In this document: positions 1 through 64,000 of the stretch, piece after piece
Layout: each line of letters opens with the position of its first letter
How positions within the stretch are numbered: position 1 is the first letter of the stretch
Source of the DNA: Rhizobiaceae bacterium
Lineage (GTDB): Bacteria; Pseudomonadota; Alphaproteobacteria; Rhizobiales; Rhizobiaceae
Reading direction: 5' to 3'
NCBI GenBank assembly: GCA_019635775.1
Contig: JAHBYU010000007.1
Span: 124,001 to 188,000 of the forward strand
Length of the DNA stretch: 64,000 nucleotides
Position numbers and translations under genes: made by a program
Notes under the pieces: model-generated
The model's input: the letters and a program-made list of their open reading frames with translations, nothing else
The model's database searches: none
Told to the model about the DNA's origin: nothing

Positions 1-1
1 C

Positions 2-274
2 CGCGGCGCACGGGCGAAGACGCTGTCCAACATGGCCATGCTGCAGTGTCTTCGCGGCATCCGCGACGACGGCGCCACCGTGCACGGTTTCCGTGCCGCC
101 TTCTCGACCTGGGCGCGCGAGCAGACCGACTACGCCCATGAGATCATCGAGGCCGCGCTCGCCCACATCCAGTCCAACGCCGTCATCGCTGCCTACGCAA
201 GAACGACCTATCTCGATCGGCGGCGGGAGTTGTTGGGTGAGTGGGCGAGGTATTGCTTCGGCACCAGGGCCTGA
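2..274 (+). CDS. Tyrosine (phage-type) integrase, C-terminal fragment cut by the window edge
   Basis: The reading frame is open from the first bases and ends at TGA 272-274, so the gene starts outside the window. The visible 90 residues hold the end of a tyrosine recombinase catalytic domain: HGFRAAFSTWARE carries the HxxR box, and the catalytic tyrosine is probably in the AYARTTYLDRR segment. The fragment is nearly identical to the end of the integrase at 51707-52943; base 1 here matches about base 52664 there. It belongs to the P4-like, DUF4102-containing integrase family that inserts islands, often at tRNA genes. The restriction operon starts about 200 bp downstream on the same strand, so this integrase probably brought it. 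Confidence 0.85.
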   Translation, partial: RGARAKTLSNMAMLQCLRGIRDDGATVHGFRAAFSTWAREQTDYAHEIIEAALAHIQSNAVIAAYARTTYLDRRRELLGEWARYCFGTRA

Positions 275-443
275 TGGGCAGCGTCAACAGGCCGTCATCG
301 CTTATCCTAAGCAGTGAGGATGCCTCAATAAAGCGATGCGCTTCGGCGAATGGCTGCCGTGTCGAAACAATGGCCAACTTTTCTCTGTAGGAAGAAGACT
401 GCAGCTTTCCACCGATTGACTCGCCGGAGCCAGTGTTATAAAT
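275..443 (+). promoter_or_regulatory. Intergenic region with candidate promoter for the restriction operon
   Basis: Non-coding gap between the integrase and the first restriction gene. A TTGACT at 416-421 and a TATAAA at 437-442, 15 bp apart, could be -35 and -10 boxes; the spacing is slightly short. The part from about 290 to 345 resembles the sequence downstream of the second integrase (about 52985-53035), sharing GGCCGTCATCGCT and a later CCTCA-TAAA-GCGATGC pattern, so the 3' flank is part of the duplicated unit. Confidence 0.45.
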
Positions 444-465
444 CTCTGTAAATCACTTTACAGAG
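444..465. promoter_or_regulatory. Perfect 9-bp inverted repeat, candidate operator
   Basis: CTCTGTAAA, spacer tcac, then TTTACAGAG: a perfect dyad between the candidate -10 box and the ATG at 472. Its place and symmetry fit a dimeric repressor site controlling the whole restriction operon. No obvious DNA-binding regulator is encoded in the operon, so the factor is unknown. A short hairpin in the leader mRNA is the alternative. Confidence 0.6.
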
Positions 466-471
466 GTTTTC

Positions 472-1061
472 ATGCGGCTCGCGGAGCTCTCTGACATTCA
501 CTCCGGTTACACGGCGCGCGGCAGGCTCGATCCGCTGCCGGAGGGTGGCGTGCCGGCGCTGCAGCTGCGTGACGTCGGAACAAACGGCGAAGCGCCAGGC
601 CCGGACTTCCAGAGGTACGACCTGGGCAGACTGTCCGACCGATACTTCGTCCGCGGCGGTGAGGTCGTCTTTCGCTCGCGTGGCGAGCCGAACGCTGCGG
701 CGGCCATTCCCGATCCGCTGCCGGAGTCCGTCGTTGTCATCGTCCCGTTGGTGATCGTTCGCCCGGACAAGGACCGAGTTCTCCCCGAATACCTGGCGTG
801 GGCCATCAACCAGCCCGACGCGCAGCGCAGGCTCGGAGCGGAGGCGCAGGGCACAAGCCTCAGGATGATTCCGATGGCGGTCCTCGAGAACCTCGAGATC
901 GCCGTGCCCGACCTGCCCACGCAGAAACGCATTGTCGAACTCAATGCTCTTGCCCAGCAGGAGGGACAGCTGCTCCGCCAGCTCGCCGCACGCAGGGAAG
1001 AACTCGTAAGCGCCATTCTCGGCGAAGCCGCGAAGGCCGCCGACCGGAAGGAAATTGCCTG

Positions 1062-1062
<1 letters not shown>
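472..1062 (+). CDS. Half-size type I restriction specificity (S) subunit-like protein
   Basis: A 196-residue protein with one target-recognition-like domain followed by a helical spacer; full HsdS has two of each and about 400 residues. The C-terminal part VPDLPTQKRIVEL (around residues 143-155) matches the conserved PLPEQxxIxxI start of the S-subunit coiled coil. Half S subunits can dimerise to recognise palindromic DNA, or may act as accessory proteins. It is the first gene of the operon, and its TGA overlaps the ATG of hsdM (ATGA). A full hsdS follows hsdM, so this is a second S-like polypeptide in the same transcript. Whether it joins the methylase or works separately cannot be told from sequence. 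Confidence 0.7.
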
Positions 1063-2571
<1,509 letters not shown>

Positions 2572-2579
<8 letters not shown>

Positions 2580-3837
2580 AACAGCAGAAGAATGCTCGCC
2601 CGAGCGTCAGGGTTACAAGGAAACCAAGATCGGCCTGCTGCCGACTGGCTGGGAAGTCGTAACCTTGGAGGAGATCACGGAGCCCAAAGCTCCAATTCGC
2701 TACGGTGTAGTGCAGATCGGGCCAGATACGCCGGGTGGTGTCCCCATTGTGCCGATCAAGCACATTCGGCGCATCGGAAACGTAGTACTCCATAGTGCGT
2801 CGCCAAAGATCGAAGGCCAATACAAAGGCAGCCGCGTTAAAGGCGGCGACGTCCTGCTGTCGGTCAAGGGCACGATCGGCGAAGTTGGCGTCGTACCTGA
2901 CGGCTTCGAAGGGAACATCGCGCGCGAGATCGCACGGATTCGCCCAAAGCCTTGCTGCGACGCGCAATTCCTCTCACTGCAAATTCAAGCACCACAGACC
3001 CAGAGACGTATAGACAACCTGGTAGTGGGCTCGACGCGCCTCGAGTTTTCGATCCACGCGGTCCGGGACTTCACGGTGCCGCTCCCCCCGCTCCCCGAAC
3101 AGCGCAAGATCGCCGAGATCCTGCGGACTTGGGACGAGGCGCTCGAAAGGCTCGCCGCGCTGCGCGCGGCGAAACAAGATCGGTTGAACGGCCTGACGCA
3201 GCAGATCATCGGTCGTGGCGGGGTGTTCCCTGATCGGTGGCCGCTCAAGCCGCTGTCTGTGGTTGCGTCTTCGATCCGGCGGACGAGCGCAGGCGACAAC
3301 CATCCCGTCATGACGATATCGGCGAAGTCCGGTTTCCTCATGCAGTCCGACAAGTTTGCCCGCGACATGGCAGGCCAGAGCGTCGATCGCTACACACTGC
3401 TGCACGAGGGCGAGTTCGCCTACAACAAGGGCAACTCCAAGACTGCGCCCTACGGCTGTGTCTTCCGTCTCGACCGCCCCACGGCGCTGGTCCCATTCGT
3501 CTATTTCTGCTTCGCACTGAAGCCGGGTGTCGATCCCGAGTTCTACGAGCATCTCTTTGCCGCCGGTGCGCTGAACCACCAACTTTCGCGTCTTATCAAC
3601 TCGGGCGTCCGCAACGACGGGCTGCTCAATCTCCATTCCGACGACTTCTATAGCTGCCGGATTCCGGTACCGCCAATCGACGAGCAGTGCCGGATCGCAC
3701 TCGCCCTGACGGCTGCGAAGCAGGAACTGGCGTTGCTCGTTGATGAGATCGAAGCCCTGACCCGCCAGAAACGCGGCCTCATGCAGAAGCTGCTGACGGG
3801 CGAGTGGCGCGTGAATTTAGAGAGGGTACTGGCATGA
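2572..3837 (+). CDS. hsdS: Type I restriction specificity subunit
   Basis: A 421-residue S subunit with two target-recognition domains, each followed by a conserved coiled-coil spacer: LPPLPEQRKIAEIL near residues 171-184 and VPPIDEQCRIALAL near residues 364-377. The N-terminal GLLPTGWEVVTLEEI is the usual start of the first recognition domain. It sets the bipartite DNA target of the methylase/nuclease. The ATG at 2572 lies inside the end of hsdM (8-bp overlap). The end contains KRGLMQKLLTGEWRV, the standard HsdS terminus. It overlaps the next gene by 4 bp (ATGA). It looks intact, so the DNA specificity should be assignable from methylation data. Confidence 0.93.
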
Positions 3838-4301
3838 AGATTCTTGGATTTCGTGGCGACCCGAAAGCCCCTCGTTACGCGGTAGTCTCCGAGGTGGTCG
3901 GCGCCTACATCCTGGAGAATGCCGCCAGCGACAACAAGCTCTCCGTCCCCGCGTCGATCACCGAGGATGCGGATGCTGAGCGGCTGGAGTGGATGTATCG
4001 CGAGATTCTGGCGATCTTCGATGCACACCCCGGCATCGAACGCGTGGTAATCAAGCAGAACGAGTTCACCCGTCAGGATACGAAGGCGAAACGCCGTTCC
4101 GCCTACAACGACGCTGCGGTGATCCTCGCCTGTGCGCATCGAGGTATCCCTGTCGAAGTCAAGATTTACGGCTCGATGTCCACGACGAGCGCGGACACGA
4201 AACGACACGCAGAGAGCCGCGTCGGGAAAACCGAAAAGTACTGGGACACCAAGATGGCAGACGCGGTGAATGCCGCCTGGTGGGGGCTTCGTCACCCATG
4301 A
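3834..4301 (+). CDS. Small RNase H-fold (RuvC-like) protein within the restriction operon
   Basis: A 155-residue soluble protein. The pattern KILGFRGD near the start, a hydrophobic strand before an acidic residue (VVIKQNEF), then a helix with NDAAVILACAHRGIPVEVKIYG resembles the RuvC/RNase H-like resolvase fold, in which an alanine-rich helix precedes a short strand. The typical RuvC acidic tetrad is not obvious, so activity is uncertain. The ATG at 3834 overlaps the hsdS stop (ATGA), and its own stop overlaps the kinase start by 4 bp, so it is a core operon member. A nuclease or nucleic-acid-sensing role beside the kinase is an inference; the fold assignment comes from pattern only. Confidence 0.55.
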   Translation: MKILGFRGDPKAPRYAVVSEVVGAYILENAASDNKLSVPASITEDADAERLEWMYREILAIFDAHPGIERVVIKQNEFTRQDTKAKRRSAYNDAAVILACAHRGIPVEVKIYGSMSTTSADTKRHAESRVGKTEKYWDTKMADAVNAAWWGLRHP

Positions 4302-5374
4302 ACCAGCTTGTCCCTGTCACCCTCACGCCCGGCATGACCCTCTATAAGTACCGATTGGTCAGCAAGATCGGCGCGGGCAGCTTCGGCGAAGTCTGGCTTG
4401 CACAGGATCTGGCCGTGCAACGGGAATATGCAGTCAAGATACTCCAGCCAGGGGTTTCAGTTGACGATCGGTTGCGTGAAGCTCAGATCGGCAACCGGCT
4501 CGAGCACAACAACCTCGTGTATGTCCACCAGGCCGATGTCGTGCCGGTGTCGGGGGAGCATGCGGTCATCCTCGCCATGGACTACCAGCCGAACGGCTCT
4601 GTCGAGACCCTAGCAAATCCGGCCGGCTATCTGCCGCTTCCCGCCGTCCTGCGGATCGCACGAGATATCCTGCAGGGGCTGGAGTATCTCCATGCGCGCA
4701 GCTTCTATCACAACGACATCAAGCCAGGGAACATCCTGCTGGGACCGCAGCAGCAGGCGATGCTGTCTGATTACGGGATCACTGGCGTTTCATCGAACGG
4801 CGCCCCGGTAGCGGCCCCGAACGCGTATGTCCTACATCGTGCACCGGAAGTCCTGGCGACAGGAAATATCGGCGTAAATTCGGACATCTTCCAGGTTGGC
4901 ATGACCCTTGCCAGGTTGCTGATTCATCTGGATCACCTGCGGTCAGTCCGCGCCAGCATCGGGCCTGCGCAGTACGATCAGGACATCGCATCCGGGAAGC
5001 TCCTTCAGGCGAAGGACTTCGGGTGCCACATTCCCGCAGCGGTTCGGCGTGTCATCCTGAAGGCCGTCCATCCAGATCCGGCCCAGCGGTTCGCTAGCGC
5101 CCTTGAGATGCGGCGTGCGCTCGAAAAGCTGGACTACCCCGGGCATTGGACGGTCGACGCCGCTGGCAACGAGCTCGGTAAATGCGGAGTCTATGAGTTT
5201 TCGCACTCGGCCGCGCCGGTTGGTCGCGGGAAGTTCGACGTGACCTGCACCAAGCGGAGTGTCGTGTCAGGCAACACCCAGCGCGTCACCCAGTTCTGCA
5301 GGCGGGGTCTAACCCAGAAGCAGGCGGAAAAGGTCGTCGCGGACTTCAAGCAATTCGTGGTGACCGGCAAATGA
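4298..5374 (+). CDS. Hanks-type serine/threonine protein kinase inside the type I RM operon
   Basis: A 358-residue kinase with a glycine loop GAGSFGEVW (25-33), ATP-binding lysine in AVKIL (K47), a catalytic loop HNDIKPGN (138-145), a metal-binding DYG (158-160) in place of DFG, and the APE-like motif RAPE (181-184). HND instead of HRD makes it a non-RD kinase, so it may not need activation-loop phosphorylation. The catalytic domain ends near residue 275, followed by about 80 residues with conserved-looking cysteines (C203-type positions in the tail, e.g. in DVTCTKRS and TQFCRRG) that I do not recognise. No membrane segment is present, so it is cytoplasmic. It overlaps both the RNase H-like gene and hsdR by 4 bp. 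It may phosphorylate the restriction complex or act as a phage sensor; both are inferences. Confidence 0.9.
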   Translation: MNQLVPVTLTPGMTLYKYRLVSKIGAGSFGEVWLAQDLAVQREYAVKILQPGVSVDDRLREAQIGNRLEHNNLVYVHQADVVPVSGEHAVILAMDYQPNGSVETLANPAGYLPLPAVLRIARDILQGLEYLHARSFYHNDIKPGNILLGPQQQAMLSDYGITGVSSNGAPVAAPNAYVLHRAPEVLATGNIGVNSDIFQVGMTLARLLIHLDHLRSVRASIGPAQYDQDIASGKLLQAKDFGCHIPAAVRRVILKAVHPDPAQRFASALEMRRALEKLDYPGHWTVDAAGNELGKCGVYEFSHSAAPVGRGKFDVTCTKRSVVSGNTQRVTQFCRRGLTQKQAEKVVADFKQFVVTGK

Positions 5375-8300
5375 CCTTCAACGCCGCCGAAAAATACCAG
5401 TCCCAAGTCCCGGCGCTTCAGCTGCTGGTGGCGCTTGGGTTCACGCCGCTCTCGCAGGAGGCAGCCCTGCGCCCGCGTGGCGGGCGGCTACGCAATGTTG
5501 TGCTGGACGACGTACTCGCCGAGCAGCTCATGCGCATCAACCGCTTCACGCATAGGGGCCGTGAGTACGCCTTCGACCTCGAGGACGCGCACGAGGCGAT
5601 GCGGCGGCTCAAACCTACTCCCGATCGGCTGAAGGGTCTCCGCGGGACGAACCAGGACATCTACGACACACTTGTTCTAGGCACGACGATAACGAAGTCC
5701 ATCGACGGCGACTCGAAGAGCTACTCGTTCCGCTACATCGACTGGGAGCGGCCGGAAAACAATGTCTTCCATGTCACTGCCGAGTTCTCGGTCGAAAGGA
5801 CCGCGTCGAGCCAAACCAAGCGCTGCGACATCGTGGCGTTCGTGAACGGCATCCCCGTTCTGGTCATCGAAAACAAGCGGCCGACCGAAAGCCTGAAGAA
5901 GGCGGACAGCCAGCTGATCGGCTACCAGAACGAGGACAACATCCCGCAGCTCTTCCACTTCGCCCAGCTGCTGATAGGCATGAATCGAAGCGAGGCGCGT
6001 TATGCGACCGTCGGGACGCCGCGGAAGTTCTGGCAGACGTGGCGCGACGAGGATGACAGTGACGAGGCGATCGCGCCCTTCGCCAACCGCGTGCTCACCG
6101 TGGCAGAGAAGGACACCATCTTCTCCGGTGACTTCGCAGGCGCACGCGCGTACTTCGACGCAATGGCCGCAGAGGGCGAGCGCGCCGTCACGGTTCAGGA
6201 CCGCACGGTGTACGCGCTGTGTCGTCCCGAGCGGCTGCTCGATCTCATCCGCCGCTTCACGGTGTTCGATGGCGGCGTCCGCAAGGTGGCGCGCCACCAG
6301 CAGTTCTTCGGGATCCGCCGCGCCGTGGAGACGGTCAAGCAGCACGATGTCAGCGGCGCCCGCAAGGGCGGCGTGATCTGGCATACACAGGGCTCGGGCA
6401 AGTCGTTGACGATGGTGATGCTGGGACGCTCGCTTGCCTTGGAGCGCGGCATCGAGAACCCGCGGATCATCATCGTCACGGACCGCGACGATCTCGACAA
6501 GCAGATCAAGGACACCTTCAAGTCCTGTGACCTCGAGCCGGTTCGCGCGACGAGCGGGGCTCACCTTCTGGAGCTTGTTCACAATAAGGCTCCGCTGGTC
6601 ACCACGATCATCAACAAGTTCGACACGGCGCTGAAGAACAGCAAGCGGGCGGACGAGGATCCGAACATCTTCGTGCTGGTCGATGAGAGCCACAGGACTC
6701 AGACGGGTCGCTACGGCGGCCACAGCCAGTTCGCCGCCAAGATGCGGCGCCTTCTGCCCAAGGCCTGCTACCTCGGCTTCACCGGTACGCCCCTGCTGAA
6801 GAAGGAAAAGAACACGCTGTCGACCTTCGGGCGGCTGATCCACCGCTACGCCATCGACGAGGCGGTCGCCGACGGCGCCGTCGTGCCGCTGCTCTACGAG
6901 GGACGGCTTGTCGAGCAGCAGGTCTCAGGCACCGTCATCGACCGCTGGTTCGAGAAGATCAGCGAGGGGCTGACTGACAGCCAGAAGGCCGACCTCAAAC
7001 GCAAGTTTTCCCGGATGGACGCGCTTGCCAAGACCGACCAGGCCATCCGAGCCAAGGCGTTCGACATCTCCGAGCATTATCGCCAGCACTGGCAGGGGAC
7101 CGGCTTCAAGGCACAGCTCGTTGCCCCCTCGAAGGCCGCGGCCGTCCGCTTCAAGGAGGTCCTCGACGAGATCGGCCATGTCTCGAGCGCGATCGTCATC
7201 TCGCCGCCCGATGAGAATGAGGGCAACGAGGAGGTCGATCAGGAATCCAAGGACCTGGTGCGCCGCTTCTGGTCGCAGATGATGGCGCGGTACAAGACCG
7301 AGGAGGAGTACAACCGCCAGATCATCGATGCCTTCAAAGGCTCCGGCGATCCAGAGATCCTGATCGTCGTCTCCAAGCTCCTCACCGGCTTCGACGCGCC
7401 CCGGAACACGGTGCTTTACGTCTGCAAGTCCCTGAAGGAACACAATCTCCTGCAGGCGATTGCGCGGGTGAACCGGCTCTACGAGGACGGCGGAACGGAG
7501 AAGCAGTTCGGCTTCATCGTCGACTACGAGGGGCTACTCGGCGAGCTGGACAGCGCCCTGACGACGTATAGCGCCTTTGAGTGTTACGAGGCGGCCGACC
7601 TCGCCGGGACGGTACATGATATCCGGGAGGAGATCCGCAAGCTGCCCCAGTTGCACGACCAGCTCTGGGACCTCTTCAAACCGGTCCGGAACAAAAAGGA
7701 CATGGAGCAGTTTGAGCAGCATCTCGCAGACGAGGCGCTGCGCCACGAGTTCTACGCGCGGCTCAAGGCGTTTAGCCGGTGCCTGCACATCTCGCTCTCG
7801 TCCGACAAGCTGTTCGATGTCTTCGACGAGGCCAAGGTCGATGCTCTGAAACGGGACTGGAAGCAGTTCTCCGAACTCAAGCGCTCGGTCCAGCTTCGCT
7901 ACCAGGAGACGGTCGATGTCCGCGAGTTCGAACCGAAGATCCAGAAGCTGCTCGATGACCACGTTGTGGCGATGCCGGCGGAGACCATCATCGAGGTCGT
8001 CAACATCAACGATCCTGATGCGCTGAAGGCGGTCGTCGAGGAGAGGGGCGTCTCCGAAGCCTCGAGGGCCGATCGCATCGCCAGCGCGACCCGACGAGCC
8101 ATTACCGAGAAGATGGATGAGGATCCGACGTTCTACAAACAGTTCTCCGAGCTGCTCGAAGAGACCATCCGCGCCTACCGCGAGAAACGGCTATCCGAGC
8201 GCGAGTACCTGAACAGCGTCGTGGACCTCGCGAGCAAGGTGGCACGCAAGGACCGAGGCCGGGATGTTCCCGAAAGCATCCGAGGCGATGAGGATGCACA

Positions 8301-8586
8301 GGCGTTCTTCGGGATCCTGGACGGTCAGCTCAGGACCAAAGGAGACTCGCTGGTTGAAGGCGACGATGCCGCAGCGATCGCACAACAGATCATTGACATC
8401 ATCAAATCGCACCTGATCGTCGACATCTGGTCGAACGAAGTGGCCCGGAACAATCTGCGCAACGCCATAGACGACTACTTCTTCGACGTTCTGCGCGACG
8501 AGCGAGGCATCGACCTCCCGGTGGAGATGCTCGACGATCTGGAACTGAGGATCATGGACCTCGCCCGGGCCAGATTCTCGGCATGA
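5371..8586 (+). CDS. hsdR: Type I restriction endonuclease, R subunit (nuclease and translocase)
   Basis: A 1071-residue subunit that cleaves unmodified DNA after ATP-driven translocation. The N-terminal PD-(D/E)XK nuclease is visible as D153 in CDIVAF and E167-x-K169 in VIENKRP. The SF2 motor follows, with Walker A GSGKS (341-345) and the DEAD-type box DESH (438-441). The second RecA lobe includes the SKLLTGFDAP and QAIARVNR motifs, and the C-terminal helical region binds the HsdM/S complex. All key residues are present and the length is typical, so it should be active. Its ATG overlaps the kinase stop and its TGA overlaps the start of the metallopeptidase gene. Confidence 0.96.
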   Translation: MTFNAAEKYQSQVPALQLLVALGFTPLSQEAALRPRGGRLRNVVLDDVLAEQLMRINRFTHRGREYAFDLEDAHEAMRRLKPTPDRLKGLRGTNQDIYDTLVLGTTITKSIDGDSKSYSFRYIDWERPENNVFHVTAEFSVERTASSQTKRCDIVAFVNGIPVLVIENKRPTESLKKADSQLIGYQNEDNIPQLFHFAQLLIGMNRSEARYATVGTPRKFWQTWRDEDDSDEAIAPFANRVLTVAEKDTIFSGDFAGARAYFDAMAAEGERAVTVQDRTVYALCRPERLLDLIRRFTVFDGGVRKVARHQQFFGIRRAVETVKQHDVSGARKGGVIWHTQGSGKSLTMVMLGRSLALERGIENPRIIIVTDRDDLDKQIKDTFKSCDLEPVRATSGAHLLELVHNKAPLVTTIINKFDTALKNSKRADEDPNIFVLVDESHRTQTGRYGGHSQFAAKMRRLLPKACYLGFTGTPLLKKEKNTLSTFGRLIHRYAIDEAVADGAVVPLLYEGRLVEQQVSGTVIDRWFEKISEGLTDSQKADLKRKFSRMDALAKTDQAIRAKAFDISEHYRQHWQGTGFKAQLVAPSKAAAVRFKEVLDEIGHVSSAIVISPPDENEGNEEVDQESKDLVRRFWSQMMARYKTEEEYNRQIIDAFKGSGDPEILIVVSKLLTGFDAPRNTVLYVCKSLKEHNLLQAIARVNRLYEDGGTEKQFGFIVDYEGLLGELDSALTTYSAFECYEAADLAGTVHDIREEIRKLPQLHDQLWDLFKPVRNKKDMEQFEQHLADEALRHEFYARLKAFSRCLHISLSSDKLFDVFDEAKVDALKRDWKQFSELKRSVQLRYQETVDVREFEPKIQKLLDDHVVAMPAETIIEVVNINDPDALKAVVEERGVSEASRADRIASATRRAITEKMDEDPTFYKQFSELLEETIRAYREKRLSEREYLNSVVDLASKVARKDRGRDVPESIRGDEDAQAFFGILDGQLRTKGDSLVEGDDAAAIAQQIIDIIKSHLIVDIWSNEVARNNLRNAIDDYFFDVLRDERGIDLPVEMLDDLELRIMDLARARFSA

Positions 8587-9299
8587 CGCGCGAGTTGCAC
8601 TGCCTGCGTTACGGCGAGCAAGAGATCCGATATGAAATCGTCCGCCGCGCGAGGAAGACGCTCGAGATCGCCGTCGAGCCGGATGCGTCGGTGGTGATCG
8701 CAGCCCCGGAGGACGCGACGCTGGACGCCATAGAAGCCAAGCTGAGGAAGCGGGCAGCTTGGGTGACAAGGCAGCAACGGTATTTCTCCCAGTTCCTGCC
8801 GCGGACGCCGGAGCGCAGGTTCGTCGCCGGGGAGACCCATCTCTACCTCGGGCGTCAATACCGGCTGAAGGTCGTCCCGCATGTCCAGGAAAGCGTGAAG
8901 TTGATCCGCGGCTTCATCGTCGTGCAAACGCATCGGCAGGCCAAGCCGGAGGTGACGCGCGAACTGGTCGAGGCATGGTACCGGGACCGGGCCCACATCA
9001 AGTTTCCGGAGCGGATCGAACTCTGTCTCGGTCTCTTCCCGGATCCCGAGGCATTCCGGCCAAAAGGTCTCATCGTGCGCCAGACCCGGCAGAGATGGGG
9101 ATCCATGTCGCCAGCGGGTCGGCTGCTGCTCAATCGCCGCCTGGTACAGGCGCCGGTCGACGCCATCGACTACGTGATCACTCACGAACTCTGCCACGTC
9201 GCGGAGCCTCATCACGGGGCGGCGTTCTTCGAACTCCTCGACAAGGTGATGCCGGACTGGGAGCGTCGGAAGCAGAGGCTGGAACGGGCGATGGCCTGA
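8583..9299 (+). CDS. YgjP/WLM-type zinc metallopeptidase (DUF45) at the end of the RM operon
   Basis: A 238-residue protein of the M48-like, SprT-related DUF45 family. The zinc motif HELCH lies at residues 201-205 in VITHELCHVAEPHH, with a later acidic segment likely providing the third ligand. QRWGSMSPAG and LLLNRRLVQAP are hallmarks of this family. Such genes are repeatedly found as the last gene of type I RM operons, where their job is not settled; proteolysis of HsdR to limit self-damage has been suggested for other systems. The ATG at 8583 overlaps the hsdR stop by 4 bp, so it is co-translated. Confidence 0.9.
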   Translation: MTRELHCLRYGEQEIRYEIVRRARKTLEIAVEPDASVVIAAPEDATLDAIEAKLRKRAAWVTRQQRYFSQFLPRTPERRFVAGETHLYLGRQYRLKVVPHVQESVKLIRGFIVVQTHRQAKPEVTRELVEAWYRDRAHIKFPERIELCLGLFPDPEAFRPKGLIVRQTRQRWGSMSPAGRLLLNRRLVQAPVDAIDYVITHELCHVAEPHHGAAFFELLDKVMPDWERRKQRLERAMA

Positions 9300-9340
9300 G
9301 AATTCCGTGCCCGGTCGCCGCACGCCCGCTCGATCCTTCG

Positions 9341-9400
9341 CCGACGGCAGTCGCGCGTCGGTGCGTTCACAAGACCACCAGAAACGCGGAGATTACATTG
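9341..9400 (+). repeat. Dispersed intergenic repeat, copy 1
   Basis: Begins CCGACGGCAGTCGCGCGTCG, followed by GTGCG, ACAAG, ACCAGAA and GGAGATTACATTG blocks. It follows the metallopeptidase gene. It is preceded by GATCCTTCG, a lead-in also seen before copies 2, 8 and 10. Confidence 0.8.
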
Positions 9401-9489
9401 GGCATAGCTCCCGCCGTCGTCCGGTACGGCCAGGTCCCTGCAGGACCTCGAAATCGAGTCGTAGCTACCGAGCGCCGCTCAATCCTACG

Positions 9490-9535
9490 CCAACGGCAGC
9501 CGCGCGCCGGTGCGATGACAGGGCGACCAGAACCC
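9490..9535 (+). repeat. Dispersed intergenic repeat, copy 2
   Basis: CCAACGGCAGCCGCGCGCCG then GTGCG, GACAGGGCGACCAGAAC. About 90 bp after copy 1 in the same gap and orientation; the 3' ATTGCATCG block is missing. Confidence 0.8.
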
Positions 9536-9600
9536 AAGACGACGTGAAGCTCGGAACCGAGAGCTCGCGTTGGTTGTTTTGTCGCGGAGGAGGAAATCCG

Positions 9601-9954
9601 ATGACACTTGAATACGATCTATTCGGCATAGAGGAAGGGTTCTGGCTGTCCGGCAGTGAGCATTTCCTTGAGCATGTTGAGACGGAAGCTCTGCTCGCAT
9701 TTCCGCAGGCTGGCGAAATGCATGGCGTGTATGATCGCGAGCAGATCGCCGCAACTGCCACGCCATCAAACAGATGGCGCGATCTCACAATGAGCAACAG
9801 ACAGCTTCTCGCTATCGGCGACGTTGCCATCATCAGCTACAAGGCCGATGTGACCCGAGCAGACGGTGAGCGCTACACTGCCCTGGTCAGTTCGGGTTAC
9901 GGCCGGCGCGATGCGGGCTGGAAGCTGGCGTTCCACCAGCATTCGCCCGTGTAG
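9601..9954 (+). CDS. NTF2-like (SnoaL/DUF4440-type) small protein
   Basis: A 117-residue protein. The start at 9601 follows a strong GGAGGAGG ribosome-binding site. The alternation of strands ending in GWKLAFHQHSPV is typical of DUF4440 nuclear-transport-factor-2-like proteins, whose cone-shaped fold binds small ligands or forms dimers. No catalytic residues can be named. It stands alone between repeat copies 2 and 3, so it is probably monocistronic. Function unknown; the family call rests on the C-terminal motif and size. Confidence 0.75.
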   Translation: MTLEYDLFGIEEGFWLSGSEHFLEHVETEALLAFPQAGEMHGVYDREQIAATATPSNRWRDLTMSNRQLLAIGDVAIISYKADVTRADGERYTALVSSGYGRRDAGWKLAFHQHSPV

Positions 9955-9960
9955 GGGAGT

Positions 9961-10012
9961 CGCCGATGGCAGCCGCGCGTCGGTGTGACGACAAAATGAC
10001 CAGATCCGAAAA
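9961..10012 (+). repeat. Dispersed intergenic repeat, copy 3
   Basis: CGCCGATGGCAGCCGCGCGT, then CGGTGTGACGACAAAATGACCAGA. It lies immediately after the stop of the NTF2-like gene. Confidence 0.75.
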
Positions 10013-10088
10013 CACCTGACTGCTGATAATGCCGGTGGAAGCTGCGCGGTTGGCGGCCGGCCAACTCTGCTCTAGCTTGGCTTAGGTG

Positions 10089-11627
10089 ATGCCGGTGTCC
10101 AATACAAACATCCGCGACAGGTTCTTGGCCGTTCTTCTGCTGGCGACGGCTATGGTCGCCTGCTTTGAAATCTGGCTTGTCTTGAGTGCCAGAAATGCTG
10201 GCAGTGCTGCGGGCGGGGATCCGAACGGACTGGGCCTGCTGTTGCTCGCAGTCTTCCTGATCGGCGCCGTTGTCAGCTTCTTGGGTGCACGGTCGTTGTG
10301 GCCGCGATCAAGTGCCGCTGCGGTGGCGCAGTCAACGCAGCTCTTTGGCCGCAACGCAAATGCCCAATCAGATGCTGGTCCGCGCGGCCGCGTCGTCTTT
10401 CTGGTGTTGCCTGTGATCGTGCTGGCTGCAGCCGGCGTGCATCACAGCTTGCTCCAGAACATGCCGCCAGAAGGCGACATCGTCGCTTCACAGCCGCCGC
10501 CCGACCAGCCGGCACCGACACCGCCTCAAAATATAGCAGCAGATCCCGAACAGCCTGCGCCGCCGGTCGCAGGGGACGACATCGCCGCCGCGCCGCCGAC
10601 ACAGGAACCAGTCCCGTCCCAGCCAGAAGAGCCCGCCGAGCCGGTACCGCCGGTGGTTCCTGCGCCGGCCCCGCCACCGGTCACAACCGCGCCGTTGCCG
10701 GAACCCGTTCCACTCCCTGCCGATGCAAGCGGACATCGTGAATCCGTCGTCTGGCTTGACGTAGGCACAGACGGTCGAATGCTGCTGAGCGCCAGCACGG
10801 ATAAAACGATCAAGCTTTGGGATCTGGAGGAAAAACGCCTCATCCGGGACCTTGGCGTCCACAAGGATATGGCGCGGACCGCGCTATTCATGCCGGATGG
10901 CGTTCACGCGCTGACCGCAGGGGATGACGGCGAAATCGTGCTGCGCTCACTGTCTGACGCCACCGTGACGCATGTTTTCGACGCGGGGCAGAATGGTGGG
11001 GTGAACAAGCTTGCGATTTCTCCCGACGGGCGCCGCGCCGTCAGCGGCCACGATACCGGCAACGTCATCATCTGGGACCTCGAGAAGCGGATAGCGCGAC
11101 ATGTCTTGACCGGACACGCCTGGTCCATCTCGTCGGTTGCGGTATCACCGGACGGTATTCGCGCCTTGAGCAGCAGCATCGATGGCGAGTTGAGGCTGTG
11201 GGACATTGAAGCTGGTCGCCTGCTTCGAAGATGGCAAGGCCATGAGCGTGGCGCCTACGGCGCCGTATTCGCGACAGACGGAAAACACGCCTTCACAGGT
11301 AGTGGTGATCTGACGATCAAGCTTTGGGATATAGACTCCGGCAAGGAGCTCAAGCGGTTCGTCGGCCATTCCGGTACGGTTTACGCTCTGGCGCTATCTA
11401 AGGATGGCAAGGAAATTCTCAGCGCATCGCTTGATGGTTCGGCGCGCCTATGGAACGTCGAAAGTGGTGACCAGCTTGCGATGTTCGATCCCGGCACGGG
11501 ACCAATCCATTCAGTTGCGTTCGCTGGCGACGGCTCCGTGCTGACCGGCGGCATCGATCGCACGATCCGGCGCTGGCCAGCTGGTGGAGGCGATGGCGTT
11601 GTGTTGTTTGCTGGCACAGCGGAATAG
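10089..11627 (+). CDS. Membrane-anchored WD40-repeat protein
   Basis: About 512 residues. Two hydrophobic segments near the N-terminus (about residues 11-32 and 47-67, and a third near 100-120) anchor it in the inner membrane. A proline-rich linker (about 130-210) leads to a seven-bladed WD40 propeller (about 215-505) with repeated IKLWDLE, IIWDLEK, LRLWDIE, IKLWDID and ARLWNVE blade ends. Such propellers are scaffolds for protein contacts; no enzyme domain is seen. GTG at 10086 is an alternative start directly before this ATG. It is flanked by repeat copies and has no operon partner. Confidence 0.85.
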   Translation: MPVSNTNIRDRFLAVLLLATAMVACFEIWLVLSARNAGSAAGGDPNGLGLLLLAVFLIGAVVSFLGARSLWPRSSAAAVAQSTQLFGRNANAQSDAGPRGRVVFLVLPVIVLAAAGVHHSLLQNMPPEGDIVASQPPPDQPAPTPPQNIAADPEQPAPPVAGDDIAAAPPTQEPVPSQPEEPAEPVPPVVPAPAPPPVTTAPLPEPVPLPADASGHRESVVWLDVGTDGRMLLSASTDKTIKLWDLEEKRLIRDLGVHKDMARTALFMPDGVHALTAGDDGEIVLRSLSDATVTHVFDAGQNGGVNKLAISPDGRRAVSGHDTGNVIIWDLEKRIARHVLTGHAWSISSVAVSPDGIRALSSSIDGELRLWDIEAGRLLRRWQGHERGAYGAVFATDGKHAFTGSGDLTIKLWDIDSGKELKRFVGHSGTVYALALSKDGKEILSASLDGSARLWNVESGDQLAMFDPGTGPIHSVAFAGDGSVLTGGIDRTIRRWPAGGGDGVVLFAGTAE

Positions 11628-11642
11628 TAGCGAGTGATCGGG

Positions 11643-11690
11643 AGCCGCGCACCGGTGCACGTAGACCAACAGGCCGAAAGATTCATCGCA
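11643..11690 (+). repeat. Dispersed intergenic repeat, copy 4 (diverged)
   Basis: GAGCCGCGCACCGGTGCACG followed by a weakened GACCAACAGG and an ATTCATCGCA in place of ATTGCATCG. It starts 16 bp after the WD40 gene. Confidence 0.6.
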
Positions 11691-11718
11691 TTTGGCGCTA
11701 TCGCACATGAAGGGAATA

Positions 11719-11756
11719 AACATCTGGACATATAAAACATCTGATGTTTAGATGTT
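11719..11756. promoter_or_regulatory. Candidate autoregulatory operator of the GntR regulator
   Basis: AACATC-t-GATGTT (11736-11748) is a perfect dyad; AGATGTT (11750-11756) makes a second dyad with AACATCT, and another AAACATCT half-site lies at about 11719-11726. Three half-sites just before and across the start of the regulator gene fit binding of FCD-type GntR dimers. Confidence 0.55.
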
Positions 11757-12513
11757 GATCATGAGCGAATTGCTTTTCTACGATCTCAAAGAGTCGGCCG
11801 CCTTAGTGCCAAGCCTTGTTACGCAGGTTTGTCGCGAGATTGGCCGGCGCATTGTCGCAGGACATTTACGCGAAGGGGAATTGATCGACGACGAGAGCCG
11901 GCTTTGCGATCGTTATAGCGTGAGCAAGTCCGTAGTGCGCGAAGCGGTCAAGCTTCTGGTCGCCAAAGGCTTGCTGGAGGTGCGGCGGGGCAGTGGCACC
12001 CGCGTCAAGCGCCGGGCGAGCTGGAACCTGCTCGATGATGACGTGCTCGCCTGGCATCAAGGGGTTGAACCGCGCCCTGATTTTCTGCGCCAACTCATGG
12101 ATGTGCGCCAGGTAATCGAGCCGAATGCTGCAGCCTGGGCCGCCGAAACAGGGACAGCAGAGCAAATTTCAGCAATTCGGAATGCGCAAGAGAAGATGGA
12201 CTGCGCGAGTACCGTTCAGGACTATGTCGTTGCAGATGCCCTATTTCACAGGGCGATCCTCAGGGCTGCAAACAATGAGGTGCTGATGGCAATGGAAGGC
12301 GTGATATTTTCGGCCCTTCTGACGTCGATCCGTCTGACCAACGCCGACCCTCGTGACAACAAAAGCTCAGCTTCTCTCCACGGCAAGGTGTTGAAAGCGA
12401 TTGAGGCGCGCGATGGTGTGGCGGCCGCATCTGCAATGAATAAACATCTTGCCGACACCCGTGCCCGGCTGGCGGGTGTTTTGTCCGGCGGCGGAGGGCC
12501 GAAGCGAGGCTGA
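11752..12513 (+). CDS. GntR-family transcriptional regulator with FCD (FadR C-terminal) domain
   Basis: 253 residues: a winged helix-turn-helix in about residues 20-85 (DRYSVSKSVVREAVKLLVAKGLLEVRRGSGTRV contains the recognition helix and wing) and an FCD ligand-binding domain (about 100-235) with the FADALFHRAIL-type metal/ligand motif seen here as VADALFHRAIL. FCD regulators usually respond to sugar acids or organic acids. It precedes a sugar uptake and oxidation operon on the same strand, so it probably represses it. An in-frame ATG at 11761 is an alternative start; no clear ribosome-binding site marks either. The operator dyad overlaps the start. Confidence 0.9.
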   Translation: MLIMSELLFYDLKESAALVPSLVTQVCREIGRRIVAGHLREGELIDDESRLCDRYSVSKSVVREAVKLLVAKGLLEVRRGSGTRVKRRASWNLLDDDVLAWHQGVEPRPDFLRQLMDVRQVIEPNAAAWAAETGTAEQISAIRNAQEKMDCASTVQDYVVADALFHRAILRAANNEVLMAMEGVIFSALLTSIRLTNADPRDNKSSASLHGKVLKAIEARDGVAAASAMNKHLADTRARLAGVLSGGGGPKRG

Positions 12514-12544
12514 CAAGGGACGCACCTGCGGCAATCAACTAAGG

Positions 12545-12569
12545 CTTACCTGATTGGTGGTCAGGTTAG
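12545..12569. promoter_or_regulatory. Inverted repeat upstream of the sugar operon, candidate GntR operator
   Basis: CTTACCTGA and TCAGGTTAG separated by 7 bp form a 9-bp dyad with one mismatch, about 120 bp before the first transporter gene. No T-run follows, so it is not a simple terminator of the regulator gene. It differs in sequence from the AACATC sites upstream of the regulator, so a different protein may bind it. Confidence 0.45.
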
Positions 12570-12686
12570 TGGAGACGATCCGAGGCAGGCTGGAGCCAAG
12601 CTCGGACCGTCAGAACGACCCGGTCACCGGGAGGAGTCCACCAGACACCCGGGTGCATACGGCACCCAAATATCAACAAGGAGGAT

Positions 12687-13751
12687 ATGATGGTTTCTAG
12701 GATAACAAAAGGGCTTCTTAGTTGCTCTATGATGGCTTGTGCGCTGGGGTTTTCGGACGGCGCGTGGGCAGAAGACATGGTCGCGCTTTTGCTGCCTGAG
12801 AACGTCAACCCGCGCTGGGAACAGCAGGATGCTGCGGCATTCGTGTCCACGATGGCCAAGATCGCCCCAGATGTGAAGGTCGAGGTATTTAACGCCAACA
12901 ACGACACTGCCACCCAGCAGCGTCAGGCCGAGCAGGCATTGACCCAAGGCGCGAAGGTTCTGGTAGTCATTCCCATCGACGGCGAAAGCTCAGCCATTAT
13001 CGCCGATACCGCAGCCGAAGAGGGTATCCCGACAATAGCCTATGACCGCATGATCAACTCAAAGAACACGACGTTCTGGGTCCAGGCGGATTTGGAGGGC
13101 ATGGGTTATGATCAGGCCATGCATGTGATCGAGAACACCAAGGATGGCGACACGCTCGTCATGCTCAAGGGTTCGCCAACGGATCCGAATGCTGCGGTGA
13201 TCCATAATGGCCAGCTGCGCGCGCTCACACCGCTCTACGAGAGCGGTAAACGCATAATGGGGTACGAGAACTGGACAGAGGGCTGGGACCCAGCGATTGC
13301 TCGCCGTTCGATGGATCAGGCATTAACTAAGCTCAACAACAATGTCCAAGGCGTCGTATCGTCCAATGACGGCAATGCCGGCGCTGCAATCGCCGCAATG
13401 GAAGAGCATGGCCTTGCTGGAAAAGTCCCTGTTTCTGGACTCGATTGTACGGTCCAGGCGCTGCAGCTCATGCTGCTTGGTAAGCAGACCCAATGCGGTT
13501 GGCGACCGCTTGCCGATATGGCTGCTGCCGCTGCTCAAGTTTCGGTCAGGCTGGTGAAGGGTGAGGATTTTTCCGACCTTGCACCACAGAAGGTAACGAA
13601 CGGCGTCGGTGCCGAAGTAGCCTACGTGCCTGTCGGCTCCTATTCGGCAGTTGGTGCAACGGGTGTGGCTTATGTGATCGAAAACGATCCATCAATTACG
13701 AAAGAAATGGTCTGCCAGGGCGAAGCTGCGGCGGCCGATCTCTGCAAATAA
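12687..13751 (+). CDS. Sugar ABC transporter substrate-binding protein (XylF-like)
   Basis: A 354-residue periplasmic binding protein. Residues 1-28 form a signal peptide ending in GAWA before EDMVALLLPENVNPRW. The body is a Peripla_BP_4/XylF-type two-lobe sugar binder: QAEQALTQGAKVLVVIPIDG, IPTIAYDRMI (a XylF signature) and VVSSNDGNAGAAIAAMEEHG. It likely binds a pentose or related aldose and delivers it to the permease encoded two genes on. A strong AAGGAGG lies 7 bases before the ATG. It is the first gene of the operon, which extends to 20502. Confidence 0.9.
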   Translation: MMVSRITKGLLSCSMMACALGFSDGAWAEDMVALLLPENVNPRWEQQDAAAFVSTMAKIAPDVKVEVFNANNDTATQQRQAEQALTQGAKVLVVIPIDGESSAIIADTAAEEGIPTIAYDRMINSKNTTFWVQADLEGMGYDQAMHVIENTKDGDTLVMLKGSPTDPNAAVIHNGQLRALTPLYESGKRIMGYENWTEGWDPAIARRSMDQALTKLNNNVQGVVSSNDGNAGAAIAAMEEHGLAGKVPVSGLDCTVQALQLMLLGKQTQCGWRPLADMAAAAAQVSVRLVKGEDFSDLAPQKVTNGVGAEVAYVPVGSYSAVGATGVAYVIENDPSITKEMVCQGEAAAADLCK

Positions 13752-13756
13752 GCGGA

Positions 13757-14575
13757 ATGACAATGGCGACGAACTTTGGATTGGCGGGGCAATCGGCCCC
13801 GCCAGCGCACCTCGCAGTGCGTGGCGTACATAAGAGCTTTGGTGGCGTGCACGCGCTACGTGGCGTGGATTTCGAGGTAGCGCGTGGCGAGGTGATGGCG
13901 CTGGTCGGTGACAACGGCGCTGGAAAATCCACTTTGATGAAGGTGTTGGCGGGAGCATATGCTGCAGACAAGGGAGAGTTCCTGCTCGACGGCCGCCATG
14001 TTTCCATCTCGAACCCCAACGACGCAGCGGCGCTTGGCATTCAGATCGTCTATCAGGACCTTGCACTGTGTGAAAACCTCGATGTGGCGGCGAATCTGTC
14101 GCTTGGCACCGAACTGGTGAAGCCCTGGCGCTTTCTGCCCCGCATTCTACGCCCGCTAGACGATCTGCAGATGGAGGTGAAGGCGCGCGCGGCCATAGAC
14201 AAGCTTGAGGTGCGCACGTTGCAATCGGTTCGCGCCAAGGTTGGAGGACTTTCAGGAGGGCAGCGTCAGGCGATCGCCATTGCCCGCGCGGTAGGCGCTG
14301 AAAGCAGCGTGGTCATGCTGGATGAGCCTACCGCCGCATTGGGCGTTGCCCAGACGCGGCAGGTGCTAGAGGTTGTCAAGCGCCTGCGCGAGACCAACCA
14401 TGCGATAATCTATATCTCGCACAATATGCGCGACATCTTCGAGGTCTCTGATCGTATCAGTGTGCTGCGGCACGGCGTCAACGTAGCGACCTGGCGCACG
14501 GGTGACACCAATCCGGATGAAATCGTCGTCGCGATGACGCGCGGACTGAACGATGCTCGCGCCGATGCAGCCTGA
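13757..14575 (+). CDS. Sugar ABC transporter ATP-binding protein (single-domain, FrcA-like)
   Basis: A 272-residue ATPase with Walker A GDNGAGKST (51-59), signature GLSGGQRQ (about 167-174) and Walker B VVMLDEPTAA (about 189-198). Most CUT2 sugar transporters use a double-length ATPase (XylG/RbsA, about 500 residues); this one carries a single cassette, as in FrcA of rhizobia, so two copies are needed per transporter. It starts 5 bp after the binding protein gene and its end overlaps the permease start. An in-frame ATG at 13763 is also possible. Confidence 0.9.
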   Translation: MTMATNFGLAGQSAPPAHLAVRGVHKSFGGVHALRGVDFEVARGEVMALVGDNGAGKSTLMKVLAGAYAADKGEFLLDGRHVSISNPNDAAALGIQIVYQDLALCENLDVAANLSLGTELVKPWRFLPRILRPLDDLQMEVKARAAIDKLEVRTLQSVRAKVGGLSGGQRQAIAIARAVGAESSVVMLDEPTAALGVAQTRQVLEVVKRLRETNHAIIYISHNMRDIFEVSDRISVLRHGVNVATWRTGDTNPDEIVVAMTRGLNDARADAA

Positions 14576-15782
14576 GATGAAGCTGTCCCTCGTCAACCGG
14601 TTCCGCGCGCTTCGGGAGACGCGTTTCGGCGCCTTTGTGCCGGTCCTTCTCGCCTTGGCGGCGATCTGGCTTTATTTCGGTCTCGTGTTGCCGCTCTATG
14701 ACGTCGCAACCGGAGTGGAGTCGGAATTCCGCACGGTCTTTCTTTCCCCGCGCAACATCTACAATCTTTTCATGCAATCGGCAGTGATCGCTGCTCTCGC
14801 CGTAGGCATCACCGTGGTGCTGCTTCTGGGCGACATCGACTTGTCGGCTGCCGCTACCGCAGGCGTCTGTGCAGCCCTTTTGGGGGTTCTCGTGTTGAGC
14901 GGTATTCCCGGATGGCTGGCCTGTCTCATCGTTATGGCCGTAGGCATCGTGATGGGTACTGTGCAGGGGCTGTTGGTGGCCTATGTCGGCATCCCATCCT
15001 TCGTCGTCACTTTGGCAGGACTCCTGGGCTATCAGGGGTTGATGCAAAAGATCCTGCCGACCGGAAATCTCAATGTCGATGATCCCTTCGTACGCGGTTT
15101 CGCGCGTGTTCTGATACCCGACCTCTGGGGCTTGGCGCTGGGCGTCGTCTGTGTGGGGGCCTTCGCATATATCGTGCTCCGCAAACAGTCACAGCGGCGA
15201 AAACTGGGACTGGAGCAGGACAGCCCACTTGCGTTGTGGGGGAGCGTGGTAGCGTTCGGTGCCATCGTCCTTGCCGTCATTCTGACTCTGAACGCATACC
15301 GGTCCCTGCCTCTGTTGCTGGTGTTACTGGTGGCAATCACCGCGCTGTTGGGCTGGATCACCACTTCCACGCCCTTCGGCCGTTCGCTTTTCGCCGTCGG
15401 AGGAAATGCCGAAAGCGCTCGCCGCGTAGGCTTCAAGGTCCAGCGAATTCGGGCCGCCGCCTTTGGGATAGTCGGACTGATGGCTGCCATCGCCGGCATC
15501 TTCGGCGCTTCGCGATATGGTTCGGTATCATACACGGCATTTGCCGGGGGATCGCTTCTGCTTGAGGCGATCGGGGCGGCAGTAATCGGGGGCACTTCGC
15601 TCTTCGGTGGACGCGGATCGGTCTGGAACGCGATCCTGGGAGCGCTGGTGATAGGTTCGCTCGGCAACGGTCTTGACCTGACCGGCGCGAGTGCGGCCGA
15701 CAAGCTGATGGTTTCGGGCGCGATCCTGCTGCTGGCAGTGGCTATCGACGCATTGTCGCGCGCCGACGCTGGCTGGCGATAG
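14553..15782 (+). CDS. Sugar ABC transporter permease (XylH/RbsC-like)
   Basis: Up to 409 residues of an inner-membrane permease of the BPD_transp_2 (CUT2) type, with about 10 hydrophobic segments from about residue 35 to the end. LLGDIDLSAAATAGVCAALLGVL and TPFGRSLFAVGGNAESARRVGFKV are the family's typical regions. The longest frame overlaps the ATPase gene by 23 bp; ATGs at 14565 and 14577 are equally plausible because none has a good ribosome-binding site. It forms the channel for the sugar bound by the protein encoded at 12687. Confidence 0.9.
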   Translation: MLAPMQPEMKLSLVNRFRALRETRFGAFVPVLLALAAIWLYFGLVLPLYDVATGVESEFRTVFLSPRNIYNLFMQSAVIAALAVGITVVLLLGDIDLSAAATAGVCAALLGVLVLSGIPGWLACLIVMAVGIVMGTVQGLLVAYVGIPSFVVTLAGLLGYQGLMQKILPTGNLNVDDPFVRGFARVLIPDLWGLALGVVCVGAFAYIVLRKQSQRRKLGLEQDSPLALWGSVVAFGAIVLAVILTLNAYRSLPLLLVLLVAITALLGWITTSTPFGRSLFAVGGNAESARRVGFKVQRIRAAAFGIVGLMAAIAGIFGASRYGSVSYTAFAGGSLLLEAIGAAVIGGTSLFGGRGSVWNAILGALVIGSLGNGLDLTGASAADKLMVSGAILLLAVAIDALSRADAGWR

Positions 15783-15790
15783 AGGCCGTG

Positions 15791-16249
15791 ATGATGGAAA
15801 CGATCTGGACACACGAGGACAATACGCAGCTCGAGGCGATCCTCGACCTCTTGATTCCGGCCAACATAGAGCGGGGCATTCCGGGCGCCGGTGAGGCCAG
15901 AGTTGCAAGCTATCTTTCTGTGGTCGCGTCTCGGAACGCGAAATTCGCAGGCCAGGTCAGGACGCTTCTGGCCTCGGTCTCCGGTACGATACACGATATT
16001 ACGCCTGAGAAAATGCATCAGTTGGAAACCACGGTGCCAGATGCGTTCCGGGCGCTTCTGACCGAAACGTACAAGGGTTACTATTCCCGGCCTGACATGC
16101 GCGCCCATGTGGGCGTCGGGATACATCCGGTTCATCCCAATGGCTATGCCGTCTTGCCCGAAGACCCTGCGTTGCTGGACGAACTGACCGCTCCGGTACG
16201 TGCTCGTGGTACCGTCTTCCGCGACCCGACAGCCAAGGAGACCGGCTGA
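15791..16249 (+). CDS. Gluconate 2-dehydrogenase subunit 3-like small protein
   Basis: About 152 residues. The pattern LDLLIPANIERGIPGAGEA near the start and GYYSRPDMRAHVGVGIHPVHPNGY near residue 95-118 is that of small subunits that accompany GMC dehydrogenases (gluconate 2-dehydrogenase subunit 3 family). Most such subunits carry a Tat signal that exports the complex; no signal is seen here, so it is probably cytoplasmic. GTG at 15788 is an alternative start. Its stop overlaps the ATG of the GMC gene, which strongly suggests a 1:1 complex. Confidence 0.75.
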   Translation: MMETIWTHEDNTQLEAILDLLIPANIERGIPGAGEARVASYLSVVASRNAKFAGQVRTLLASVSGTIHDITPEKMHQLETTVPDAFRALLTETYKGYYSRPDMRAHVGVGIHPVHPNGYAVLPEDPALLDELTAPVRARGTVFRDPTAKETG

Positions 16250-17868
16250 TGCCCAACGAACCGGTCGACGTTCTGATCGTCGGCGCCGGAGCATCTGGTG
16301 CGGCTATTGCTTGGTCACTTCTGGATACCCGCATGCGCATCCTCTGCCTCGAGCAGGGAGGTCATTTGCATGACAAGGATTTTCCGTCGCGCCGGGAAGA
16401 CTACGAACTGGCGCGCTATGGCGAGTTCTCCTGCGACCCGAATGTGCGGGGATTGCCGCAGGACTATCCGATCAATGTAGATGACAGTTGCATCACGCCG
16501 GTGAACTGGAATGGCGTGGGCGGATCGACGATCAATTTCCTTGGCCACTGGCCAAGGATGAAGCCATCGGATTTTCGCACCAAGAGTCTTGATGGCGTCG
16601 GAGCGGACTGGCCAATCAGCTATCACGACCTCGCGCCCTTCTACGATATGAATGACGCCAATACCGGGATATCGGGCCTCGCACACAATCCCGCCTATCC
16701 CGACTATACCCCGCCACTACCCCCTATCCCGATGGGCATCCTGGGCCAAACTTTGGCAAAGGGCTTCAACGCCAAGGGGTGGCATTGGTGGCCATCGGAT
16801 GTGGCGATCCTGAGCCGCGACCACAACGGCAGGCAAAAATGCGTCAATGCGGGGACATGTGATCTGGGCTGCGCGGCGGGCGCTAAAGGGGGGACCAACT
16901 TCACGTACTGGCCAATTCTGGAAAACGCTGGCGTCGAACTTCGAACGAATGCGCGCGTTCGGGAAATCCTCGTCGATCCGGACAGCGGCTTTGCGACGGG
17001 CGTCCTGTACCACGGGCCTGACGGGCAAGTGCACGAGCAAAGGGCTGAACTGGTCATTCTGGCATGCAACGGGGTTGGCACGCCGCGACTACTTCTGAAT
17101 TCGACTTCTGCGCTCTTTCCAGATGGACTTGCCAATCGGTCAGGTCAGGTTGGGCGCAACCTAATGTTCCACCCACTGACTGGGGTTGCGGGTGTCTTCG
17201 ATGAGCCTATGAGAGGGCATGAAGGGCCGATGGCCTGCTCGATTCTGTCCCAGGAGTTCTACGAAAGCGATCCATCGCGCGGATTCGTGCGGGGTTATGG
17301 ACTGCATTCCGGCCGTTCGACAACGCCAATGACGTATGCGCTCGGAGGCTATGGAATCGACAACCCTATCCCTTGGGGCGCGCAGCACCGCGATATCATG
17401 GACAATGTCTATCCATATTTGGCCGGGCTCACAGTGGTGTCTGAAGATCTGCCCGAGGAGCACAACCGCGTCACGCTCGATCCGAACCTCACCGACAGCG
17501 ACGGCATTCCCGCACCGAAGATCAGCTACCGGCTGGGCGACAATACGCGGGCGATGCTGAAACACGGCGAGGAGAGAGCCCGGGAAGTGCTGCTGGCGGC
17601 CGGCGCAAAGCGCATTCTACAGAAGGGGGACGACAAGGTCTGGTGGCGCGCGGGTTGGCACCAGATGGGCACATGTCGGATGGGTGACGATCCGGAAACT
17701 TCTGTGGTGAATGGATGGGGGCGCAGCCATGACGTCAAGAACCTCTTTATCGTAGACGGTTCGATCTTCGCTACTTCCGGCGCGGTCAATCCGACGTCGA
17801 CCATCCAGGCGCTTGCGCTGTTCATTGGCGACCGGATCAAGACCAATATCGCCAATCTGTTTGACTGA
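16249..17868 (+). CDS. GMC-family FAD-dependent oxidoreductase (sugar/polyol dehydrogenase)
   Basis: A 539-residue flavoprotein. The Rossmann motif GAGASG lies at residues 12-17 followed by LCLEQGG, and the GMC C-terminal domain includes GWHQMGTCRMGDDPETSVVN and LFIVDGSIFATSGAVNPTST, with the histidine in WHQMGT expected near the active site. It resembles bacterial sugar dehydrogenases that oxidise an aldose to a lactone or a polyol to a ketose. AAGGAG precedes the ATG, which overlaps the small-subunit stop. No signal peptide and no cytochrome c gene are present nearby, so its electron acceptor is unclear. Confidence 0.88.
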   Translation: MPNEPVDVLIVGAGASGAAIAWSLLDTRMRILCLEQGGHLHDKDFPSRREDYELARYGEFSCDPNVRGLPQDYPINVDDSCITPVNWNGVGGSTINFLGHWPRMKPSDFRTKSLDGVGADWPISYHDLAPFYDMNDANTGISGLAHNPAYPDYTPPLPPIPMGILGQTLAKGFNAKGWHWWPSDVAILSRDHNGRQKCVNAGTCDLGCAAGAKGGTNFTYWPILENAGVELRTNARVREILVDPDSGFATGVLYHGPDGQVHEQRAELVILACNGVGTPRLLLNSTSALFPDGLANRSGQVGRNLMFHPLTGVAGVFDEPMRGHEGPMACSILSQEFYESDPSRGFVRGYGLHSGRSTTPMTYALGGYGIDNPIPWGAQHRDIMDNVYPYLAGLTVVSEDLPEEHNRVTLDPNLTDSDGIPAPKISYRLGDNTRAMLKHGEERAREVLLAAGAKRILQKGDDKVWWRAGWHQMGTCRMGDDPETSVVNGWGRSHDVKNLFIVDGSIFATSGAVNPTSTIQALALFIGDRIKTNIANLFD

Positions 17869-17875
17869 GGTGCAA

Positions 17876-19336
17876 ATGCAATTTCCGACCCGGATGTATA
17901 TCGACGGTGTTCTGACCGATGGACCTGCCCGAAAGGACGTCATCAATCCGGCGACCGAGGAGGTGATAGCCTCGGTGGAAGTCGCCGGAATGGACGAAGT
18001 CGAACGCGCTCTGATGTCGGCCAGATCCGCCTTTCCGGGATGGGCAACGACGCCGATCGCCCAGCGACAGAACTGGATGCGCCAACTGCGTGACGCCGTC
18101 GTGGAAGAGCAGGAGAGCCTGCGCAACTGCGTGCACTACGAGATGGGCAAGCCCTGGGCGCAGACCCATGAGGATTGGGACAGGCTCGTTGCATCGCTGG
18201 ATTTCTACGCCGAAGAGATAGCCCGCCTTCAGGACTTCAGTCTGCCGGATCGCGCGGGCACCCATACACACCGCATGGTACATGAAGCCGCCGGGGTGGC
18301 GGTGGCTTTTCTTGCGTGGAACTTTCCTCTGCTCAACCTTGCGTTCAAGATCGGTCCGGCCATGGCGGCAGGATGTCCGATCATCATCCGGCCTTCCGAG
18401 CAGACGCCGATTTCTGCATATGCCGTGGGCGCGCTTTGCGAGCGGATCGGCCTACCAAGGGGCGTAGTCCAAATCCTCTGCACAGATGGCTACGAAACCG
18501 CGGATGCGCTGACCGCCTCAACCATACCGGCAGTTGTTACGTTGATCGGCTCCACAAGGACCGGACAGCACATAATGCGCACCGGCGCAACGTCCATCAA
18601 ACGCTATTCGATGGAATTGGGAGGCAACGCGCCGGTCTTGGTGTTCGACGATGCCGATCTCGATCTGGCCGCGAATGTGGTGTGTGGTGTCAAGTTTTCG
18701 AATGCCGGGCAAATCTGCGTATCGCCCAATAGGGTATTTGTCGCGGAAAACGTGAGAGAGGCCTTCACCGACAAGGTTGTGTCGAAGGCCAAGGCCGCGA
18801 AGGTCGGCTTCAGCAAGGAGGATGACATAACGACTGGTCCGGTAATCGACGCCCGTGCGTGGGTCCGGATCAAGAAGTTGATCGACGACGCCGTGGCCGA
18901 TGGCGCCAAAGTGCTGGCTGGGGGTGATCGGCCTGCCGGCCTGAATAGAGGTCATTATATCGCTCCGACTGTACTGGGCGATGTGACAGAGAAGATGGCA
19001 GTTTATCGCGAGGAAACCTTCGGTCCCATCGTCAGCCTCATTCCTTTCGCCAACGAGGAACGTCTTCTGGAGATGGCTAACGATTGCGGCGACGGAGGGC
19101 TGACGGCATATCTCTTCACTCGCGATCTTGCCCGAGCCGAGGCCTGGGCGGCGCGCCTGCGTTACGGCGAGGTCCAGATCAATGGGGTGAAATACGACAT
19201 TGATCTGCCGCACGGCGGAATAGGGCAATCGGGAATTGGGCACGACTGCTCCGCGCTGGCGCTACGAGACTACCTCGTGCTCAAGCGCATAACCCGTGCT
19301 CTCGACCGGCCTGGGCCAGAAGGTGTTGCGCAATGA
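17876..19336 (+). CDS. NAD(P)-dependent aldehyde dehydrogenase
   Basis: 486 residues with the full ALDH fold: FLAWNFPLLN (substrate channel/NAD site), general base E247 in MELGGNAP and catalytic cysteine C281 in NAGQICVSP. The closest functional classes are succinate-semialdehyde/alpha-ketoglutarate-semialdehyde and lactaldehyde/glycolaldehyde dehydrogenases. In an operon with a sugar dehydrogenase and a sugar-acid dehydratase, the last step of a non-phosphorylating pentose pathway is the natural reading, but a dehydratase for the intermediate step is not seen here. The start follows TGAGG; the gene begins 7 bp after the GMC stop and overlaps the next gene by 4 bp. Confidence 0.88.
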   Translation: MQFPTRMYIDGVLTDGPARKDVINPATEEVIASVEVAGMDEVERALMSARSAFPGWATTPIAQRQNWMRQLRDAVVEEQESLRNCVHYEMGKPWAQTHEDWDRLVASLDFYAEEIARLQDFSLPDRAGTHTHRMVHEAAGVAVAFLAWNFPLLNLAFKIGPAMAAGCPIIIRPSEQTPISAYAVGALCERIGLPRGVVQILCTDGYETADALTASTIPAVVTLIGSTRTGQHIMRTGATSIKRYSMELGGNAPVLVFDDADLDLAANVVCGVKFSNAGQICVSPNRVFVAENVREAFTDKVVSKAKAAKVGFSKEDDITTGPVIDARAWVRIKKLIDDAVADGAKVLAGGDRPAGLNRGHYIAPTVLGDVTEKMAVYREETFGPIVSLIPFANEERLLEMANDCGDGGLTAYLFTRDLARAEAWAARLRYGEVQINGVKYDIDLPHGGIGQSGIGHDCSALALRDYLVLKRITRALDRPGPEGVAQ

Positions 19337-20502
19337 AGATCACGCGGATCACCAGCCATGTCATGCAATACGATCTGCCAGAGGAACTGGGATACTCTCA
19401 GCAGTATTACTCGCGCCGAACCGCTCATCTGGTTGAGGTTGAAACGGACGAGGGCCTTGTCGGCTGGGGCGAGTGTTTCGGCCCCGGCAATGTCGCCATA
19501 GCCAACAAGACCATCGTCGAGAAAGTTATCCAGCCGATGATACTCGGTGACGACGCCATTTCCCGCGACGTCATCTGGCACAAGGTTTACAATCTTCTTC
19601 GCGATCATGGGCAGAAGGGCATGCCGCTTCAGGCGCTGTCGGGCGTCGACATCGCGCTTTGGGATATTGCAGGAAAGGCCGCAGGCATGCCGCTGTGCAA
19701 GCTGATTGGTGGGCCCCATAGCACCCGGATTCCCGCATATGGCTATGGCATGATGTTGAAGCGCGAAAGCGTGGAGGACCACGTGGCGCGCTTCCGTGAT
19801 GAGGCGGCTGCGATCCTGGACATGGGGTTCAAGGCGACCAAGATGAAGGTTGGACTTGGGCCCAAGGACGATGTCCGGCTTTGCGAGTCAGTGGCCGCGG
19901 GCGTCGCCGGCAAGGGCAGGTTCATGGTTGACGCAAATCATTGCTACACCACTTCCGACGCATTCTATGTCGGCCGTGCGCTCGATGAGCTCGACGCCTA
20001 TTGGCTCGAGGAACCTGTTGCGCCCGAAGACCTCGATGGCTACCGGGAACTGCGCGCCGGCCTCAAAGTGAACATCACTGGCGGCGAGTCGGAGTTCAAT
20101 CGTTGGGGATGGCGCACGATCCTCGAAAATCGTGGTCTCGACATCGCCCAGCCCGAAGTGTGCGCGCTCGGTGGGATAAGCGAATATTTGCGGGTTCTGG
20201 CGTTGGCCCACGCACATTTCACGCCCGTTGTGAATCATGTTTGGGGATCGGCCATTGCAGTCGCCACAAACTTGCACCTGCTATCGGCCATGCCTCCGCT
20301 TCCCGGCGGACTCAATCCGTGGGAACCGATGCTGGAATTCGATACCACACACAATTCGTTTCGCGACGACCTTCTGACCAAACCTCTCGAAATCCAGCGA
20401 CAGGTCAAGGAGACCGGAGGATACGTGAGTATTCCCGATGGCCCCGGCCTTGGGGTTGAACCGGACCGCGACTTCATTCGAAACTATAGGCTAGATGTTT
20501 GA
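19333..20502 (+). CDS. Enolase-superfamily enzyme (mandelate racemase/muconate lactonizing type), galactarolactone cycloisomerase-like
   Basis: 389 residues with the capping domain first and a TIM barrel after about residue 130. Active-site residues are visible: the KxK pair K170/K172 in TKMKVG, metal ligands D200 (VDANH), E226 (LEEP) and E252 (GGES), and H302 in NHVWG. Overall layout, including NPWEPMLEFDTTHNSFR and IPDGPGLG near the end, recalls the Agrobacterium galactarolactone cycloisomerase. It probably opens, isomerises or dehydrates a sugar-derived lactone or acid made by the GMC enzyme. It is the last gene of the operon. Confidence 0.88.
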   Translation: MKITRITSHVMQYDLPEELGYSQQYYSRRTAHLVEVETDEGLVGWGECFGPGNVAIANKTIVEKVIQPMILGDDAISRDVIWHKVYNLLRDHGQKGMPLQALSGVDIALWDIAGKAAGMPLCKLIGGPHSTRIPAYGYGMMLKRESVEDHVARFRDEAAAILDMGFKATKMKVGLGPKDDVRLCESVAAGVAGKGRFMVDANHCYTTSDAFYVGRALDELDAYWLEEPVAPEDLDGYRELRAGLKVNITGGESEFNRWGWRTILENRGLDIAQPEVCALGGISEYLRVLALAHAHFTPVVNHVWGSAIAVATNLHLLSAMPPLPGGLNPWEPMLEFDTTHNSFRDDLLTKPLEIQRQVKETGGYVSIPDGPGLGVEPDRDFIRNYRLDV

Positions 20503-20594
20503 GGCGTGAGATCGTTGACCACCTGTACGCCCTCGGGCTCGCTCATTCTTAGCTGACTGACAAACTCCTTGGTCAGGGGGATTCTGTTGGCTTG

Positions 20595-21173
20595 CTAGAA
20601 AATGCGACTGGCCAGCAGTCGTCGGGATCGCAATCGGTAGATTCGACCGCGTCCTTCGATCTTCTCCGACGCTACGACCAATCCGAACTTCTTGATCAAG
20701 GCCGCGGACAGAACACCTCTGACTGAATGCGACAGCCAGCCCGTCGCGTCAGCCATTTCCGCGACCGTCGCGCCTCCCTTGCGCTCGAGCATCTCGATCA
20801 GCACGGCCAGTTTTGTGCCCGGCCGGGGCCTCCGCGGCTGGTCATGTGATACGGCCGCCACGAGCGCCTTGTCGGCCGCGACAGGAGCCTTCGTTGCCGG
20901 CTCGACCGCAGCGGTGATTCCACAGGCGGCGAGTCCAGCTTTGGTGACGACCAGCGTAAAGCGCTTACCGTCTTCCTCCTTCCAGACCGGGTCGGCGCCG
21001 AGGGCCGGGCGCTTCTCCAGTAGCCCTTTCTGCAGGAGCCCCCGGACAACGATCGCGGCGGAGCCGGCGCTGAGCCCAAGTTTCTTCGGCAGCGGCCAGG
21101 CAGTCAGGCCGGCGGTACGGGTGGCGGCGCTCAAGACGGCGCGCTGTTTATCGGTGAGATTGATCTTCGACAT
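20595..21173 (-). CDS. DUF3489 domain protein
   Basis: 192 residues, antisense to its neighbours. The first half (LTDKQRAVLSAATRT, LGLSAGSAAIVVRGLLQKGLLEK) looks like a winged helix-turn-helix; the second half (KLAVLIEMLERKGGATVAEM, TGWLSHSVRGVLSAALIKK) is the DUF3489 signature, itself a winged-helix-like module common in alphaproteobacterial mobile DNA. CAAGGAGAC precedes the ATG. It is probably a DNA-binding regulator of the neighbouring replication genes, but that is an inference from position. Confidence 0.8.
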   Translation of the reverse strand: MSKINLTDKQRAVLSAATRTAGLTAWPLPKKLGLSAGSAAIVVRGLLQKGLLEKRPALGADPVWKEEDGKRFTLVVTKAGLAACGITAAVEPATKAPVAADKALVAAVSHDQPRRPRPGTKLAVLIEMLERKGGATVAEMADATGWLSHSVRGVLSAALIKKFGLVVASEKIEGRGRIYRLRSRRLLASRIF

Positions 21174-21522
21174 CGTCTGTCTCCTTGTTGTGCGTCAGCG
21201 GGACGCTGGCGCTTGCACAAGGACAGGCCCGGTCAATGCTGCCGGGCGTGGGGAGGTGGGCGCCGTTTGTAGGGCGCGCAAGCACAAAGGCTTGTTGTCA
21301 AACGTAAGTCCACTTCTGTCTCATGTATTGTGAATATTCTTGTCGGTGGAAAATGGATGTCGTCGCCGTTCTGAAAGTGACGGACTCTCTTAACTATGGA
21401 TGTCCACTTTATGGAAACATTCGCCTTATATGTTTCTGACTGCGGTGGTGATCCATTTGACTGCCGCGGAGGTGACACCGGCGTGATCACCTTCCAGCCC
21501 AGACTGACGCGGAGCGGTCGTC
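21174..21522. other. Intergenic region, about 350 bp, no gene seen
   Basis: Lies between the divergently transcribed DUF3489 gene and the helicase unit. A modestly AT-rich patch (about 21300-21430) probably holds promoters for both directions. I see no strong dyad or conserved RNA. Confidence 0.4.
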
Positions 21523-21636
21523 ATGTTGGACAAGGCACCATCGCTGGATCTCGATGCGGCAATCGAATTCCTGAAGGAGCCGGGGTCGCGCGCGCGGACG
21601 GCGCGCCCCAGGGTAAAGGTGTCTCATGCTGGATAA
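21523..21636 (+). CDS. Small ORF coupled to the helicase gene
   Basis: A 37-codon frame starting MLDKAPSLDLDAAIEFLKEP. Its stop TAA (21634-21636) lies inside the beginning of the helicase gene, an 11-bp overlap that would couple translation. The helicase itself starts MLDKPEI, so the first four residues MLDK recur, which could mean a duplicated start region or chance. Coding is plausible but unproven. Confidence 0.35.
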   Translation: MLDKAPSLDLDAAIEFLKEPGSRARTARPRVKVSHAG

Positions 21637-22912
21637 GCCTGAGATCGCCCCTGCAATCTTGAAAGCCGCGGACAAGATCGAGACTTGGCTCAAAGCCGGG
21701 TCGCCTACACCCAGTCGCTTATTCAAGGTTACCGGTTATGCGGGTTCGGGGAAGACGACGCTTATTAAGCGCCTCGTGGAGCAGTTGGGCGAAAGCAAAG
21801 TGTACTGCGCATCGTATTCGGGAAAAGCCGCGTATGTGATGCGTAGCAAAGGCATCGACAGTGCCACAACAATCCACAGTCTGATCTACCATCCGGCAGA
21901 TCCACCGGCGGACGAAGTTGAGAGTTTGCAGCGTAGAATCAACCAGGCTTCGAAGGCGCCGGAAGACCAAGCGCTGCTCAGAAATCTCAGGGCCGAGTTA
22001 CGCGCACTCGTACAGCCCACTTTTAGGCTGAACAGGAGCTCGAAGCTTTCAGGAGCACGCCTGCTCATTCTCGATGAGGTCAGTATGGTCGGGAAAGGCC
22101 TGGCGGAGGACGTCCTGTCGTTCAAACGACCAACACTTGTCGTTGGCGATCCCGGACAGCTGCCACCAGTAGAGGGCACCGGATATTTCGACAAAATGCC
22201 GGCCAACGTCGAATTGACTGAGCTACACCGTCAAGAGGTCGGCAGCCCGATCATCGAATATGCAACTGATATCCGAAACGGCAGGAAGGTGCGGAAATAT
22301 GCCCGCCGTGGCGTCTTCGGGAGCACAGCCGCAAAGCTAGGACCTGAAGGCATATATGAATGGTTCGAGAAAGCCGACCAAGTCATCTGCGGCCTCAACC
22401 GCAACCGTCGTAAGTATAACGTCGGCATGCTTAAGCGCGCCGGCTTTGAGGGGCTTTACCCGTCCGGCCGTGGTGAGAAGCTCATATGTCTCAAGAATAA
22501 TCACCGTCGCGGGCTAGTAAACGGGATGCCCGTGGCCCTTACCGACGTACGAGATGAAGGGCATGCCAAATATTTCTACGCGCGCATTTGGGTTGAGAAC
22601 GACAGGGGTGCTTTGACTGAGGACCGTGGGGAGGTCCGGGTCTACAAGGGCCATTTCCAGTCCGCAGTGGATGGTAACGAAAACAGAATCCTTCAGGACC
22701 TAAATCTTCGTCAACAGCATAGCCTCGTCGAACTGGATTGGGGCTACTGCATAACTTGTCACAAGGCGCAGGGGAGCGAGTGGGAATCGGTTGTCGTTTT
22801 CGATGATGGATGGGGTACTCGCACCAAGGGCGGCGAGAAGCTTCACAGACGCTGGCTCTATACCGCGGTCACTCGCGCAAGCAGAGAAGTTGCAGTCGTG
22901 CGGGCCTGGTGA
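21626..22912 (+). CDS. SF1 DNA helicase, RecD/Dda-like
   Basis: A 428-residue ATP-dependent DNA helicase. Walker A GYAGSGKTT (37-45), Walker B LLILDEVSMVG (about 149-159), motif III VVGDPGQLPPVEG and the C-terminal UvrD_C_2-like motif HKAQGSEWESVVV and YTAVTRAS are all present. It resembles the phage T4 Dda/RecD2 group rather than RecD of the RecBCD complex. It is followed about 100 bp later by a primase-helicase gene on the same strand, so it likely helps replicate a phage-satellite or plasmid-like element. Confidence 0.88.
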   Translation: MLDKPEIAPAILKAADKIETWLKAGSPTPSRLFKVTGYAGSGKTTLIKRLVEQLGESKVYCASYSGKAAYVMRSKGIDSATTIHSLIYHPADPPADEVESLQRRINQASKAPEDQALLRNLRAELRALVQPTFRLNRSSKLSGARLLILDEVSMVGKGLAEDVLSFKRPTLVVGDPGQLPPVEGTGYFDKMPANVELTELHRQEVGSPIIEYATDIRNGRKVRKYARRGVFGSTAAKLGPEGIYEWFEKADQVICGLNRNRRKYNVGMLKRAGFEGLYPSGRGEKLICLKNNHRRGLVNGMPVALTDVRDEGHAKYFYARIWVENDRGALTEDRGEVRVYKGHFQSAVDGNENRILQDLNLRQQHSLVELDWGYCITCHKAQGSEWESVVVFDDGWGTRTKGGEKLHRRWLYTAVTRASREVAVVRAW

Positions 22913-23014
22913 TGACCTCTGTTCGACACACCAAGCATGGCGTCAAATTCGCCGTAGCGACTACCCGGTGAGACGTCTGCCAACGTTCTAAAGCTTTCGA
23001 GATTGGAGCAGGGG

Positions 23015-25705
23015 ATGGATAGGATCGGACCAAACGACGATGGACTGCGCCTCCTCAGGACGGCTGCGCAGCGCTTCACCAAGCGGGGTTTCCAGGTCGT
23101 GCGGCTTCGCGCCGGCACCAAGGTCGCGTTGGAGAAAGATTGGCCCAACCTCATACGCTCCGCTGACGAGTTTCAGCCCGGCGACAATATCGGCTTGAGA
23201 TTCGGCCCACAGAGCGGCGGCTTGGTGGACATCGACCTTGATTTTGCCACGGCAAGGCAGCTCGCGGCTTGTCCTGCTTTCGGGCTCGACCACCTCCCCG
23301 AATTCGGCCGGGCAAGCCAGCCTGCCGGACAGCGCGGCCACCGGCTGGCGATCGTGCCTGACGGGCCGAACACAAGCCGCGTCTTCGGCATCAGGACGAA
23401 AGAAGCATCGAAGCTTCTGAAGGAGCGTGGGCTCGGCTTGACGATCGTTGAGATCCGCGGCTCGAACGGGAGTCAGAGCGCGGTCCCGCCGAGCGTCATT
23501 CGACAGCCAGGCGAGAAACCCGATCGCTTGGTTTGGTCCGAGTCGAGAGCCAAGCTTCCGGAGCTGTCATGGGATGAGTTGAATCGCCTTGTGGGCCGCC
23601 TCGCCTTCGCAGCCCTGGCGGCCGCCGTTTATCCCGACGACGATCAAGACGCCTTCTGCTTGTCCGCCTTTGGCGCGCTTATTGAGTCAGGTGTGGATCT
23701 GGGCACGGCAGAACGTATGGTCTACGACATTGCGCGGGTCGGGGGCGGTAAAGAGCCTGAACACACGCCTATTCTCTATCACGAAGGCGAGGGCCTTCCC
23801 GACTTCCTGAGGCTGTCCGGCCTGGAGATGCTCGAAGGTACCATCCGCTCATGGCTGACGCTGCAGCCGGCAGACGGTACCGATACACATTCGTCCCGTC
23901 TGGATCACGACCATGCGCAGGCCGAGGCTGACCAGATTGACGCCGGAACGCTGAAGCAATTGCTCGACCATCTCGATCCCTGCGCTTTTCCCGGATATCA
24001 CGATCATCTCGCTATCCTTCAGGCCGCCCATCATGCAACCGGCGGCGACAAGGCCGCGTGCGAAGTGGTGGTTGCCTGGTCGGCCGGAAATCCCGAATAC
24101 GGACCGGGCGAGCGCGACAAGAGCGGTAAACCTTGGGCCGATGTGGTCCGCGGCCTTTGGAAGCGGACGAAGGTCAAGCGCGACGGCGCCGTCAACACCG
24201 TGGCCACAATCCTGCATCATCTTCGCGAAGCAGGTCATGTTGAGGTCGTCGAAGACTTCAAGAGATCGATGGCTCTGCGAGATTTCGACGCTCCGCTGAC
24301 TGAACGGGAAGATGAACCGGGCGAGGAAGATCCCTGGCCGCGTAAACTGAGCTTTCGGGGCAATCAACCAGCGGCCCATGCACGAGCCTACCTGAAGGCG
24401 CGCCCGACGCGACTGCTCCTGTCCGACAGCCTGCTCTATTCGCTTGGGACGGACTATGTCTGGCAGGTGATGGAGGAACAGGCTTTGCGTGCCGAGATCC
24501 GTTCGACGGATCCGGATGATGCGCTGGCACCTGGTCAGATTGGCGGCATCGTTCAGGCAATCTACGATCTGGTCTACACGAAGGCGCGTCCTTTCGAATG
24601 GATTGGACCTCGGGCGTCTGCACCGCGACCGAAGGACCTTGTGATCTTCAACAATGGCCTGTTCGATCTCGGGTCGGGAAAGCTGCTGTCGCTCGACGGC
24701 AACTATTTCGCGACAGCATTGCCGGAGTTCGCCTATGATTCGGCGGCAACATGCCCGTCCTGGTTGGCCTGGATCGACGAACGGCTCGACAAAGAGTTCC
24801 ATCCAACACTGCAGGAATTCTTCGGCTACGCTATGGTGCCGGACACAACGGTCCACCGCTTCTTTTCGTTCACTGGTCCGCCGCGTTCTGGCAAATCGAC
24901 CGCGAAGAATGTACTTGAGCAGTTGGTGGGGCCAGCGCACATCGCGCAGAAGCAGCTCTCCGATCTCGGTAAGGAATTTGGCCTTCAGGACGCGACTGAC
25001 AAACGTCTGATCGTCATTCCGGACGCACGTGACGTCGCAGTCAGCCAACGCGGGCAGGCGCTGGAGCGCATTCTCGCGATTACAGGCGGCGATACGCTCT
25101 CCATCCCGCGCAAGTTCCTGCCGGCTGTCAGCACCAGTTTGCTCACCAGGCTTCTCGTCCTCGGCAACCGTCAGCCCGCGTGGATCGACGAGAGCGGTGC
25201 TCTCGCAGCCCGTCAGATAGCAATCCTCTTTGACCGTTCTTTCGAGGGCAAGGAGGATCAGAGCGTCGAGGACGGGCTGATGACGGAGCTGCCCGGGATC
25301 GCGAACTGGGCGCTCGATGGTCTCCGTCGCCTGCGCAAGAACAACTATCAGTTCTCGATCAGTGACAAGGGCCGCGAAGCGGTTGCGGAAGTTCGCCGGA
25401 GCACCTCACCGGCTCTGCGCTTCGCAGAAGATTGCCTGACGGTGACCGGCGATGCCGAAGACGTGGTTCTCGTCGACGACGTCTATTTTGCCTATGAGAA
25501 CTGGGCGATCAGGGAGGGCCTTCACGGTCGCCGCAACAAAACCGACCTTATGACGGACCTGGCCTCGAGCCTCAGAGGCGTTCAGGCCACGCAACGCCGT
25601 CTGCCTCCACCCCCGGACTGGCGCCGCGGCGAGTATCGGCCGCGCGTGCTGTCGGGCGTGAAGGCTGTTCGTCCTGTCGCACCGTTTAACGATCCGTCAC
25701 TGTGA
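23015..25705 (+). CDS. Primase-polymerase/SF3 helicase replication protein (P4/D5-like)
   Basis: 896 residues. The N-terminal bifunctional primase-polymerase domain (about 5-190) has the DxD-type motif VDIDLDFA near residue 71-78; a PriCT-like segment (about 310-400) precedes a D5_N region and the SF3 helicase with Walker A GPPRSGKS (about 620-627) and the downstream LIVIPDARD and LVLGNRQP. Proteins of this build start replication of P4-like satellites, plasmids and some phages. GGAG 8 bases upstream supports the ATG at 23015 over the TTG at 23003. The gene ends within the first of several palindromic GTCAC repeats, which suggests that the origin lies next to it. Confidence 0.9.
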   Translation: MDRIGPNDDGLRLLRTAAQRFTKRGFQVVRLRAGTKVALEKDWPNLIRSADEFQPGDNIGLRFGPQSGGLVDIDLDFATARQLAACPAFGLDHLPEFGRASQPAGQRGHRLAIVPDGPNTSRVFGIRTKEASKLLKERGLGLTIVEIRGSNGSQSAVPPSVIRQPGEKPDRLVWSESRAKLPELSWDELNRLVGRLAFAALAAAVYPDDDQDAFCLSAFGALIESGVDLGTAERMVYDIARVGGGKEPEHTPILYHEGEGLPDFLRLSGLEMLEGTIRSWLTLQPADGTDTHSSRLDHDHAQAEADQIDAGTLKQLLDHLDPCAFPGYHDHLAILQAAHHATGGDKAACEVVVAWSAGNPEYGPGERDKSGKPWADVVRGLWKRTKVKRDGAVNTVATILHHLREAGHVEVVEDFKRSMALRDFDAPLTEREDEPGEEDPWPRKLSFRGNQPAAHARAYLKARPTRLLLSDSLLYSLGTDYVWQVMEEQALRAEIRSTDPDDALAPGQIGGIVQAIYDLVYTKARPFEWIGPRASAPRPKDLVIFNNGLFDLGSGKLLSLDGNYFATALPEFAYDSAATCPSWLAWIDERLDKEFHPTLQEFFGYAMVPDTTVHRFFSFTGPPRSGKSTAKNVLEQLVGPAHIAQKQLSDLGKEFGLQDATDKRLIVIPDARDVAVSQRGQALERILAITGGDTLSIPRKFLPAVSTSLLTRLLVLGNRQPAWIDESGALAARQIAILFDRSFEGKEDQSVEDGLMTELPGIANWALDGLRRLRKNNYQFSISDKGREAVAEVRRSTSPALRFAEDCLTVTGDAEDVVLVDDVYFAYENWAIREGLHGRRNKTDLMTDLASSLRGVQATQRRLPPPPDWRRGEYRPRVLSGVKAVRPVAPFNDPSL

Positions 25706-25957
25706 CGGCACTGAAACGTCACGGTGGCGAAAAGCGCAGCGCGCTGCGGCTTTGAGGCCTGTTTACGAGTGTCACGGTGACGTTGCCCTTTAAGCTTGGT
25801 GTGTGTGACCGACAGAACGCAGTCGGCTGCACCACAGACTTTCGGGCTATTGATCTTACATTCCTTTAATAGGAAACGTCACGGTGACGGTAGAAATAGG
25901 CCGGTTTATCCCGGAACTCTGCGGCTTTGCGGACGGTGACGTTTCGGCGACGTCACC
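25694..25957. repeat. Cluster of palindromic GTCAC-n-GTGAC repeats, candidate origin or operator array
   Basis: Five dyads of one design: CCGTCACTGTGACGG at 25694-25708 (overlapping the primase stop), CGTCACGGTGGCG at 25718-25730 (one mismatch), GTCACGGTGAC at 25771-25781, CGTCACGGTGACG at 25878-25890, and a split pair GGTGACGT/ACGTCACC at 25935-25957. Repeated dyads directly behind a replication initiator fit iterons or repressor sites. Confidence 0.7.
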
Positions 25958-26070
25958 GGCGACACTCGCGAAAATGAGGGAGCAGTCGCGCAGAGAATTC
26001 GATGGGTCCTCCCGGCGATCTCAATCGTATGTGGGGGGCGGAGCGGCAGTGTCAGGCCCGGTACAAGATA

Positions 26071-26216
26071 TTTATTCTGTATACTACCCAGGCCTGCCCG
26101 GCATTGGGTAAATATACCCATAGTTCATGGCTTTCATACCTTCCGACGACAGCTCAGGTATACTGGATTCTATACTGGGTTTTGGGCCGTTTATGCCGCA
26201 ACAACCTAGTATAGGT
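26071..26216. repeat. AT-rich block with TATACTGG-type repeats
   Basis: Contains TATACTACCCAG (from 26080), the dyad GGGTAAATATACCC (26106-26119), GGTATACTGG (from 26158), TATACTGGG (26171-26179) and CTAGTATAGG (26207-26216). The surrounding DNA is unusually AT-rich for this window, as expected of a DNA-unwinding element or a cluster of promoters. No gene is visible between 25706 and 26536. Confidence 0.45.
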
Positions 26217-26536
26217 GCCAAACCCATCAATCTTGGTGAACCCCCGTCGCTCAACTGATGGACCGGCACATCGTCGCTCTGCATTTGCAAGCTCTCGCCG
26301 GCATGGATACCACCGAGGTCGGATCTTGGGTCGGATTTTGCCGGATGTCGGCTGAGAAATCCGACCTCGCGATCGCATCGCCCTGTAAAATATATAATCG
26401 AAATGTGAGGCAGCGCATGACATATCGAAATGTCGCTGTTCCCAACAGCGGCCGCTGCCAACGACACGATGGCCGTGATGCCAGTGGCGGTATCTGCCGC
26501 TGACCCGGTTCAGGCGATGCGGCTCAGAGGAACCGC

Positions 26537-26812
26537 TCACGAGGGTCGGTTAGCCGTAAGGCGGTACCTGTTCCCAACCCGCTCGATCGGACAGTCGGGT
26601 CGACCCTGGCTCTCGTACTCGGCGATGACGTTGGCGATGGTCAGTCGCACTTCGCGCACGGCCTGTTCGTCGCGCCGCGCCCAGTCGACGTCTCGGGTCA
26701 TGAACCACTCGCCGATGGGCATTGCGCAAATCGCGTCCCAGCACTCCATTCCGTGCCGGGCCAGCCACCTGTCGTCGTTCTGGAAATGGATGGTCTTGAC
26801 GAACTTCTGCAT
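26537..26812 (-). CDS. Hypothetical protein of 91 residues
   Basis: Starts MQKFVKTIHFQNDDRWLARH after a GGGAGA ribosome-binding site. It is soluble, rich in tryptophan and charged residues, with a helical middle (RDEQAVREVRLTIANVIAEYESQG). I do not recognise a family. It is isolated between the putative origin and the DUF4357 gene, on the strand opposite to the primase. Base use fits coding DNA, so it is likely real. Confidence 0.55.
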   Translation of the reverse strand: MQKFVKTIHFQNDDRWLARHGMECWDAICAMPIGEWFMTRDVDWARRDEQAVREVRLTIANVIAEYESQGRPDCPIERVGNRYRLTANRPS

Positions 26813-26949
26813 CGGGGTCTCCCGCTCGTTGGTCGGACCCCAGTGATGCTTAGCTCGGGCGTGCATGCACCATCTATAAAATCTATTTTGGCTGCTTCCT
26901 GATCCTGCTGAAAGGCGTGGCCGGTCGTTGGCCTACGGCTGCACCGTCA

Positions 26950-27387
26950 TCATTCGTCCAGCCGCGACGCCCGCCACTCCGCATAGCTCTGCCCGGTGTC
27001 CTTGACCCGCCATTCGCGCGGGCCACCAGCGCTCCTGGCAGCTACGATCGATGCAGCCGCGCTAGGACTGCTGAACGCAACATCGACGGCGAAAACGTAC
27101 AGTTCCGGAGATGGCCCCTCGACAAGCTTCCCCTCCGCAACGAGCTGATCGCGGAGCGCAAGATATCCGCGCGGGAATGTCTCCGATGGCGCTCTGCGTG
27201 CCGTTGAACCCGCGAGCACGACAAAGCCATCGTCAGTCTCCTTGGCCGTCGCCGACGCACCAGCCGTAGCGAAGCTGAAGACTATGCCGTCGGCACGCGC
27301 TTGGCTGACAGGTTCCAACTGCGAACGGAACAAGTCGAAGCCGACCATCGGTAGCAGCAGGGTGAGCTGCTCCACGAAGAATTCCAT
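26950..27387 (-). CDS. DUF4357 domain protein, probably 5'-truncated
   Basis: 145 residues from an ATG at 27387; an open frame continues upstream but with sequence that belongs to another gene. The C-terminal part GYLALRDQLVAEGKLVEG... to GQSYAEW is the DUF4357 domain. Full-length relatives carry an N-terminal GIY-YIG nuclease or other domain before the segment equivalent to MEFFVEQLTLLLPMVGFD. Here the upstream sequence turns into a thermonuclease remnant on the other strand at about 27400. The protein is therefore probably a fragment, although a CAGGG before the ATG could still allow expression. Confidence 0.65.
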   Translation of the reverse strand: MEFFVEQLTLLLPMVGFDLFRSQLEPVSQARADGIVFSFATAGASATAKETDDGFVVLAGSTARRAPSETFPRGYLALRDQLVAEGKLVEGPSPELYVFAVDVAFSSPSAAASIVAARSAGGPREWRVKDTGQSYAEWRASRLDE

Positions 27388-27401
27388 ATCAGCCCTGCGC
27401 C

Positions 27402-27770
27402 GGTCATGCACTGGATTGGCCAAGACACTCGAACGGCGCTTACGCGAGCCATCAGGCCGAAGCTCAGGCGGCGCGTCGTGGCATCTGGCAAGGCGAGTTC
27501 CAACCGCCATGGGAATGGCGCGCTGTCAGGCAGACGCCGAAATCTTCGTCACAGCAGGCACCAAAGGTTGAGACCTCGAACGCTCCTGTCAGGTTGCTCT
27601 CCGGGTCTTGTGACATCAAGGGGAATGTCAGCAACAAAGGGGTGCGCATCTATCACGTGCCCGGTCAGCGGTTCTATGACGAGACGGTAATCGCGCCGTC
27701 GAAAGGCGAGCGTATGTTCTGTTCGGAGGCCGAGGCACAGGCAGCAGGTTGGCGGCGAGCCAAAAGATGA
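27402..27770 (+). pseudogene. Thermonuclease (staphylococcal nuclease-like) 3' remnant
   Basis: A frame of about 122 codons with no start codon, closed by a TGA just upstream near 27365. It reads GHALDWPRHSNGAY, then AARRGIWQGEFQPPWEWRA, then CDIKGNVSNKGVRIYHVPGQ and ends KGERMFCSEAEAQAAGWRRAKR. This is the C-terminal half of the alphaproteobacterial secreted thermonuclease family, missing the catalytic N-terminal half. The break at about 27400 coincides with the truncated start of the opposite-strand DUF4357 gene, so the two fragments were joined by a rearrangement. Confidence 0.75.
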
Positions 27771-27816
27771 AGCGATACGATTGCCGATTGTCGTGGGCAG
27801 TTGAGAGGTTTTAGCG

Positions 27817-29013
27817 GTGTGTGGCAGGTTTCTCTCGGTGGGGGTTGCGGTAAGTCTATGGGCAGGAACCGCCATCGCGCAGTCCGCTTCCAGTTCTGGC
27901 ACTGCCTTCTTCATCAACGCCGACGGCTGGGCTGTCACGAATGCCCACGTGCTGGAAGGCTGTACAAGCGCCAGCGTTCCGTCGCTGGGTGCAGCAACCG
28001 AATGGATCGTGGACAAACAGAACGATCTGGCGGTCGTCAAAGTTTCGGGTGGAAGCGGAAAGCCATTCCTGCGGCTTCACGATGGCGCTCCCAGGCTCGG
28101 CGAGGATATTACCGCCTTTGGCTATCCGCTCGGTGATCTGCTCTCCGATTCCATCAAGGTAACGACCGGCAATATCAACTCGCTGGTCGGTATGGAGAAC
28201 GACACACGCTATCTCCAGATATCCGCGCCGCTTCAGCCGGGCAATTCCGGCGGTCCGGTCGTCGATCGCAATGGCAGTGTTGTAGGTGTGGCTACGGCCG
28301 TGCTGGGTTCCATCTTTGCAGGCAATACTGGCATCCTGCCGCAGAATGTGAACTTCGCGCTTCGGTCCAATGCGCTTGAGGCTTTCCTGCAAAGCAGGTC
28401 GATCCACTACGAAACACATCCTGCCGGTGGCAAGGCGCTCTCCACGGCCGATATCGCCGAGCGCATAGCGCCGGCTGTGATACCCTTGCTCTGCCATGGC
28501 AAGGCAGAGATGACAGCCGACCGCGCAACGCCAGCCCCTGCTCAGGTGCCGCAGCCGACCTCGATCGGTCGATCCTTCCAACGTGTCGCAAACTATGACG
28601 CGATTGGCTTTGATTACCGAACGCTCTCTTCCGTCTCGGAGCGGCAGTGCCGGGACGCGTGCGAGGCAGAAGCCTCTTGTCGGGCGATCACCTACAACAA
28701 GAAGGAACGATTCTGCTTTCTGAAGAACGACGCCAAGCTGCTCGTGGCGAACGCGGATGCTTCTGCATATGTTGCGGACGAGCTTTCCAATGACATTCTG
28801 GTGTCGACCTTCGTTATCTCTTCCGGGCGGGATATGGCTGGCGGCGATTACCGCCGTGTGCGCAACAGCAATTTCATCGCCTGCTATCTCGAATGCGAGG
28901 TGGACGGACAGTGCAGGGCCTTCGCCTTCGTTCGCCGCAAGAATGAGTGCTGGCTGAAGAATCGTGTCGGACAGGTAACCTCGAAGACAGGCGTTGAGCT
29001 CGGGATTCGTTGA
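27817..29013 (+). CDS. Secreted trypsin-like serine protease with C-terminal PAN/apple-like domains
   Basis: 398 residues from a GTG start that follows AGAGG. Residues 1-22 form a signal peptide (cleavage after AIAQ or similar). The trypsin/HtrA-like domain (about 25-195) has H in TNAHVLEG, D in KQNDLAVV and S in QPGNSGGPV, so the catalytic triad is complete. Two cysteine-rich repeats follow (about 255-325 and 330-398), each with CxxxCxxxxxC spacing (QCRDACEAEASCRAITYN; ACYLECEVDGQCRAFAF) and a later FCFL/CWLK, like PAN/apple domains that bind proteins or carbohydrates. No PDZ domain is seen, unlike DegP. Periplasmic or secreted. Confidence 0.85.
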   Translation: MCGRFLSVGVAVSLWAGTAIAQSASSSGTAFFINADGWAVTNAHVLEGCTSASVPSLGAATEWIVDKQNDLAVVKVSGGSGKPFLRLHDGAPRLGEDITAFGYPLGDLLSDSIKVTTGNINSLVGMENDTRYLQISAPLQPGNSGGPVVDRNGSVVGVATAVLGSIFAGNTGILPQNVNFALRSNALEAFLQSRSIHYETHPAGGKALSTADIAERIAPAVIPLLCHGKAEMTADRATPAPAQVPQPTSIGRSFQRVANYDAIGFDYRTLSSVSERQCRDACEAEASCRAITYNKKERFCFLKNDAKLLVANADASAYVADELSNDILVSTFVISSGRDMAGGDYRRVRNSNFIACYLECEVDGQCRAFAFVRRKNECWLKNRVGQVTSKTGVELGIR

Positions 29014-29064
29014 CTGCGTGGGAGAGAATCTCTCGGGTCCGCGGAGACCTTGCGGCTCGAACCG

Positions 29065-29700
29065 TTAAACGCCGCTGTAATTCTGCATACGACCATCCGA
29101 ATCCAGGGTTATGTACGTTCGCTTGCCTCGACGCCCCACGACCATGAAGACCAAGCGATCCGCATGCTGTTCCAGAAAACGGAGTGGCTGGCCCGAAGGA
29201 TCGTAGTGCGTGATGTCTTCCCCACCTGTTTCGGTAAAACCTTGCTCCGCCAGGAACTGGTCGTTGAACTTCGCGGTAGCAAACAGCTTGCGCCTGCCAG
29301 GCCGTTGAAAGCTGCCCCAAACAACTCCCAAGAGTGTGATCGCACCAGTCGTGCAGACCGCCAAGAAGGCGGCTCCTACCAAGGCTTCGTCCGCCTGATG
29401 AAAGACCGCTGTAAACAGAAAGAATGCCAAGACGAGACCAATCGCTATGAGCGCTGTACTGCCTATCAGGGTCAGAAACAGCGTCGCTGTGAGACCGCGA
29501 TCATGCCCCCGGACGAGGTTCCGTCCTCCCAGAAACGGCAGTGCGACCGCGCCAGCGATGGCAAGAAGAATGACGATTGTCGATTGATTGCGTTTGGTTG
29601 ATCGCCACGCATCCCTACCCATGGCCAGGCCATAGCCGGCAACTGCGGCGCCCCCAACGCCGGCGGCAATCATCGCGAGTGTCGAAGTCTTGCGGGCCAC
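29065..29700 (-). CDS. Membrane protein of unknown function, third gene of the DUF4268 operon
   Basis: 211 residues from a GTG preceded by GAGGGGGG. Hydrophobic segments lie at about residues 8-26, 40-58, 68-95 and 100-125, followed by a soluble C-terminal domain of about 80 residues (KLFATAKFNDQFLAEQGF to the end) that should be cytoplasmic. I do not recognise the family. It begins 18 bp after the preceding membrane protein gene and is almost certainly co-transcribed with it. Confidence 0.7.
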   Translation of the reverse strand: MARKTSTLAMIAAGVGGAAVAGYGLAMGRDAWRSTKRNQSTIVILLAIAGAVALPFLGGRNLVRGHDRGLTATLFLTLIGSTALIAIGLVLAFFLFTAVFHQADEALVGAAFLAVCTTGAITLLGVVWGSFQRPGRRKLFATAKFNDQFLAEQGFTETGGEDITHYDPSGQPLRFLEQHADRLVFMVVGRRGKRTYITLDSDGRMQNYSGV

Positions 29701-29718
29701 GCCGTCCCCCCTCAGCCC

Positions 29719-30861
29719 TTACAAAATCAGTCGTCGGACGTTGAATATGAAACTGACGATTGTCCAGAGCGCACCAAGCAGCCAGATAGCCGCATAAATA
29801 AGCGATGCGACGATCAGATAGATCAGTTCGCCGATTTGGATTGCTGCCTTCCCGAGAATCCGCAGGATCGACGAGGTTCGCGTACCGGCCTTGTCGGCGA
29901 GCTTTCCGAAACGGGCGAGCTCTGCTGGATTCTCGGCCAGCTCCAACGAACGAAAGCCGGCTTTTACACCACCTGCCCGAACAACGCGGGTGGTTGATCC
30001 GGCAAACTCACCGAATTCATCGACGGCAGATGGCCGTAGCACATTTCCGAAGCGACGGCGCAAGGCCGCTACATCGACTGGCACCAATTCCGCGGCAAGC
30101 TTTCGCAACTCCGAAAAATCCAGCCTTCGAAGCTGGGACAAATCGATGGCGCCGAATATGCGTGCTATCTCGACAGCCGATGGGCTTCGGAAAATCGTGG
30201 AGCCAGAGTTCATTGCCACCTTAAGTGCTCCAATGTCGATCGCGCTCGTTGCGGTTCTCGTCAGGGAACGGGCCATGCCCGCGCTCATCTTGCCGGCACG
30301 CTTCGCGGTCTTGAGCACTGCTGCGCCCAGATCGACGGCACCGGTGCCAGGCACAAGGGTAACGATCCCGAATGTAGCGAGCCCGAGCGTGAGCGCATCG
30401 TAGTCCTGGCCGGCAATCGCCTTTGGCGCCTCAGTGGCCACGTCACGAATGTCGCCATAGATCAGATAGTCCGCAGCCAATGTTCCCATGATTTTCGAGG
30501 GGGTGTCGGACTCACCAGTGGCAAACCCTGCAGAGAACTCGCGTATGGTCTGCCAAACAGCCTCATCGAGATCCTGTTGTGTTCGCTCGACAATCTCCGG
30601 GCTGAGCGCTACGCCGTTCTCACGCGCGATCTCGACGATCTGTTGTGCCTCCGAGAAGTCTTCGTCTGCGATAGCCTGGTCGATCTTGAGGACATAATCC
30701 TCTTCCGATAGCCCACGAAGCCGGAACTCCGCGATGGAAAATGGATCACTGTATGTGAAAGCGAGCTTCGCGGCCGAAAACAGCGGGGAAGCAAAGAAGG
30801 CCATTGCCGAGGAAAGCAGTAGGCCGACAGCTATCAGCCTGCGAACGTAGGCGAGTTTCAC
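29719..30861 (-). CDS. Membrane-associated protein of unknown function
   Basis: 380 residues from a GTG that overlaps the previous gene by 4 bp. A hydrophobic N-terminal segment (about 8-30) and a long hydrophobic C-terminal segment (about 345-375) bracket a mostly helical middle. A glycine-rich hydrophobic patch near 160-190 (LGLATFGIVTLVPGTGAVDLGAAVL) resembles the core of some pore-forming or toxin pre-domains. No known domain is recognised. Its tight coupling to a nuclease-like DUF4268 gene suggests a joint function. Confidence 0.65.
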   Translation of the reverse strand: MKLAYVRRLIAVGLLLSSAMAFFASPLFSAAKLAFTYSDPFSIAEFRLRGLSEEDYVLKIDQAIADEDFSEAQQIVEIARENGVALSPEIVERTQQDLDEAVWQTIREFSAGFATGESDTPSKIMGTLAADYLIYGDIRDVATEAPKAIAGQDYDALTLGLATFGIVTLVPGTGAVDLGAAVLKTAKRAGKMSAGMARSLTRTATSAIDIGALKVAMNSGSTIFRSPSAVEIARIFGAIDLSQLRRLDFSELRKLAAELVPVDVAALRRRFGNVLRPSAVDEFGEFAGSTTRVVRAGGVKAGFRSLELAENPAELARFGKLADKAGTRTSSILRILGKAAIQIGELIYLIVASLIYAAIWLLGALWTIVSFIFNVRRLIL

Positions 30862-31982
30862 CTGGGCTCCGCAACCGCAGTCTTGATCGCTTCCGCATGC
30901 TTCCGGAAAACAGCGTCCAATCTGACCATTGCGTCAACCATGATATCGATCATTTTCGGCCATCGCGCGCGATCAAAGATATCTCCTGGCATCTCGGATT
31001 TAATCCTGCATGCCCTGCGATCTTCCAACCTCTGCCAGACAAGCGGCCCGCCAAACTCCGTATCGATTTGCTCCTTTGAGGCATGCAGTAGGTCGAAAAT
31101 CCTTTCGTTCTCGGTCTTGGAGCCTCGATCGATGTAAATCTCTGCCCTGCACGCATCACCAGTGACGACGAAATTCAGGCCTATGCCCCTGATCCCGGTA
31201 GACGCCGAGATCCAGTTCTGCTGTGACGTCGTTATGTTTCGATAGAGCTCCGACCGCTGGTTCATGACGGGCAGCAACTGAGCCCAGAAGTCCCGGCGCA
31301 ATGTGTGGCGAGTATTCTGTGTTTCGGCACCGATAACTTCGTCCTGCGCCTTAGCGGCGAGGCCGATCATGAACTCTTCCGCATCTTTCGTCGGGATGAT
31401 CTGGTCGACAGCCAGGAAGAGCTGGTCGTTCAACGTGTACGGCGTCGTCTTGAAACACTGCAGACGTACATTGAAATTCATAAGCCACAGTACTGTTGAC
31501 GTCACCTCTTTGCGAAAGCGTGCGGCTACGAGAATGATGCGTTGAGTCACCCCTTTATTGAGATTCAGTTCCGAAAATTCGTCCACATCGAAGAATTCAC
31601 AGAGCTTGTCTTCAGCCGTTTCACCAAGGGAATTCTTTGACAGGTATTCCTGATAGATGCTGCGAATGTTCTCGCGGGACAGGCTGGCACAGTATGAGGC
31701 ATATTTGAGTGCTTGCCACGTTACATCACGCCCGGCATCGTCGAGTTTGTTCTCGATGATGACCAGTGAACCCTGCTTGTCCAGTGCAAGTAGATCAAGA
31801 CGCTCGTTGGTGTCCGAGAAACCCGCAAATTCCTTCTGGATGATGAGCAGATCCTCACCGAGGACCTCTGGGTACTTGGCAATCCATTCCTGAAGGTTTG
31901 AGCGCTCCTTAAAGCCCAGTTCCGAGAATGTGCGGACGTCGAGCGGGACTATTTCATTCTTCGTTTTATCGATTCTAAACAC
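30858..31982 (-). CDS. DUF4268 protein with PD-(D/E)XK nuclease-like N-terminal domain
   Basis: 374 residues from a GTG preceded by AGGGGGAGAGG. The N-terminal half carries the RecB-like nuclease pattern RLDLLALD followed by LVIIENKLDD, i.e. D-(x)n-ExK, as in the DUF91/NucS-like families; the C-terminal half (about 230-370) matches DUF4268, with TRHTLRRDFWAQLL at its start. Proteins with this pairing often sit in defence loci, but the role is not established. It is the first gene of a three-gene operon with two membrane proteins. Confidence 0.8.
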   Translation of the reverse strand: MFRIDKTKNEIVPLDVRTFSELGFKERSNLQEWIAKYPEVLGEDLLIIQKEFAGFSDTNERLDLLALDKQGSLVIIENKLDDAGRDVTWQALKYASYCASLSRENIRSIYQEYLSKNSLGETAEDKLCEFFDVDEFSELNLNKGVTQRIILVAARFRKEVTSTVLWLMNFNVRLQCFKTTPYTLNDQLFLAVDQIIPTKDAEEFMIGLAAKAQDEVIGAETQNTRHTLRRDFWAQLLPVMNQRSELYRNITTSQQNWISASTGIRGIGLNFVVTGDACRAEIYIDRGSKTENERIFDLLHASKEQIDTEFGGPLVWQRLEDRRACRIKSEMPGDIFDRARWPKMIDIMVDAMVRLDAVFRKHAEAIKTAVAEPR

Positions 31983-32173
31983 GACCTCTCCCCCTGCTCT
32001 TGTTGTCGATATACGCTTCAGGACATGCTTTCGCCAAACAGAGATGAGGCCTGATGCGAGATATGTCCCTTACGTGCAGCCTCGCTTTAATGCCGCACAG
32101 TGCTGCGAATGTGGCCCGACGAGGCGCTACTTCGCAACACATTCGCCGGCAAGCCTTTCCTGAATTTGACGTT

Positions 32174-32189
32174 CCCCCCATTTGGGGGG
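32174..32189. promoter_or_regulatory. G/C hairpin upstream of the TpsA gene
   Basis: CCCCCC-ATTT-GGGGGG, a perfect 6-bp stem with a 4-base loop, about 70 bp before the exoprotein start. No T-run follows, so it is not a standard terminator; it may affect the leader mRNA. Confidence 0.35.
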
Positions 32190-32261
32190 CTCCTAGCGCA
32201 ACGGACATTGCTACACTCCAGGCTGGTTTAGGGAACGAGCGGTTTGGGTGGGGCTCGAAAC

Positions 32262-35200
32262 ATGTTAAGTCGGTTTTCCGAACAAAGGGGTATGTCGCTT
32301 GCAACCATTCTGGCGCGGCCTTGGAGCGCTCCGTCAAACCGACACACCGATCTTCAGAAATACGGGCATTTCGCCAGCACTACCTCGACACTGGCCCTGG
32401 CGATCGCGCTGGCCGCTTCCGGCCATGCGCTGGCACAGGAACTTCCCTCGGGGGGCAATGTAACCGCCGGCACCGCCACGATCGGCACTGCGGGCACAAG
32501 CCTGCTCGTCAGCCAGACGTCAAACAACGCCATCATCTCCTGGGAGAGCTTTTCGATCGGGGGCGGAGCCAGTGCCCATTTCGAGAATGGCACCGGCGCC
32601 ACGCTCAACCGTGTGAGGGGACCGCTGGCCTCCACCATCGATGGCACGCTGACTTCTACAGGTTCGGTCTATCTGATCAATCCAGCCGGCGTGGCGGTCG
32701 GCACGGGAGGAATGGTGCGCACGGGTGGCTCGTTCGTTGCCTCGGCGCATGATGCTTCGGATGCGGATTTTCTGGACGGCGGCGGGCTGACGCTGAAGGG
32801 CGACAGCAAGGCTGCCGTGGTCAACATGGGCACGATCTCGTCGCTGGGCGGCGATGTGGTGCTGACAGCACGGCGGGTGGAGAATACGGGCACGATCGAC
32901 GCGCCGGAAGGTTCAGCTGGGCTTCTGGCGGGCTATGAGGTCCTGTTGCGCGACACCTCGCTTGCCGATGGCAAGTTTGCAGTCAAGGTTGGTGGGGACG
33001 ACACCGAGGTCGTCAACAAGGGAATCATCAGGGCGGCGGATGTCGAACTGCGCGCCAATGGCGGCAATGTCCAGGCGCTTGCCGGCAACACGAAGTCGGT
33101 GATCAAGGCGACCGGGGTGAAGAAGTCGGGCGGCCGCATCTTCCTGACCGCCGGATCCGGAGGCACGGTTACGACCCGCCAGAAGATGATCGCGCGCCGC
33201 GCGGTTGCGGCCAGTCAGAAGCAGATGGTGCTCGACCTGCCCGACGAGGGGCCGCTTCCACCGACGCGGCCTGATTTCTCGGGCGGAGAAATCCATCTGG
33301 CCGGCCGGGTGGTCTCGGTCGAGGGCGAGGTGGACGCTTCGGGCGCAGGCGAAACCGGTGGGTCGATCCGGATCACGGCTGATCTCGTCAGCAATGCAGG
33401 TGCGCTGCTGGCGGGCGGCGACAGCGGCGGCGAGGTGTCGATTGCCTCTCGAAGCGTGCTGTCGGCTGGCCTGGTTGATGTTTCGGGCAGCGAGGGTGCC
33501 GGAGGCTCGGTGGCGGTTACGGCAAGCGGCAGCTATGTCGAGACGGTTGGGGGCAGCATCCGGGCAGACGGCAAGACCGCAGGCGGCACGATTTCGATCG
33601 GCGCAGAGCGCATCTTCTCCTCCGGCTCCCTGAGCGCCAGCAGCGTCGAGGGTATGGGCGGCAGAATCGATCTTGCCGCCGGTGATATCGATTTGGTGGC
33701 GGCAACGCTGCGTGCCGACGGTTACACGGGTGGCGGACTTCTGCGCATCGGCGGCGACTATCAGGGGGGAGGCAGCTTCCGCCAGGCGTCGGAGACGACA
33801 ATCAGCCCTGCTACGATTTTGTCAGCCGATGCGATTGAAACAGGCAAAGGCGGCAAGATCATCGTCTGGTCGACCGACGCGACCGAGTTCTACGGAACGG
33901 CGAGCGCACGCGGTGGTGCTGCTGCCGGCGATGGCGGATTAATCGAGATTTCCTCGAAGAACAATCTCGTCATGGGTGGCTTTGCGCAGGCCGGCGCTCC
34001 GAACGGCGTCAATGGCTTGCTCCTGCTCGATCCCAAGAACCTCGTCATTGACGAAGTGACGGGCACCTATCCCCAATACAAGCTCATGGACCCCAACCCG
34101 AACACCGACAACAATTTTGGCCACACTGTCGTTTCGTTGTCGACCGGCAATGTCGTCGTGACGTCGCCTCTCGATGATTTTGGAGCAAGCAATGCCGGGG
34201 CGGTCTATCTCTTCAACGAAGAGACCGGAGCGTTGCTTTCGGCGCTGGTCGGCAGCACGGCCAATGACCGAGTGGGCATTGGCGGCGTCACCATACTGAG
34301 CAATGCCAATTATGTCGTTCAAAGCTACAATTGGAACGATGGTACTGTGGTAGGTGCCGGCGCAGTTACCTGGGCCGACGGAAACATCGGAACATCCGGT
34401 ATAGTCTCTGGAGCCAACTCGCTGGTCGGCAGTACGACTGGTGATAATGTGGGTGCTGTTTATGCGCTGTCCAACGGCAACTATGTCGTCCGTAGCTATG
34501 TCTGGGACAATGGCTCTGCGGTAGACGCCGGCGCGGTGACCTGGGGCAACGGCAGCACCGGCACGATAGGTACCATCTCTGCAGCCAACTCGCTGGTCGG
34601 CAGCACGACTGGCGATAATGTGGGGAATGGCATCTATGTGCTGACCAACGGCAACTATGTCGTCGGCTCCGCTTCCTGGAGCAACGGCTCTGCGGTCGAC
34701 GCCGGCGCGGTGACCTGGGGCGATGGTGAGAGCGGCGTGTCAGGTGTTGTCTCGGCCGCCAATTCACTGGTCGGCAGCACGACTGGCGATAATGTGGGGA
34801 ATGGCATCTATGTGCTGACCAACGACAACTATGTCGTTCGCAGCATTGGCTGGGACAATGGATCGATCGTCAATGTTGGTGCGGTGACCTGGGGCGACGG
34901 AACAAGCGGCATATCGGGCACGGTCTCTGCGACCAACTCGCTGGTCGGCAGCAAGGTAAATGATTTTGTGGGCTGGGGTGGCGTCACCGCGCTGACCAAT
35001 GGGAACTACGTCGTCAACAGCACACTTTGGGACGATGGAACGACCGGGTATGCCGGTGCAGTGACTTGGGGCAACGGAAGCACGGGCACGGTCGGTATAG
35101 TCTCTTCCGCCAACTCGTTGGTCGGCAGTAAGGCGTATGACCAGGTGGGCGATGGCGGCGTCACCGCGCTTAGCAACGGCAACTATGTCGTTCGCAGCAT

Positions 35201-38200
35201 TGTCTGGGACAATGGATCGATCGTCGATGCTGGTGCGGTGACCTGGGGCAATGGCAGCACCGGCACGGTGGGCACCATCTCGGCGGCCAACTCGCTGGTC
35301 GGCAGCAGGGCCGGGGATCGGGTGGGCTCGAGTGGCGTGGTGGCGCTAAGCAACGGCAATTATGTCGTCAGAAGCACTGGCTGGGACAATGGACTTATCG
35401 TCGATGCCGGCGCGGTGACCTGGGGTAATGGTAGCACTGGTACGACAGGTGTAGTCTCTTCCGCCAACTCGCTGGTCGGCAGCACGGAATTTGATCAATT
35501 AGGCTTGAGTGGCGTGGTGGCGCTAAGCAACGGCAATTATGTCGTCGCCAGCCATCAGTGGGACAATGGACCGATCGCAAATGCCGGCGCGGTGACCTGG
35601 GGTAATGGTAGCACTGGTACGACAGGTGTGGTCTCTTCCGCCAACTCGCTGGTCGGCAGCACGGCCAGTAATTTTGTGGGCATTGGCGGCGTCACCGCGC
35701 TGACCAACGGCAATTATGTCGTCAGAAGCTACTACTGGGACAATGGATCGATTATCGATGCCGGCGCGGTGACTTGGGGTAATGGCAGCACCGGCACGGT
35801 TGGCGCCGTCTCTGCCGCCAATTCGCTGGTCGGCAGCACGGCCAATGATCAGGTGGGCTCTGGCGGTGTATATGCGCTAAGCAACGGAAATTATGTCGTC
35901 AGCAGCTATAACTGGGACCATGGATCGATCGTCAATGCCGGTGCGGTCACCTGGGGCAGCGGAACAGGCAGTGTTTCGGGCGTCGTCTCTGCCGCCAATT
36001 CGCTGGTTGGTAGCACAGCCAATGACCAGGTGGGAATTGGCAGTGTATATGCGCTAAGCAACGGCAATTATGTCGTCAGCAGCTATAACTGGGACAATGG
36101 CTCGGCCGTCGATGCTGGCGCGGTCACCTGGGGCAGCGGAACAGGTGGTGTTTCGGGCATAATCTCGACCGCCAACTCGTTGGTCGGCAACATGGCCGGC
36201 GATCAGTTGCGTTACATCGTGTATCCTGCTGACAGCCTGACCTTCAAGGCTCGATCCTTGAATAACTCGCGCAATGCGATCCTCATAGGGCTGACCGACA
36301 TCAATGCTGACAATAACGGGCTGACTTTCTCGCGCGCCACCGGACAGACCGTCACCATCACCAGTGCAGCCGTCGAGTTGATCCTGGGAACGGGAACGGA
36401 CCTGCGGCTGCAAGCCTCCAACGATATAACCGTCAACAGCGACGTGATCGTGGATAACGCCGCCGGCGACGGCGGCAACTTCACCCTCCAGGCCGGTCGT
36501 TCCATCCTGGTCAACGCGTCGATCTTCACCGACAATGCCGACCTCACTCTCATCGCCAACGAAAAGCAGGACAATGGCGTCGTCTCGGCCGATCGCGAGG
36601 CCGGCGCCGCTTTCATCGATCTCAGCAATGCGGCGATCGATGCCGGCATGGGCAATGTCTCGCTGACCATGGAAGATGGTGCGGGCCGCGCCAACAATGG
36701 CGCCGGCGACATCCTGCTCGGCGACATCACCGCAGGCGAACTCTCGGTAACCCATGCCGCACCCCACGGCACCATGGTCACGGGCTTTTACGGGAACGTC
36801 ACCACCACGGGCAGCCAGATCTACATGGGTGGCCTGTTGGTCGGCCAGAACATCGTCCTCTCGGCAGGCGAGGACGGATTCGTCTGGGAGGACGAGATTG
36901 ACGGCCAAATCGTCGGCGAGAACGGTGGCGAGACGATTGCCGTCTACGAGGACGGCAAGCTCACCCGTTATGGCGTCATGGATACGAATGACGCCGCGCG
37001 CCTTGCCCTGGCACAAGGCGCCGCCAGTCGTGTCTATGGCGACGCCAACCCGGATGCTGTCTCGGTTGCCCTGGTGTCGGGCACGCTTCGCAGCGGTGAT
37101 CAGCTGGACGAGATCATTGATGCAGCGGGAATCGACGTGACCTGGGATGCAGGTAGCGCTCCGGTCGCGAACACGAATGTCGGCAACTATGGCTTTACGG
37201 CCGAGGCCAATTCCTCCTTTGGCCTTCAGAGCGGCAAGCAGGGTTATTTCGTGTCGACGACGACAGTCGACGGGGCACTTGATATCACGCAGCGCAGTAT
37301 CTCGATCGCGACGGCGGGCACGGTTGCGGGCACGAAGGTCTACGACGCGACGACGGACATCGACGTGCTGACGAACGGCACGCTGTCGGGCGTGCTCGGT
37401 GGCGACACGGTCACCGTCTCGCTGGCGGCGGCGTATGACGACAAGAATGTCGGCGCGGGCAAATCGGTGACGGGCAGCTATGCGCTGGCGGGAACGGATG
37501 CGGGCAACTACCAGCTGACGTCGGACGCCTTCGCGGGAAGCGCCGATATCACCAGGGCCTCGCTTTCGATCGCGACGGCGGGCACGGTTGCGAACACGAA
37601 AGTGTACGACACGACGACGGACATCGCCGTGCTGACCAACGGTTCGCTGTCAGGCGTGCTCGGTGGCGATACGGTCACCGTCTCGCTGACGGCAGCCTAT
37701 GACGACAAGAATGTCGGCGACGACAAGGCGGTGAACGGCAGCTACGCGCTGACGGGAACGGATGCGGGCAACTACCAGCTTTCGTCTGCCGCCTTCACGT
37801 CCAGCGCCGACATCACCAGGGCATCGCTTTCGGTCGCGACGGCCGGCACGGTTGCGGGCACGAAGGTCTACGACGCGACAACGGGCATTGTGGTCGAAAG
37901 CAATGGTGCTCTGTCTGGCGTTCTGAGCCTGGACGATGTCGGTCTTTCGCTGACGGCAGCCTATGACGACAAGAATGTCGGCGATGGCAAGACTGTGACG
38001 GGCAGCTATGCGCTGACGGGAACGGACGCCGGCAACTACCAGCTTTCGTCTGCCGCCTTCACGTCCAGCGCCGACATCACCAGGGCATCGCTTTCGGTCG
38101 CGACGGCGGGCACGGTTGCGAACACGAAAGTGTACGACGCGACGACGGACATCGCCGTGCTGACCAACGGTTCGCTGTCGGGCGTGCTCGGTGGCGACAC

Positions 38201-39305
38201 GGTCACCGTCTCGCTGGCGGCAGCCTATGACGACAAGAATGTCGGCGATGGCAAGGCGGTGACGGGCAGCTATGCACTGGCGGGAGCTGATGCGCTGAAC
38301 TACCAGCTGACGTCGGACGCCTTCGCGGGAAGCGCCGATATCACCAGGGCCTCGCTTTCGATCGCGACGGCGGGCACGGTTGCGAACACGAAGGTGTACG
38401 ATGCGACGACGGACATCGCCGTGCTGACGAACGGTTCGCTGTCGGGCGTGCTCGGTAGCGACACGGTCACCGTCTCGCTGGCGGCAGCCTATGACGACAA
38501 GAATGTCGGCGACGACAAGGCGGTGAACGGCAGCTACGCGCTGACGGGAACGGACGCCGGCAACTACCAACTTTCGTCTGCCGTCTTCACGTCCAGCGCC
38601 GACATCACCAGGGCATCGCTTTCCGTGTCAGCCCATCCAGGCCAGCACAAGACCTATGGCGAGGCCGATCCACTCTTGAGCTGGACAGCAACCGGATTTG
38701 TTGGTGGTGAGAACAGCTCACTGATGACGGGTACGCTGTCGCGTCAGCCGGGCGAGAATGTTGCAGCCTATGCGATCGAGCAGGGCACGCTGTCGGCTGG
38801 CGGCAACTACCAGATCACCTATGTCGGTGCCGATTTCGTCATCAACCAGCGTGCCATCACAGTGACGGCCGAGGATCGGATGAAGATCGAGGGTGACCCC
38901 GATCCTGCGCTGACATGGGCGGTTACAGCTGGCACCTTTGCCTTTGCCGATACGTCGGCGAGCGTCCTCTCCGGCACGCTTGCACGCGATCCCGGCGAGG
39001 CTGTCGGCAACTATGCCATTACCCAAGGAAGCCTGGAGGCGAACGGGAACTATGTGCTGACCTTCCTGCCGGGCATATTCACGATCACATCCGGCGACGC
39101 GCCAGAGCTTGGAGAGCCTGGCTCGTTTGTCGTCGAGCGGTCGTTGCCCGGATATCTCAACATTTTCCTGGAGCCGCTGGAGGGTGAATCTCAGGACGAG
39201 GTCTGTTCGAAGGGCGTTCTCGGACCGGATTGTGCTTCCAACGTTCATCCTGACAACCGCAGGATCGGCCGCCATGTCGCGTGGATGGGGCAACCTGCAG
39301 AATGA
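32262..39305 (+). CDS. Two-partner secretion exoprotein (TpsA, filamentous haemagglutinin-like)
   Basis: About 2347 residues. A long signal peptide ends near ALAQ (about residue 59). The TPS secretion domain follows (about 60-310), with NNAIISWESFSIGG and VYLINPAGVAVG, the usual FHA N-terminal motifs. Then come: a passenger to about residue 640; twelve units of about 52 residues marked by NSLVGS, NGNYVV and GAVTWGNGS (about 34230-36200); a short linker; five YDG-type repeats of about 88 residues (TKVYDATT, YDDKNVGDG, GTDAGNYQL; about 37290-38630); two MBG-like domains (about 38630-39100) and a short tail with two cysteines. TTG 32244 and ATG 32289 are other possible starts. It overlaps the TpsB gene by 4 bp. 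Probably a surface adhesin. Confidence 0.9.
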   Translation: MLSRFSEQRGMSLATILARPWSAPSNRHTDLQKYGHFASTTSTLALAIALAASGHALAQELPSGGNVTAGTATIGTAGTSLLVSQTSNNAIISWESFSIGGGASAHFENGTGATLNRVRGPLASTIDGTLTSTGSVYLINPAGVAVGTGGMVRTGGSFVASAHDASDADFLDGGGLTLKGDSKAAVVNMGTISSLGGDVVLTARRVENTGTIDAPEGSAGLLAGYEVLLRDTSLADGKFAVKVGGDDTEVVNKGIIRAADVELRANGGNVQALAGNTKSVIKATGVKKSGGRIFLTAGSGGTVTTRQKMIARRAVAASQKQMVLDLPDEGPLPPTRPDFSGGEIHLAGRVVSVEGEVDASGAGETGGSIRITADLVSNAGALLAGGDSGGEVSIASRSVLSAGLVDVSGSEGAGGSVAVTASGSYVETVGGSIRADGKTAGGTISIGAERIFSSGSLSASSVEGMGGRIDLAAGDIDLVAATLRADGYTGGGLLRIGGDYQGGGSFRQASETTISPATILSADAIETGKGGKIIVWSTDATEFYGTASARGGAAAGDGGLIEISSKNNLVMGGFAQAGAPNGVNGLLLLDPKNLVIDEVTGTYPQYKLMDPNPNTDNNFGHTVVSLSTGNVVVTSPLDDFGASNAGAVYLFNEETGALLSALVGSTANDRVGIGGVTILSNANYVVQSYNWNDGTVVGAGAVTWADGNIGTSGIVSGANSLVGSTTGDNVGAVYALSNGNYVVRSYVWDNGSAVDAGAVTWGNGSTGTIGTISAANSLVGSTTGDNVGNGIYVLTNGNYVVGSASWSNGSAVDAGAVTWGDGESGVSGVVSAANSLVGSTTGDNVGNGIYVLTNDNYVVRSIGWDNGSIVNVGAVTWGDGTSGISGTVSATNSLVGSKVNDFVGWGGVTALTNGNYVVNSTLWDDGTTGYAGAVTWGNGSTGTVGIVSSANSLVGSKAYDQVGDGGVTALSNGNYVVRSIVWDNGSIVDAGAVTWGNGSTGTVGTISAANSLVGSRAGDRVGSSGVVALSNGNYVVRSTGWDNGLIVDAGAVTWGNGSTGTTGVVSSANSLVGSTEFDQLGLSGVVALSNGNYVVASHQWDNGPIANAGAVTWGNGSTGTTGVVSSANSLVGSTASNFVGIGGVTALTNGNYVVRSYYWDNGSIIDAGAVTWGNGSTGTVGAVSAANSLVGSTANDQVGSGGVYALSNGNYVVSSYNWDHGSIVNAGAVTWGSGTGSVSGVVSAANSLVGSTANDQVGIGSVYALSNGNYVVSSYNWDNGSAVDAGAVTWGSGTGGVSGIISTANSLVGNMAGDQLRYIVYPADSLTFKARSLNNSRNAILIGLTDINADNNGLTFSRATGQTVTITSAAVELILGTGTDLRLQASNDITVNSDVIVDNAAGDGGNFTLQAGRSILVNASIFTDNADLTLIANEKQDNGVVSADREAGAAFIDLSNAAIDAGMGNVSLTMEDGAGRANNGAGDILLGDITAGELSVTHAAPHGTMVTGFYGNVTTTGSQIYMGGLLVGQNIVLSAGEDGFVWEDEIDGQIVGENGGETIAVYEDGKLTRYGVMDTNDAARLALAQGAASRVYGDANPDAVSVALVSGTLRSGDQLDEIIDAAGIDVTWDAGSAPVANTNVGNYGFTAEANSSFGLQSGKQGYFVSTTTVDGALDITQRSISIATAGTVAGTKVYDATTDIDVLTNGTLSGVLGGDTVTVSLAAAYDDKNVGAGKSVTGSYALAGTDAGNYQLTSDAFAGSADITRASLSIATAGTVANTKVYDTTTDIAVLTNGSLSGVLGGDTVTVSLTAAYDDKNVGDDKAVNGSYALTGTDAGNYQLSSAAFTSSADITRASLSVATAGTVAGTKVYDATTGIVVESNGALSGVLSLDDVGLSLTAAYDDKNVGDGKTVTGSYALTGTDAGNYQLSSAAFTSSADITRASLSVATAGTVANTKVYDATTDIAVLTNGSLSGVLGGDTVTVSLAAAYDDKNVGDGKAVTGSYALAGADALNYQLTSDAFAGSADITRASLSIATAGTVANTKVYDATTDIAVLTNGSLSGVLGSDTVTVSLAAAYDDKNVGDDKAVNGSYALTGTDAGNYQLSSAVFTSSADITRASLSVSAHPGQHKTYGEADPLLSWTATGFVGGENSSLMTGTLSRQPGENVAAYAIEQGTLSAGGNYQITYVGADFVINQRAITVTAEDRMKIEGDPDPALTWAVTAGTFAFADTSASVLSGTLARDPGEAVGNYAITQGSLEANGNYVLTFLPGIFTITSGDAPELGEPGSFVVERSLPGYLNIFLEPLEGESQDEVCSKGVLGPDCASNVHPDNRRIGRHVAWMGQPAE
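34230..36205 (+). repeat. Twelve tandem units of about 160 bp in the TpsA gene
   Basis: Each unit encodes NSLVGS, then a D-x-VG segment, then NGNYVV, W(D/N)NGS and GAVTWG. Units differ by many substitutions, so this is an old tandem array, except for some neighbours that are almost identical. Confidence 0.85.
37290..38630 (+). repeat. Five near-identical YDG-domain repeats of about 264 bp in the TpsA gene
   Basis: Units start with SIATAGTVANTKVYD or SVATAGTVAGTKVYD and end with SADITRASL. Long stretches are identical at the DNA level, so copy number can change by recombination. Confidence 0.88.
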
Positions 39306-41080
39306 CACAGCTGCATCGCAAAATAGCGGCGCTCGCAGGTTCAGCGCCACTGTGGTTTGCCGCGGCATTCTGCGCCCTGGCATCGGGGCAGGCTTATGGC
39401 CAGAACGTCGTGGAGCGTAACCTGCCCGAACCGGTCGTGTCCCCCGGTGCAGCCGTAACGGTGGCCGAACCTGACTATGGTACTGCCGACGAGACGCCGT
39501 TCGGGGTCGACCTTTCAGGGGTCAGGCTGATCGGGCTCAATGAGGCGGTAGACGCTTCACCGCCGCCGGGAATATCGTTGGGCATGGTTCCCGGTGTTTC
39601 TGAGGAGGAGGTCCGGCCGGTAATCCAGCCATTTGTCGGCCGCCCGCTCAGCCACAGCCTCATCGTGCAGATACAATCGGCACTGGCCAATGTCTGGAAG
39701 ATTGAGGGCTTCCCCTTTGTTTCCGTTACGGTTCCGCCCCAGGAGGTGACCTCAGGCGTGCTCACCCTGCGCGTCATCGAATTTACGGTGGGCAATGTGC
39801 GCACCGAGAATGCCGGGCTGGTCCAGCGTGACCTTGCCGGCAATGTGCGACTGGTCAGCGGAGGGCGTATCGATGCGCGGGCGCTCGAGGAGGATCTCGA
39901 CTGGCTGAACCGTCATCCCTTCCGGCAGGTAGAGGGTGTGTTTGCGCCCGGCGACGAGACGGCAGCCAGTGATTTCACGTTGAAAGTGACGGCGCAAAAG
40001 CCGTTCTCCGTTTTCGCGTCCTGGTCGAACACCGGCAACGAAGAAACCGGCATGAACCGCTGGTCGATTGGTGGCGGCCTGTGGCTGCCCATGCTCAACG
40101 ACATGACGGTTTCCTATCGGTTCACAGGCTCCGACGAAGCGTTCGAGTACAATCTGTTCGATCTGGATCCGGCCAGGAAAGGCTATATCAGTCACGCTGC
40201 ACGCATCGACCTTCCAACCCTGCCGCGCCAGATGCTTACCGTTGCTCCTTCCTATGTCGAGACCAACGAGTTCACTCAAGGCACGCCGTTCAACTTCGAG
40301 AACAGTACCTTCGAGCTGCCGATCCTCTATCATACGGCGGTATCCAACATTCTCGCCGGCCACTACTGGGGCGACGTCTATTTCGGGGTGGAGCCCAAAT
40401 GGCTCCGACGCAAGACGTATTTTGACGGCATCGAGGTCGCCGAAGGAGAGGCCGGCCTGTTCAATCTCGTGCTTGGCTGGGCAGGTAATTTCAGCGACGG
40501 GTGGGGCAGAACGGCTGTGGACGCCCGCATCAAGGCAAATACTGGCGGCGTGGTCGATGACAACGACGACGAAAGCTGGAGCACGTTCACTGGCGGACGG
40601 GTTACCGATGCCAGCTTTGTCCACGCCGATATCGACATCACCCGCATGACAAGACTGCCACGGGAGTTCTCCTGGCTGAGCAGGCTCTCCGGCGTGATCG
40701 CAAACCAGGCCCTTCCCGATCCCGAGAGGCTCGGTCTGGGAGGCTTCTGGGCTGTGCGCGGCTACGACAGCAATGACAGCGGGGTGGATACCGGGCTCTT
40801 CTGGCGCAACGAACTGCGCCTGCCGACACTGTCTCCGCTTGGCAAGTCCGCAGCAATAGGACAGGACGTCCTGTCGCCGTTCGCGTTCGTCGATATTGCG
40901 CACGGCTACGATTTTGCACTCCACGAGCATTCAACCCTGGCAAGCACCGGCTTGGGCGTCGACTACGAGATAGGCTCGAACCTCGCTGCCAACCTGACGG
41001 GAGCAGTGGCCCTGCGGGACGGAGCTTCGACCGAGTCGGGAGACTGGACGTTCAATGCAACCCTTCGAGTGGCCTACTAG
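39302..41080 (+). CDS. Two-partner secretion outer-membrane transporter (TpsB, ShlB/FhaC family)
   Basis: 592 residues. A signal peptide ends near AYGQ (about residue 34). POTRA domains (about 75-235) include GRPLSHSLIVQIQSALANVW and GFPFVSVTVPPQEV; the 16-stranded barrel follows and includes GLGGFWAVRGYDSNDSG, the VRGY motif of the L6 loop that is diagnostic of the family. The last residue after LRVA is tyrosine, a normal outer-membrane barrel end. The ATG overlaps the exoprotein stop. It exports the exoprotein encoded just upstream. An in-frame upstream start at 39281 is less likely. Confidence 0.93.
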   Translation: MTQLHRKIAALAGSAPLWFAAAFCALASGQAYGQNVVERNLPEPVVSPGAAVTVAEPDYGTADETPFGVDLSGVRLIGLNEAVDASPPPGISLGMVPGVSEEEVRPVIQPFVGRPLSHSLIVQIQSALANVWKIEGFPFVSVTVPPQEVTSGVLTLRVIEFTVGNVRTENAGLVQRDLAGNVRLVSGGRIDARALEEDLDWLNRHPFRQVEGVFAPGDETAASDFTLKVTAQKPFSVFASWSNTGNEETGMNRWSIGGGLWLPMLNDMTVSYRFTGSDEAFEYNLFDLDPARKGYISHAARIDLPTLPRQMLTVAPSYVETNEFTQGTPFNFENSTFELPILYHTAVSNILAGHYWGDVYFGVEPKWLRRKTYFDGIEVAEGEAGLFNLVLGWAGNFSDGWGRTAVDARIKANTGGVVDDNDDESWSTFTGGRVTDASFVHADIDITRMTRLPREFSWLSRLSGVIANQALPDPERLGLGGFWAVRGYDSNDSGVDTGLFWRNELRLPTLSPLGKSAAIGQDVLSPFAFVDIAHGYDFALHEHSTLASTGLGVDYEIGSNLAANLTGAVALRDGASTESGDWTFNATLRVAY

Positions 41081-41133
41081 CGACCACTGACATTGGGGGT
41101 CTGGCCTTCCATAACTCCAACACCAGGTTTGAA

Positions 41134-41676
41134 ATGAAGCCGATTTTGCAACGAACACGATTGCTGGTCTTGAGCACGGCTCTCTTGATGTATGGTGCCG
41201 CAAGTGCCGCCGGACAAGGCCTCCCTGGCGGGGCATCCTCTTTGAACGAAACCCATGGCGACTGGACCGTCACATGCGCCATGCTGCAAGGGACCGTTCG
41301 CTGCGCCGCGTCGCAGACCCAGGTGAACAACGAGAACCGGCAACGTGTTCTGGCAATCGAATTAACCGCCGTCGGAGGCGCCGATACCGCAAGCGGTACA
41401 CTTGTTTTGCCCTTTGGGCTGACGCTCGATCGCGGTGTTGTGCTTTCAATCGATGAGGCCGAGGCGCTGCTGCCACTTCGGGTCTCCACGTGCCTGTCGA
41501 CTGGTTGCCTGGTCCAGTTGACGTTCGATCCGGACGTGATCGCGGCGATGCGTATCGGTAGCGCCCTGAAGGTCAAGGCGGTGGCCGACGGCAGTGGTCA
41601 GGAGGTTGTTCTTTCTATTCCCCTTAAAGGCTTTACCTCGGCGCTCGCACGCGTAGCGGAACTCACCCAACCATGA
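41134..41676 (+). CDS. Invasion-associated locus B (IalB) family protein
   Basis: 180 residues with a signal peptide (about 1-25, ending SAAG). The core HGDWTVTCAMLQGTVRCAASQ, the middle LPFGLTLDRGVVLSID and LRVSTCLSTGCLVQLTFD (paired cysteines) are the IalB family features. In Bartonella IalB contributes to erythrocyte invasion; in free-living alphaproteobacteria the family is common and its role is unknown. It starts 53 bp after the TpsB stop on the same strand and may be part of the same operon. Confidence 0.85.
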   Translation: MKPILQRTRLLVLSTALLMYGAASAAGQGLPGGASSLNETHGDWTVTCAMLQGTVRCAASQTQVNNENRQRVLAIELTAVGGADTASGTLVLPFGLTLDRGVVLSIDEAEALLPLRVSTCLSTGCLVQLTFDPDVIAAMRIGSALKVKAVADGSGQEVVLSIPLKGFTSALARVAELTQP

Positions 41677-41873
41677 ACAACATTGTCTTGCATCGGCATT
41701 GCAGTTCTGCCTGCTTAAAAACCGGCATCTTCTGCCGAAGCACAGGAAGCCTAAGAAACCGACGATCGGCTTCACAGATCACCGCGAAATCCGATCGAAA
41801 ATATGTCTGTTGCGGACCGTCGCTGTGTTCAGCACTATCATTCGCTCTTGAATAGCCATCGCACGGAGTGGTT

Positions 41874-43013
41874 ATGGGCGCCCTCTATGACGAGAAACAA
41901 ATTGCTTCCATCGCGCATGAAATTGCCGAGACAATAGATCTCGCCAGTCTCGGCATGTTGTCGTGGGTTTTTGTGGCGGAGAGATTTGCACACTTCTTTC
42001 CTGGGTCGTGCGCGTCGTTGGTGAATCAGGACTTTGTCCACAACTCCATTAACTTCCTTGAAAGCATCAACATCGAGGAAAGCTATTTATCATCCTATGC
42101 GAAGCACTTTGCCTTCATCAACCCGTGGAGTGGAATCTTTGCAAGTATGCCCAGCGGAACAGTCTTTGTTACCGAAAATCATCTCCCGGCCAACAAAATT
42201 GCCGACACGGAATTCTACAATGATTGGCTACTTCCCCAAGGCGACCTCCTCGCAGGAGTTGGGCTGAAGATCGATGCCAGTCCTACGGATTTAATATACT
42301 TCCCTGTACATTATTCGAGTCGGCTTGCGGAAATTTACGACCGCCCTGCAGCTGAGGTTTCAAGGCATCTGGTCGGGGCGTTCAAGCGGGCTATAAATGC
42401 TGCCAATGATCGACAGCGGCGAAATGACGAAGTGACCTCTGGCGCAGCAGTGGTAGGTCGTTCATGGCCTGCAATCATTGTCGATTCATCGATGAGGCTC
42501 TACAGCGCAAATTCCGAAGCGGAAGCTCTTCTCAGGCGGGGTAAGGTTATAGCCTGCAAGCATGGAAGGATTTCCTTCGGAAGTTCGGTCTTCAGTCAAC
42601 AGGTAGCGAGTGCCGTTAGCAATCTTGCTGCATCAGTTGCCTCGGAGACAACCGAATGTGTTTGGCGCGATCCCCGTGATCCGCTGATCATACAGCTTTC
42701 TCGGCTGCCTAAGTCGCATCCGATGGTTCCAAATCTTTTGTCCGAGCGGACAAAGATACTCTGTATCATAAAAAGACTGGGGCGCGGTCCGAAGCAGCCG
42801 GACTTGACTGCATTGGGCGAGCTTTTCGGACTTTCCCGAAGTGAACTCCGGCTTTGCCTCTCACTGTACGCGGGAAACAGCCTGCAGGAGGCGGCGGCCG
42901 AACTCGGGGTTACATACGAAACAATAAGGGACCGCGCCAAGGTCGTATTCCAGAAGACGGGCGTTCGGGGGCAGCCAGCCTTGTGTGCGTTGTTGGCGCG
43001 CTATGCAGCGTGA
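41874..43013 (+). CDS. LuxR-type transcriptional regulator
   Basis: About 379 residues from an ATG with GGAG 6 bases upstream (GTG 41868 also possible). The C-terminal helix-turn-helix (about residues 310-372) reads GLSRSELRLCLSLYAGNSLQEAAAELGVTYETIRDRAKVVFQKTGV, cut here by family pattern: SxxE, then AxxLGV, then a recognition helix. The N-terminal 300 residues have no clear acyl-homoserine-lactone domain and may be a GAF/PAS-like sensor. Position downstream of the adhesin locus suggests that it controls it, which is an inference. Note: the HTH follows the DUF-type helix-turn-helix common in alphaproteobacteria. Confidence 0.8.
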   Translation: MGALYDEKQIASIAHEIAETIDLASLGMLSWVFVAERFAHFFPGSCASLVNQDFVHNSINFLESINIEESYLSSYAKHFAFINPWSGIFASMPSGTVFVTENHLPANKIADTEFYNDWLLPQGDLLAGVGLKIDASPTDLIYFPVHYSSRLAEIYDRPAAEVSRHLVGAFKRAINAANDRQRRNDEVTSGAAVVGRSWPAIIVDSSMRLYSANSEAEALLRRGKVIACKHGRISFGSSVFSQQVASAVSNLAASVASETTECVWRDPRDPLIIQLSRLPKSHPMVPNLLSERTKILCIIKRLGRGPKQPDLTALGELFGLSRSELRLCLSLYAGNSLQEAAAELGVTYETIRDRAKVVFQKTGVRGQPALCALLARYAA

Positions 43014-43153
43014 ATATAAACAGGAGGCCAATTGCCCTAGGGGCGTCGCCTAAACGAAAGCCAACCCGCACGGCGATAGGTTGTAGACTGAACGAATAGC
43101 TGCGAGCTATTTTCTTGCTCCAAGTAAGGCACTATCCGGAGCGTTCGACTGAC

Positions 43154-43190
43154 ATCTGTCCGCGCCATTTGCCAACAACAACCTCAGAAA
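43154..43190 (+). repeat. Left boundary repeat of the recombinase-RepB element
   Basis: TCTGTCCGC-GCC-ATTTGCCA-ACAACAACC-TCAGAAA. About 31 of 37 positions match the repeat at 47122-47158 in the same orientation, with one gap. It sits 28 bp beyond the end of the RepB-like gene. Confidence 0.7.
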
Positions 43191-43217
43191 AGTAGTTTGA
43201 TTTGGACGCTCTACGAA

Positions 43218-44135
43218 CTATTCTGCCGCCTCTGCAGGCAGGGTGGTCGTCATCTCCGAGATCGCCTGAAACTCCGACAGGAACTCGGGCCTGTGCGCCG
43301 TGAGGTAGCGAACAATCCTGGGATTGCCGAGCAGGCGGGTCACATATCCTTTGGCGACCGTAAGCTCGAGATGATCCTGCCCATACGAATCCTGCACCAC
43401 GGTGATCTGTTCCTGCAAGCGGGCAAGTTCGCGTTCCATGCGCGCCATCGCCTCGGGCGTCATGCCTTTCAGACGCTTGGGCTTGTCGGCGGTGACAAGC
43501 TGATGCTGTGGTGTCCCTGCAAGGATGGCCGACGCATAGTTCACCGAGAAGTTGTTGGCATTGATCATGAAGTCCGCGGCTTCGATTTGCCGGAGCGGGA
43601 CCATCCGGCGCAGTGTTTCGAACACAGCCATCGGACAGTGCTTGTCCTTCAGCAGGTCCTCGGCCTCGGGGCAGATTCCATCCAGCATCCTCACCTTTCG
43701 CTGGATGGTGTTGATGTTGACGTTAAGCACGCGCGCGATCGCCGTGTCGGGAACTCCGCGTTCGATCGCGGCGACAATCATCTTGTGTTCCTGAATGGCA
43801 GCCAGACGGCTTACGCGTTTATTGTAGGTGAATGAATCGTCTGACTTTGCGACCAGACACTCCACTTGGTGTACGTCCATATCCCTCAGGATCTCGATGC
43901 GCACGTGTCCGTCGACGAGCAGAAACTGTTGGGGGTTATCGGGGATGCGGGCAATGACAGGTGGCTCGACCAACCCTATCTCTTTCACTGTGCTGGCGAT
44001 GGTCTCAAACTTCTGCCCCTCGCGCAGCGTCGGCGGTAATGTGCGTGTCGGCAGCAGCGAGGAGATGTCGACGGTCAGAAACTCTTCCTCAAAAGCTGCG
44101 GACAAGGATGCCCGCCTGTGTTGAGCGGCGCTCAT
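43218..44135 (-). CDS. ParB/RepB-like protein, second partner of the serine recombinase
   Basis: 305 residues: a ParB N-terminal nuclease-like domain (about 15-120) with QFLLVDGHVRIEILRDM, a helix-turn-helix (AIERGVPDTAIARVLNVNIN), and the plasmid-partition RepB C-terminal domain (about 165-300). These proteins bind parS-like DNA in repABC plasmids; here there is no ParA/RepA gene, so segregation of a plasmid is unlikely. It overlaps the first ParB-like gene by 4 bp, and the recombinase gene is upstream of both. It may guide or regulate recombination. Confidence 0.85.
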   Translation of the reverse strand: MSAAQHRRASLSAAFEEEFLTVDISSLLPTRTLPPTLREGQKFETIASTVKEIGLVEPPVIARIPDNPQQFLLVDGHVRIEILRDMDVHQVECLVAKSDDSFTYNKRVSRLAAIQEHKMIVAAIERGVPDTAIARVLNVNINTIQRKVRMLDGICPEAEDLLKDKHCPMAVFETLRRMVPLRQIEAADFMINANNFSVNYASAILAGTPQHQLVTADKPKRLKGMTPEAMARMERELARLQEQITVVQDSYGQDHLELTVAKGYVTRLLGNPRIVRYLTAHRPEFLSEFQAISEMTTTLPAEAAE

Positions 44136-45025
44136 GATGCTTTCTCCTGAATTCGCGCTTCGATGAACGTTGGCATGTTGTGCAAGCCTTCCGCGCGCAG
44201 CAGCGCTACGAATCCGTCGTCTGAACGCAGCATGCGAAATGCCTCGATCAGGAAGAGGAGCCGGTTCTGGGTAACTTCGGCCTTCTTGACCAGCAGCTTT
44301 TGCTTGTCAGCCTCCTGCCTATACACACGGATCAGAGCGTCGGTCGTCAGACGTCGACGGCCTGCATCTTTGCGACCAGAAGGCAGCAACCTGATATGCG
44401 CACCGCGACGCTGGCGCTGTTCGATGAGCCTGCGCACAGCAACGAGCTTCTTACCTTTCAGAGTCTTGTCGGCGTATGCCTGGGTGAGCGCGCGCTGAAC
44501 GCCTTCGTCATCCGACTTGGCGATTTCGACCGCCAGGCTCACTGGCATGACGCCTGAATCGACAGCTTCCAGCAGTCGCTCCTCGCCGCGCTCCAGAAGA
44601 TTGGCCATGACGTTGACCCATTCGGGCGTCACGCCAATCTTTTCGGCGATCTGACGATCGGAATAGCCCCGCTGTCGCAGCACGCCGACATCGCGAAGGA
44701 TCTCGATGGACCTGTAAGGTCTGCGGGCGCAATTCTCGACGAGACTTCTGAGCATGCAGTCCTGCTCGTCTGCGTCGATGACGATCGCCGGAATCATGGA
44801 CTGGCCGAGTTCCTGAAAAGCCTCTATCCGGCCCTGGCCACAGACAAGGTCATATCGCTCTGCGCCATCGTCGCCCTCACGGCGTGCCACAGTGATGGGT
44901 CGCTTGAGTCCGATCTTCGCGATGTTGTCCACGATCTCCTGAAAGCGTCGTCTCGCTCTCACGCGGGGATTGAGGATGGTAATTTTGTCTATCGGAATCC
45001 ATTTGACCGTACGTTCGGTGCTCAT
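44132..45025 (-). CDS. ParB/RepB-like protein, first partner of the serine recombinase
   Basis: 297 residues from the ATG at 45025 (another ATG at 45028). A ParB N-terminal domain (about 8-100) contains YDLVCGQGRIEAFQELG and SLVENCARRPY, followed by a helix-turn-helix (QRGYSDRQIAEKIGVTPEWV) and a RepB-type C-terminal half. GGAGG precedes the start. It overlaps the recombinase gene and the second ParB-like gene by a few bases, so all three are made from one mRNA. It is clearly diverged from its neighbour, so the pair probably forms a heteromer or binds two sites. Confidence 0.85.
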   Translation of the reverse strand: MSTERTVKWIPIDKITILNPRVRARRRFQEIVDNIAKIGLKRPITVARREGDDGAERYDLVCGQGRIEAFQELGQSMIPAIVIDADEQDCMLRSLVENCARRPYRSIEILRDVGVLRQRGYSDRQIAEKIGVTPEWVNVMANLLERGEERLLEAVDSGVMPVSLAVEIAKSDDEGVQRALTQAYADKTLKGKKLVAVRRLIEQRQRRGAHIRLLPSGRKDAGRRRLTTDALIRVYRQEADKQKLLVKKAEVTQNRLLFLIEAFRMLRSDDGFVALLRAEGLHNMPTFIEARIQEKAS

Positions 45026-46599
45026 CATGCAACCTCCGAGAAGGGCGCCCGCGCCGCCAGTGCGTAAAAGGGATCGAGCGTGTCAAAGCGGTAGGCGTCG
45101 AGCGACAGGCCATTCTGCTCAGCAAGTTTCAGGCTGGGATCAGCAATGTCGATTCGAGGAAGCAGATAGTAGTCGAGAGGTGCCTCGTTTCCGCGGTCCA
45201 TCCGGATCGCTATCGTGATGTCCGGGACAAGGCCGGCGTCGAGCCGGATTCTCCACCGCAGCCGGCCACTCAGCGGTTCAATACAGCGGGCGATGACGAC
45301 GCACGCATCGAACTCGTCATTGATCCTGAGAAGGTCGGTTGTGTCGTCATGTTTCACGAAGCCGCCAGATCGCTGGACGCCATCTACGATCTGCGCGATC
45401 ACGTCTGGATGCAGTCGTCGCAATGCCCGGTTGATCTCGATGTATCGATAGTCCCGATCAGGTGAATAGCCGACGAGGTTGTAAGCCCGCACAAGGCTTC
45501 CGAACCTGCGTCGGTAGACGCTGCTCGAAGGCATTTCCTCATGTTCGTCAATGATCAGCCCTGACAGCGCGCCCGCATCGACCAGCATCTGCCTCAGGAG
45601 GTCGAGCAGCTCGTCATCCGAATACGATCTGCTGCGATCTTCGATGATCTGTCGCGCGCGCTGGAAAAGTGCAGCATCGACAAGCGGCTGAAAGGCGCTG
45701 TCCTTGCGTACCCACATGTCCGCGTCGTTGTGCACGCGCTTCTGCTTCAGCTTGAAGGAGATATGATTATAGACGTTATTCCCGATGTACTTTTCGTTGG
45801 TCAGGACCTGGTGGACTGTGCCGCGCGTCCAGGCACGTTCGAGATCGGTTTGGATCCCTTCGTCGTTAAGCCTGGCGGCGATTTCAGCCTCGCCGATCGC
45901 ACCGGCCACGAATTCTTCATAGATACGTCGAACGACACGAACTTCTTCCGGCGGACCCGGAACCAGGATGACGCGGTCGGTCTGAAGGCTCTTCCGTTGG
46001 CCATGTCCAAGCTCGCCTTTCGGCGTGCCATTCTCGTCGATGAGAAGACGGCGCAAGCCATATCCGGCCACTCCACCCTGACGGTACCCAAGACCAACAA
46101 GCCGGCAATGGCCCGCGAAAACCTTCACGGAGAGGTCACGGCTGTATTCGCCAGCCATCACCCGTTTGACGGTCTTGAGGAGGTTTGACCCAATCGAGCC
46201 GTCATTTTCGAATTGCTCAGCGCAGTAATGTACGCGAATCCCTGCACGCGAGCAGATGTGCTCGTGGTATGCGCCTTCATCAGCGTCCTGAAATCGACCC
46301 CAGCGACTGACGTCGTAGACGAGGATCGCATCGAAATCGGGGGATCCAGCGATGACATCAGAAATGAGACGCTGCAGAGCTTCGCGTCCGTCCAGACGCA
46401 GGCCACTTCTGCCCGCGTCTTCGTACACGCGAATAATGTCGATTCCGCGAGCTTCGGCATAATGACGAAGGGCGTCGAGTTGGTTCTCGGTCGAGTATTT
46501 TTGGTGATCGGTGGACATGCGCACGTAGGCGACGCCGCGCGTCCTTAAAGCCGGATCACGCTCGCCCCGAGATGGTGACGTGGTAGTCCTGCGTACCAA
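45025..46599 (-). CDS. Large serine recombinase
   Basis: 524 residues. The resolvase domain (about 20-165) begins GVAYVRMSTDHQKYSTENQ with the catalytic serine in MSTD, and has YEDAGRSG and VYDVSRWGRF. The Recombinase domain (about 185-300) includes GYGLRRLL and LTNEKYIGN. The C-terminal 200 residues lack a clear zinc-ribbon cysteine cluster. A TTG at 46599 is the only in-frame start before the family's conserved start; AGGTGGG lies upstream. Large serine recombinases integrate and excise DNA at attachment sites with a directionality factor. The accompanying ParB-like proteins may play that part. Confidence 0.9.
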   Translation of the reverse strand: MVRRTTTSPSRGERDPALRTRGVAYVRMSTDHQKYSTENQLDALRHYAEARGIDIIRVYEDAGRSGLRLDGREALQRLISDVIAGSPDFDAILVYDVSRWGRFQDADEGAYHEHICSRAGIRVHYCAEQFENDGSIGSNLLKTVKRVMAGEYSRDLSVKVFAGHCRLVGLGYRQGGVAGYGLRRLLIDENGTPKGELGHGQRKSLQTDRVILVPGPPEEVRVVRRIYEEFVAGAIGEAEIAARLNDEGIQTDLERAWTRGTVHQVLTNEKYIGNNVYNHISFKLKQKRVHNDADMWVRKDSAFQPLVDAALFQRARQIIEDRSRSYSDDELLDLLRQMLVDAGALSGLIIDEHEEMPSSSVYRRRFGSLVRAYNLVGYSPDRDYRYIEINRALRRLHPDVIAQIVDGVQRSGGFVKHDDTTDLLRINDEFDACVVIARCIEPLSGRLRWRIRLDAGLVPDITIAIRMDRGNEAPLDYYLLPRIDIADPSLKLAEQNGLSLDAYRFDTLDPFYALAARAPFSEVA

Positions 46600-46657
46600 C
46601 GGACAAACAAACCCACCTGGTCCCCGACACGGCGGGGAGAAAATACGCTGACAATTC

Positions 46658-46671
46658 AGTGCGGCCGCACT
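46658..46671. promoter_or_regulatory. Perfect 14-bp palindrome between recombinase and HTH gene
   Basis: AGTGCGGCCGCACT, fully symmetrical, in the divergent promoter region 46600-46738. It could be the operator of the HTH protein or a ParB-type binding site. Confidence 0.55.
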
Positions 46672-46738
46672 TTAGGCCCAGAGCTGTGGAAAGTCGTTTC
46701 CGAAGAGGGGCAAGTTCTTTCCTCGCAGGGACTATGCG

Positions 46739-47083
46739 ATGGCCAAGGAAGCCGAAGCCCGGGCTGAGATTGCCCTTGATTTGACCCTCCAGATTGCGGT
46801 CGCCCTCAATCGGCGACTCGGTCACACCAACGTTGCGATCAAGACGGTTGCCGCCTGGACCGGTGCGAACGAGCGAACCGTCAAGAACTGGTTCGCCGGC
46901 CGATACGCTCCGAGTGCGCATCACCTGATAGCGCTGGCAGGAAAATGCGATGATGTCATGGAGATATTTCTGATGCTGGCCTGTCGTCCAGAACTACTGC
47001 TTGCAGCCCAATTGGGCAGCGCCCGGCGAGATCTGCTGGGGGCCCTTGAGAAGCTACATGACCTGTTGACCGAAAGGGAATAG
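46739..47083 (+). CDS. Small helix-turn-helix protein, divergent from the recombinase operon
   Basis: 114 residues. KTVAAWTGANERTVKNWFAGRYAPSAHHL is a clear helix-turn-helix with a homeodomain-like VKNWF recognition helix, and the C-terminal part is helical (LLGALEKLHDLLTERE). It is transcribed away from the recombinase across a 139-bp region with a 14-bp palindrome. It is probably the regulator of the element or its recombination directionality factor. It ends about 40 bp before the right boundary repeat. Confidence 0.8.
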   Translation: MAKEAEARAEIALDLTLQIAVALNRRLGHTNVAIKTVAAWTGANERTVKNWFAGRYAPSAHHLIALAGKCDDVMEIFLMLACRPELLLAAQLGSARRDLLGALEKLHDLLTERE

Positions 47084-47096
47084 GGCAAGGGTGCTA

Positions 47097-47376
47097 TTCC
47101 GCTGCACCGTCTGTTCAACCGTCTGTCCGCCCCGATCTGCCACTAACAACCGCAGAAAGGCGGGCTTGTCCGGTGACTCCTTCTCCGCCATCTTCCGTTA
47201 CACAGTCTGTCGGTAAGCGATTGTAAACGCGCGGCAATACCGTGTGTCACGGCTGTTTGGCGGACAGGCTTGGCGGCTTTCGGGCGATGTTGGCGGACAG
47301 ATGTTTGTCTAAAGCCCGGAACGCTGCGGGTTACGGGTTTCCGCTGCACCGTCTGTCCGGTAGTCTGTTGTCTCGG
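47097..47376. repeat. Cluster of TCTGTC(CG) motifs at the right end of the element
   Basis: An 18-bp direct repeat TTCCGCTGCACCGTCTGT occurs at 47097-47114 and 47339-47356. Between and around them are further TCTGTCC/TCTGTCG copies in direct orientation and GGCGGACAG copies in the inverse, at least seven in about 280 bp. Such clustering is expected for a ParB-type or recombinase accessory binding site. Confidence 0.55.
47122..47158 (+). repeat. Right boundary repeat of the recombinase-RepB element
   Basis: TCTGTCCGC-CCCGATCTGCCA-CTAACAACC-GCAGAAA, matching the left repeat at 43154-43190 with one gap and about five mismatches. The two repeats enclose about 4.0 kb. Confidence 0.7.
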
Positions 47377-47469
47377 AAGTGATTGTCATTGCTAGAGTCG
47401 TTGGACTAGACTGCGGCGTCTCGTATCGTGCGATCTTGCCACGGACTACGCCAGTGCAAGTCGGCTGGC

Positions 47470-47620
47470 ACTTAAATGACGACGACAATTTGCCTATCGA
47501 AGGGCACGACCAGGCCCTCGGAGATGAGGATGTCGCCGACGTCGCGATCGTCAACGTGGGGATCCTGCAGACCGAGGCGAGTCAGGCGATTTCGCGGGTT
47601 GGGCCATCTGCACTACCTAG
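47470..47620 (-). pseudogene. Thermonuclease-like C-terminal remnant A
   Basis: Reading the minus strand gives VDDRDVGDILISEGLVVPF followed by a stop, the same motif as remnant B at 49087-49299. No start and no upstream catalytic part are found. It lies between the recombinase element and the cupin gene. Confidence 0.5.
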
Positions 47621-47653
47621 CTCGCTCTGGCACGCGCATGCCAGAGCGGTACG

Positions 47654-48067
47654 CTAAGGTCTCGGTAGTGGGTCAGCAAAGGGAGCTCCTGGCCCACAGA
47701 CGTAGAACAGGACCATGCGGGCGGGGACGTCGCCTCGGTTACGGCCAGTCATTGCGATGCCAGCGGGCTCAACGAATACCTGCCCGGCCCCGATTGTTAC
47801 CGGGGCCCGATCGTCAAGCTCCAGCGTGAACGTGCCTTCGGTGACGTATACCGTGACCGGGAAGCGATGCGAGTGGTAGGGTGTTACGTCGCCGGGCAGC
47901 AGCGTGGCGAACAGCACCCTTACCTCCTGCTCTGGCAACGCGGGCATGCCCTCGACCAGGTGGCGATGGAGCGGCGTTAGATTTGCCATTCCTGTTTCTT
48001 GAGCGCTGCGCGTCACGCCGACACTCAAGCCTGCGATCATCGTCTCGACATTACTCTTCTCGTGCAT
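47654..48067 (-). CDS. Cupin-domain protein
   Basis: 137 residues from an ATG at 48067 with AGGAGG upstream. The cupin core TPYHSHRFPVTVYVTEGTFTLELDD, split here as metal-binding H-x-H and a later strand, and the second motif AGQVFVEPAGI show a single small beta-barrel. The first motif has two histidines but no clear glutamate at the usual place. Substrate unknown. It is divergently transcribed from a LysR gene 95 bp away, the usual arrangement of a LysR regulator and its target. Confidence 0.85.
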   Translation of the reverse strand: MHEKSNVETMIAGLSVGVTRSAQETGMANLTPLHRHLVEGMPALPEQEVRVLFATLLPGDVTPYHSHRFPVTVYVTEGTFTLELDDRAPVTIGAGQVFVEPAGIAMTGRNRGDVPARMVLFYVCGPGAPFADPLPRP

Positions 48068-48162
48068 GGCAGCCTCCTGTGGTTGGGGAACGCTAGCGGG
48101 GGCTTGCCTGCGGCGGGAGCAGCGTGTTTGCAAAGCGGTCGTGCAAAAGTGCATAATGGGAC

Positions 48163-49056
48163 GTGTTCGACTGGAACGACCTGCGCCATCTGATCGCCGT
48201 CTCGCGCCGCGGCAGCACGCTCGCTGCGGCGAAGGCTCTTGGCGTCAACCAGTCCACTGTTCATCGCCGGCTGGCGGAGCTTGAAAGACGAACCGGCCTT
48301 TCATTGGTGCAACGGCACCCTTCTGGCTACCGCCTGTCCGAGATCGGCGAGGCCTTGATCGGCAATGTCCTTGCAGTCGAGGCTGCCGTTTCGAACCTTG
48401 AACACAATGTTCGGGCGCTCAAAAACGACCTGCAGGGTGTGATCCGGCTCACCTGTCCCGAGCCCACCGTGTCGCGCATTGCGGCCAGCGGCCTCCTCGA
48501 CGGCTTTCATGAACGCTATCCCGGCCTGACGGTGCAGTTCATCACCAGCGACCGTTATCTCGATATTGCCAAGGGGGAGGCGGACGTGGCGTTCCGATCG
48601 GGTGAACCTGCCGACGAAAACCTGTTCGGTCGAAAGATCTGCGATTCCGTCTGGGCAATTTACGCGAGCATGAACTACGTCCAGCAGCACGGACGGCCGG
48701 CTAGCATCGCGGAGTTGGCTGACCACGCCCTGATAGGCTTTGACGGCATCATGCAAAATCATCGCGTTGCGAAATGGTTGCCAGGCGCTGTACCCAACGC
48801 GCGCATCGTCAACCGCAACAACAGCATGCTGGGCACGCTGTCGGCCGTGAAGGCGGGAATCGGCATCGCACCGTTGCCAACGACCCTTGGCGACGCAGAG
48901 GAGACGTTGGTGCAGGTGCTGCCGCCGGTCGAGGAGCTCACCCGGGCCTGGTATGTGCTAACGACTTCTGACCTTCGCAAGACACCGCGTATCGCCGCCT
49001 TCGTCGACCACGTGCTTGATAATATCCCAGCACTCAGGACAGCGCTGATCGGATAA
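48163..49056 (+). CDS. LysR-family transcriptional regulator
   Basis: 297 residues from a GTG start. The helix-turn-helix (about 1-62) reads STLAAAKALGVNQSTVHRRL, and the LysR substrate domain (about 88-290) follows with SSDRYLDIAKGEADVAFRSGEP, seen here as ITSDRYLDIAKGEADVAF. It probably controls the divergent cupin gene. The family call is firm; the inducer cannot be predicted. The next 260 bp hold only a thermonuclease remnant. Confidence 0.9.
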   Translation: MFDWNDLRHLIAVSRRGSTLAAAKALGVNQSTVHRRLAELERRTGLSLVQRHPSGYRLSEIGEALIGNVLAVEAAVSNLEHNVRALKNDLQGVIRLTCPEPTVSRIAASGLLDGFHERYPGLTVQFITSDRYLDIAKGEADVAFRSGEPADENLFGRKICDSVWAIYASMNYVQQHGRPASIAELADHALIGFDGIMQNHRVAKWLPGAVPNARIVNRNNSMLGTLSAVKAGIGIAPLPTTLGDAEETLVQVLPPVEELTRAWYVLTTSDLRKTPRIAAFVDHVLDNIPALRTALIG

Positions 49057-49086
49057 GGCGCTCTCTTGATAGCGCTTCCACGGGTG

Positions 49087-49299
49087 CTAACTGCACCACG
49101 GCCTCGGCGTCGGCGGACAACTGGTGGCACCACAGATGAAGGGTTCCGCCAGGCCTTCGGAGATCAGGATGTCGCCGACGTTGCGGCCGTCGACACGGAG
49201 AATACCGCAACTGCGGCCGTAGTTGCAGGCATTGGTGCCTTCGGTGCCTGGCTTGCAGGCACGCGGACGCATAGCGGATCGCCGCAAGGGGCTGGTCAA
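49087..49299 (-). pseudogene. Thermonuclease-like C-terminal remnant B
   Basis: The minus strand encodes CGILRVDGRNVGDILISEGL and ends in a cysteine-rich tail CPPTPRPWC. This is the last part of a staphylococcal-nuclease-like protein; the N-terminal catalytic part is absent. The motif is shared with remnant A at about 47470-47620, so the cupin/LysR pair is bracketed by two related fragments. Confidence 0.6.
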
Positions 49300-49318
49300 A
49301 TGTCCATCTGCCGGACCT

Positions 49319-51421
49319 TCAAAAGGCTTGCCGCAGGCTTGCTGAGACCGTCTGCGTTGTTGCGTTTTCCTGGAAGAGGCCGCTGTACGCGATGATGCCG
49401 GACGTGTTTCCGTCGTTTCCGGTGACCTTCAAATCTGCTCCGATTCTGAGGATGTGCTCGCCGACCTCGGCTGTCGTTCCCTGTATGCTTGTGCCCAGAA
49501 GGTTTGCATACGTCAGGTAGTCGCGGTCTCCCGCGAGGTAAGAGTAGCCGGCATCGAAGGACGCGCGGGTAACAAGGCTCTCGATCTGCATTTCGGGCGA
49601 CCGGAACCTGACGCCAGGACCGATTTCGAATTGTCCGAAGTTTGAAGACGGAACGGATAGCGAGAATATCCCGGCACCTGTTTCCTCGAAAGCCGCTGTA
49701 TCCTGCCAGCGGATAGCGGCGGCGACGTATGGCGCCACCTCGTAGCCGTTGGATATCCACTCACGGCCGAAACGGCCGTCCAGTTCCCCAGCCCAGGTAG
49801 CGGGTGAACTGACGCCGACCGGCGTCAAGGATGTGCCCTGTGCGCCGGAAATGTTGGACCGCGTTATCGACTGGTCGAAATAGGCCGCCTGGCCGACGCC
49901 GGCCGCGAACCAACCGTCGCTCTTCCAGTGTCCATAGGCAAGAAGATGGTAGCCATCCTCGTCAGCATCGTCGCCCGGAAGGTCGCTCGTCAGGTGCGTG
50001 CGGGAATAGCCCGCGGCGATGCCGAAGCGTTCCGTATCGGTAGCTATAAGGTCCACGCCGAGCAAGGCGGCGGTTGTCTCGCTTTCGGCTCCCGGGTTGT
50101 CGGGCGCTGCTCCGAGGTGGGAGGCGCCATACAAGGCTCCAGCCCAAACTCTGGGATGTGGTCCGTCGTCTTCACCAGCGAGTGCTATGCCGTCTCCCTT
50201 GCCTTCGAGCGGCCAGAACGACGTGAATGCGGCAGCCTGATCGCCCGCGAAGACAGCCGAGCCGGTATCATCCTGGGGGATGGCCGCAGCGACATGCTGG
50301 AGCGTCGAGAAACGCGACCATGCCGCGCTGGCGAAGAACGAGGCTGTCTCCGGTTCGATCATGTCGACAATGTTGCCGAGGTTGAGCAGACCCCAGCCGT
50401 AGATTTCGTCTATGCCCGGTGCGCCGAGGTCGGTTGCCGTCTGGAAAGCGATCCGGGTCAACTCGGACCCCGTCGCGTTGGGGAACATCTGCTTGGCGAT
50501 CGCGAGCGACCCGGTGACATGAGGCGCCGCCATCGAAGTGCCGGATTCCGTATAGTAGGCATCCGTTGTCCAAGTAGAATAGATGTCGCTGCCCGGCGCA
50601 GAAATGCACCACCTTGCGGCAACACCGCAGGCATTGGAAAACGATGACAATTCGAGCGCCTGGTTCACCGATGCAACGGCTACCCAGTTCGATTCAAGCT
50701 CAGGGAAAAAGTATGGGAGTGCGGGTTCTGGTAGCGGATCCGGAAAATGATTGTTGCCGGCTGACCAAACCAGCACGGCATCGGCGCTTACCGCGCGACG
50801 ATATGCTTCCAGCGCCGCCGTGCCCACTTCGGACCGAACGTCTGATACGCCTGGAAGTTCGCGGATATCTGTGTTCGTACCCCAGGAATTGTTGAACAGA
50901 CGGATTCCTGCCGCGATCGCTGCATCGTAGCCGTCCGCCGTCTGCTGACTACCCAAGTGATATCCGTTCGACGCCCTGAAAACGCGGATAGAAGACAACA
51001 GCACGCCGGGCGCCACACCCTGCATGCCCGTGCCATCCTGCGCGGCGCCTATTATGCCGCCGACATGTGTGCCATGGTTCCCGTCATCGACATCATCGAA
51101 CTGGAATACATCAGCGCGCCCGGAGAACTCCGGGTGGGAAAGCTGCATCGAACCATCGACCACGCCAACCCGGACGCCGGCTCCCGTAAGGCCCCTTTGG
51201 AGTGCCTTGTCGGCTCCGATGGCCGCAAGTCCCCAGTTGGCGGAAAATTCTACGGGATCGATCGCCTGTATGTCCGGCGAACTTAGCGTGACAGGCAACG
51301 ACGCATCGGCGATCCGCGCTGCGAATTCGTCGGACCCATCAACATCCCAATTAGAAACTTGAGCGTGGGATACGGTAGAAAATACGCACAGTATGAACGG
51401 TAAGTGTATTCTGACGCTCAT
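49319..51421 (-). CDS. Autotransporter subtilisin-like serine protease
   Basis: 700 residues. A signal peptide (about 1-20, ending SHA) precedes the peptidase S8 domain (about 60-355) with the triad D in VGVVDGS, H in HGTHVGG and S in SGTSMAAP. A linker leads to a C-terminal autotransporter beta-domain (about 425-700) whose last residues end in ASLRQAF, a typical C-terminal phenylalanine. It is exported to the surface and may cleave itself or other surface proteins such as the neighbouring adhesin, which is speculative. It is transcribed alone. Confidence 0.92.
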   Translation of the reverse strand: MSVRIHLPFILCVFSTVSHAQVSNWDVDGSDEFAARIADASLPVTLSSPDIQAIDPVEFSANWGLAAIGADKALQRGLTGAGVRVGVVDGSMQLSHPEFSGRADVFQFDDVDDGNHGTHVGGIIGAAQDGTGMQGVAPGVLLSSIRVFRASNGYHLGSQQTADGYDAAIAAGIRLFNNSWGTNTDIRELPGVSDVRSEVGTAALEAYRRAVSADAVLVWSAGNNHFPDPLPEPALPYFFPELESNWVAVASVNQALELSSFSNACGVAARWCISAPGSDIYSTWTTDAYYTESGTSMAAPHVTGSLAIAKQMFPNATGSELTRIAFQTATDLGAPGIDEIYGWGLLNLGNIVDMIEPETASFFASAAWSRFSTLQHVAAAIPQDDTGSAVFAGDQAAAFTSFWPLEGKGDGIALAGEDDGPHPRVWAGALYGASHLGAAPDNPGAESETTAALLGVDLIATDTERFGIAAGYSRTHLTSDLPGDDADEDGYHLLAYGHWKSDGWFAAGVGQAAYFDQSITRSNISGAQGTSLTPVGVSSPATWAGELDGRFGREWISNGYEVAPYVAAAIRWQDTAAFEETGAGIFSLSVPSSNFGQFEIGPGVRFRSPEMQIESLVTRASFDAGYSYLAGDRDYLTYANLLGTSIQGTTAEVGEHILRIGADLKVTGNDGNTSGIIAYSGLFQENATTQTVSASLRQAF

Positions 51422-51706
51422 GTATAAGCCTCCCCGCCTAACTGTAACTAATGATAAAACTAAGCTTGGATCAAGACACCTCGGCCGGGCCGCCGTAAGA
51501 TAGATTCCTTCCTCTTGTCGCGCGTCTCTTGCTCGCGCCCGATCAAGCTCCCGCCCGGGGGCAGCTTACAACAGTTTCGAGTAAGGTTTTGGATGACCTC
51601 TATACAGAGTTGGCTGGCCGCATGTCTTCCAAGTGGGTCCAACGGCTGGACTAAGCCGGCAGAGCAAGCGATTGTTCGCCTCCGTGCAACAGGAGGCACA
51701 AAATCC

Positions 51707-52943
51707 ATGGCCCGCAAGCGCGCCATGTCACAGCGAGAGGTCGACGCGCTGAAGACGCCGGGTATGACCTGCGTGTCTGACAATCTTTATCTTCAGATCA
51801 GGGACCAGGGCACCAGAAGCTGGCTGTTTCGATACTGGGTCGACCGAAAGCCCAAGGTGATCGGCCTGGGTTCGGCGAAGGACTTTACGCTGGCAGAAGC
51901 CCGCGACAAGGCCGAACGCCTGCGTCTTGCGATCAGGGACGGGGCAGACCCCGCAGAAGAGAAGAAGGCACGACGTAGCGCCCGCAAGGCCGAACGTGCG
52001 GCTGCAAGCGGAGGGGCTGCATCAGACGCTGGCAAGGTCCCGACCTTCGAGGAATGCGGCCGGGAATACATATGGTCGCATGAATTGTCATGGACGAACG
52101 ACAAGCACCGCGCCCAGTGGACCTCGACACTGAAGGCCTATGTCTATCCCGTCATAGGCAAGAAGCCTGTCAATGAAATCGGGATCGAAGACATTCTGTC
52201 CATCCTGAAACCCATCTGGACGACCAAGGCACCGACGGCCGGCAACATCCGCGGCAGGATCGACAAGATCCTGGGCTGGGCCACCGCCATGGGCTATCGC
52301 TCCGGCGACAACCCGGCTTCTCGCGACGGACCGCTCCAGCATCTGCTGCCGTCGATCGGCAAGATGAAGCGGGACAAGAAGCACCATGCTGCTGTCCCGT
52401 ATAAAGAAGTGCCGGCGGTGGTGGCTGAACTCCGGAAGCTCGGTTCTATTAGCGCCACGGCGCTGATCTTCACCATCCTGACCGCTGCCCGAACTGGCGA
52501 GACGCTCGGCGCCACCTGGGACGAAGATCGATCTCGAGGCGAAGCTGTGGACGATTCCCGCCTCGCGCATGAAGGCAGGTTCAGAGCATCAGGTGCCGCT
52601 GGCCGACGAGGTCATAACTTTGCTGAACTCACTGTCGCGCGACGACAACAATCCGCATCTTTTCCGCGGCGCACGAGCGAAAACGCTCTCCAACATGGCG
52701 ATGCTGCAGTGCCTGAGGGGTATCCGAGATGATGGCGCCACCGTGCACGGTTTCCGTGCCGCCTTCTCGACCTGGGCACGCGAGCAGACGGACTACGCTC
52801 ACGAAATCGTCGAGGCGGCTCTCGCTCACACCCAATCCAGTGCCGTCATCGCGACTTATGCCAGGACGACGTATTTGGATAGGCGGCGGAAGTTGCTGGG
52901 TGAGTGGGCGGGGTTCTGTCTCAGTAGGCAAACGAAAGGCTGA
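51707..52943 (+). pseudogene. Tyrosine integrase (P4-like, DUF4102) with one frameshift
   Basis: The start at 51707 follows AGGAGG. The N-terminal DUF4102 arm-binding domain (MARKRAMSQREVDALKT...), a SAM-like core-binding domain and the catalytic domain are all present, but the frame breaks near 52526: after GATWDE one extra base shifts the frame, and reading on in the next frame gives IDLEAKLWTIPASRMKAGSE through HGFRAAFSTWARE to the stop at 52943. Removing one base restores a normal integrase of about 411 residues. It may be a true pseudogene, a programmed shift or a sequencing error. Its last 93 codons are nearly identical to 2-274. Confidence 0.85.
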
Positions 52944-53304
52944 ATGGCGCTAGGGCTCTCGTTTCCACGCTGGCGTTGGTCCCCGGGCCGTCATCGCTAA
53001 TCAGCTGCAGTATCGGGACCTCATAAACGCGATGCACGCTGCCGACAATACTACACGCGGCGTCATTCCTTACCCTTAAGCGTTGATTGTCTGTGTAGGG
53101 TCGGCAGCAGACAGTCCGCTACTGGCAGGCCAAGCGAGATGCGGAATATCGCGGATGAGGGGCGAAGACCAGAACGGGTCAAGGCGCTGATGAGCATGGA
53201 CATTTTGGTTGTCAATATAGCTGTTGCGTGAGTCAATAATCTATTGTCGGATGCTTGCGTCCGTGAACAATTACGACGATTCTTGATCCACTGGTGGGGG
53301 CAGC
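52944..53304. other. Intergenic region before the Qat operon
   Basis: 361 bp. The first 100 bp resemble the 3' flank of the other integrase. The AT-richer part 53180-53260 probably holds the qat promoter; no convincing dyad or RNA gene is seen. Confidence 0.4.
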
Positions 53305-55185
53305 ATGTGGTCGGACAGCGAGACTGATCGCGATTTCCTGAATTTCCGAAGCGTTGCGGACATCGCCGCCGAGATTATTTCCCAGGCCGATGGCCGCGCT
53401 TTGTCCATTGGCGTGTCGGGCAGCTGGGGCGTGGGCAAGTCGTCGATGCTCAAGCTTCTCGGAGGCTCGCTCAAGGAACGCACCGATGAGCGGGTCATCT
53501 TCGTCGAGTTCAACGCGTGGCTCTACCAAGGTTTCGACGACACCCGGGCCGCGCTGATGGAGACAATTGCGGACGCCATTGTCCGGACCGTTGAAGCGGA
53601 CAAGACCATCCCGGGTCACGTGGCCGAAAAGGCCGCCTCGCTAGCCAAACGAGTAAACTGGTTCCGGCTGGCCGCGGTCAGCGCGACCTCGGTTGCTGGA
53701 ATGCTGTTCGGGTTGCCACCCGTCGGGCTGGTCGGCGAGGCGGTCAACGTGGTCAAGGGCCTGACGGACGGCAGTGTCTCGCGCGAGGACCTAGACAGGA
53801 CCGAGGGTGCAGTCAACCTGGCAGTGGCCGGCGCCAAAGGGCTTCTGAAGGACGAGATACCACGGGAGTCGCCGCCTAAGGCCATTCATGCCTTCCGCGA
53901 AGAGCTCAAGGCGACATTGGCAGAAATGGATGCGACGCTTGTCGTTCTTATCGATGATCTCGACCGGTGCCTGCCTGAGACGACCATCGCGACGCTCGAG
54001 GCCATGCGCCTTTTCCTACTCGTCGAACGGACCGCGTTCGTTATCGCGGCTGACGACAAGATGATCCGGGAGGCGGTTAGGCACCATTTCGCTAAGCTGC
54101 CGGATTTCGACCAGGACCTCGTGACCAACTATTTCGACAAGCTGATCCAGGTCCCGATCCGGGTTCCGCCCCTGGGAACGCAGGACGTCCGTGCCTACCT
54201 GATGCTGCTCTACATCGAGAACAGCGAGATCGTCCCAGATCTCAGGGAGAAGGCCAGAGCGGCCGTGTCCAAGCAGCTGGGCGAGACGTGGAAGGGTAAG
54301 CGCGTCGATGCCGACTTCGTTCGCTCGGTGCTAGGCGACATACCGGAGGCGCTCGACAAGCAGCTCGATCTCGCCAACCGGCTGGCGCCAATGATGGTCA
54401 GCGCCAGCAAGATCGCGGGCAATCCCCGGCTGATCAAGCGTTTCCTCAACACCATCGCCATCCGCATGTCGATCGCAGCCAAACAGGGCATCGAAATCGA
54501 CGAGGAAGCGCTGGCCAAGGTTTTGCTGTTCGAGCGAAACGGGGACCAAGGTGCGTATCGGCAGCTGCTAAACGCGGTGAACGACGACGCCGAAGGCAAG
54601 CCGCGGTTTCTTTCCGATTGGGAAGAGAAGACGAAGGCTGCTCAGCCCGACCTCACGCTCGAGGCGCCCTGGGCGGATCCATTCGTCAAGGAGTGGCTGG
54701 CGCTTAATCCGCCGCTCGCGGACATCGACCTACGTGGCATTGCCTATGTAAGCCGGGAACTCCTGCCAATGGTGAATGCTGCGGATCGCCTGTCCTCAGC
54801 CGGCGCCGACATGCTCGAAGGTCTGCTGCAGGTCAAGACCGCTGCTTCCAAGCCGCTGGCGGGCCAACTCGCCGGGCTCTCGACGGGCGACATGGACATC
54901 ATCGGCGACAGGCTGGTTGCCAAGTCCCGGGCGATCAAGGAGTGGGGGACCCCGGACGTGCTGTGGCAGCTTTTGACTTTCGTGCTGGTGCCGGGGCCGC
55001 ATGTCGAGAAGGTCACGCGGTTCTTCAAGAACATCCCTGCGGACCAGATAACCGCCCCTATCGTTCCAGTATTGTCGCCACAGAGTTGGGCATCGGAGGT
55101 ATTCGCTCAATGGGGACGCTCGCCCGATCTCGATCAGACGGTGAAGAGGGCCATCGGCCTTACGGGCAAGAAGGGTGAGCGCTGA
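53305..55185 (+). CDS. qatA: QatA, KAP-family P-loop NTPase of the Qat anti-phage system
   Basis: 626 residues. Walker A GSWGVGKSS (39-47) and Walker B VVLIDDLDRC (213-222) are characteristic of KAP NTPases, with a hydrophobic insertion (about 121-142) between them that is typical of the family and may contact the membrane. It is the ATPase of the four-gene Qat system described in defence-gene surveys. It overlaps qatB by 1 base (TGATG). The order KAP NTPase, QatB, QueC-like, TatD-like is complete, so I assign it with good confidence. Confidence 0.92.
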   Translation: MWSDSETDRDFLNFRSVADIAAEIISQADGRALSIGVSGSWGVGKSSMLKLLGGSLKERTDERVIFVEFNAWLYQGFDDTRAALMETIADAIVRTVEADKTIPGHVAEKAASLAKRVNWFRLAAVSATSVAGMLFGLPPVGLVGEAVNVVKGLTDGSVSREDLDRTEGAVNLAVAGAKGLLKDEIPRESPPKAIHAFREELKATLAEMDATLVVLIDDLDRCLPETTIATLEAMRLFLLVERTAFVIAADDKMIREAVRHHFAKLPDFDQDLVTNYFDKLIQVPIRVPPLGTQDVRAYLMLLYIENSEIVPDLREKARAAVSKQLGETWKGKRVDADFVRSVLGDIPEALDKQLDLANRLAPMMVSASKIAGNPRLIKRFLNTIAIRMSIAAKQGIEIDEEALAKVLLFERNGDQGAYRQLLNAVNDDAEGKPRFLSDWEEKTKAAQPDLTLEAPWADPFVKEWLALNPPLADIDLRGIAYVSRELLPMVNAADRLSSAGADMLEGLLQVKTAASKPLAGQLAGLSTGDMDIIGDRLVAKSRAIKEWGTPDVLWQLLTFVLVPGPHVEKVTRFFKNIPADQITAPIVPVLSPQSWASEVFAQWGRSPDLDQTVKRAIGLTGKKGER

Positions 55186-55943
55186 TGGGCACTTCGGCTT
55201 CGAGCAAGGGACCCGGGTCGGGGGTGCCGCTTGTGCCGTCCTGGGTTGGCAACAACCCCGCTGTCGCTGAGCCGGCGCGGTTCCGGAGCGCCCGAACCAA
55301 CCTGGGCAGCTTCGCCAAGCGCGGTTCCCAGGACAGCCTGAAACGCGGCCTGGGCCACTATTCTCGGTCAGGCATGGGCGGATCGGCGACCGGCACGGCC
55401 CGCATGGGCCGGAGTACCGCCGCCGCTGGTGGGTATGCCGACGTCCTGTCCGCGCTGCGGGACGGATCGCCGATCCCGGGGAGCATTCCACTCGATCCAG
55501 CGACGCTTGCCGGCAAGAGTCAGCAAGAGATCGCCGACGCGATCATTGATGCAGTTACACCGACCGATGGAACGCAGGACGCCGAAAGTTCGCGCGACTC
55601 CGCCGCGCGGGCCTTCGCCGAAGTGATGGAGGTGAACCCGGCGGCCGACCTGACGGCGTTGCCGCAGGAGATGGTGGAGCTGTTCTTCGAGCGGTTCCTT
55701 GGCAACGACCTGGTGGCCCGCATCCAGCTCGATGTCGGCAAGGCCGTGCTCGACCGAGCGCCCGATGCCGCCACCGCTGTCCAGCGGCTCGAGACCATGC
55801 AGTCCTTCGTTAAGCAGGAGTTCAATCGGGCGGTGCAGGCACTCAAGGACGCCGGCCAGCGCCTGCAGCAGGGCAACGGCAAGGCGTTGGGTGATGCTGC
55901 GATCAAGGCGACGCTGGATGTGTTCGAGGGGTGGCTCAAATGA
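55185..55943 (+). CDS. qatB: QatB, Qat anti-phage system protein
   Basis: 252 residues. The N-terminus MGTSASSKGPGSGVPLVPSW is the recognisable start of QatB proteins: a small glycine/serine-rich region followed by LVPxW. The remainder is helical with no known catalytic motif. QatB is needed for Qat defence but its biochemical role is not known to me. It overlaps both qatA and qatC by a few bases. Confidence 0.88.
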   Translation: MGTSASSKGPGSGVPLVPSWVGNNPAVAEPARFRSARTNLGSFAKRGSQDSLKRGLGHYSRSGMGGSATGTARMGRSTAAAGGYADVLSALRDGSPIPGSIPLDPATLAGKSQQEIADAIIDAVTPTDGTQDAESSRDSAARAFAEVMEVNPAADLTALPQEMVELFFERFLGNDLVARIQLDVGKAVLDRAPDAATAVQRLETMQSFVKQEFNRAVQALKDAGQRLQQGNGKALGDAAIKATLDVFEGWLK

Positions 55944-57211
55944 GGGTGGCAGCAATACCTTCTGGCGTCGCGATCCCGGGCGGCCAGGACTTGATCGTGG
56001 ATCTGTTCGGGCAGTTCGACGCCAATGGGCACGCCGCCGTCGGTGCCAAAATTCCGTATATCGTCCGTGGGGAGCGGCTTCGCCCAGCGGCCCGTGCCTG
56101 GGATTTTGCTGCCCTATCGATGGCAGTAGTTGCGGCCGACGAGGGATGCCCCAGAACAGGCAGTGCGGACGGGTGGACGCGGCAGATCGAATTGACCGTA
56201 GCGGTCGCTGACAGCAATTTCTGGGCGGGGCAGGCGGCAGATATGGCGCGAATGTTGGCTTTTCTTACCGGCGACATGTGGACGCTGAGCTTTATCAGCG
56301 GCGGACATCAACCGGCGCCGGACAAGAACGCTGCGTGGCGGCCGGAAGATGTCGTCTGTCTTCTGTCTGGCGGCCTGGACAGCCTCATCGGTGCCCTCGA
56401 CCTGGTGAAAAAGGGGAAAAGGCCGCTGTTCGTTAGCCAGGTGGCCAAAGGCGACAAGCGGCAGCAGCGGGTCTTCGCGCAAACGATTTCGCCCGGCAGC
56501 CTGCATCTGCAGATGAACCACAATGCCCGAATGCCGCATACATCTGAACGGTCGCAACGAGCACGTTCGATGGGGTTCTTCGGCTTTGGGGCGCTCGCCG
56601 CGACCTCGTTGAAAGCTTACGAAGCCGGCGGCCGGGTGCCGCTGGTGATCCCCGAAAATGGCTATATCAGCATTAATGTGCCATTGACGCCCCTGCGTCG
56701 GGGATCACTAAGCACGCGAACGACGCATCCACATTTCCTCGCCATGTTGCAGCAGGTTTTCAACGCCGCAGGGCTCCGGATCGACATTGCCAACCCCTAT
56801 CAGTTGAAGACCAAAGGCGAGATGCTCAAGGGGTGCCTCGACCAGCCCAGGCTTAAGAATCTCGCCAGCTACTCGACGAGTTGCGGTCGCTATGCGCGAT
56901 CCGGTTTCCGGCAATGCGGGCGCTGCGTCCCGTGTCTGGTGCGCCGGGCTGCCTTCGGAGAGTGGGGCGGCGGGGACGCAACACCGTACAGATTCGACGA
57001 CCTGGGCAAAGCAGGACCAAAGTATCGCGACTTTGATGACGTCAGGTCTGCAGCGGTGGCGGTTCGTACGCTCAATTCGAACGGGATCAAGGGTTGGGTG
57101 GGTGGCGCTTTGAACTCTGTTGCCTTAGCAGAGCGGTCTAACCTCGGCGCAGTCGCAGAACGCGGGCTGAGGGAGATCGAACGCTTCCTATCAGCTGAAG
57201 GCGCCCTGTGA
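55940..57211 (+). CDS. qatC: QatC, QueC-like PP-loop protein of the Qat system
   Basis: 423 residues. The PP-loop SGGLDS lies at 143-148 and a zinc-binding cysteine set at C326, C329 and C332 (CGRCVPC), with another cysteine about 11 residues earlier. QueC makes preQ0 from a 7-carboxy precursor; QatC is thought to use related chemistry in defence. The ATG at 55940 overlaps the qatB stop; the nearby GTG at 55931 is less likely. It overlaps qatD by 4 bp. Confidence 0.9.
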   Translation: MRVAAIPSGVAIPGGQDLIVDLFGQFDANGHAAVGAKIPYIVRGERLRPAARAWDFAALSMAVVAADEGCPRTGSADGWTRQIELTVAVADSNFWAGQAADMARMLAFLTGDMWTLSFISGGHQPAPDKNAAWRPEDVVCLLSGGLDSLIGALDLVKKGKRPLFVSQVAKGDKRQQRVFAQTISPGSLHLQMNHNARMPHTSERSQRARSMGFFGFGALAATSLKAYEAGGRVPLVIPENGYISINVPLTPLRRGSLSTRTTHPHFLAMLQQVFNAAGLRIDIANPYQLKTKGEMLKGCLDQPRLKNLASYSTSCGRYARSGFRQCGRCVPCLVRRAAFGEWGGGDATPYRFDDLGKAGPKYRDFDDVRSAAVAVRTLNSNGIKGWVGGALNSVALAERSNLGAVAERGLREIERFLSAEGAL

Positions 57212-57963
57212 TCGACCTGCATTGCCATCTCGATCTCTATCCCGATCCGGCCGAGATGGTGAGGTTGGTGACCGAACGGGGCATCTATGTGCTGTCGGTG
57301 ACGACCACACCTCGCGCATTTCCGGTCATGAAGCGGATGATCAAGGGATCGCCGCGCATCAGGCTCGGCCTGGGGCTGCATCCGGAGCTGGTCGCCCAGC
57401 GTCATTCCGAGGTTGATTTCTTTCCTGCGCTGCTCGGCGAGACAGCCTATGTCGGGGAGGTAGGGATCGATGGCTCGCCTGCCAATCGAGCAAGCGTTCC
57501 GTTGCAAGAGCGGACGTTCCGAAGGATTCTGAAACATTGCTCCGACCGCGGCGGGCGGATCCTAAGTATACATTCGCGAGGTGCGGCGGGCCGCGTTATT
57601 GACTGTTTAGCTGAAACGCCGGGCGCGGGGACACCAGTCCTGCATTGGTTTAGCGGCAGCGCTAAGGAGTTAGAGCGTGCGGTTGCACTTGGCGCCTGGT
57701 TCAGCGTCGGACCTGCCATGACGCGGTCCGAGCGCGGGCGCTTCCTTGTTGCCGGTATGCCGCGGGACCGGGTGCTGACGGAGACCGATGGCCCCTTCGC
57801 TCGAGATGGCAACACCCCCTTCAATCCGTGGGATGTTACGCGTGCGGAAACCGCACTAGCAGAACTCTGGGGTATCGCGCCTGACAGGGTTAGACATGTC
57901 CTTTCGGCAAACCTAAGACAGCTTTCGGAAACCAGTGACGGAGCGCTCCGAAAGCCTGCCTAG
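57208..57963 (+). CDS. qatD: QatD, TatD-like metal-dependent hydrolase of the Qat system
   Basis: 251 residues from a GTG. TatD metal ligands are visible: H5 and H7 in HCHLD, E84 in GEVGID, H in LSIHSRGA and in LHWFSGS, and D in TETDGPF. TatD enzymes are 3'-5' DNases; in Qat it is predicted to be the nuclease. It is the last gene of the operon and is followed by repeat copy 5. Confidence 0.92.
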   Translation: MIDLHCHLDLYPDPAEMVRLVTERGIYVLSVTTTPRAFPVMKRMIKGSPRIRLGLGLHPELVAQRHSEVDFFPALLGETAYVGEVGIDGSPANRASVPLQERTFRRILKHCSDRGGRILSIHSRGAAGRVIDCLAETPGAGTPVLHWFSGSAKELERAVALGAWFSVGPAMTRSERGRFLVAGMPRDRVLTETDGPFARDGNTPFNPWDVTRAETALAELWGIAPDRVRHVLSANLRQLSETSDGALRKPA

Positions 57964-58073
57964 TTCGCGGCACGCCAATGTAGATCTCTGTGAGGCTCGT
58001 TTTGATGCCCTTTTGCGGGAATCAACGAAAGCTTGCCGAGTGACCGGAATGGGGCGCCAAGCCGCTATACCTC

Positions 58074-58124
58074 CGCCGACGGCAGCCGCGCGCCGGTGCG
58101 AAGACAAGGCAACCAGATCGTGGG
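58074..58124 (+). repeat. Dispersed intergenic repeat, copy 5
   Basis: CCGCCGACGGCAGCCGCGCG, then CCGGTGCGAAGACAAGGCAACCAGATCG. About 110 bp after qatD; no gene is seen between 57964 and 58315. Confidence 0.8.
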
Positions 58125-58315
58125 GCATCCTGTGCAGTCTACCAGCACCGGCCGTGAATGATCGTCACCATACGGTCTGCCAGTCTCGGACTTGCAGCTG
58201 TATCGGCACATTGGTGCCGACACAGCCGATCGCCGCAAATCTCACGAACGTTCCGCGACGGCCCTGGTTGCCAGAACGCTGCTTCACGGGCATCATCCCG
58301 AGGGAGGGGGATCCG

Positions 58316-58414
58316 ATGCCACTGGCTGACGGATTGAATGCCGCCTACATCGATGCTCGGTTCACCAAAACTTGGCCGATCGCCGACGGACGCGACCGCG
58401 GAACGGCAGAATAG
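58316..58414 (+). CDS. Small leader ORF directly before the HNH nuclease gene
   Basis: 32 codons, starting MPLADGLNAAYIDARFTKTW, preceded by a very strong GAGGGAGGGGG. Its TAG (58412-58414) directly abuts the ATG of the nuclease at 58415, which itself has no good ribosome-binding site, so translation is probably coupled. Function unknown; it may be a leader peptide or a small partner. Confidence 0.5.
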   Translation: MPLADGLNAAYIDARFTKTWPIADGRDRGTAE

Positions 58415-59335
58415 ATGGGGATCAATCTCGTCATCGCCGTCACCGATGGCGACTGGTTCGACACGCTCCGGCAGCAGCCGAGCCTTGCCGAGGTCAATTT
58501 CTGGGCGCCGTCCGCTGCCAACTTTCGCGCCCTGCAGCCGGGCGAGCTATTCCTGTTCAAGCTCCACGCGCCTCGCAACGTCATCGTCGGGGGAGGCATC
58601 TTCGCCTATGCCAACGCGCTGCCGTGCTCGCTGGCCTGGGAGGCATTTCGCGAGGCTAATGGCGCGCGTTCCTTTCAAGAGATGCGTGCCCGAATTTCTC
58701 GATATCGGCGGGCCGAGCCTGGCGATCGGAGCGATTTCGAGATCGGCTGCCGCATCCTCACTCAACCATTCTTCTTCGGCGAGGCAGATTGGATTCCCGT
58801 TCCGGTGAGCTGGGCTCCGAACATCGTGTCTTTCAAGACCTACAACACCGTCGACGCAGATGGACTTGCGCTTTGGGATGCGGTGAACGACCGGCTGCAC
58901 CGGAGCAACTTCGCCGGTATGGCAGAAGCACAGGCGCGGTTCGGCCAACCGCATCTCATCCGGCCGCGCCTTGGGCAGGGCGCATTCCGAGTGCTGGTGA
59001 CGGACACCTACAATAGGCGCTGCGCGATCACACATGAGCGGACCCTGCCGGCGCTCGAAGCGGCCCACATACGGCCCTATGGGGACGGCGGCGAACACGA
59101 CGCACGAAACGGGATGTTGTTTCGTCGCGACATCCATAGCCTGTTCGATGCGGGCTATGTGACCGTCACCCCCGATCTGCGGTTCGAAGTAAGCCGTCGC
59201 ATCAAGGAGGAGTTCGAGAACGGGCGCCATTACTACGAACTGCACGGGCAGCCGATCTCCGCGCCTGTTGACAGATTGCGACACCCTGATCCTGAGGCGC
59301 TGCGGTGGCACAACGAACATGCCTATCGGGGATGA
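58415..59335 (+). CDS. HNH endonuclease 1 (ScoMcrA-like)
   Basis: 306 residues. The C-terminal HNH domain (about 185-275) has CAITHERTLPALEAAHIRPYGDGG and then NGMLFRRDIHSLFD, giving the H, N, H residues and a zinc-type cysteine position. The N-terminal half (FWAPSAANFRALQPGELFLFKL) is an EVE/SRA-like reader-type region. Relatives restrict modified or foreign DNA. It overlaps the second HNH gene or abuts it, depending on the start. Confidence 0.85.
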   Translation: MGINLVIAVTDGDWFDTLRQQPSLAEVNFWAPSAANFRALQPGELFLFKLHAPRNVIVGGGIFAYANALPCSLAWEAFREANGARSFQEMRARISRYRRAEPGDRSDFEIGCRILTQPFFFGEADWIPVPVSWAPNIVSFKTYNTVDADGLALWDAVNDRLHRSNFAGMAEAQARFGQPHLIRPRLGQGAFRVLVTDTYNRRCAITHERTLPALEAAHIRPYGDGGEHDARNGMLFRRDIHSLFDAGYVTVTPDLRFEVSRRIKEEFENGRHYYELHGQPISAPVDRLRHPDPEALRWHNEHAYRG

Positions 59336-59342
59336 TGGGGCG

Positions 59343-60266
59343 ATGTTCGCAGACGCTCATGACACTTCGATGCGGCTGGCGGCCTTCGAGCACGTGCGAA
59401 GGCTCAGTGAAGTCCACGATCACCTGACCGCGAACGAGTTGAAGCCAGGTTTTGAGTTCAACGGCGAGCGCATTCCCCTCGTCAATCCGCAGCGCGGCAT
59501 CTTCAAGCCGCAACAGATGCGTTTCCTGCTTTCGATCAAGACCGTTTTCCCGAAGCCGGGCGGCAAGGTCTGGTACGACGACCAGCGCGAGGTGCATCGG
59601 CAGATTTTCGAGGGCGATGAAGCGATCGACTATGCCTTTATGGGTCAGAACCCGGATGCAGCCGACAATCGATGGCTTCGTGAGGCTTTCGAGAACGGCG
59701 TTCCGATAATCTACTTCCTCGGGATTGCGCCCGGTCGCTACCAGGCGATTGTTCCGGCCTTCGTATCGGGCTGGGACGCCACCGCGCTAAAAGCGCGTGT
59801 TGCTTTCGGGGTTGACCAACAGTCGAACTCGCCACCGGAGAACGTACTGGAACGGCGCTACGCGCTGCGAGCGGTCAAGCAACGACTGCATCAGGCGTCG
59901 TTTCGCGCGGCCGTTATCACGGCCTACAACGGTCGCTGCGCTTTGTCCGGTTTGCCCGAGCCACTCTTGCTGGATGCCGCTCATATCGTGGCCGACAAGG
60001 ACGAGCGGTTTGGCCAGCCGATGGTGCCCAACGGCATCCCACTCTCGAAGATTCATCATGCCGCATTCGACGCGCATCTCATCGGCATTGACCCGGACTA
60101 TAGGCTGCATGTGTCCGAACGGCTGCTCAGCCAGAACGACGGCCCGATGCTCGAGGCGCTGAAGCGACTGAACGGCGGCACGATCCACCTGCCAATCCGT
60201 GACAGGGACCGGCCCGATCGTGATCGGCTTGCGCTCCGATTCGAACGCTTCAGGGCAGCGGCCTGA
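59343..60266 (+). CDS. HNH endonuclease 2
   Basis: 307 residues if started at ATG 59343; ATG 59319 and TTG 59268 would extend it into the previous gene. The HNH domain lies near the C-terminus: GRCALSGLPEPLLLDAAHIV, then NGIPLSKIHHAAFDAHLIGI. The N-terminal half (NPQRGIFKPQQMRFLLSIKT, VWYDDQREVHRQIFEGDEAI) is conserved in bacterial HNH nucleases of defence islands. It is co-transcribed with HNH 1. Confidence 0.85.
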   Translation: MFADAHDTSMRLAAFEHVRRLSEVHDHLTANELKPGFEFNGERIPLVNPQRGIFKPQQMRFLLSIKTVFPKPGGKVWYDDQREVHRQIFEGDEAIDYAFMGQNPDAADNRWLREAFENGVPIIYFLGIAPGRYQAIVPAFVSGWDATALKARVAFGVDQQSNSPPENVLERRYALRAVKQRLHQASFRAAVITAYNGRCALSGLPEPLLLDAAHIVADKDERFGQPMVPNGIPLSKIHHAAFDAHLIGIDPDYRLHVSERLLSQNDGPMLEALKRLNGGTIHLPIRDRDRPDRDRLALRFERFRAAA

Positions 60267-60318
60267 ATGCCCGCCTTCGCCCGCACCATGGGCATGTGGC
60301 CCCCCCCGACGGAATTCC

Positions 60319-60381
60319 GCCGACGGCAGCCGCGCGCCGGTGCGGCGACAAGGGGCGACCAGAACACCAAGATCGCATCGC
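60319..60381 (+). repeat. Dispersed intergenic repeat, copy 6
   Basis: CCGACGGCAGCCGCGCGCCG, GTGCGGCGACAAGGGGCGACC, AGAACACCAAGATCGCATCG. About 50 bp after HNH 2. One of the best-preserved copies. Confidence 0.85.
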
Positions 60382-60443
60382 GTCTTTGGTTGAGCACAGC
60401 CGGCCGACGACGACTAGTGCGGGACGCGGAACCCCGTTGGACG

Positions 60444-61067
60444 TTACCGCAACAACCCCTCGCTCTCGAACTCATCCCAACCTGCGGGTGTTTCACCTGA
60501 CGCCTCGACGGTAGTGCCACCAGCTGCGGCTTTTCTAGCGCGAGACAGAGCTGCCTTTCCGGCAGCACGACGCCTGTTCTCCGCCGCGGTCATCGCATCC
60601 ACCTCTCGCCACACTGTCACCAAGTCGCGATCGAGCACGTCTTCGATATGACGGGGATCGTAGACGTGAAACGTAATCTTCTTGGCCCGACCCCGCAGTT
60701 TTACTGTTCGCGTGCCGGCGCTCTTTAGGCGGCCGTCCTTGAGCCAGCGATGACGCTCGGTAGCAGATATCGTGAGGACATCTTCGATCTCGCGCGGGAT
60801 GACCGGCAGGTCTTCGATGCGAGCCAACGTTTTCGACACGGTCGCTTCAATAGAGCCGAGGCCCGCATCGCCGAAATCGTCGGCCACACGCAAGGTGAGC
60901 ATGTTGTGTTCGAGGTTCACCAGCTTCTTTACCGCTGAAGGCAGTTGCGCACGAACCTCCAGCAGGATGCCTTTGGCGCGGACAGTCGAACCGAGCGTCG
61001 CGGCAGGCGGCAGCCACCACTCTTTGACGAGTCTGGTGGGTACTTCGGTCTTTTGGCGTCCGGGCAT
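60444..61067 (-). CDS. Hypothetical protein with helix-turn-helix-like C-terminal part
   Basis: 207 residues from an ATG at 61067. The middle VIPREIEDVLTISATERHRWLKDGRL followed by KKITFHVYDPRHIEDVLDRD resembles an excisionase/MerR-like DNA-binding fold, and the C-terminal tail is basic and alanine-rich. I do not recognise the family. It is convergent with the HNH pair across repeat copy 6, so it belongs to a different transcript. Confidence 0.6.
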   Translation of the reverse strand: MPGRQKTEVPTRLVKEWWLPPAATLGSTVRAKGILLEVRAQLPSAVKKLVNLEHNMLTLRVADDFGDAGLGSIEATVSKTLARIEDLPVIPREIEDVLTISATERHRWLKDGRLKSAGTRTVKLRGRAKKITFHVYDPRHIEDVLDRDLVTVWREVDAMTAAENRRRAAGKAALSRARKAAAGGTTVEASGETPAGWDEFESEGLLR

Positions 61068-61142
61068 GGATGGAATATGTGGCCGAATGCTACGCGAGAC
61101 CAGCAGGGCCGCTCAAAGAATACAACTAGTGCAGCCACCGCA

Positions 61143-61200
61143 GTCGGCAGCCGCGCGCCGGTGCAATCACAAGAGCGACCCGGACCAGTAGGTTGCATCG
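61143..61200 (+). repeat. Dispersed intergenic repeat, copy 7
   Basis: GTCGGCAGCCGCGCGCCGGT, GCAATCACAAGAGCGACC, then GGTTGCATCG. Confidence 0.85.
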
Positions 61201-61271
61201 ATCGCCGCCGACTGGGCCGCCGTTCGGCACGGTTAGAGCGTCGAAGGCACCCGCACGATCCCTCGCCGGGA

Positions 61272-61334
61272 GGCAACGGCTGCCGCGCGTGTCGGTGCGG
61301 TCACAAGGGTGACCAGAGCACGGAGATTGCATCG
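61272..61334 (+). repeat. Dispersed intergenic repeat, copy 8
   Basis: GGCAACGGCTGCCGCGCGTG, TCGGTGCGGTCACAAGGGTG, ACCAGAGCACGGAGATTGC, ATCG. Preceded by ACGATCCCTCGCC. The rest of 61068-61586 contains no gene. Confidence 0.85.
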
Positions 61335-61586
61335 GGTTCGAGTGACATCAGTCAAAGCGGCTCCGAATTCCACAGTGGACGCACCCTCGCGCAGCAGCAA
61401 GCGCCTAAACGCTTCAGCGGGTCCGATTAGACCGCTGCTGGTCGGACAGCGCAAAGTGTATCGCAAACGGCACGCAACGAGAAAAAGGCCATTTGGCCGT
61501 AAGGTCTTGTGCAAGATATCGATGCTGGGTGTTGCTCTCACTTTCCAACCCTGCATAGTAGATACTGGTAGTCCACGAGCGAGGGC

Positions 61587-62462
61587 ATGATGTATCGTTA
61601 TGTAAGATCGACGGCGACGTCAGTGTTCGCCCTGTTGGTTGTCACCACAGCACATGCCGCTGACCCTGCCGGCCCACCCATCCAGATTGATGGCGGATTC
61701 TTCGGCTCGGTTATGGGCTCGTACCTCCTTGAAAATCCATCCGAAGACTGGACGTTCATTGGCTTTGAACCGCAGGATTATAGTGCCCAAGGGTTGGGGG
61801 ACGGCTTCCTGGGCGCGGTGGATTTGGGGTATCGCTGGGGCGTATGGGACGCAGCCGTTGCGTTTCAGTACGCCAATCTTGGGACGGGCGACGCGTCCGC
61901 AACCCAGAACTGGCCCACTCCGCTGAACGAAGGCAGGCTAAAGGCAAATCATTTCGCTGTCGACGCGGAGATCGGCTACAATACAGTGGTGGGTTCGCAC
62001 AGCATGCGTGCTGCAGCCGGCCTGCGCTACGCTGAATGGAACAACACCGTCGAAACCTTCTGGTCCGGCAATGTCCCTTCGGTAAACGGCCCTATCTATC
62101 ACGAGTTTCATGGTCTGGGTCCTGTCGCAAAACTGGATGGCAGCGTTCCAGTAGCCGACGGTGGCCTGTCTCTTGAATATGGTCTGGCCGCGTCCGTCCT
62201 ATTTGGCGATATCGACACCACCAGCAACAATCCTGCCTACAACTGTTCAGGGTGCACCAAGACCGACACGACCGCTTACAGCCTGGAAGGCGAAATCGGC
62301 GTGGGATGGAACTTTGCAGATTCGGCGCGTGCCGTTGTAGGCTGGCAAGCCCAATATTGGGGCGACGTGAATGTGGAAGTCACAGACACAGACTTTGGCG
62401 GGACGAATGCCGGCAAGAGCGGTCACTGGCTTACCGGTCCTTTCCTACGGGTCAATTTCTGA
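61587..62462 (+). CDS. Outer-membrane beta-barrel protein (Lpg1974/OmpA-like)
   Basis: About 291 residues with a signal peptide (about 1-25, ending AHAA). Alternating strands with GFFGSVMGSYLLE, LDLGYRWGVWDAAVAFQYA and the end FLRVNF mark a small barrel; the layout is that of Lpg1974-type pore-forming outer-membrane proteins. ATG 61590 is an alternative start with better spacing from GAGGG. A hairpin terminator lies 118 bp downstream. Confidence 0.8.
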   Translation: MMYRYVRSTATSVFALLVVTTAHAADPAGPPIQIDGGFFGSVMGSYLLENPSEDWTFIGFEPQDYSAQGLGDGFLGAVDLGYRWGVWDAAVAFQYANLGTGDASATQNWPTPLNEGRLKANHFAVDAEIGYNTVVGSHSMRAAAGLRYAEWNNTVETFWSGNVPSVNGPIYHEFHGLGPVAKLDGSVPVADGGLSLEYGLAASVLFGDIDTTSNNPAYNCSGCTKTDTTAYSLEGEIGVGWNFADSARAVVGWQAQYWGDVNVEVTDTDFGGTNAGKSGHWLTGPFLRVNF

Positions 62463-62541
62463 ACGGCAGAAGCCTGGGTTCACCCGCTCAATGCGTGGAT
62501 GCGGATTACATTGAAACGACGTTACCATCTCAGGCATTGTG

Positions 62542-62565
62542 CCGCCGATACCGCTCGGTAGGCGG
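62542..62565. other. Strong imperfect hairpin after the barrel gene
   Basis: CCGCC-ga-TACC-gctc-GGTA-GGCGG forms a two-part stem. It lies just before the terminator and may be part of the 3' UTR structure. Confidence 0.4.
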
Positions 62566-62579
62566 TAGTCTCACCAAGT

Positions 62580-62608
62580 CCCGCCTTGGTTCGTCTTGGC
62601 GGGCTTTT
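62580..62608 (+). terminator. Rho-independent terminator of the barrel gene
   Basis: CCCGCC and GGCGGG form a stem with a 12-base loop, followed by C and TTTT. Confidence 0.7.
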
Positions 62609-62689
62609 CGTATCCGCACTGCGCCAGCGGCAATCGGCAGCGAGCGATTCGAGCGTACGGCCACACGTCGCTTGGCAGACGACCGCCGC

Positions 62690-62728
62690 TCGCAGTGGGT
62701 CGACCAGAACATTGAGATTGCATCGCGC
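62690..62728 (+). repeat. Dispersed intergenic repeat, copy 9 (3' half only)
   Basis: CGCAGTGGGTCGACCAGAAC followed by ATTGAGATTGCATCGCG. The GC-rich 5' half is replaced. Confidence 0.6.
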
Positions 62729-62800
62729 CTAATTCTTGCGCCGTCGGGGGCGGGAAAGGCAACTTTTGGTGGAGAATGGCCGCTACCTGCGCGATCCTGC

Positions 62801-62860
62801 GCCGACGGCAGCCGCGCATCGGTGCGCTAACAAGAGCGACCAGATCGCGGAGATCCGTCG
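62801..62860 (+). repeat. Dispersed intergenic repeat, copy 10
   Basis: GCCGACGGCAGCCGCGCATC, GGTGCGCTAACAAGAGCGAC, CAGATCGCGGAGATCCGTCG. Preceded by GCGATCCTGC. Confidence 0.85.
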
Positions 62861-62963
62861 GGACCGTCGTCGGCGCTATTTTCGAGCACCGGTCGGGGTT
62901 TGCTATGGCGTTGCGCTAGAGTCTAGGCTGCAGGGACGCTCCCGCACGATTGCTCGCCGAGAG

Positions 62964-63008
62964 GCGACGGCAGCCGCGCACCGGTGCAACTACAAGGACG
63001 ACCAGGGA
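62964..63008 (+). repeat. Dispersed intergenic repeat, copy 11
   Basis: GCGACGGCAGCCGCGCACCG, GTGCAACTACAAGGACGACC, AGGG; the 3' block is missing. Confidence 0.75.
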
Positions 63009-63154
63009 CCACTCAGGGGCCAAGCGCAGGCGATCAACGAGAAAGCACCGGCGCAACGTCGCGCGGCGCTTCCTGGCTACCTCACGCTGGATCAACCGGA
63101 TACTGGCGACGGAGCAGGTCCGCCAAGGGTCAGAATTGGACCAGAGCAGGCCGG

Positions 63155-64000
63155 TCAGGCCTGTTTCTCAGCCGTTTCTGTGGCCTCTCTCGCATGCGGC
63201 CAAGCGGAGTGATCCAGATCGAGGTCGGGGAACGCTGCGGGCTGGAACACTGGACGGGCCACGCCTGATTTCAGTTGCGAGCGGAAGTCGTCGAGCACGC
63301 GCAGCGCCACCGGAAACAGCATCATGATGGCCATCAGGTTGACGACGGCAAGTACGCCCATCAGCGGGTCAGAGAAGAAGAACACAGCTGTTGCGCCGGG
63401 TGCTGTTGCGCCGAGGAAAACAACGACGACGATTGCCAATCGTAACATATGCAATGCACCCGCTTGCGACGTCATCACCTTCAGAGCCGTTTCGCCCAGA
63501 TAGTAGTTGTAGATGATGGAGCTGAAGGCAAAGAGCACGATCGCGAAGGTCAGGAAATATTGCGACCATGTGCCAACCTGACTGACCAGCGACTGTTGGG
63601 TGAGCACTACGCCGTCGATGCCTTCCGCGCCGGGCTGGTAGACGGGGCTGAGCAGGATGATAAAGGCTGTGCAGGAACAGATGACGATCGTGTCGATGAA
63701 TACCGAAAAGGACTGCGTGATGCCTTGGCTGATCGGATGGCGCACGTCTGCCGTTGCGGCGACGTTCGGTGCCGAGCCAAGCCCCGCTTCGTTTGAGAAC
63801 AGGCCGCGCCGAAGCCCCTGGGCCAGTGCCGCACCAACGCCGCCGCTGACAGCTTCCTCCAGCCCAAACGCATTGGCGACGATCGACCAGATCACCCCCG
63901 GTAGCGCGGTGATGTTCAGCAGGATGACCAGGAGCGCCAGGCCGATATAGATGAACGCCATGATCGGGATGATGACGTCGGCCACCTTGGCGATACGGCG
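63155..64000 (-). CDS. Alanine/sodium symporter (AGCS family), C-terminal part, cut by the window edge
   Basis: 282 codons are visible; the frame continues beyond base 64000. Hydrophobic segments typical of the AGCS family occur throughout, with the signature ALAQGLRRGLFSNEAGLGSAP, and FSVFIDTIVICSCTAFIILL. It moves alanine or a related amino acid into the cell with sodium. The C-terminal tail is soluble. It is convergent with the barrel gene across repeat copies 9-11. Confidence 0.92.
   Translation of the reverse strand, partial: RRIAKVADVIIPIMAFIYIGLALLVILLNITALPGVIWSIVANAFGLEEAVSGGVGAALAQGLRRGLFSNEAGLGSAPNVAATADVRHPISQGITQSFSVFIDTIVICSCTAFIILLSPVYQPGAEGIDGVVLTQQSLVSQVGTWSQYFLTFAIVLFAFSSIIYNYYLGETALKVMTSQAGALHMLRLAIVVVVFLGATAPGATAVFFFSDPLMGVLAVVNLMAIMMLFPVALRVLDDFRSQLKSGVARPVFQPAAFPDLDLDHSAWPHAREATETAEKQA

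Follow-up and report, generated by a model that had tools for sequence, protein, structure and literature searches.

Why does a restriction operon of a Rhizobiaceae bacterium carry a protein kinase gene and a gene for an RNase H-like protein between hsdS and hsdR, and do these two genes belong to the restriction system or do they have a function of their own? The operon lies near the start of the window, by which we mean the whole analysed stretch of 64,000 nucleotides (contig JAHBYU010000007.1, positions 124,001 to 188,000). The original prediction had proposed a composite defence system in which the kinase and its partner may sense infection or tune restriction.

Layout of the operon and its two embedded genes

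Seven intact genes are arranged head to tail on the forward strand, each with an ATG start and a TGA stop and each overlapping the next by 1–8 nt. The ORF coordinates bear out the overlapping layout that had been predicted: S1 (472..1062), hsdM (1062..2579), hsdS (2572..3837), the RNase H-like gene (3834..4301), the kinase gene (4298..5374), hsdR (5371..8586) and, as the last gene, one for a YgjP-like metallopeptidase (8583..9299; 238 aa, PF01863 6.3e-53). HsdM (505 aa; N6_Mtase 2.6e-99, HsdM_N, TIGR00497 above cut-off), HsdS (421 aa; Methylase_S 2.5e-21, PADLOC PDLC03087 3.8e-91) and HsdR (1071 aa; HSDR_N and SWI2_SNF2 in Pfam, TIGR00348 above cut-off) are encoded in this single operon. By gene content, the chassis around the two embedded genes is a type I restriction-modification (R-M) operon. 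The 196-aa S1 protein had been taken for a half-size S subunit. PADLOC agrees (Specificity_I PDLC03199, 4.1e-16), although the Pfam score of 17.6 bits is under the cut-off of 22, and the naming comes from PADLOC only. S1 is found in most chassis relatives. No sigma-70-like promoter was matched. The pair and the R-M genes are probably co-transcribed because they lie in the same overlapping operon.

The operon may be the cargo of an island. A phage-type integrase gene (Phage_int_M 1e-25, with an arm-binding domain) covers positions 1-274 of the window, runs on upstream (L191:11040-12275) and ends about 200 bases ahead of the operon. A tRNA-Ser is located about 5.5 kb before the window, no tRNA was found within it, and no 18-base word common to both flanks read was detected. 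Beyond the operon, positions 10086-11627 encode a WD40-repeat protein of 513 aa.

The kinase (P0002, 358 aa; Pkinase 2.1e-33 in Pfam) displays K47, E61, HND at 138-140, DYG at 158-160 and APE at 182-184. Both HND and DYG, on which the call of a complete Ser/Thr kinase had been based, are present as written, and the catalytic residues are invariant in 13 of 13, 12 of 12 and 16 of 16 aligned kinases (three overlapping sets). The predicted model has a C-terminal beta-alpha domain at about residues 282-356, with a pLDDT of 88-95 from residue 291 onward. The PADLOC matches, mad6 (5.1e-40) and PD-T4-6 (3e-39), end near residue 280, which is the end of the kinase domain.

Known defence systems with kinases were considered as homes for this protein; Stk2 is a further defence kinase. 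Membership in MADS (MAD6) was rejected with 132.6 bits against an NCBIfam cut-off of 460, and membership in BREX/Pgl (PglW) with 38.1 bits against 990. A full-length match to PD-T4-6 was not obtained, the best matches covering residues 10-282 of 358 without the tail, in a library that has no cut-off. MAD6, PD-T4-6 and PglW thus share the Ser/Thr kinase domain with the window kinase, but they differ from it in partner and size.

The partner (P0001, 155 aa) gave no family match in Pfam, PADLOC or NCBIfam at E 0.1. Its structure model nevertheless displays a full-length RuvC fold, so the earlier naming as RNase H-like is upheld even though the family scans were silent. In RuvC the first catalytic acid is an Asp on strand 1; in the partner, with the register taken from the sequence alignment, this position is held by Arg7 in all rows of three overlapping sets (13/13, 12/12 and 16/16). 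The same arginine separates the partner from DUF3010 proteins. Since the arginine is invariant, the partner is unlikely to be a nuclease of the RuvC type. From its sequence it may still be a nuclease built in another way, because four other acidic positions are kept (D9 or N, E/D77, D82 or E, and D143). When the PDB was searched with the partner's sequence profile, RuvC was not among the matches; what came up was an adenylate kinase at E 0.25, which we took as a chance match. Against six relatives, the genes for the kinase and the partner show dN/dS values of 0.04-0.12, that is, purifying selection, and therefore they are not chance ORFs.

Recurrence of the pair inside and outside restriction operons

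Queries with the partner returned 10 loci in genome contigs, three plasmid records (two of them near copies), five viral contigs (in two scans) and one further genome. This amounts to 18 distinct loci besides the window, and the kinase gene lies directly downstream in every one of them. We had to consider that the pair might be found only here; its recurrence settles this point. No kinase of the same kind without a partner was found with the kinase as query in viral contigs or with the kinase tail as query in plasmids, both of which returned the same contigs. The pair is carried on plasmids, in phages and, in the window, beside an integrase gene. It is rare among the other genomes sampled: the partner profile matched one of 296 in the order and none of 397 in the phylum, it is absent from three of three genus-mates, and a search of phage records gave no match. 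One weak match in the class sample (4.2e-4, 385 genomes) was dropped, as it proved to be a RuvC-like ORF adjoining RuvA/RuvB-like ORFs (named by eye).

Fifteen of the 18 other loci lie in this type of type I operon, and three are on phage contigs (L020, L021, L022), of which 21, 21 and 8 kb were read without a match to any chassis gene. Two of the loci have an unusual chassis. In L001 the pair is intact, whereas S1 is unmatched and the match to hsdM starts at residue 242; this remnant fits autonomy of the pair, although the loss may be recent. In L007 (422-9177) hsdR is split and its 3' part is found with YgjP, inverted, upstream of S1, which is either an inversion or a misassembly.

DarTG2 is an ADP-ribosylation toxin-antitoxin system; like the GmrSD-type enzymes, it is unrelated to the RuvC-like protein and kinase of the window. 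It is one of several separate systems that, according to the respective papers, reside within type I operons as the pair does: DarTG2 of E. coli (EPEC), placed between hsdS and hsdR (PMC12255303), TgvAB of VPI-2 and RloF (PMC11411939), and PrrC in EcoprrI (PMC12707154). The original prediction, which allowed such operons only the hsd genes and sometimes a YgjP metallopeptidase or an anticodon nuclease, had thus drawn up too short a list. Embedding in type I operons is already published; new, as far as the open-access literature searched shows, is an embedded module of two genes that joins a kinase to a partner of this type. No paper on a kinase of this kind in type I loci was found in the open-access literature searched by title, or in the passages of PMC12255303.

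PrrC is the classic guardian of an R-M system, and the pair could act similarly: the R-M complex would keep the kinase silent and a phage anti-restriction protein would set it off. The shared embedding in a type I operon (PMC12707154) and the 15 of 18 other copies in this chassis speak for such a role. We consider it unlikely, since type I genes are missing from the stretch read around each of the three phage copies, the same pair accompanies an HsdR as distant as 43-44% identity (L013), and unrelated cargo occupies the same slot. PrrC, moreover, is a tRNA anticodon nuclease triggered by R-M inhibition, whereas the window pair has no such nuclease and has copies apart from R-M. Some dependence of the pair on R-M is possible, because most of its other copies are in R-M operons.

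Exchangeable cargo in the hsdS-hsdR slot and in a phage interval

The slot between hsdS and hsdR was surveyed with HsdR as query, so that loci without the pair were sampled as well. Thirteen plasmid records contained an HsdR at least 60% identical, and the 10 listed and read have an HsdR 75-95% identical. Among these 10, the slot holds DUF6119 (TIGR04141) in four, Shedu with a HAD protein in two, Shedu with DUF3800 in one, and HAD, DUF3800 and the RuvC-like/kinase pair in one each (cargo named by record annotation, with eight cargo proteins checked by Pfam). At 1e-200, HsdR matched 16 genomes other than that of the window, five of 384 in the class sample and 11 of 296 in the order sample. Thirteen of these 16 were fetched, leaving out G640, G361 and G119 because of a contig end or low identity. 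Their slots contain DUF3800 (four), DUF6119 (two, one of them with an unknown ORF), Kiwa (one) and the pair (one); three are empty and two uninformative. In one metagenome-assembled genome (L009), the pair and DUF3800 are found together.

PADLOC recognised Kiwa by KwaA (1.3e-78) and KwaB (6.2e-120). It also recognised Shedu in three loci, where the best profile scored between 2.6e-167 and 7.2e-172, and assigned one HAD protein to candidate PDC-S34; the NCBIfam model of KwaA reached 51.4 of 100 bits, short of its cut-off. PADLOC gave no match for DUF6119 or DUF3800 cargo, of which one protein each was scanned. As these proteins occupy the same slot as Kiwa and Shedu, we regard both as defence candidates. 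DUF6119 was seen in the slot of L023 (7316-8989), L024, L025, L030, L060 and L061, and DUF3800 in L028, L031, L032, L053, L054, L056, L064 and L009.

A second slot exists between hsdM and hsdS, which is empty in the window. It holds RhuM in L003, L026, L027, L028, L029 and L052 (the last being PADLOC candidate PDC-S05) and, in L013 and L032, a protein annotated as GIY-YIG and assigned to DUF4357 by Pfam.

How often the cargo was exchanged was examined on a tree of HsdR, built by a quick method from 36 rows, 35 of them labelled, most pair rows being included because they carry the pair. The pair requires eight changes on this tree, at least seven of which are forced by starred branches, and all cargo labels together require 15 against a minimum of six. 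The labels are somewhat clustered, with equally low counts in 13 of 500 shuffles for the pair and in one of 200 for all labels. Over its first 60 bases, hsdR of ten loci shares 75-90% identity with that of the window regardless of the cargo; the exchange is therefore clean at the gene border.

These exchanges bear on the idea that the kinase tunes restriction by phosphorylating HsdR or HsdM. The single overlapping operon would suit it. Chassis with an HsdR 92-95% identical, however, carry other cargo in place of the pair, and the sequence read around the phage copies (21, 21 and 8 kb) is free of type I genes, which makes tuning very improbable; this part of the original prediction is not supported. 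Because of these same two observations, the pair appears to be exchangeable cargo that acts in its own right.

The surroundings of the phage copies were investigated with the primase of L020 as query, and 76 loci were kept (from the best 80 of 84 stretches). The pair is present in two of the 76, namely the contigs of L020 and L021, where it follows the primase gene and precedes a gene whose matches to nucleases and resolvases are weak. The interval that runs from the primase gene to the next shared gene varies between loci: it spans at least 600 bases in 54 loci, with 213 ORFs in 97 clusters. Twelve interval proteins were scanned; they were hand-picked for a defence-like look, and hence no rate can be derived from them. 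In sister phages, the interval contains a CBASS cyclase with a 2TM effector (L154), AriAB of PARIS (L122), SIR2 (L118), a KAP NTPase of PDC-S20 (L121), an OLD-like ATPase (L098), an AbiJ-like protein of PDC-S32 (L104) and Schlafen AlbA proteins (L161, L149). The interval protein at L104:9914 had no PADLOC match.

The position next to a primase gene could also indicate a pair of phage origin that serves host takeover or replication and was captured by R-M operons without any function in defence. This is highly improbable to us: the pair is accessory in the phage family (the two loci of 76 mentioned above, among the best 80 of 84 stretches), the interval contains known defence genes, and most copies are located in R-M operons.

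The context of the pair is thus one of defence at the genomic level, as both the R-M slot and the phage interval contain known anti-phage systems. Since these are two unrelated kinds of site, and since both genes are under selection, defence is the best reading. With moderate confidence, and judging from sequence, we consider the pair an autonomous, mobile two-gene anti-phage module that is carried as cargo in the hsdS-hsdR slot. From the composite defence system of the original prediction, the composite locus, the recurrent pair (18 loci) and defence as the likeliest function remain; that the pair is a part of the restriction system is not supported, given the phage copies and the cargo swaps.

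An addiction pair, with the kinase as toxin and the RuvC-like protein as antitoxin, would stabilise a mobile element rather than act against phages. The small gene comes first and overlaps the kinase gene, and the pair is found on plasmids, in phages and beside an integrase gene, as such an arrangement would lead one to expect. To our knowledge, though, antitoxins do not usually have a RuvC fold, and the sites are common to the pair and known defence systems. We regard this explanation as quite unlikely; it overlaps with an anti-phage module, because toxin-antitoxin pairs can also defend.

A pair of similar layout and a possible mechanism

DUF3010 has been assigned to the RNase H-like superfamily and is similar to Holliday junction resolvases, according to PMC3985635; the word kinase is absent from the text of that paper. 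The partner has no match to DUF3010 (PF11215) at E 0.1, but a comparison of profiles (P 8e-5) gives a hint of kinship. In a sister phage (L100), a DUF3010 gene (7.8e-29) overlaps by four bases with a gene for a 358-aa kinase, and L187, L189 and L192 have the same gene order and similar sizes. Like the window pair, these DUF3010-kinase pairs consist of an RNase H-like protein of about 140 aa followed by a kinase of 358-366 aa, adjacent and on the same strand. The kinases of L100 and the window are 23% identical over the catalytic domain, while the similarity of the tails is not significant. On the viral contig L192 (3563-5080), the pair lies between P2-type capsid and terminase genes (named by eye). 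In the open-access literature, we found neither a RuvC-like nor a DUF3010 protein described as the partner of a kinase.

The association is looser for DUF3010. In genomes, a kinase motif is nearby in one of 16 DUF3010 loci and absent from the other 15, and L190 has a DUF3010 gene without an adjoining kinase. Conversely, plasmid pHG1 of Cupriavidus necator H16 (L193:4001-5625) encodes a kinase that is 36% identical to that of L189 and has no DUF3010 neighbour; a 176-aa ORF follows the kinase gene in place of the preceding DUF3010 and is perhaps another type of partner. These observations, namely the DUF3010 loci without a kinase motif and the L193 kinase without DUF3010, count against autonomous defence, as does the DUF6119 and DUF3800 cargo without PADLOC match.

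How might the module act? The RuvC fold and the altered active site suggest a nucleic-acid sensor, and we propose only tentatively that the partner detects infection. It would bind an infection-linked nucleic acid, e.g. branched or processed phage DNA, and the bound partner would then release or activate the kinase, perhaps via the C-terminal domain. The active kinase would phosphorylate host or phage proteins and halt growth ahead of phage release. Growth arrest is suggested by the fact that other defence kinases stop growth. Defence, sensor role, trigger and arrest are the parts of this model that we infer.

More doubtful still is a generalisation to a class of two-gene immune modules. In these, a former resolvase of RuvC fold, whose first catalytic Asp is replaced by a basic residue, would have become a sensor of viral DNA structures that licenses a cell-arresting kinase. 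The class would comprise at least two deep subtypes, the window pair and the DUF3010-kinase pair, and its members would shuttle between two kinds of site, the defence hotspots of phages and the hsdS-hsdR slot of R-M operons.

If the model is true, the known defence kinases would gain a member that works with a RuvC-like partner, and the change of a nuclease fold into a sensor could be put to the test. A natural experiment is offered by the chassis, in which closely related type I operons differ in a single slot that is filled by Kiwa, Shedu, DUF6119, DUF3800 or the pair. The slot may also serve as a discovery tool, any occupant of it being a defence candidate.
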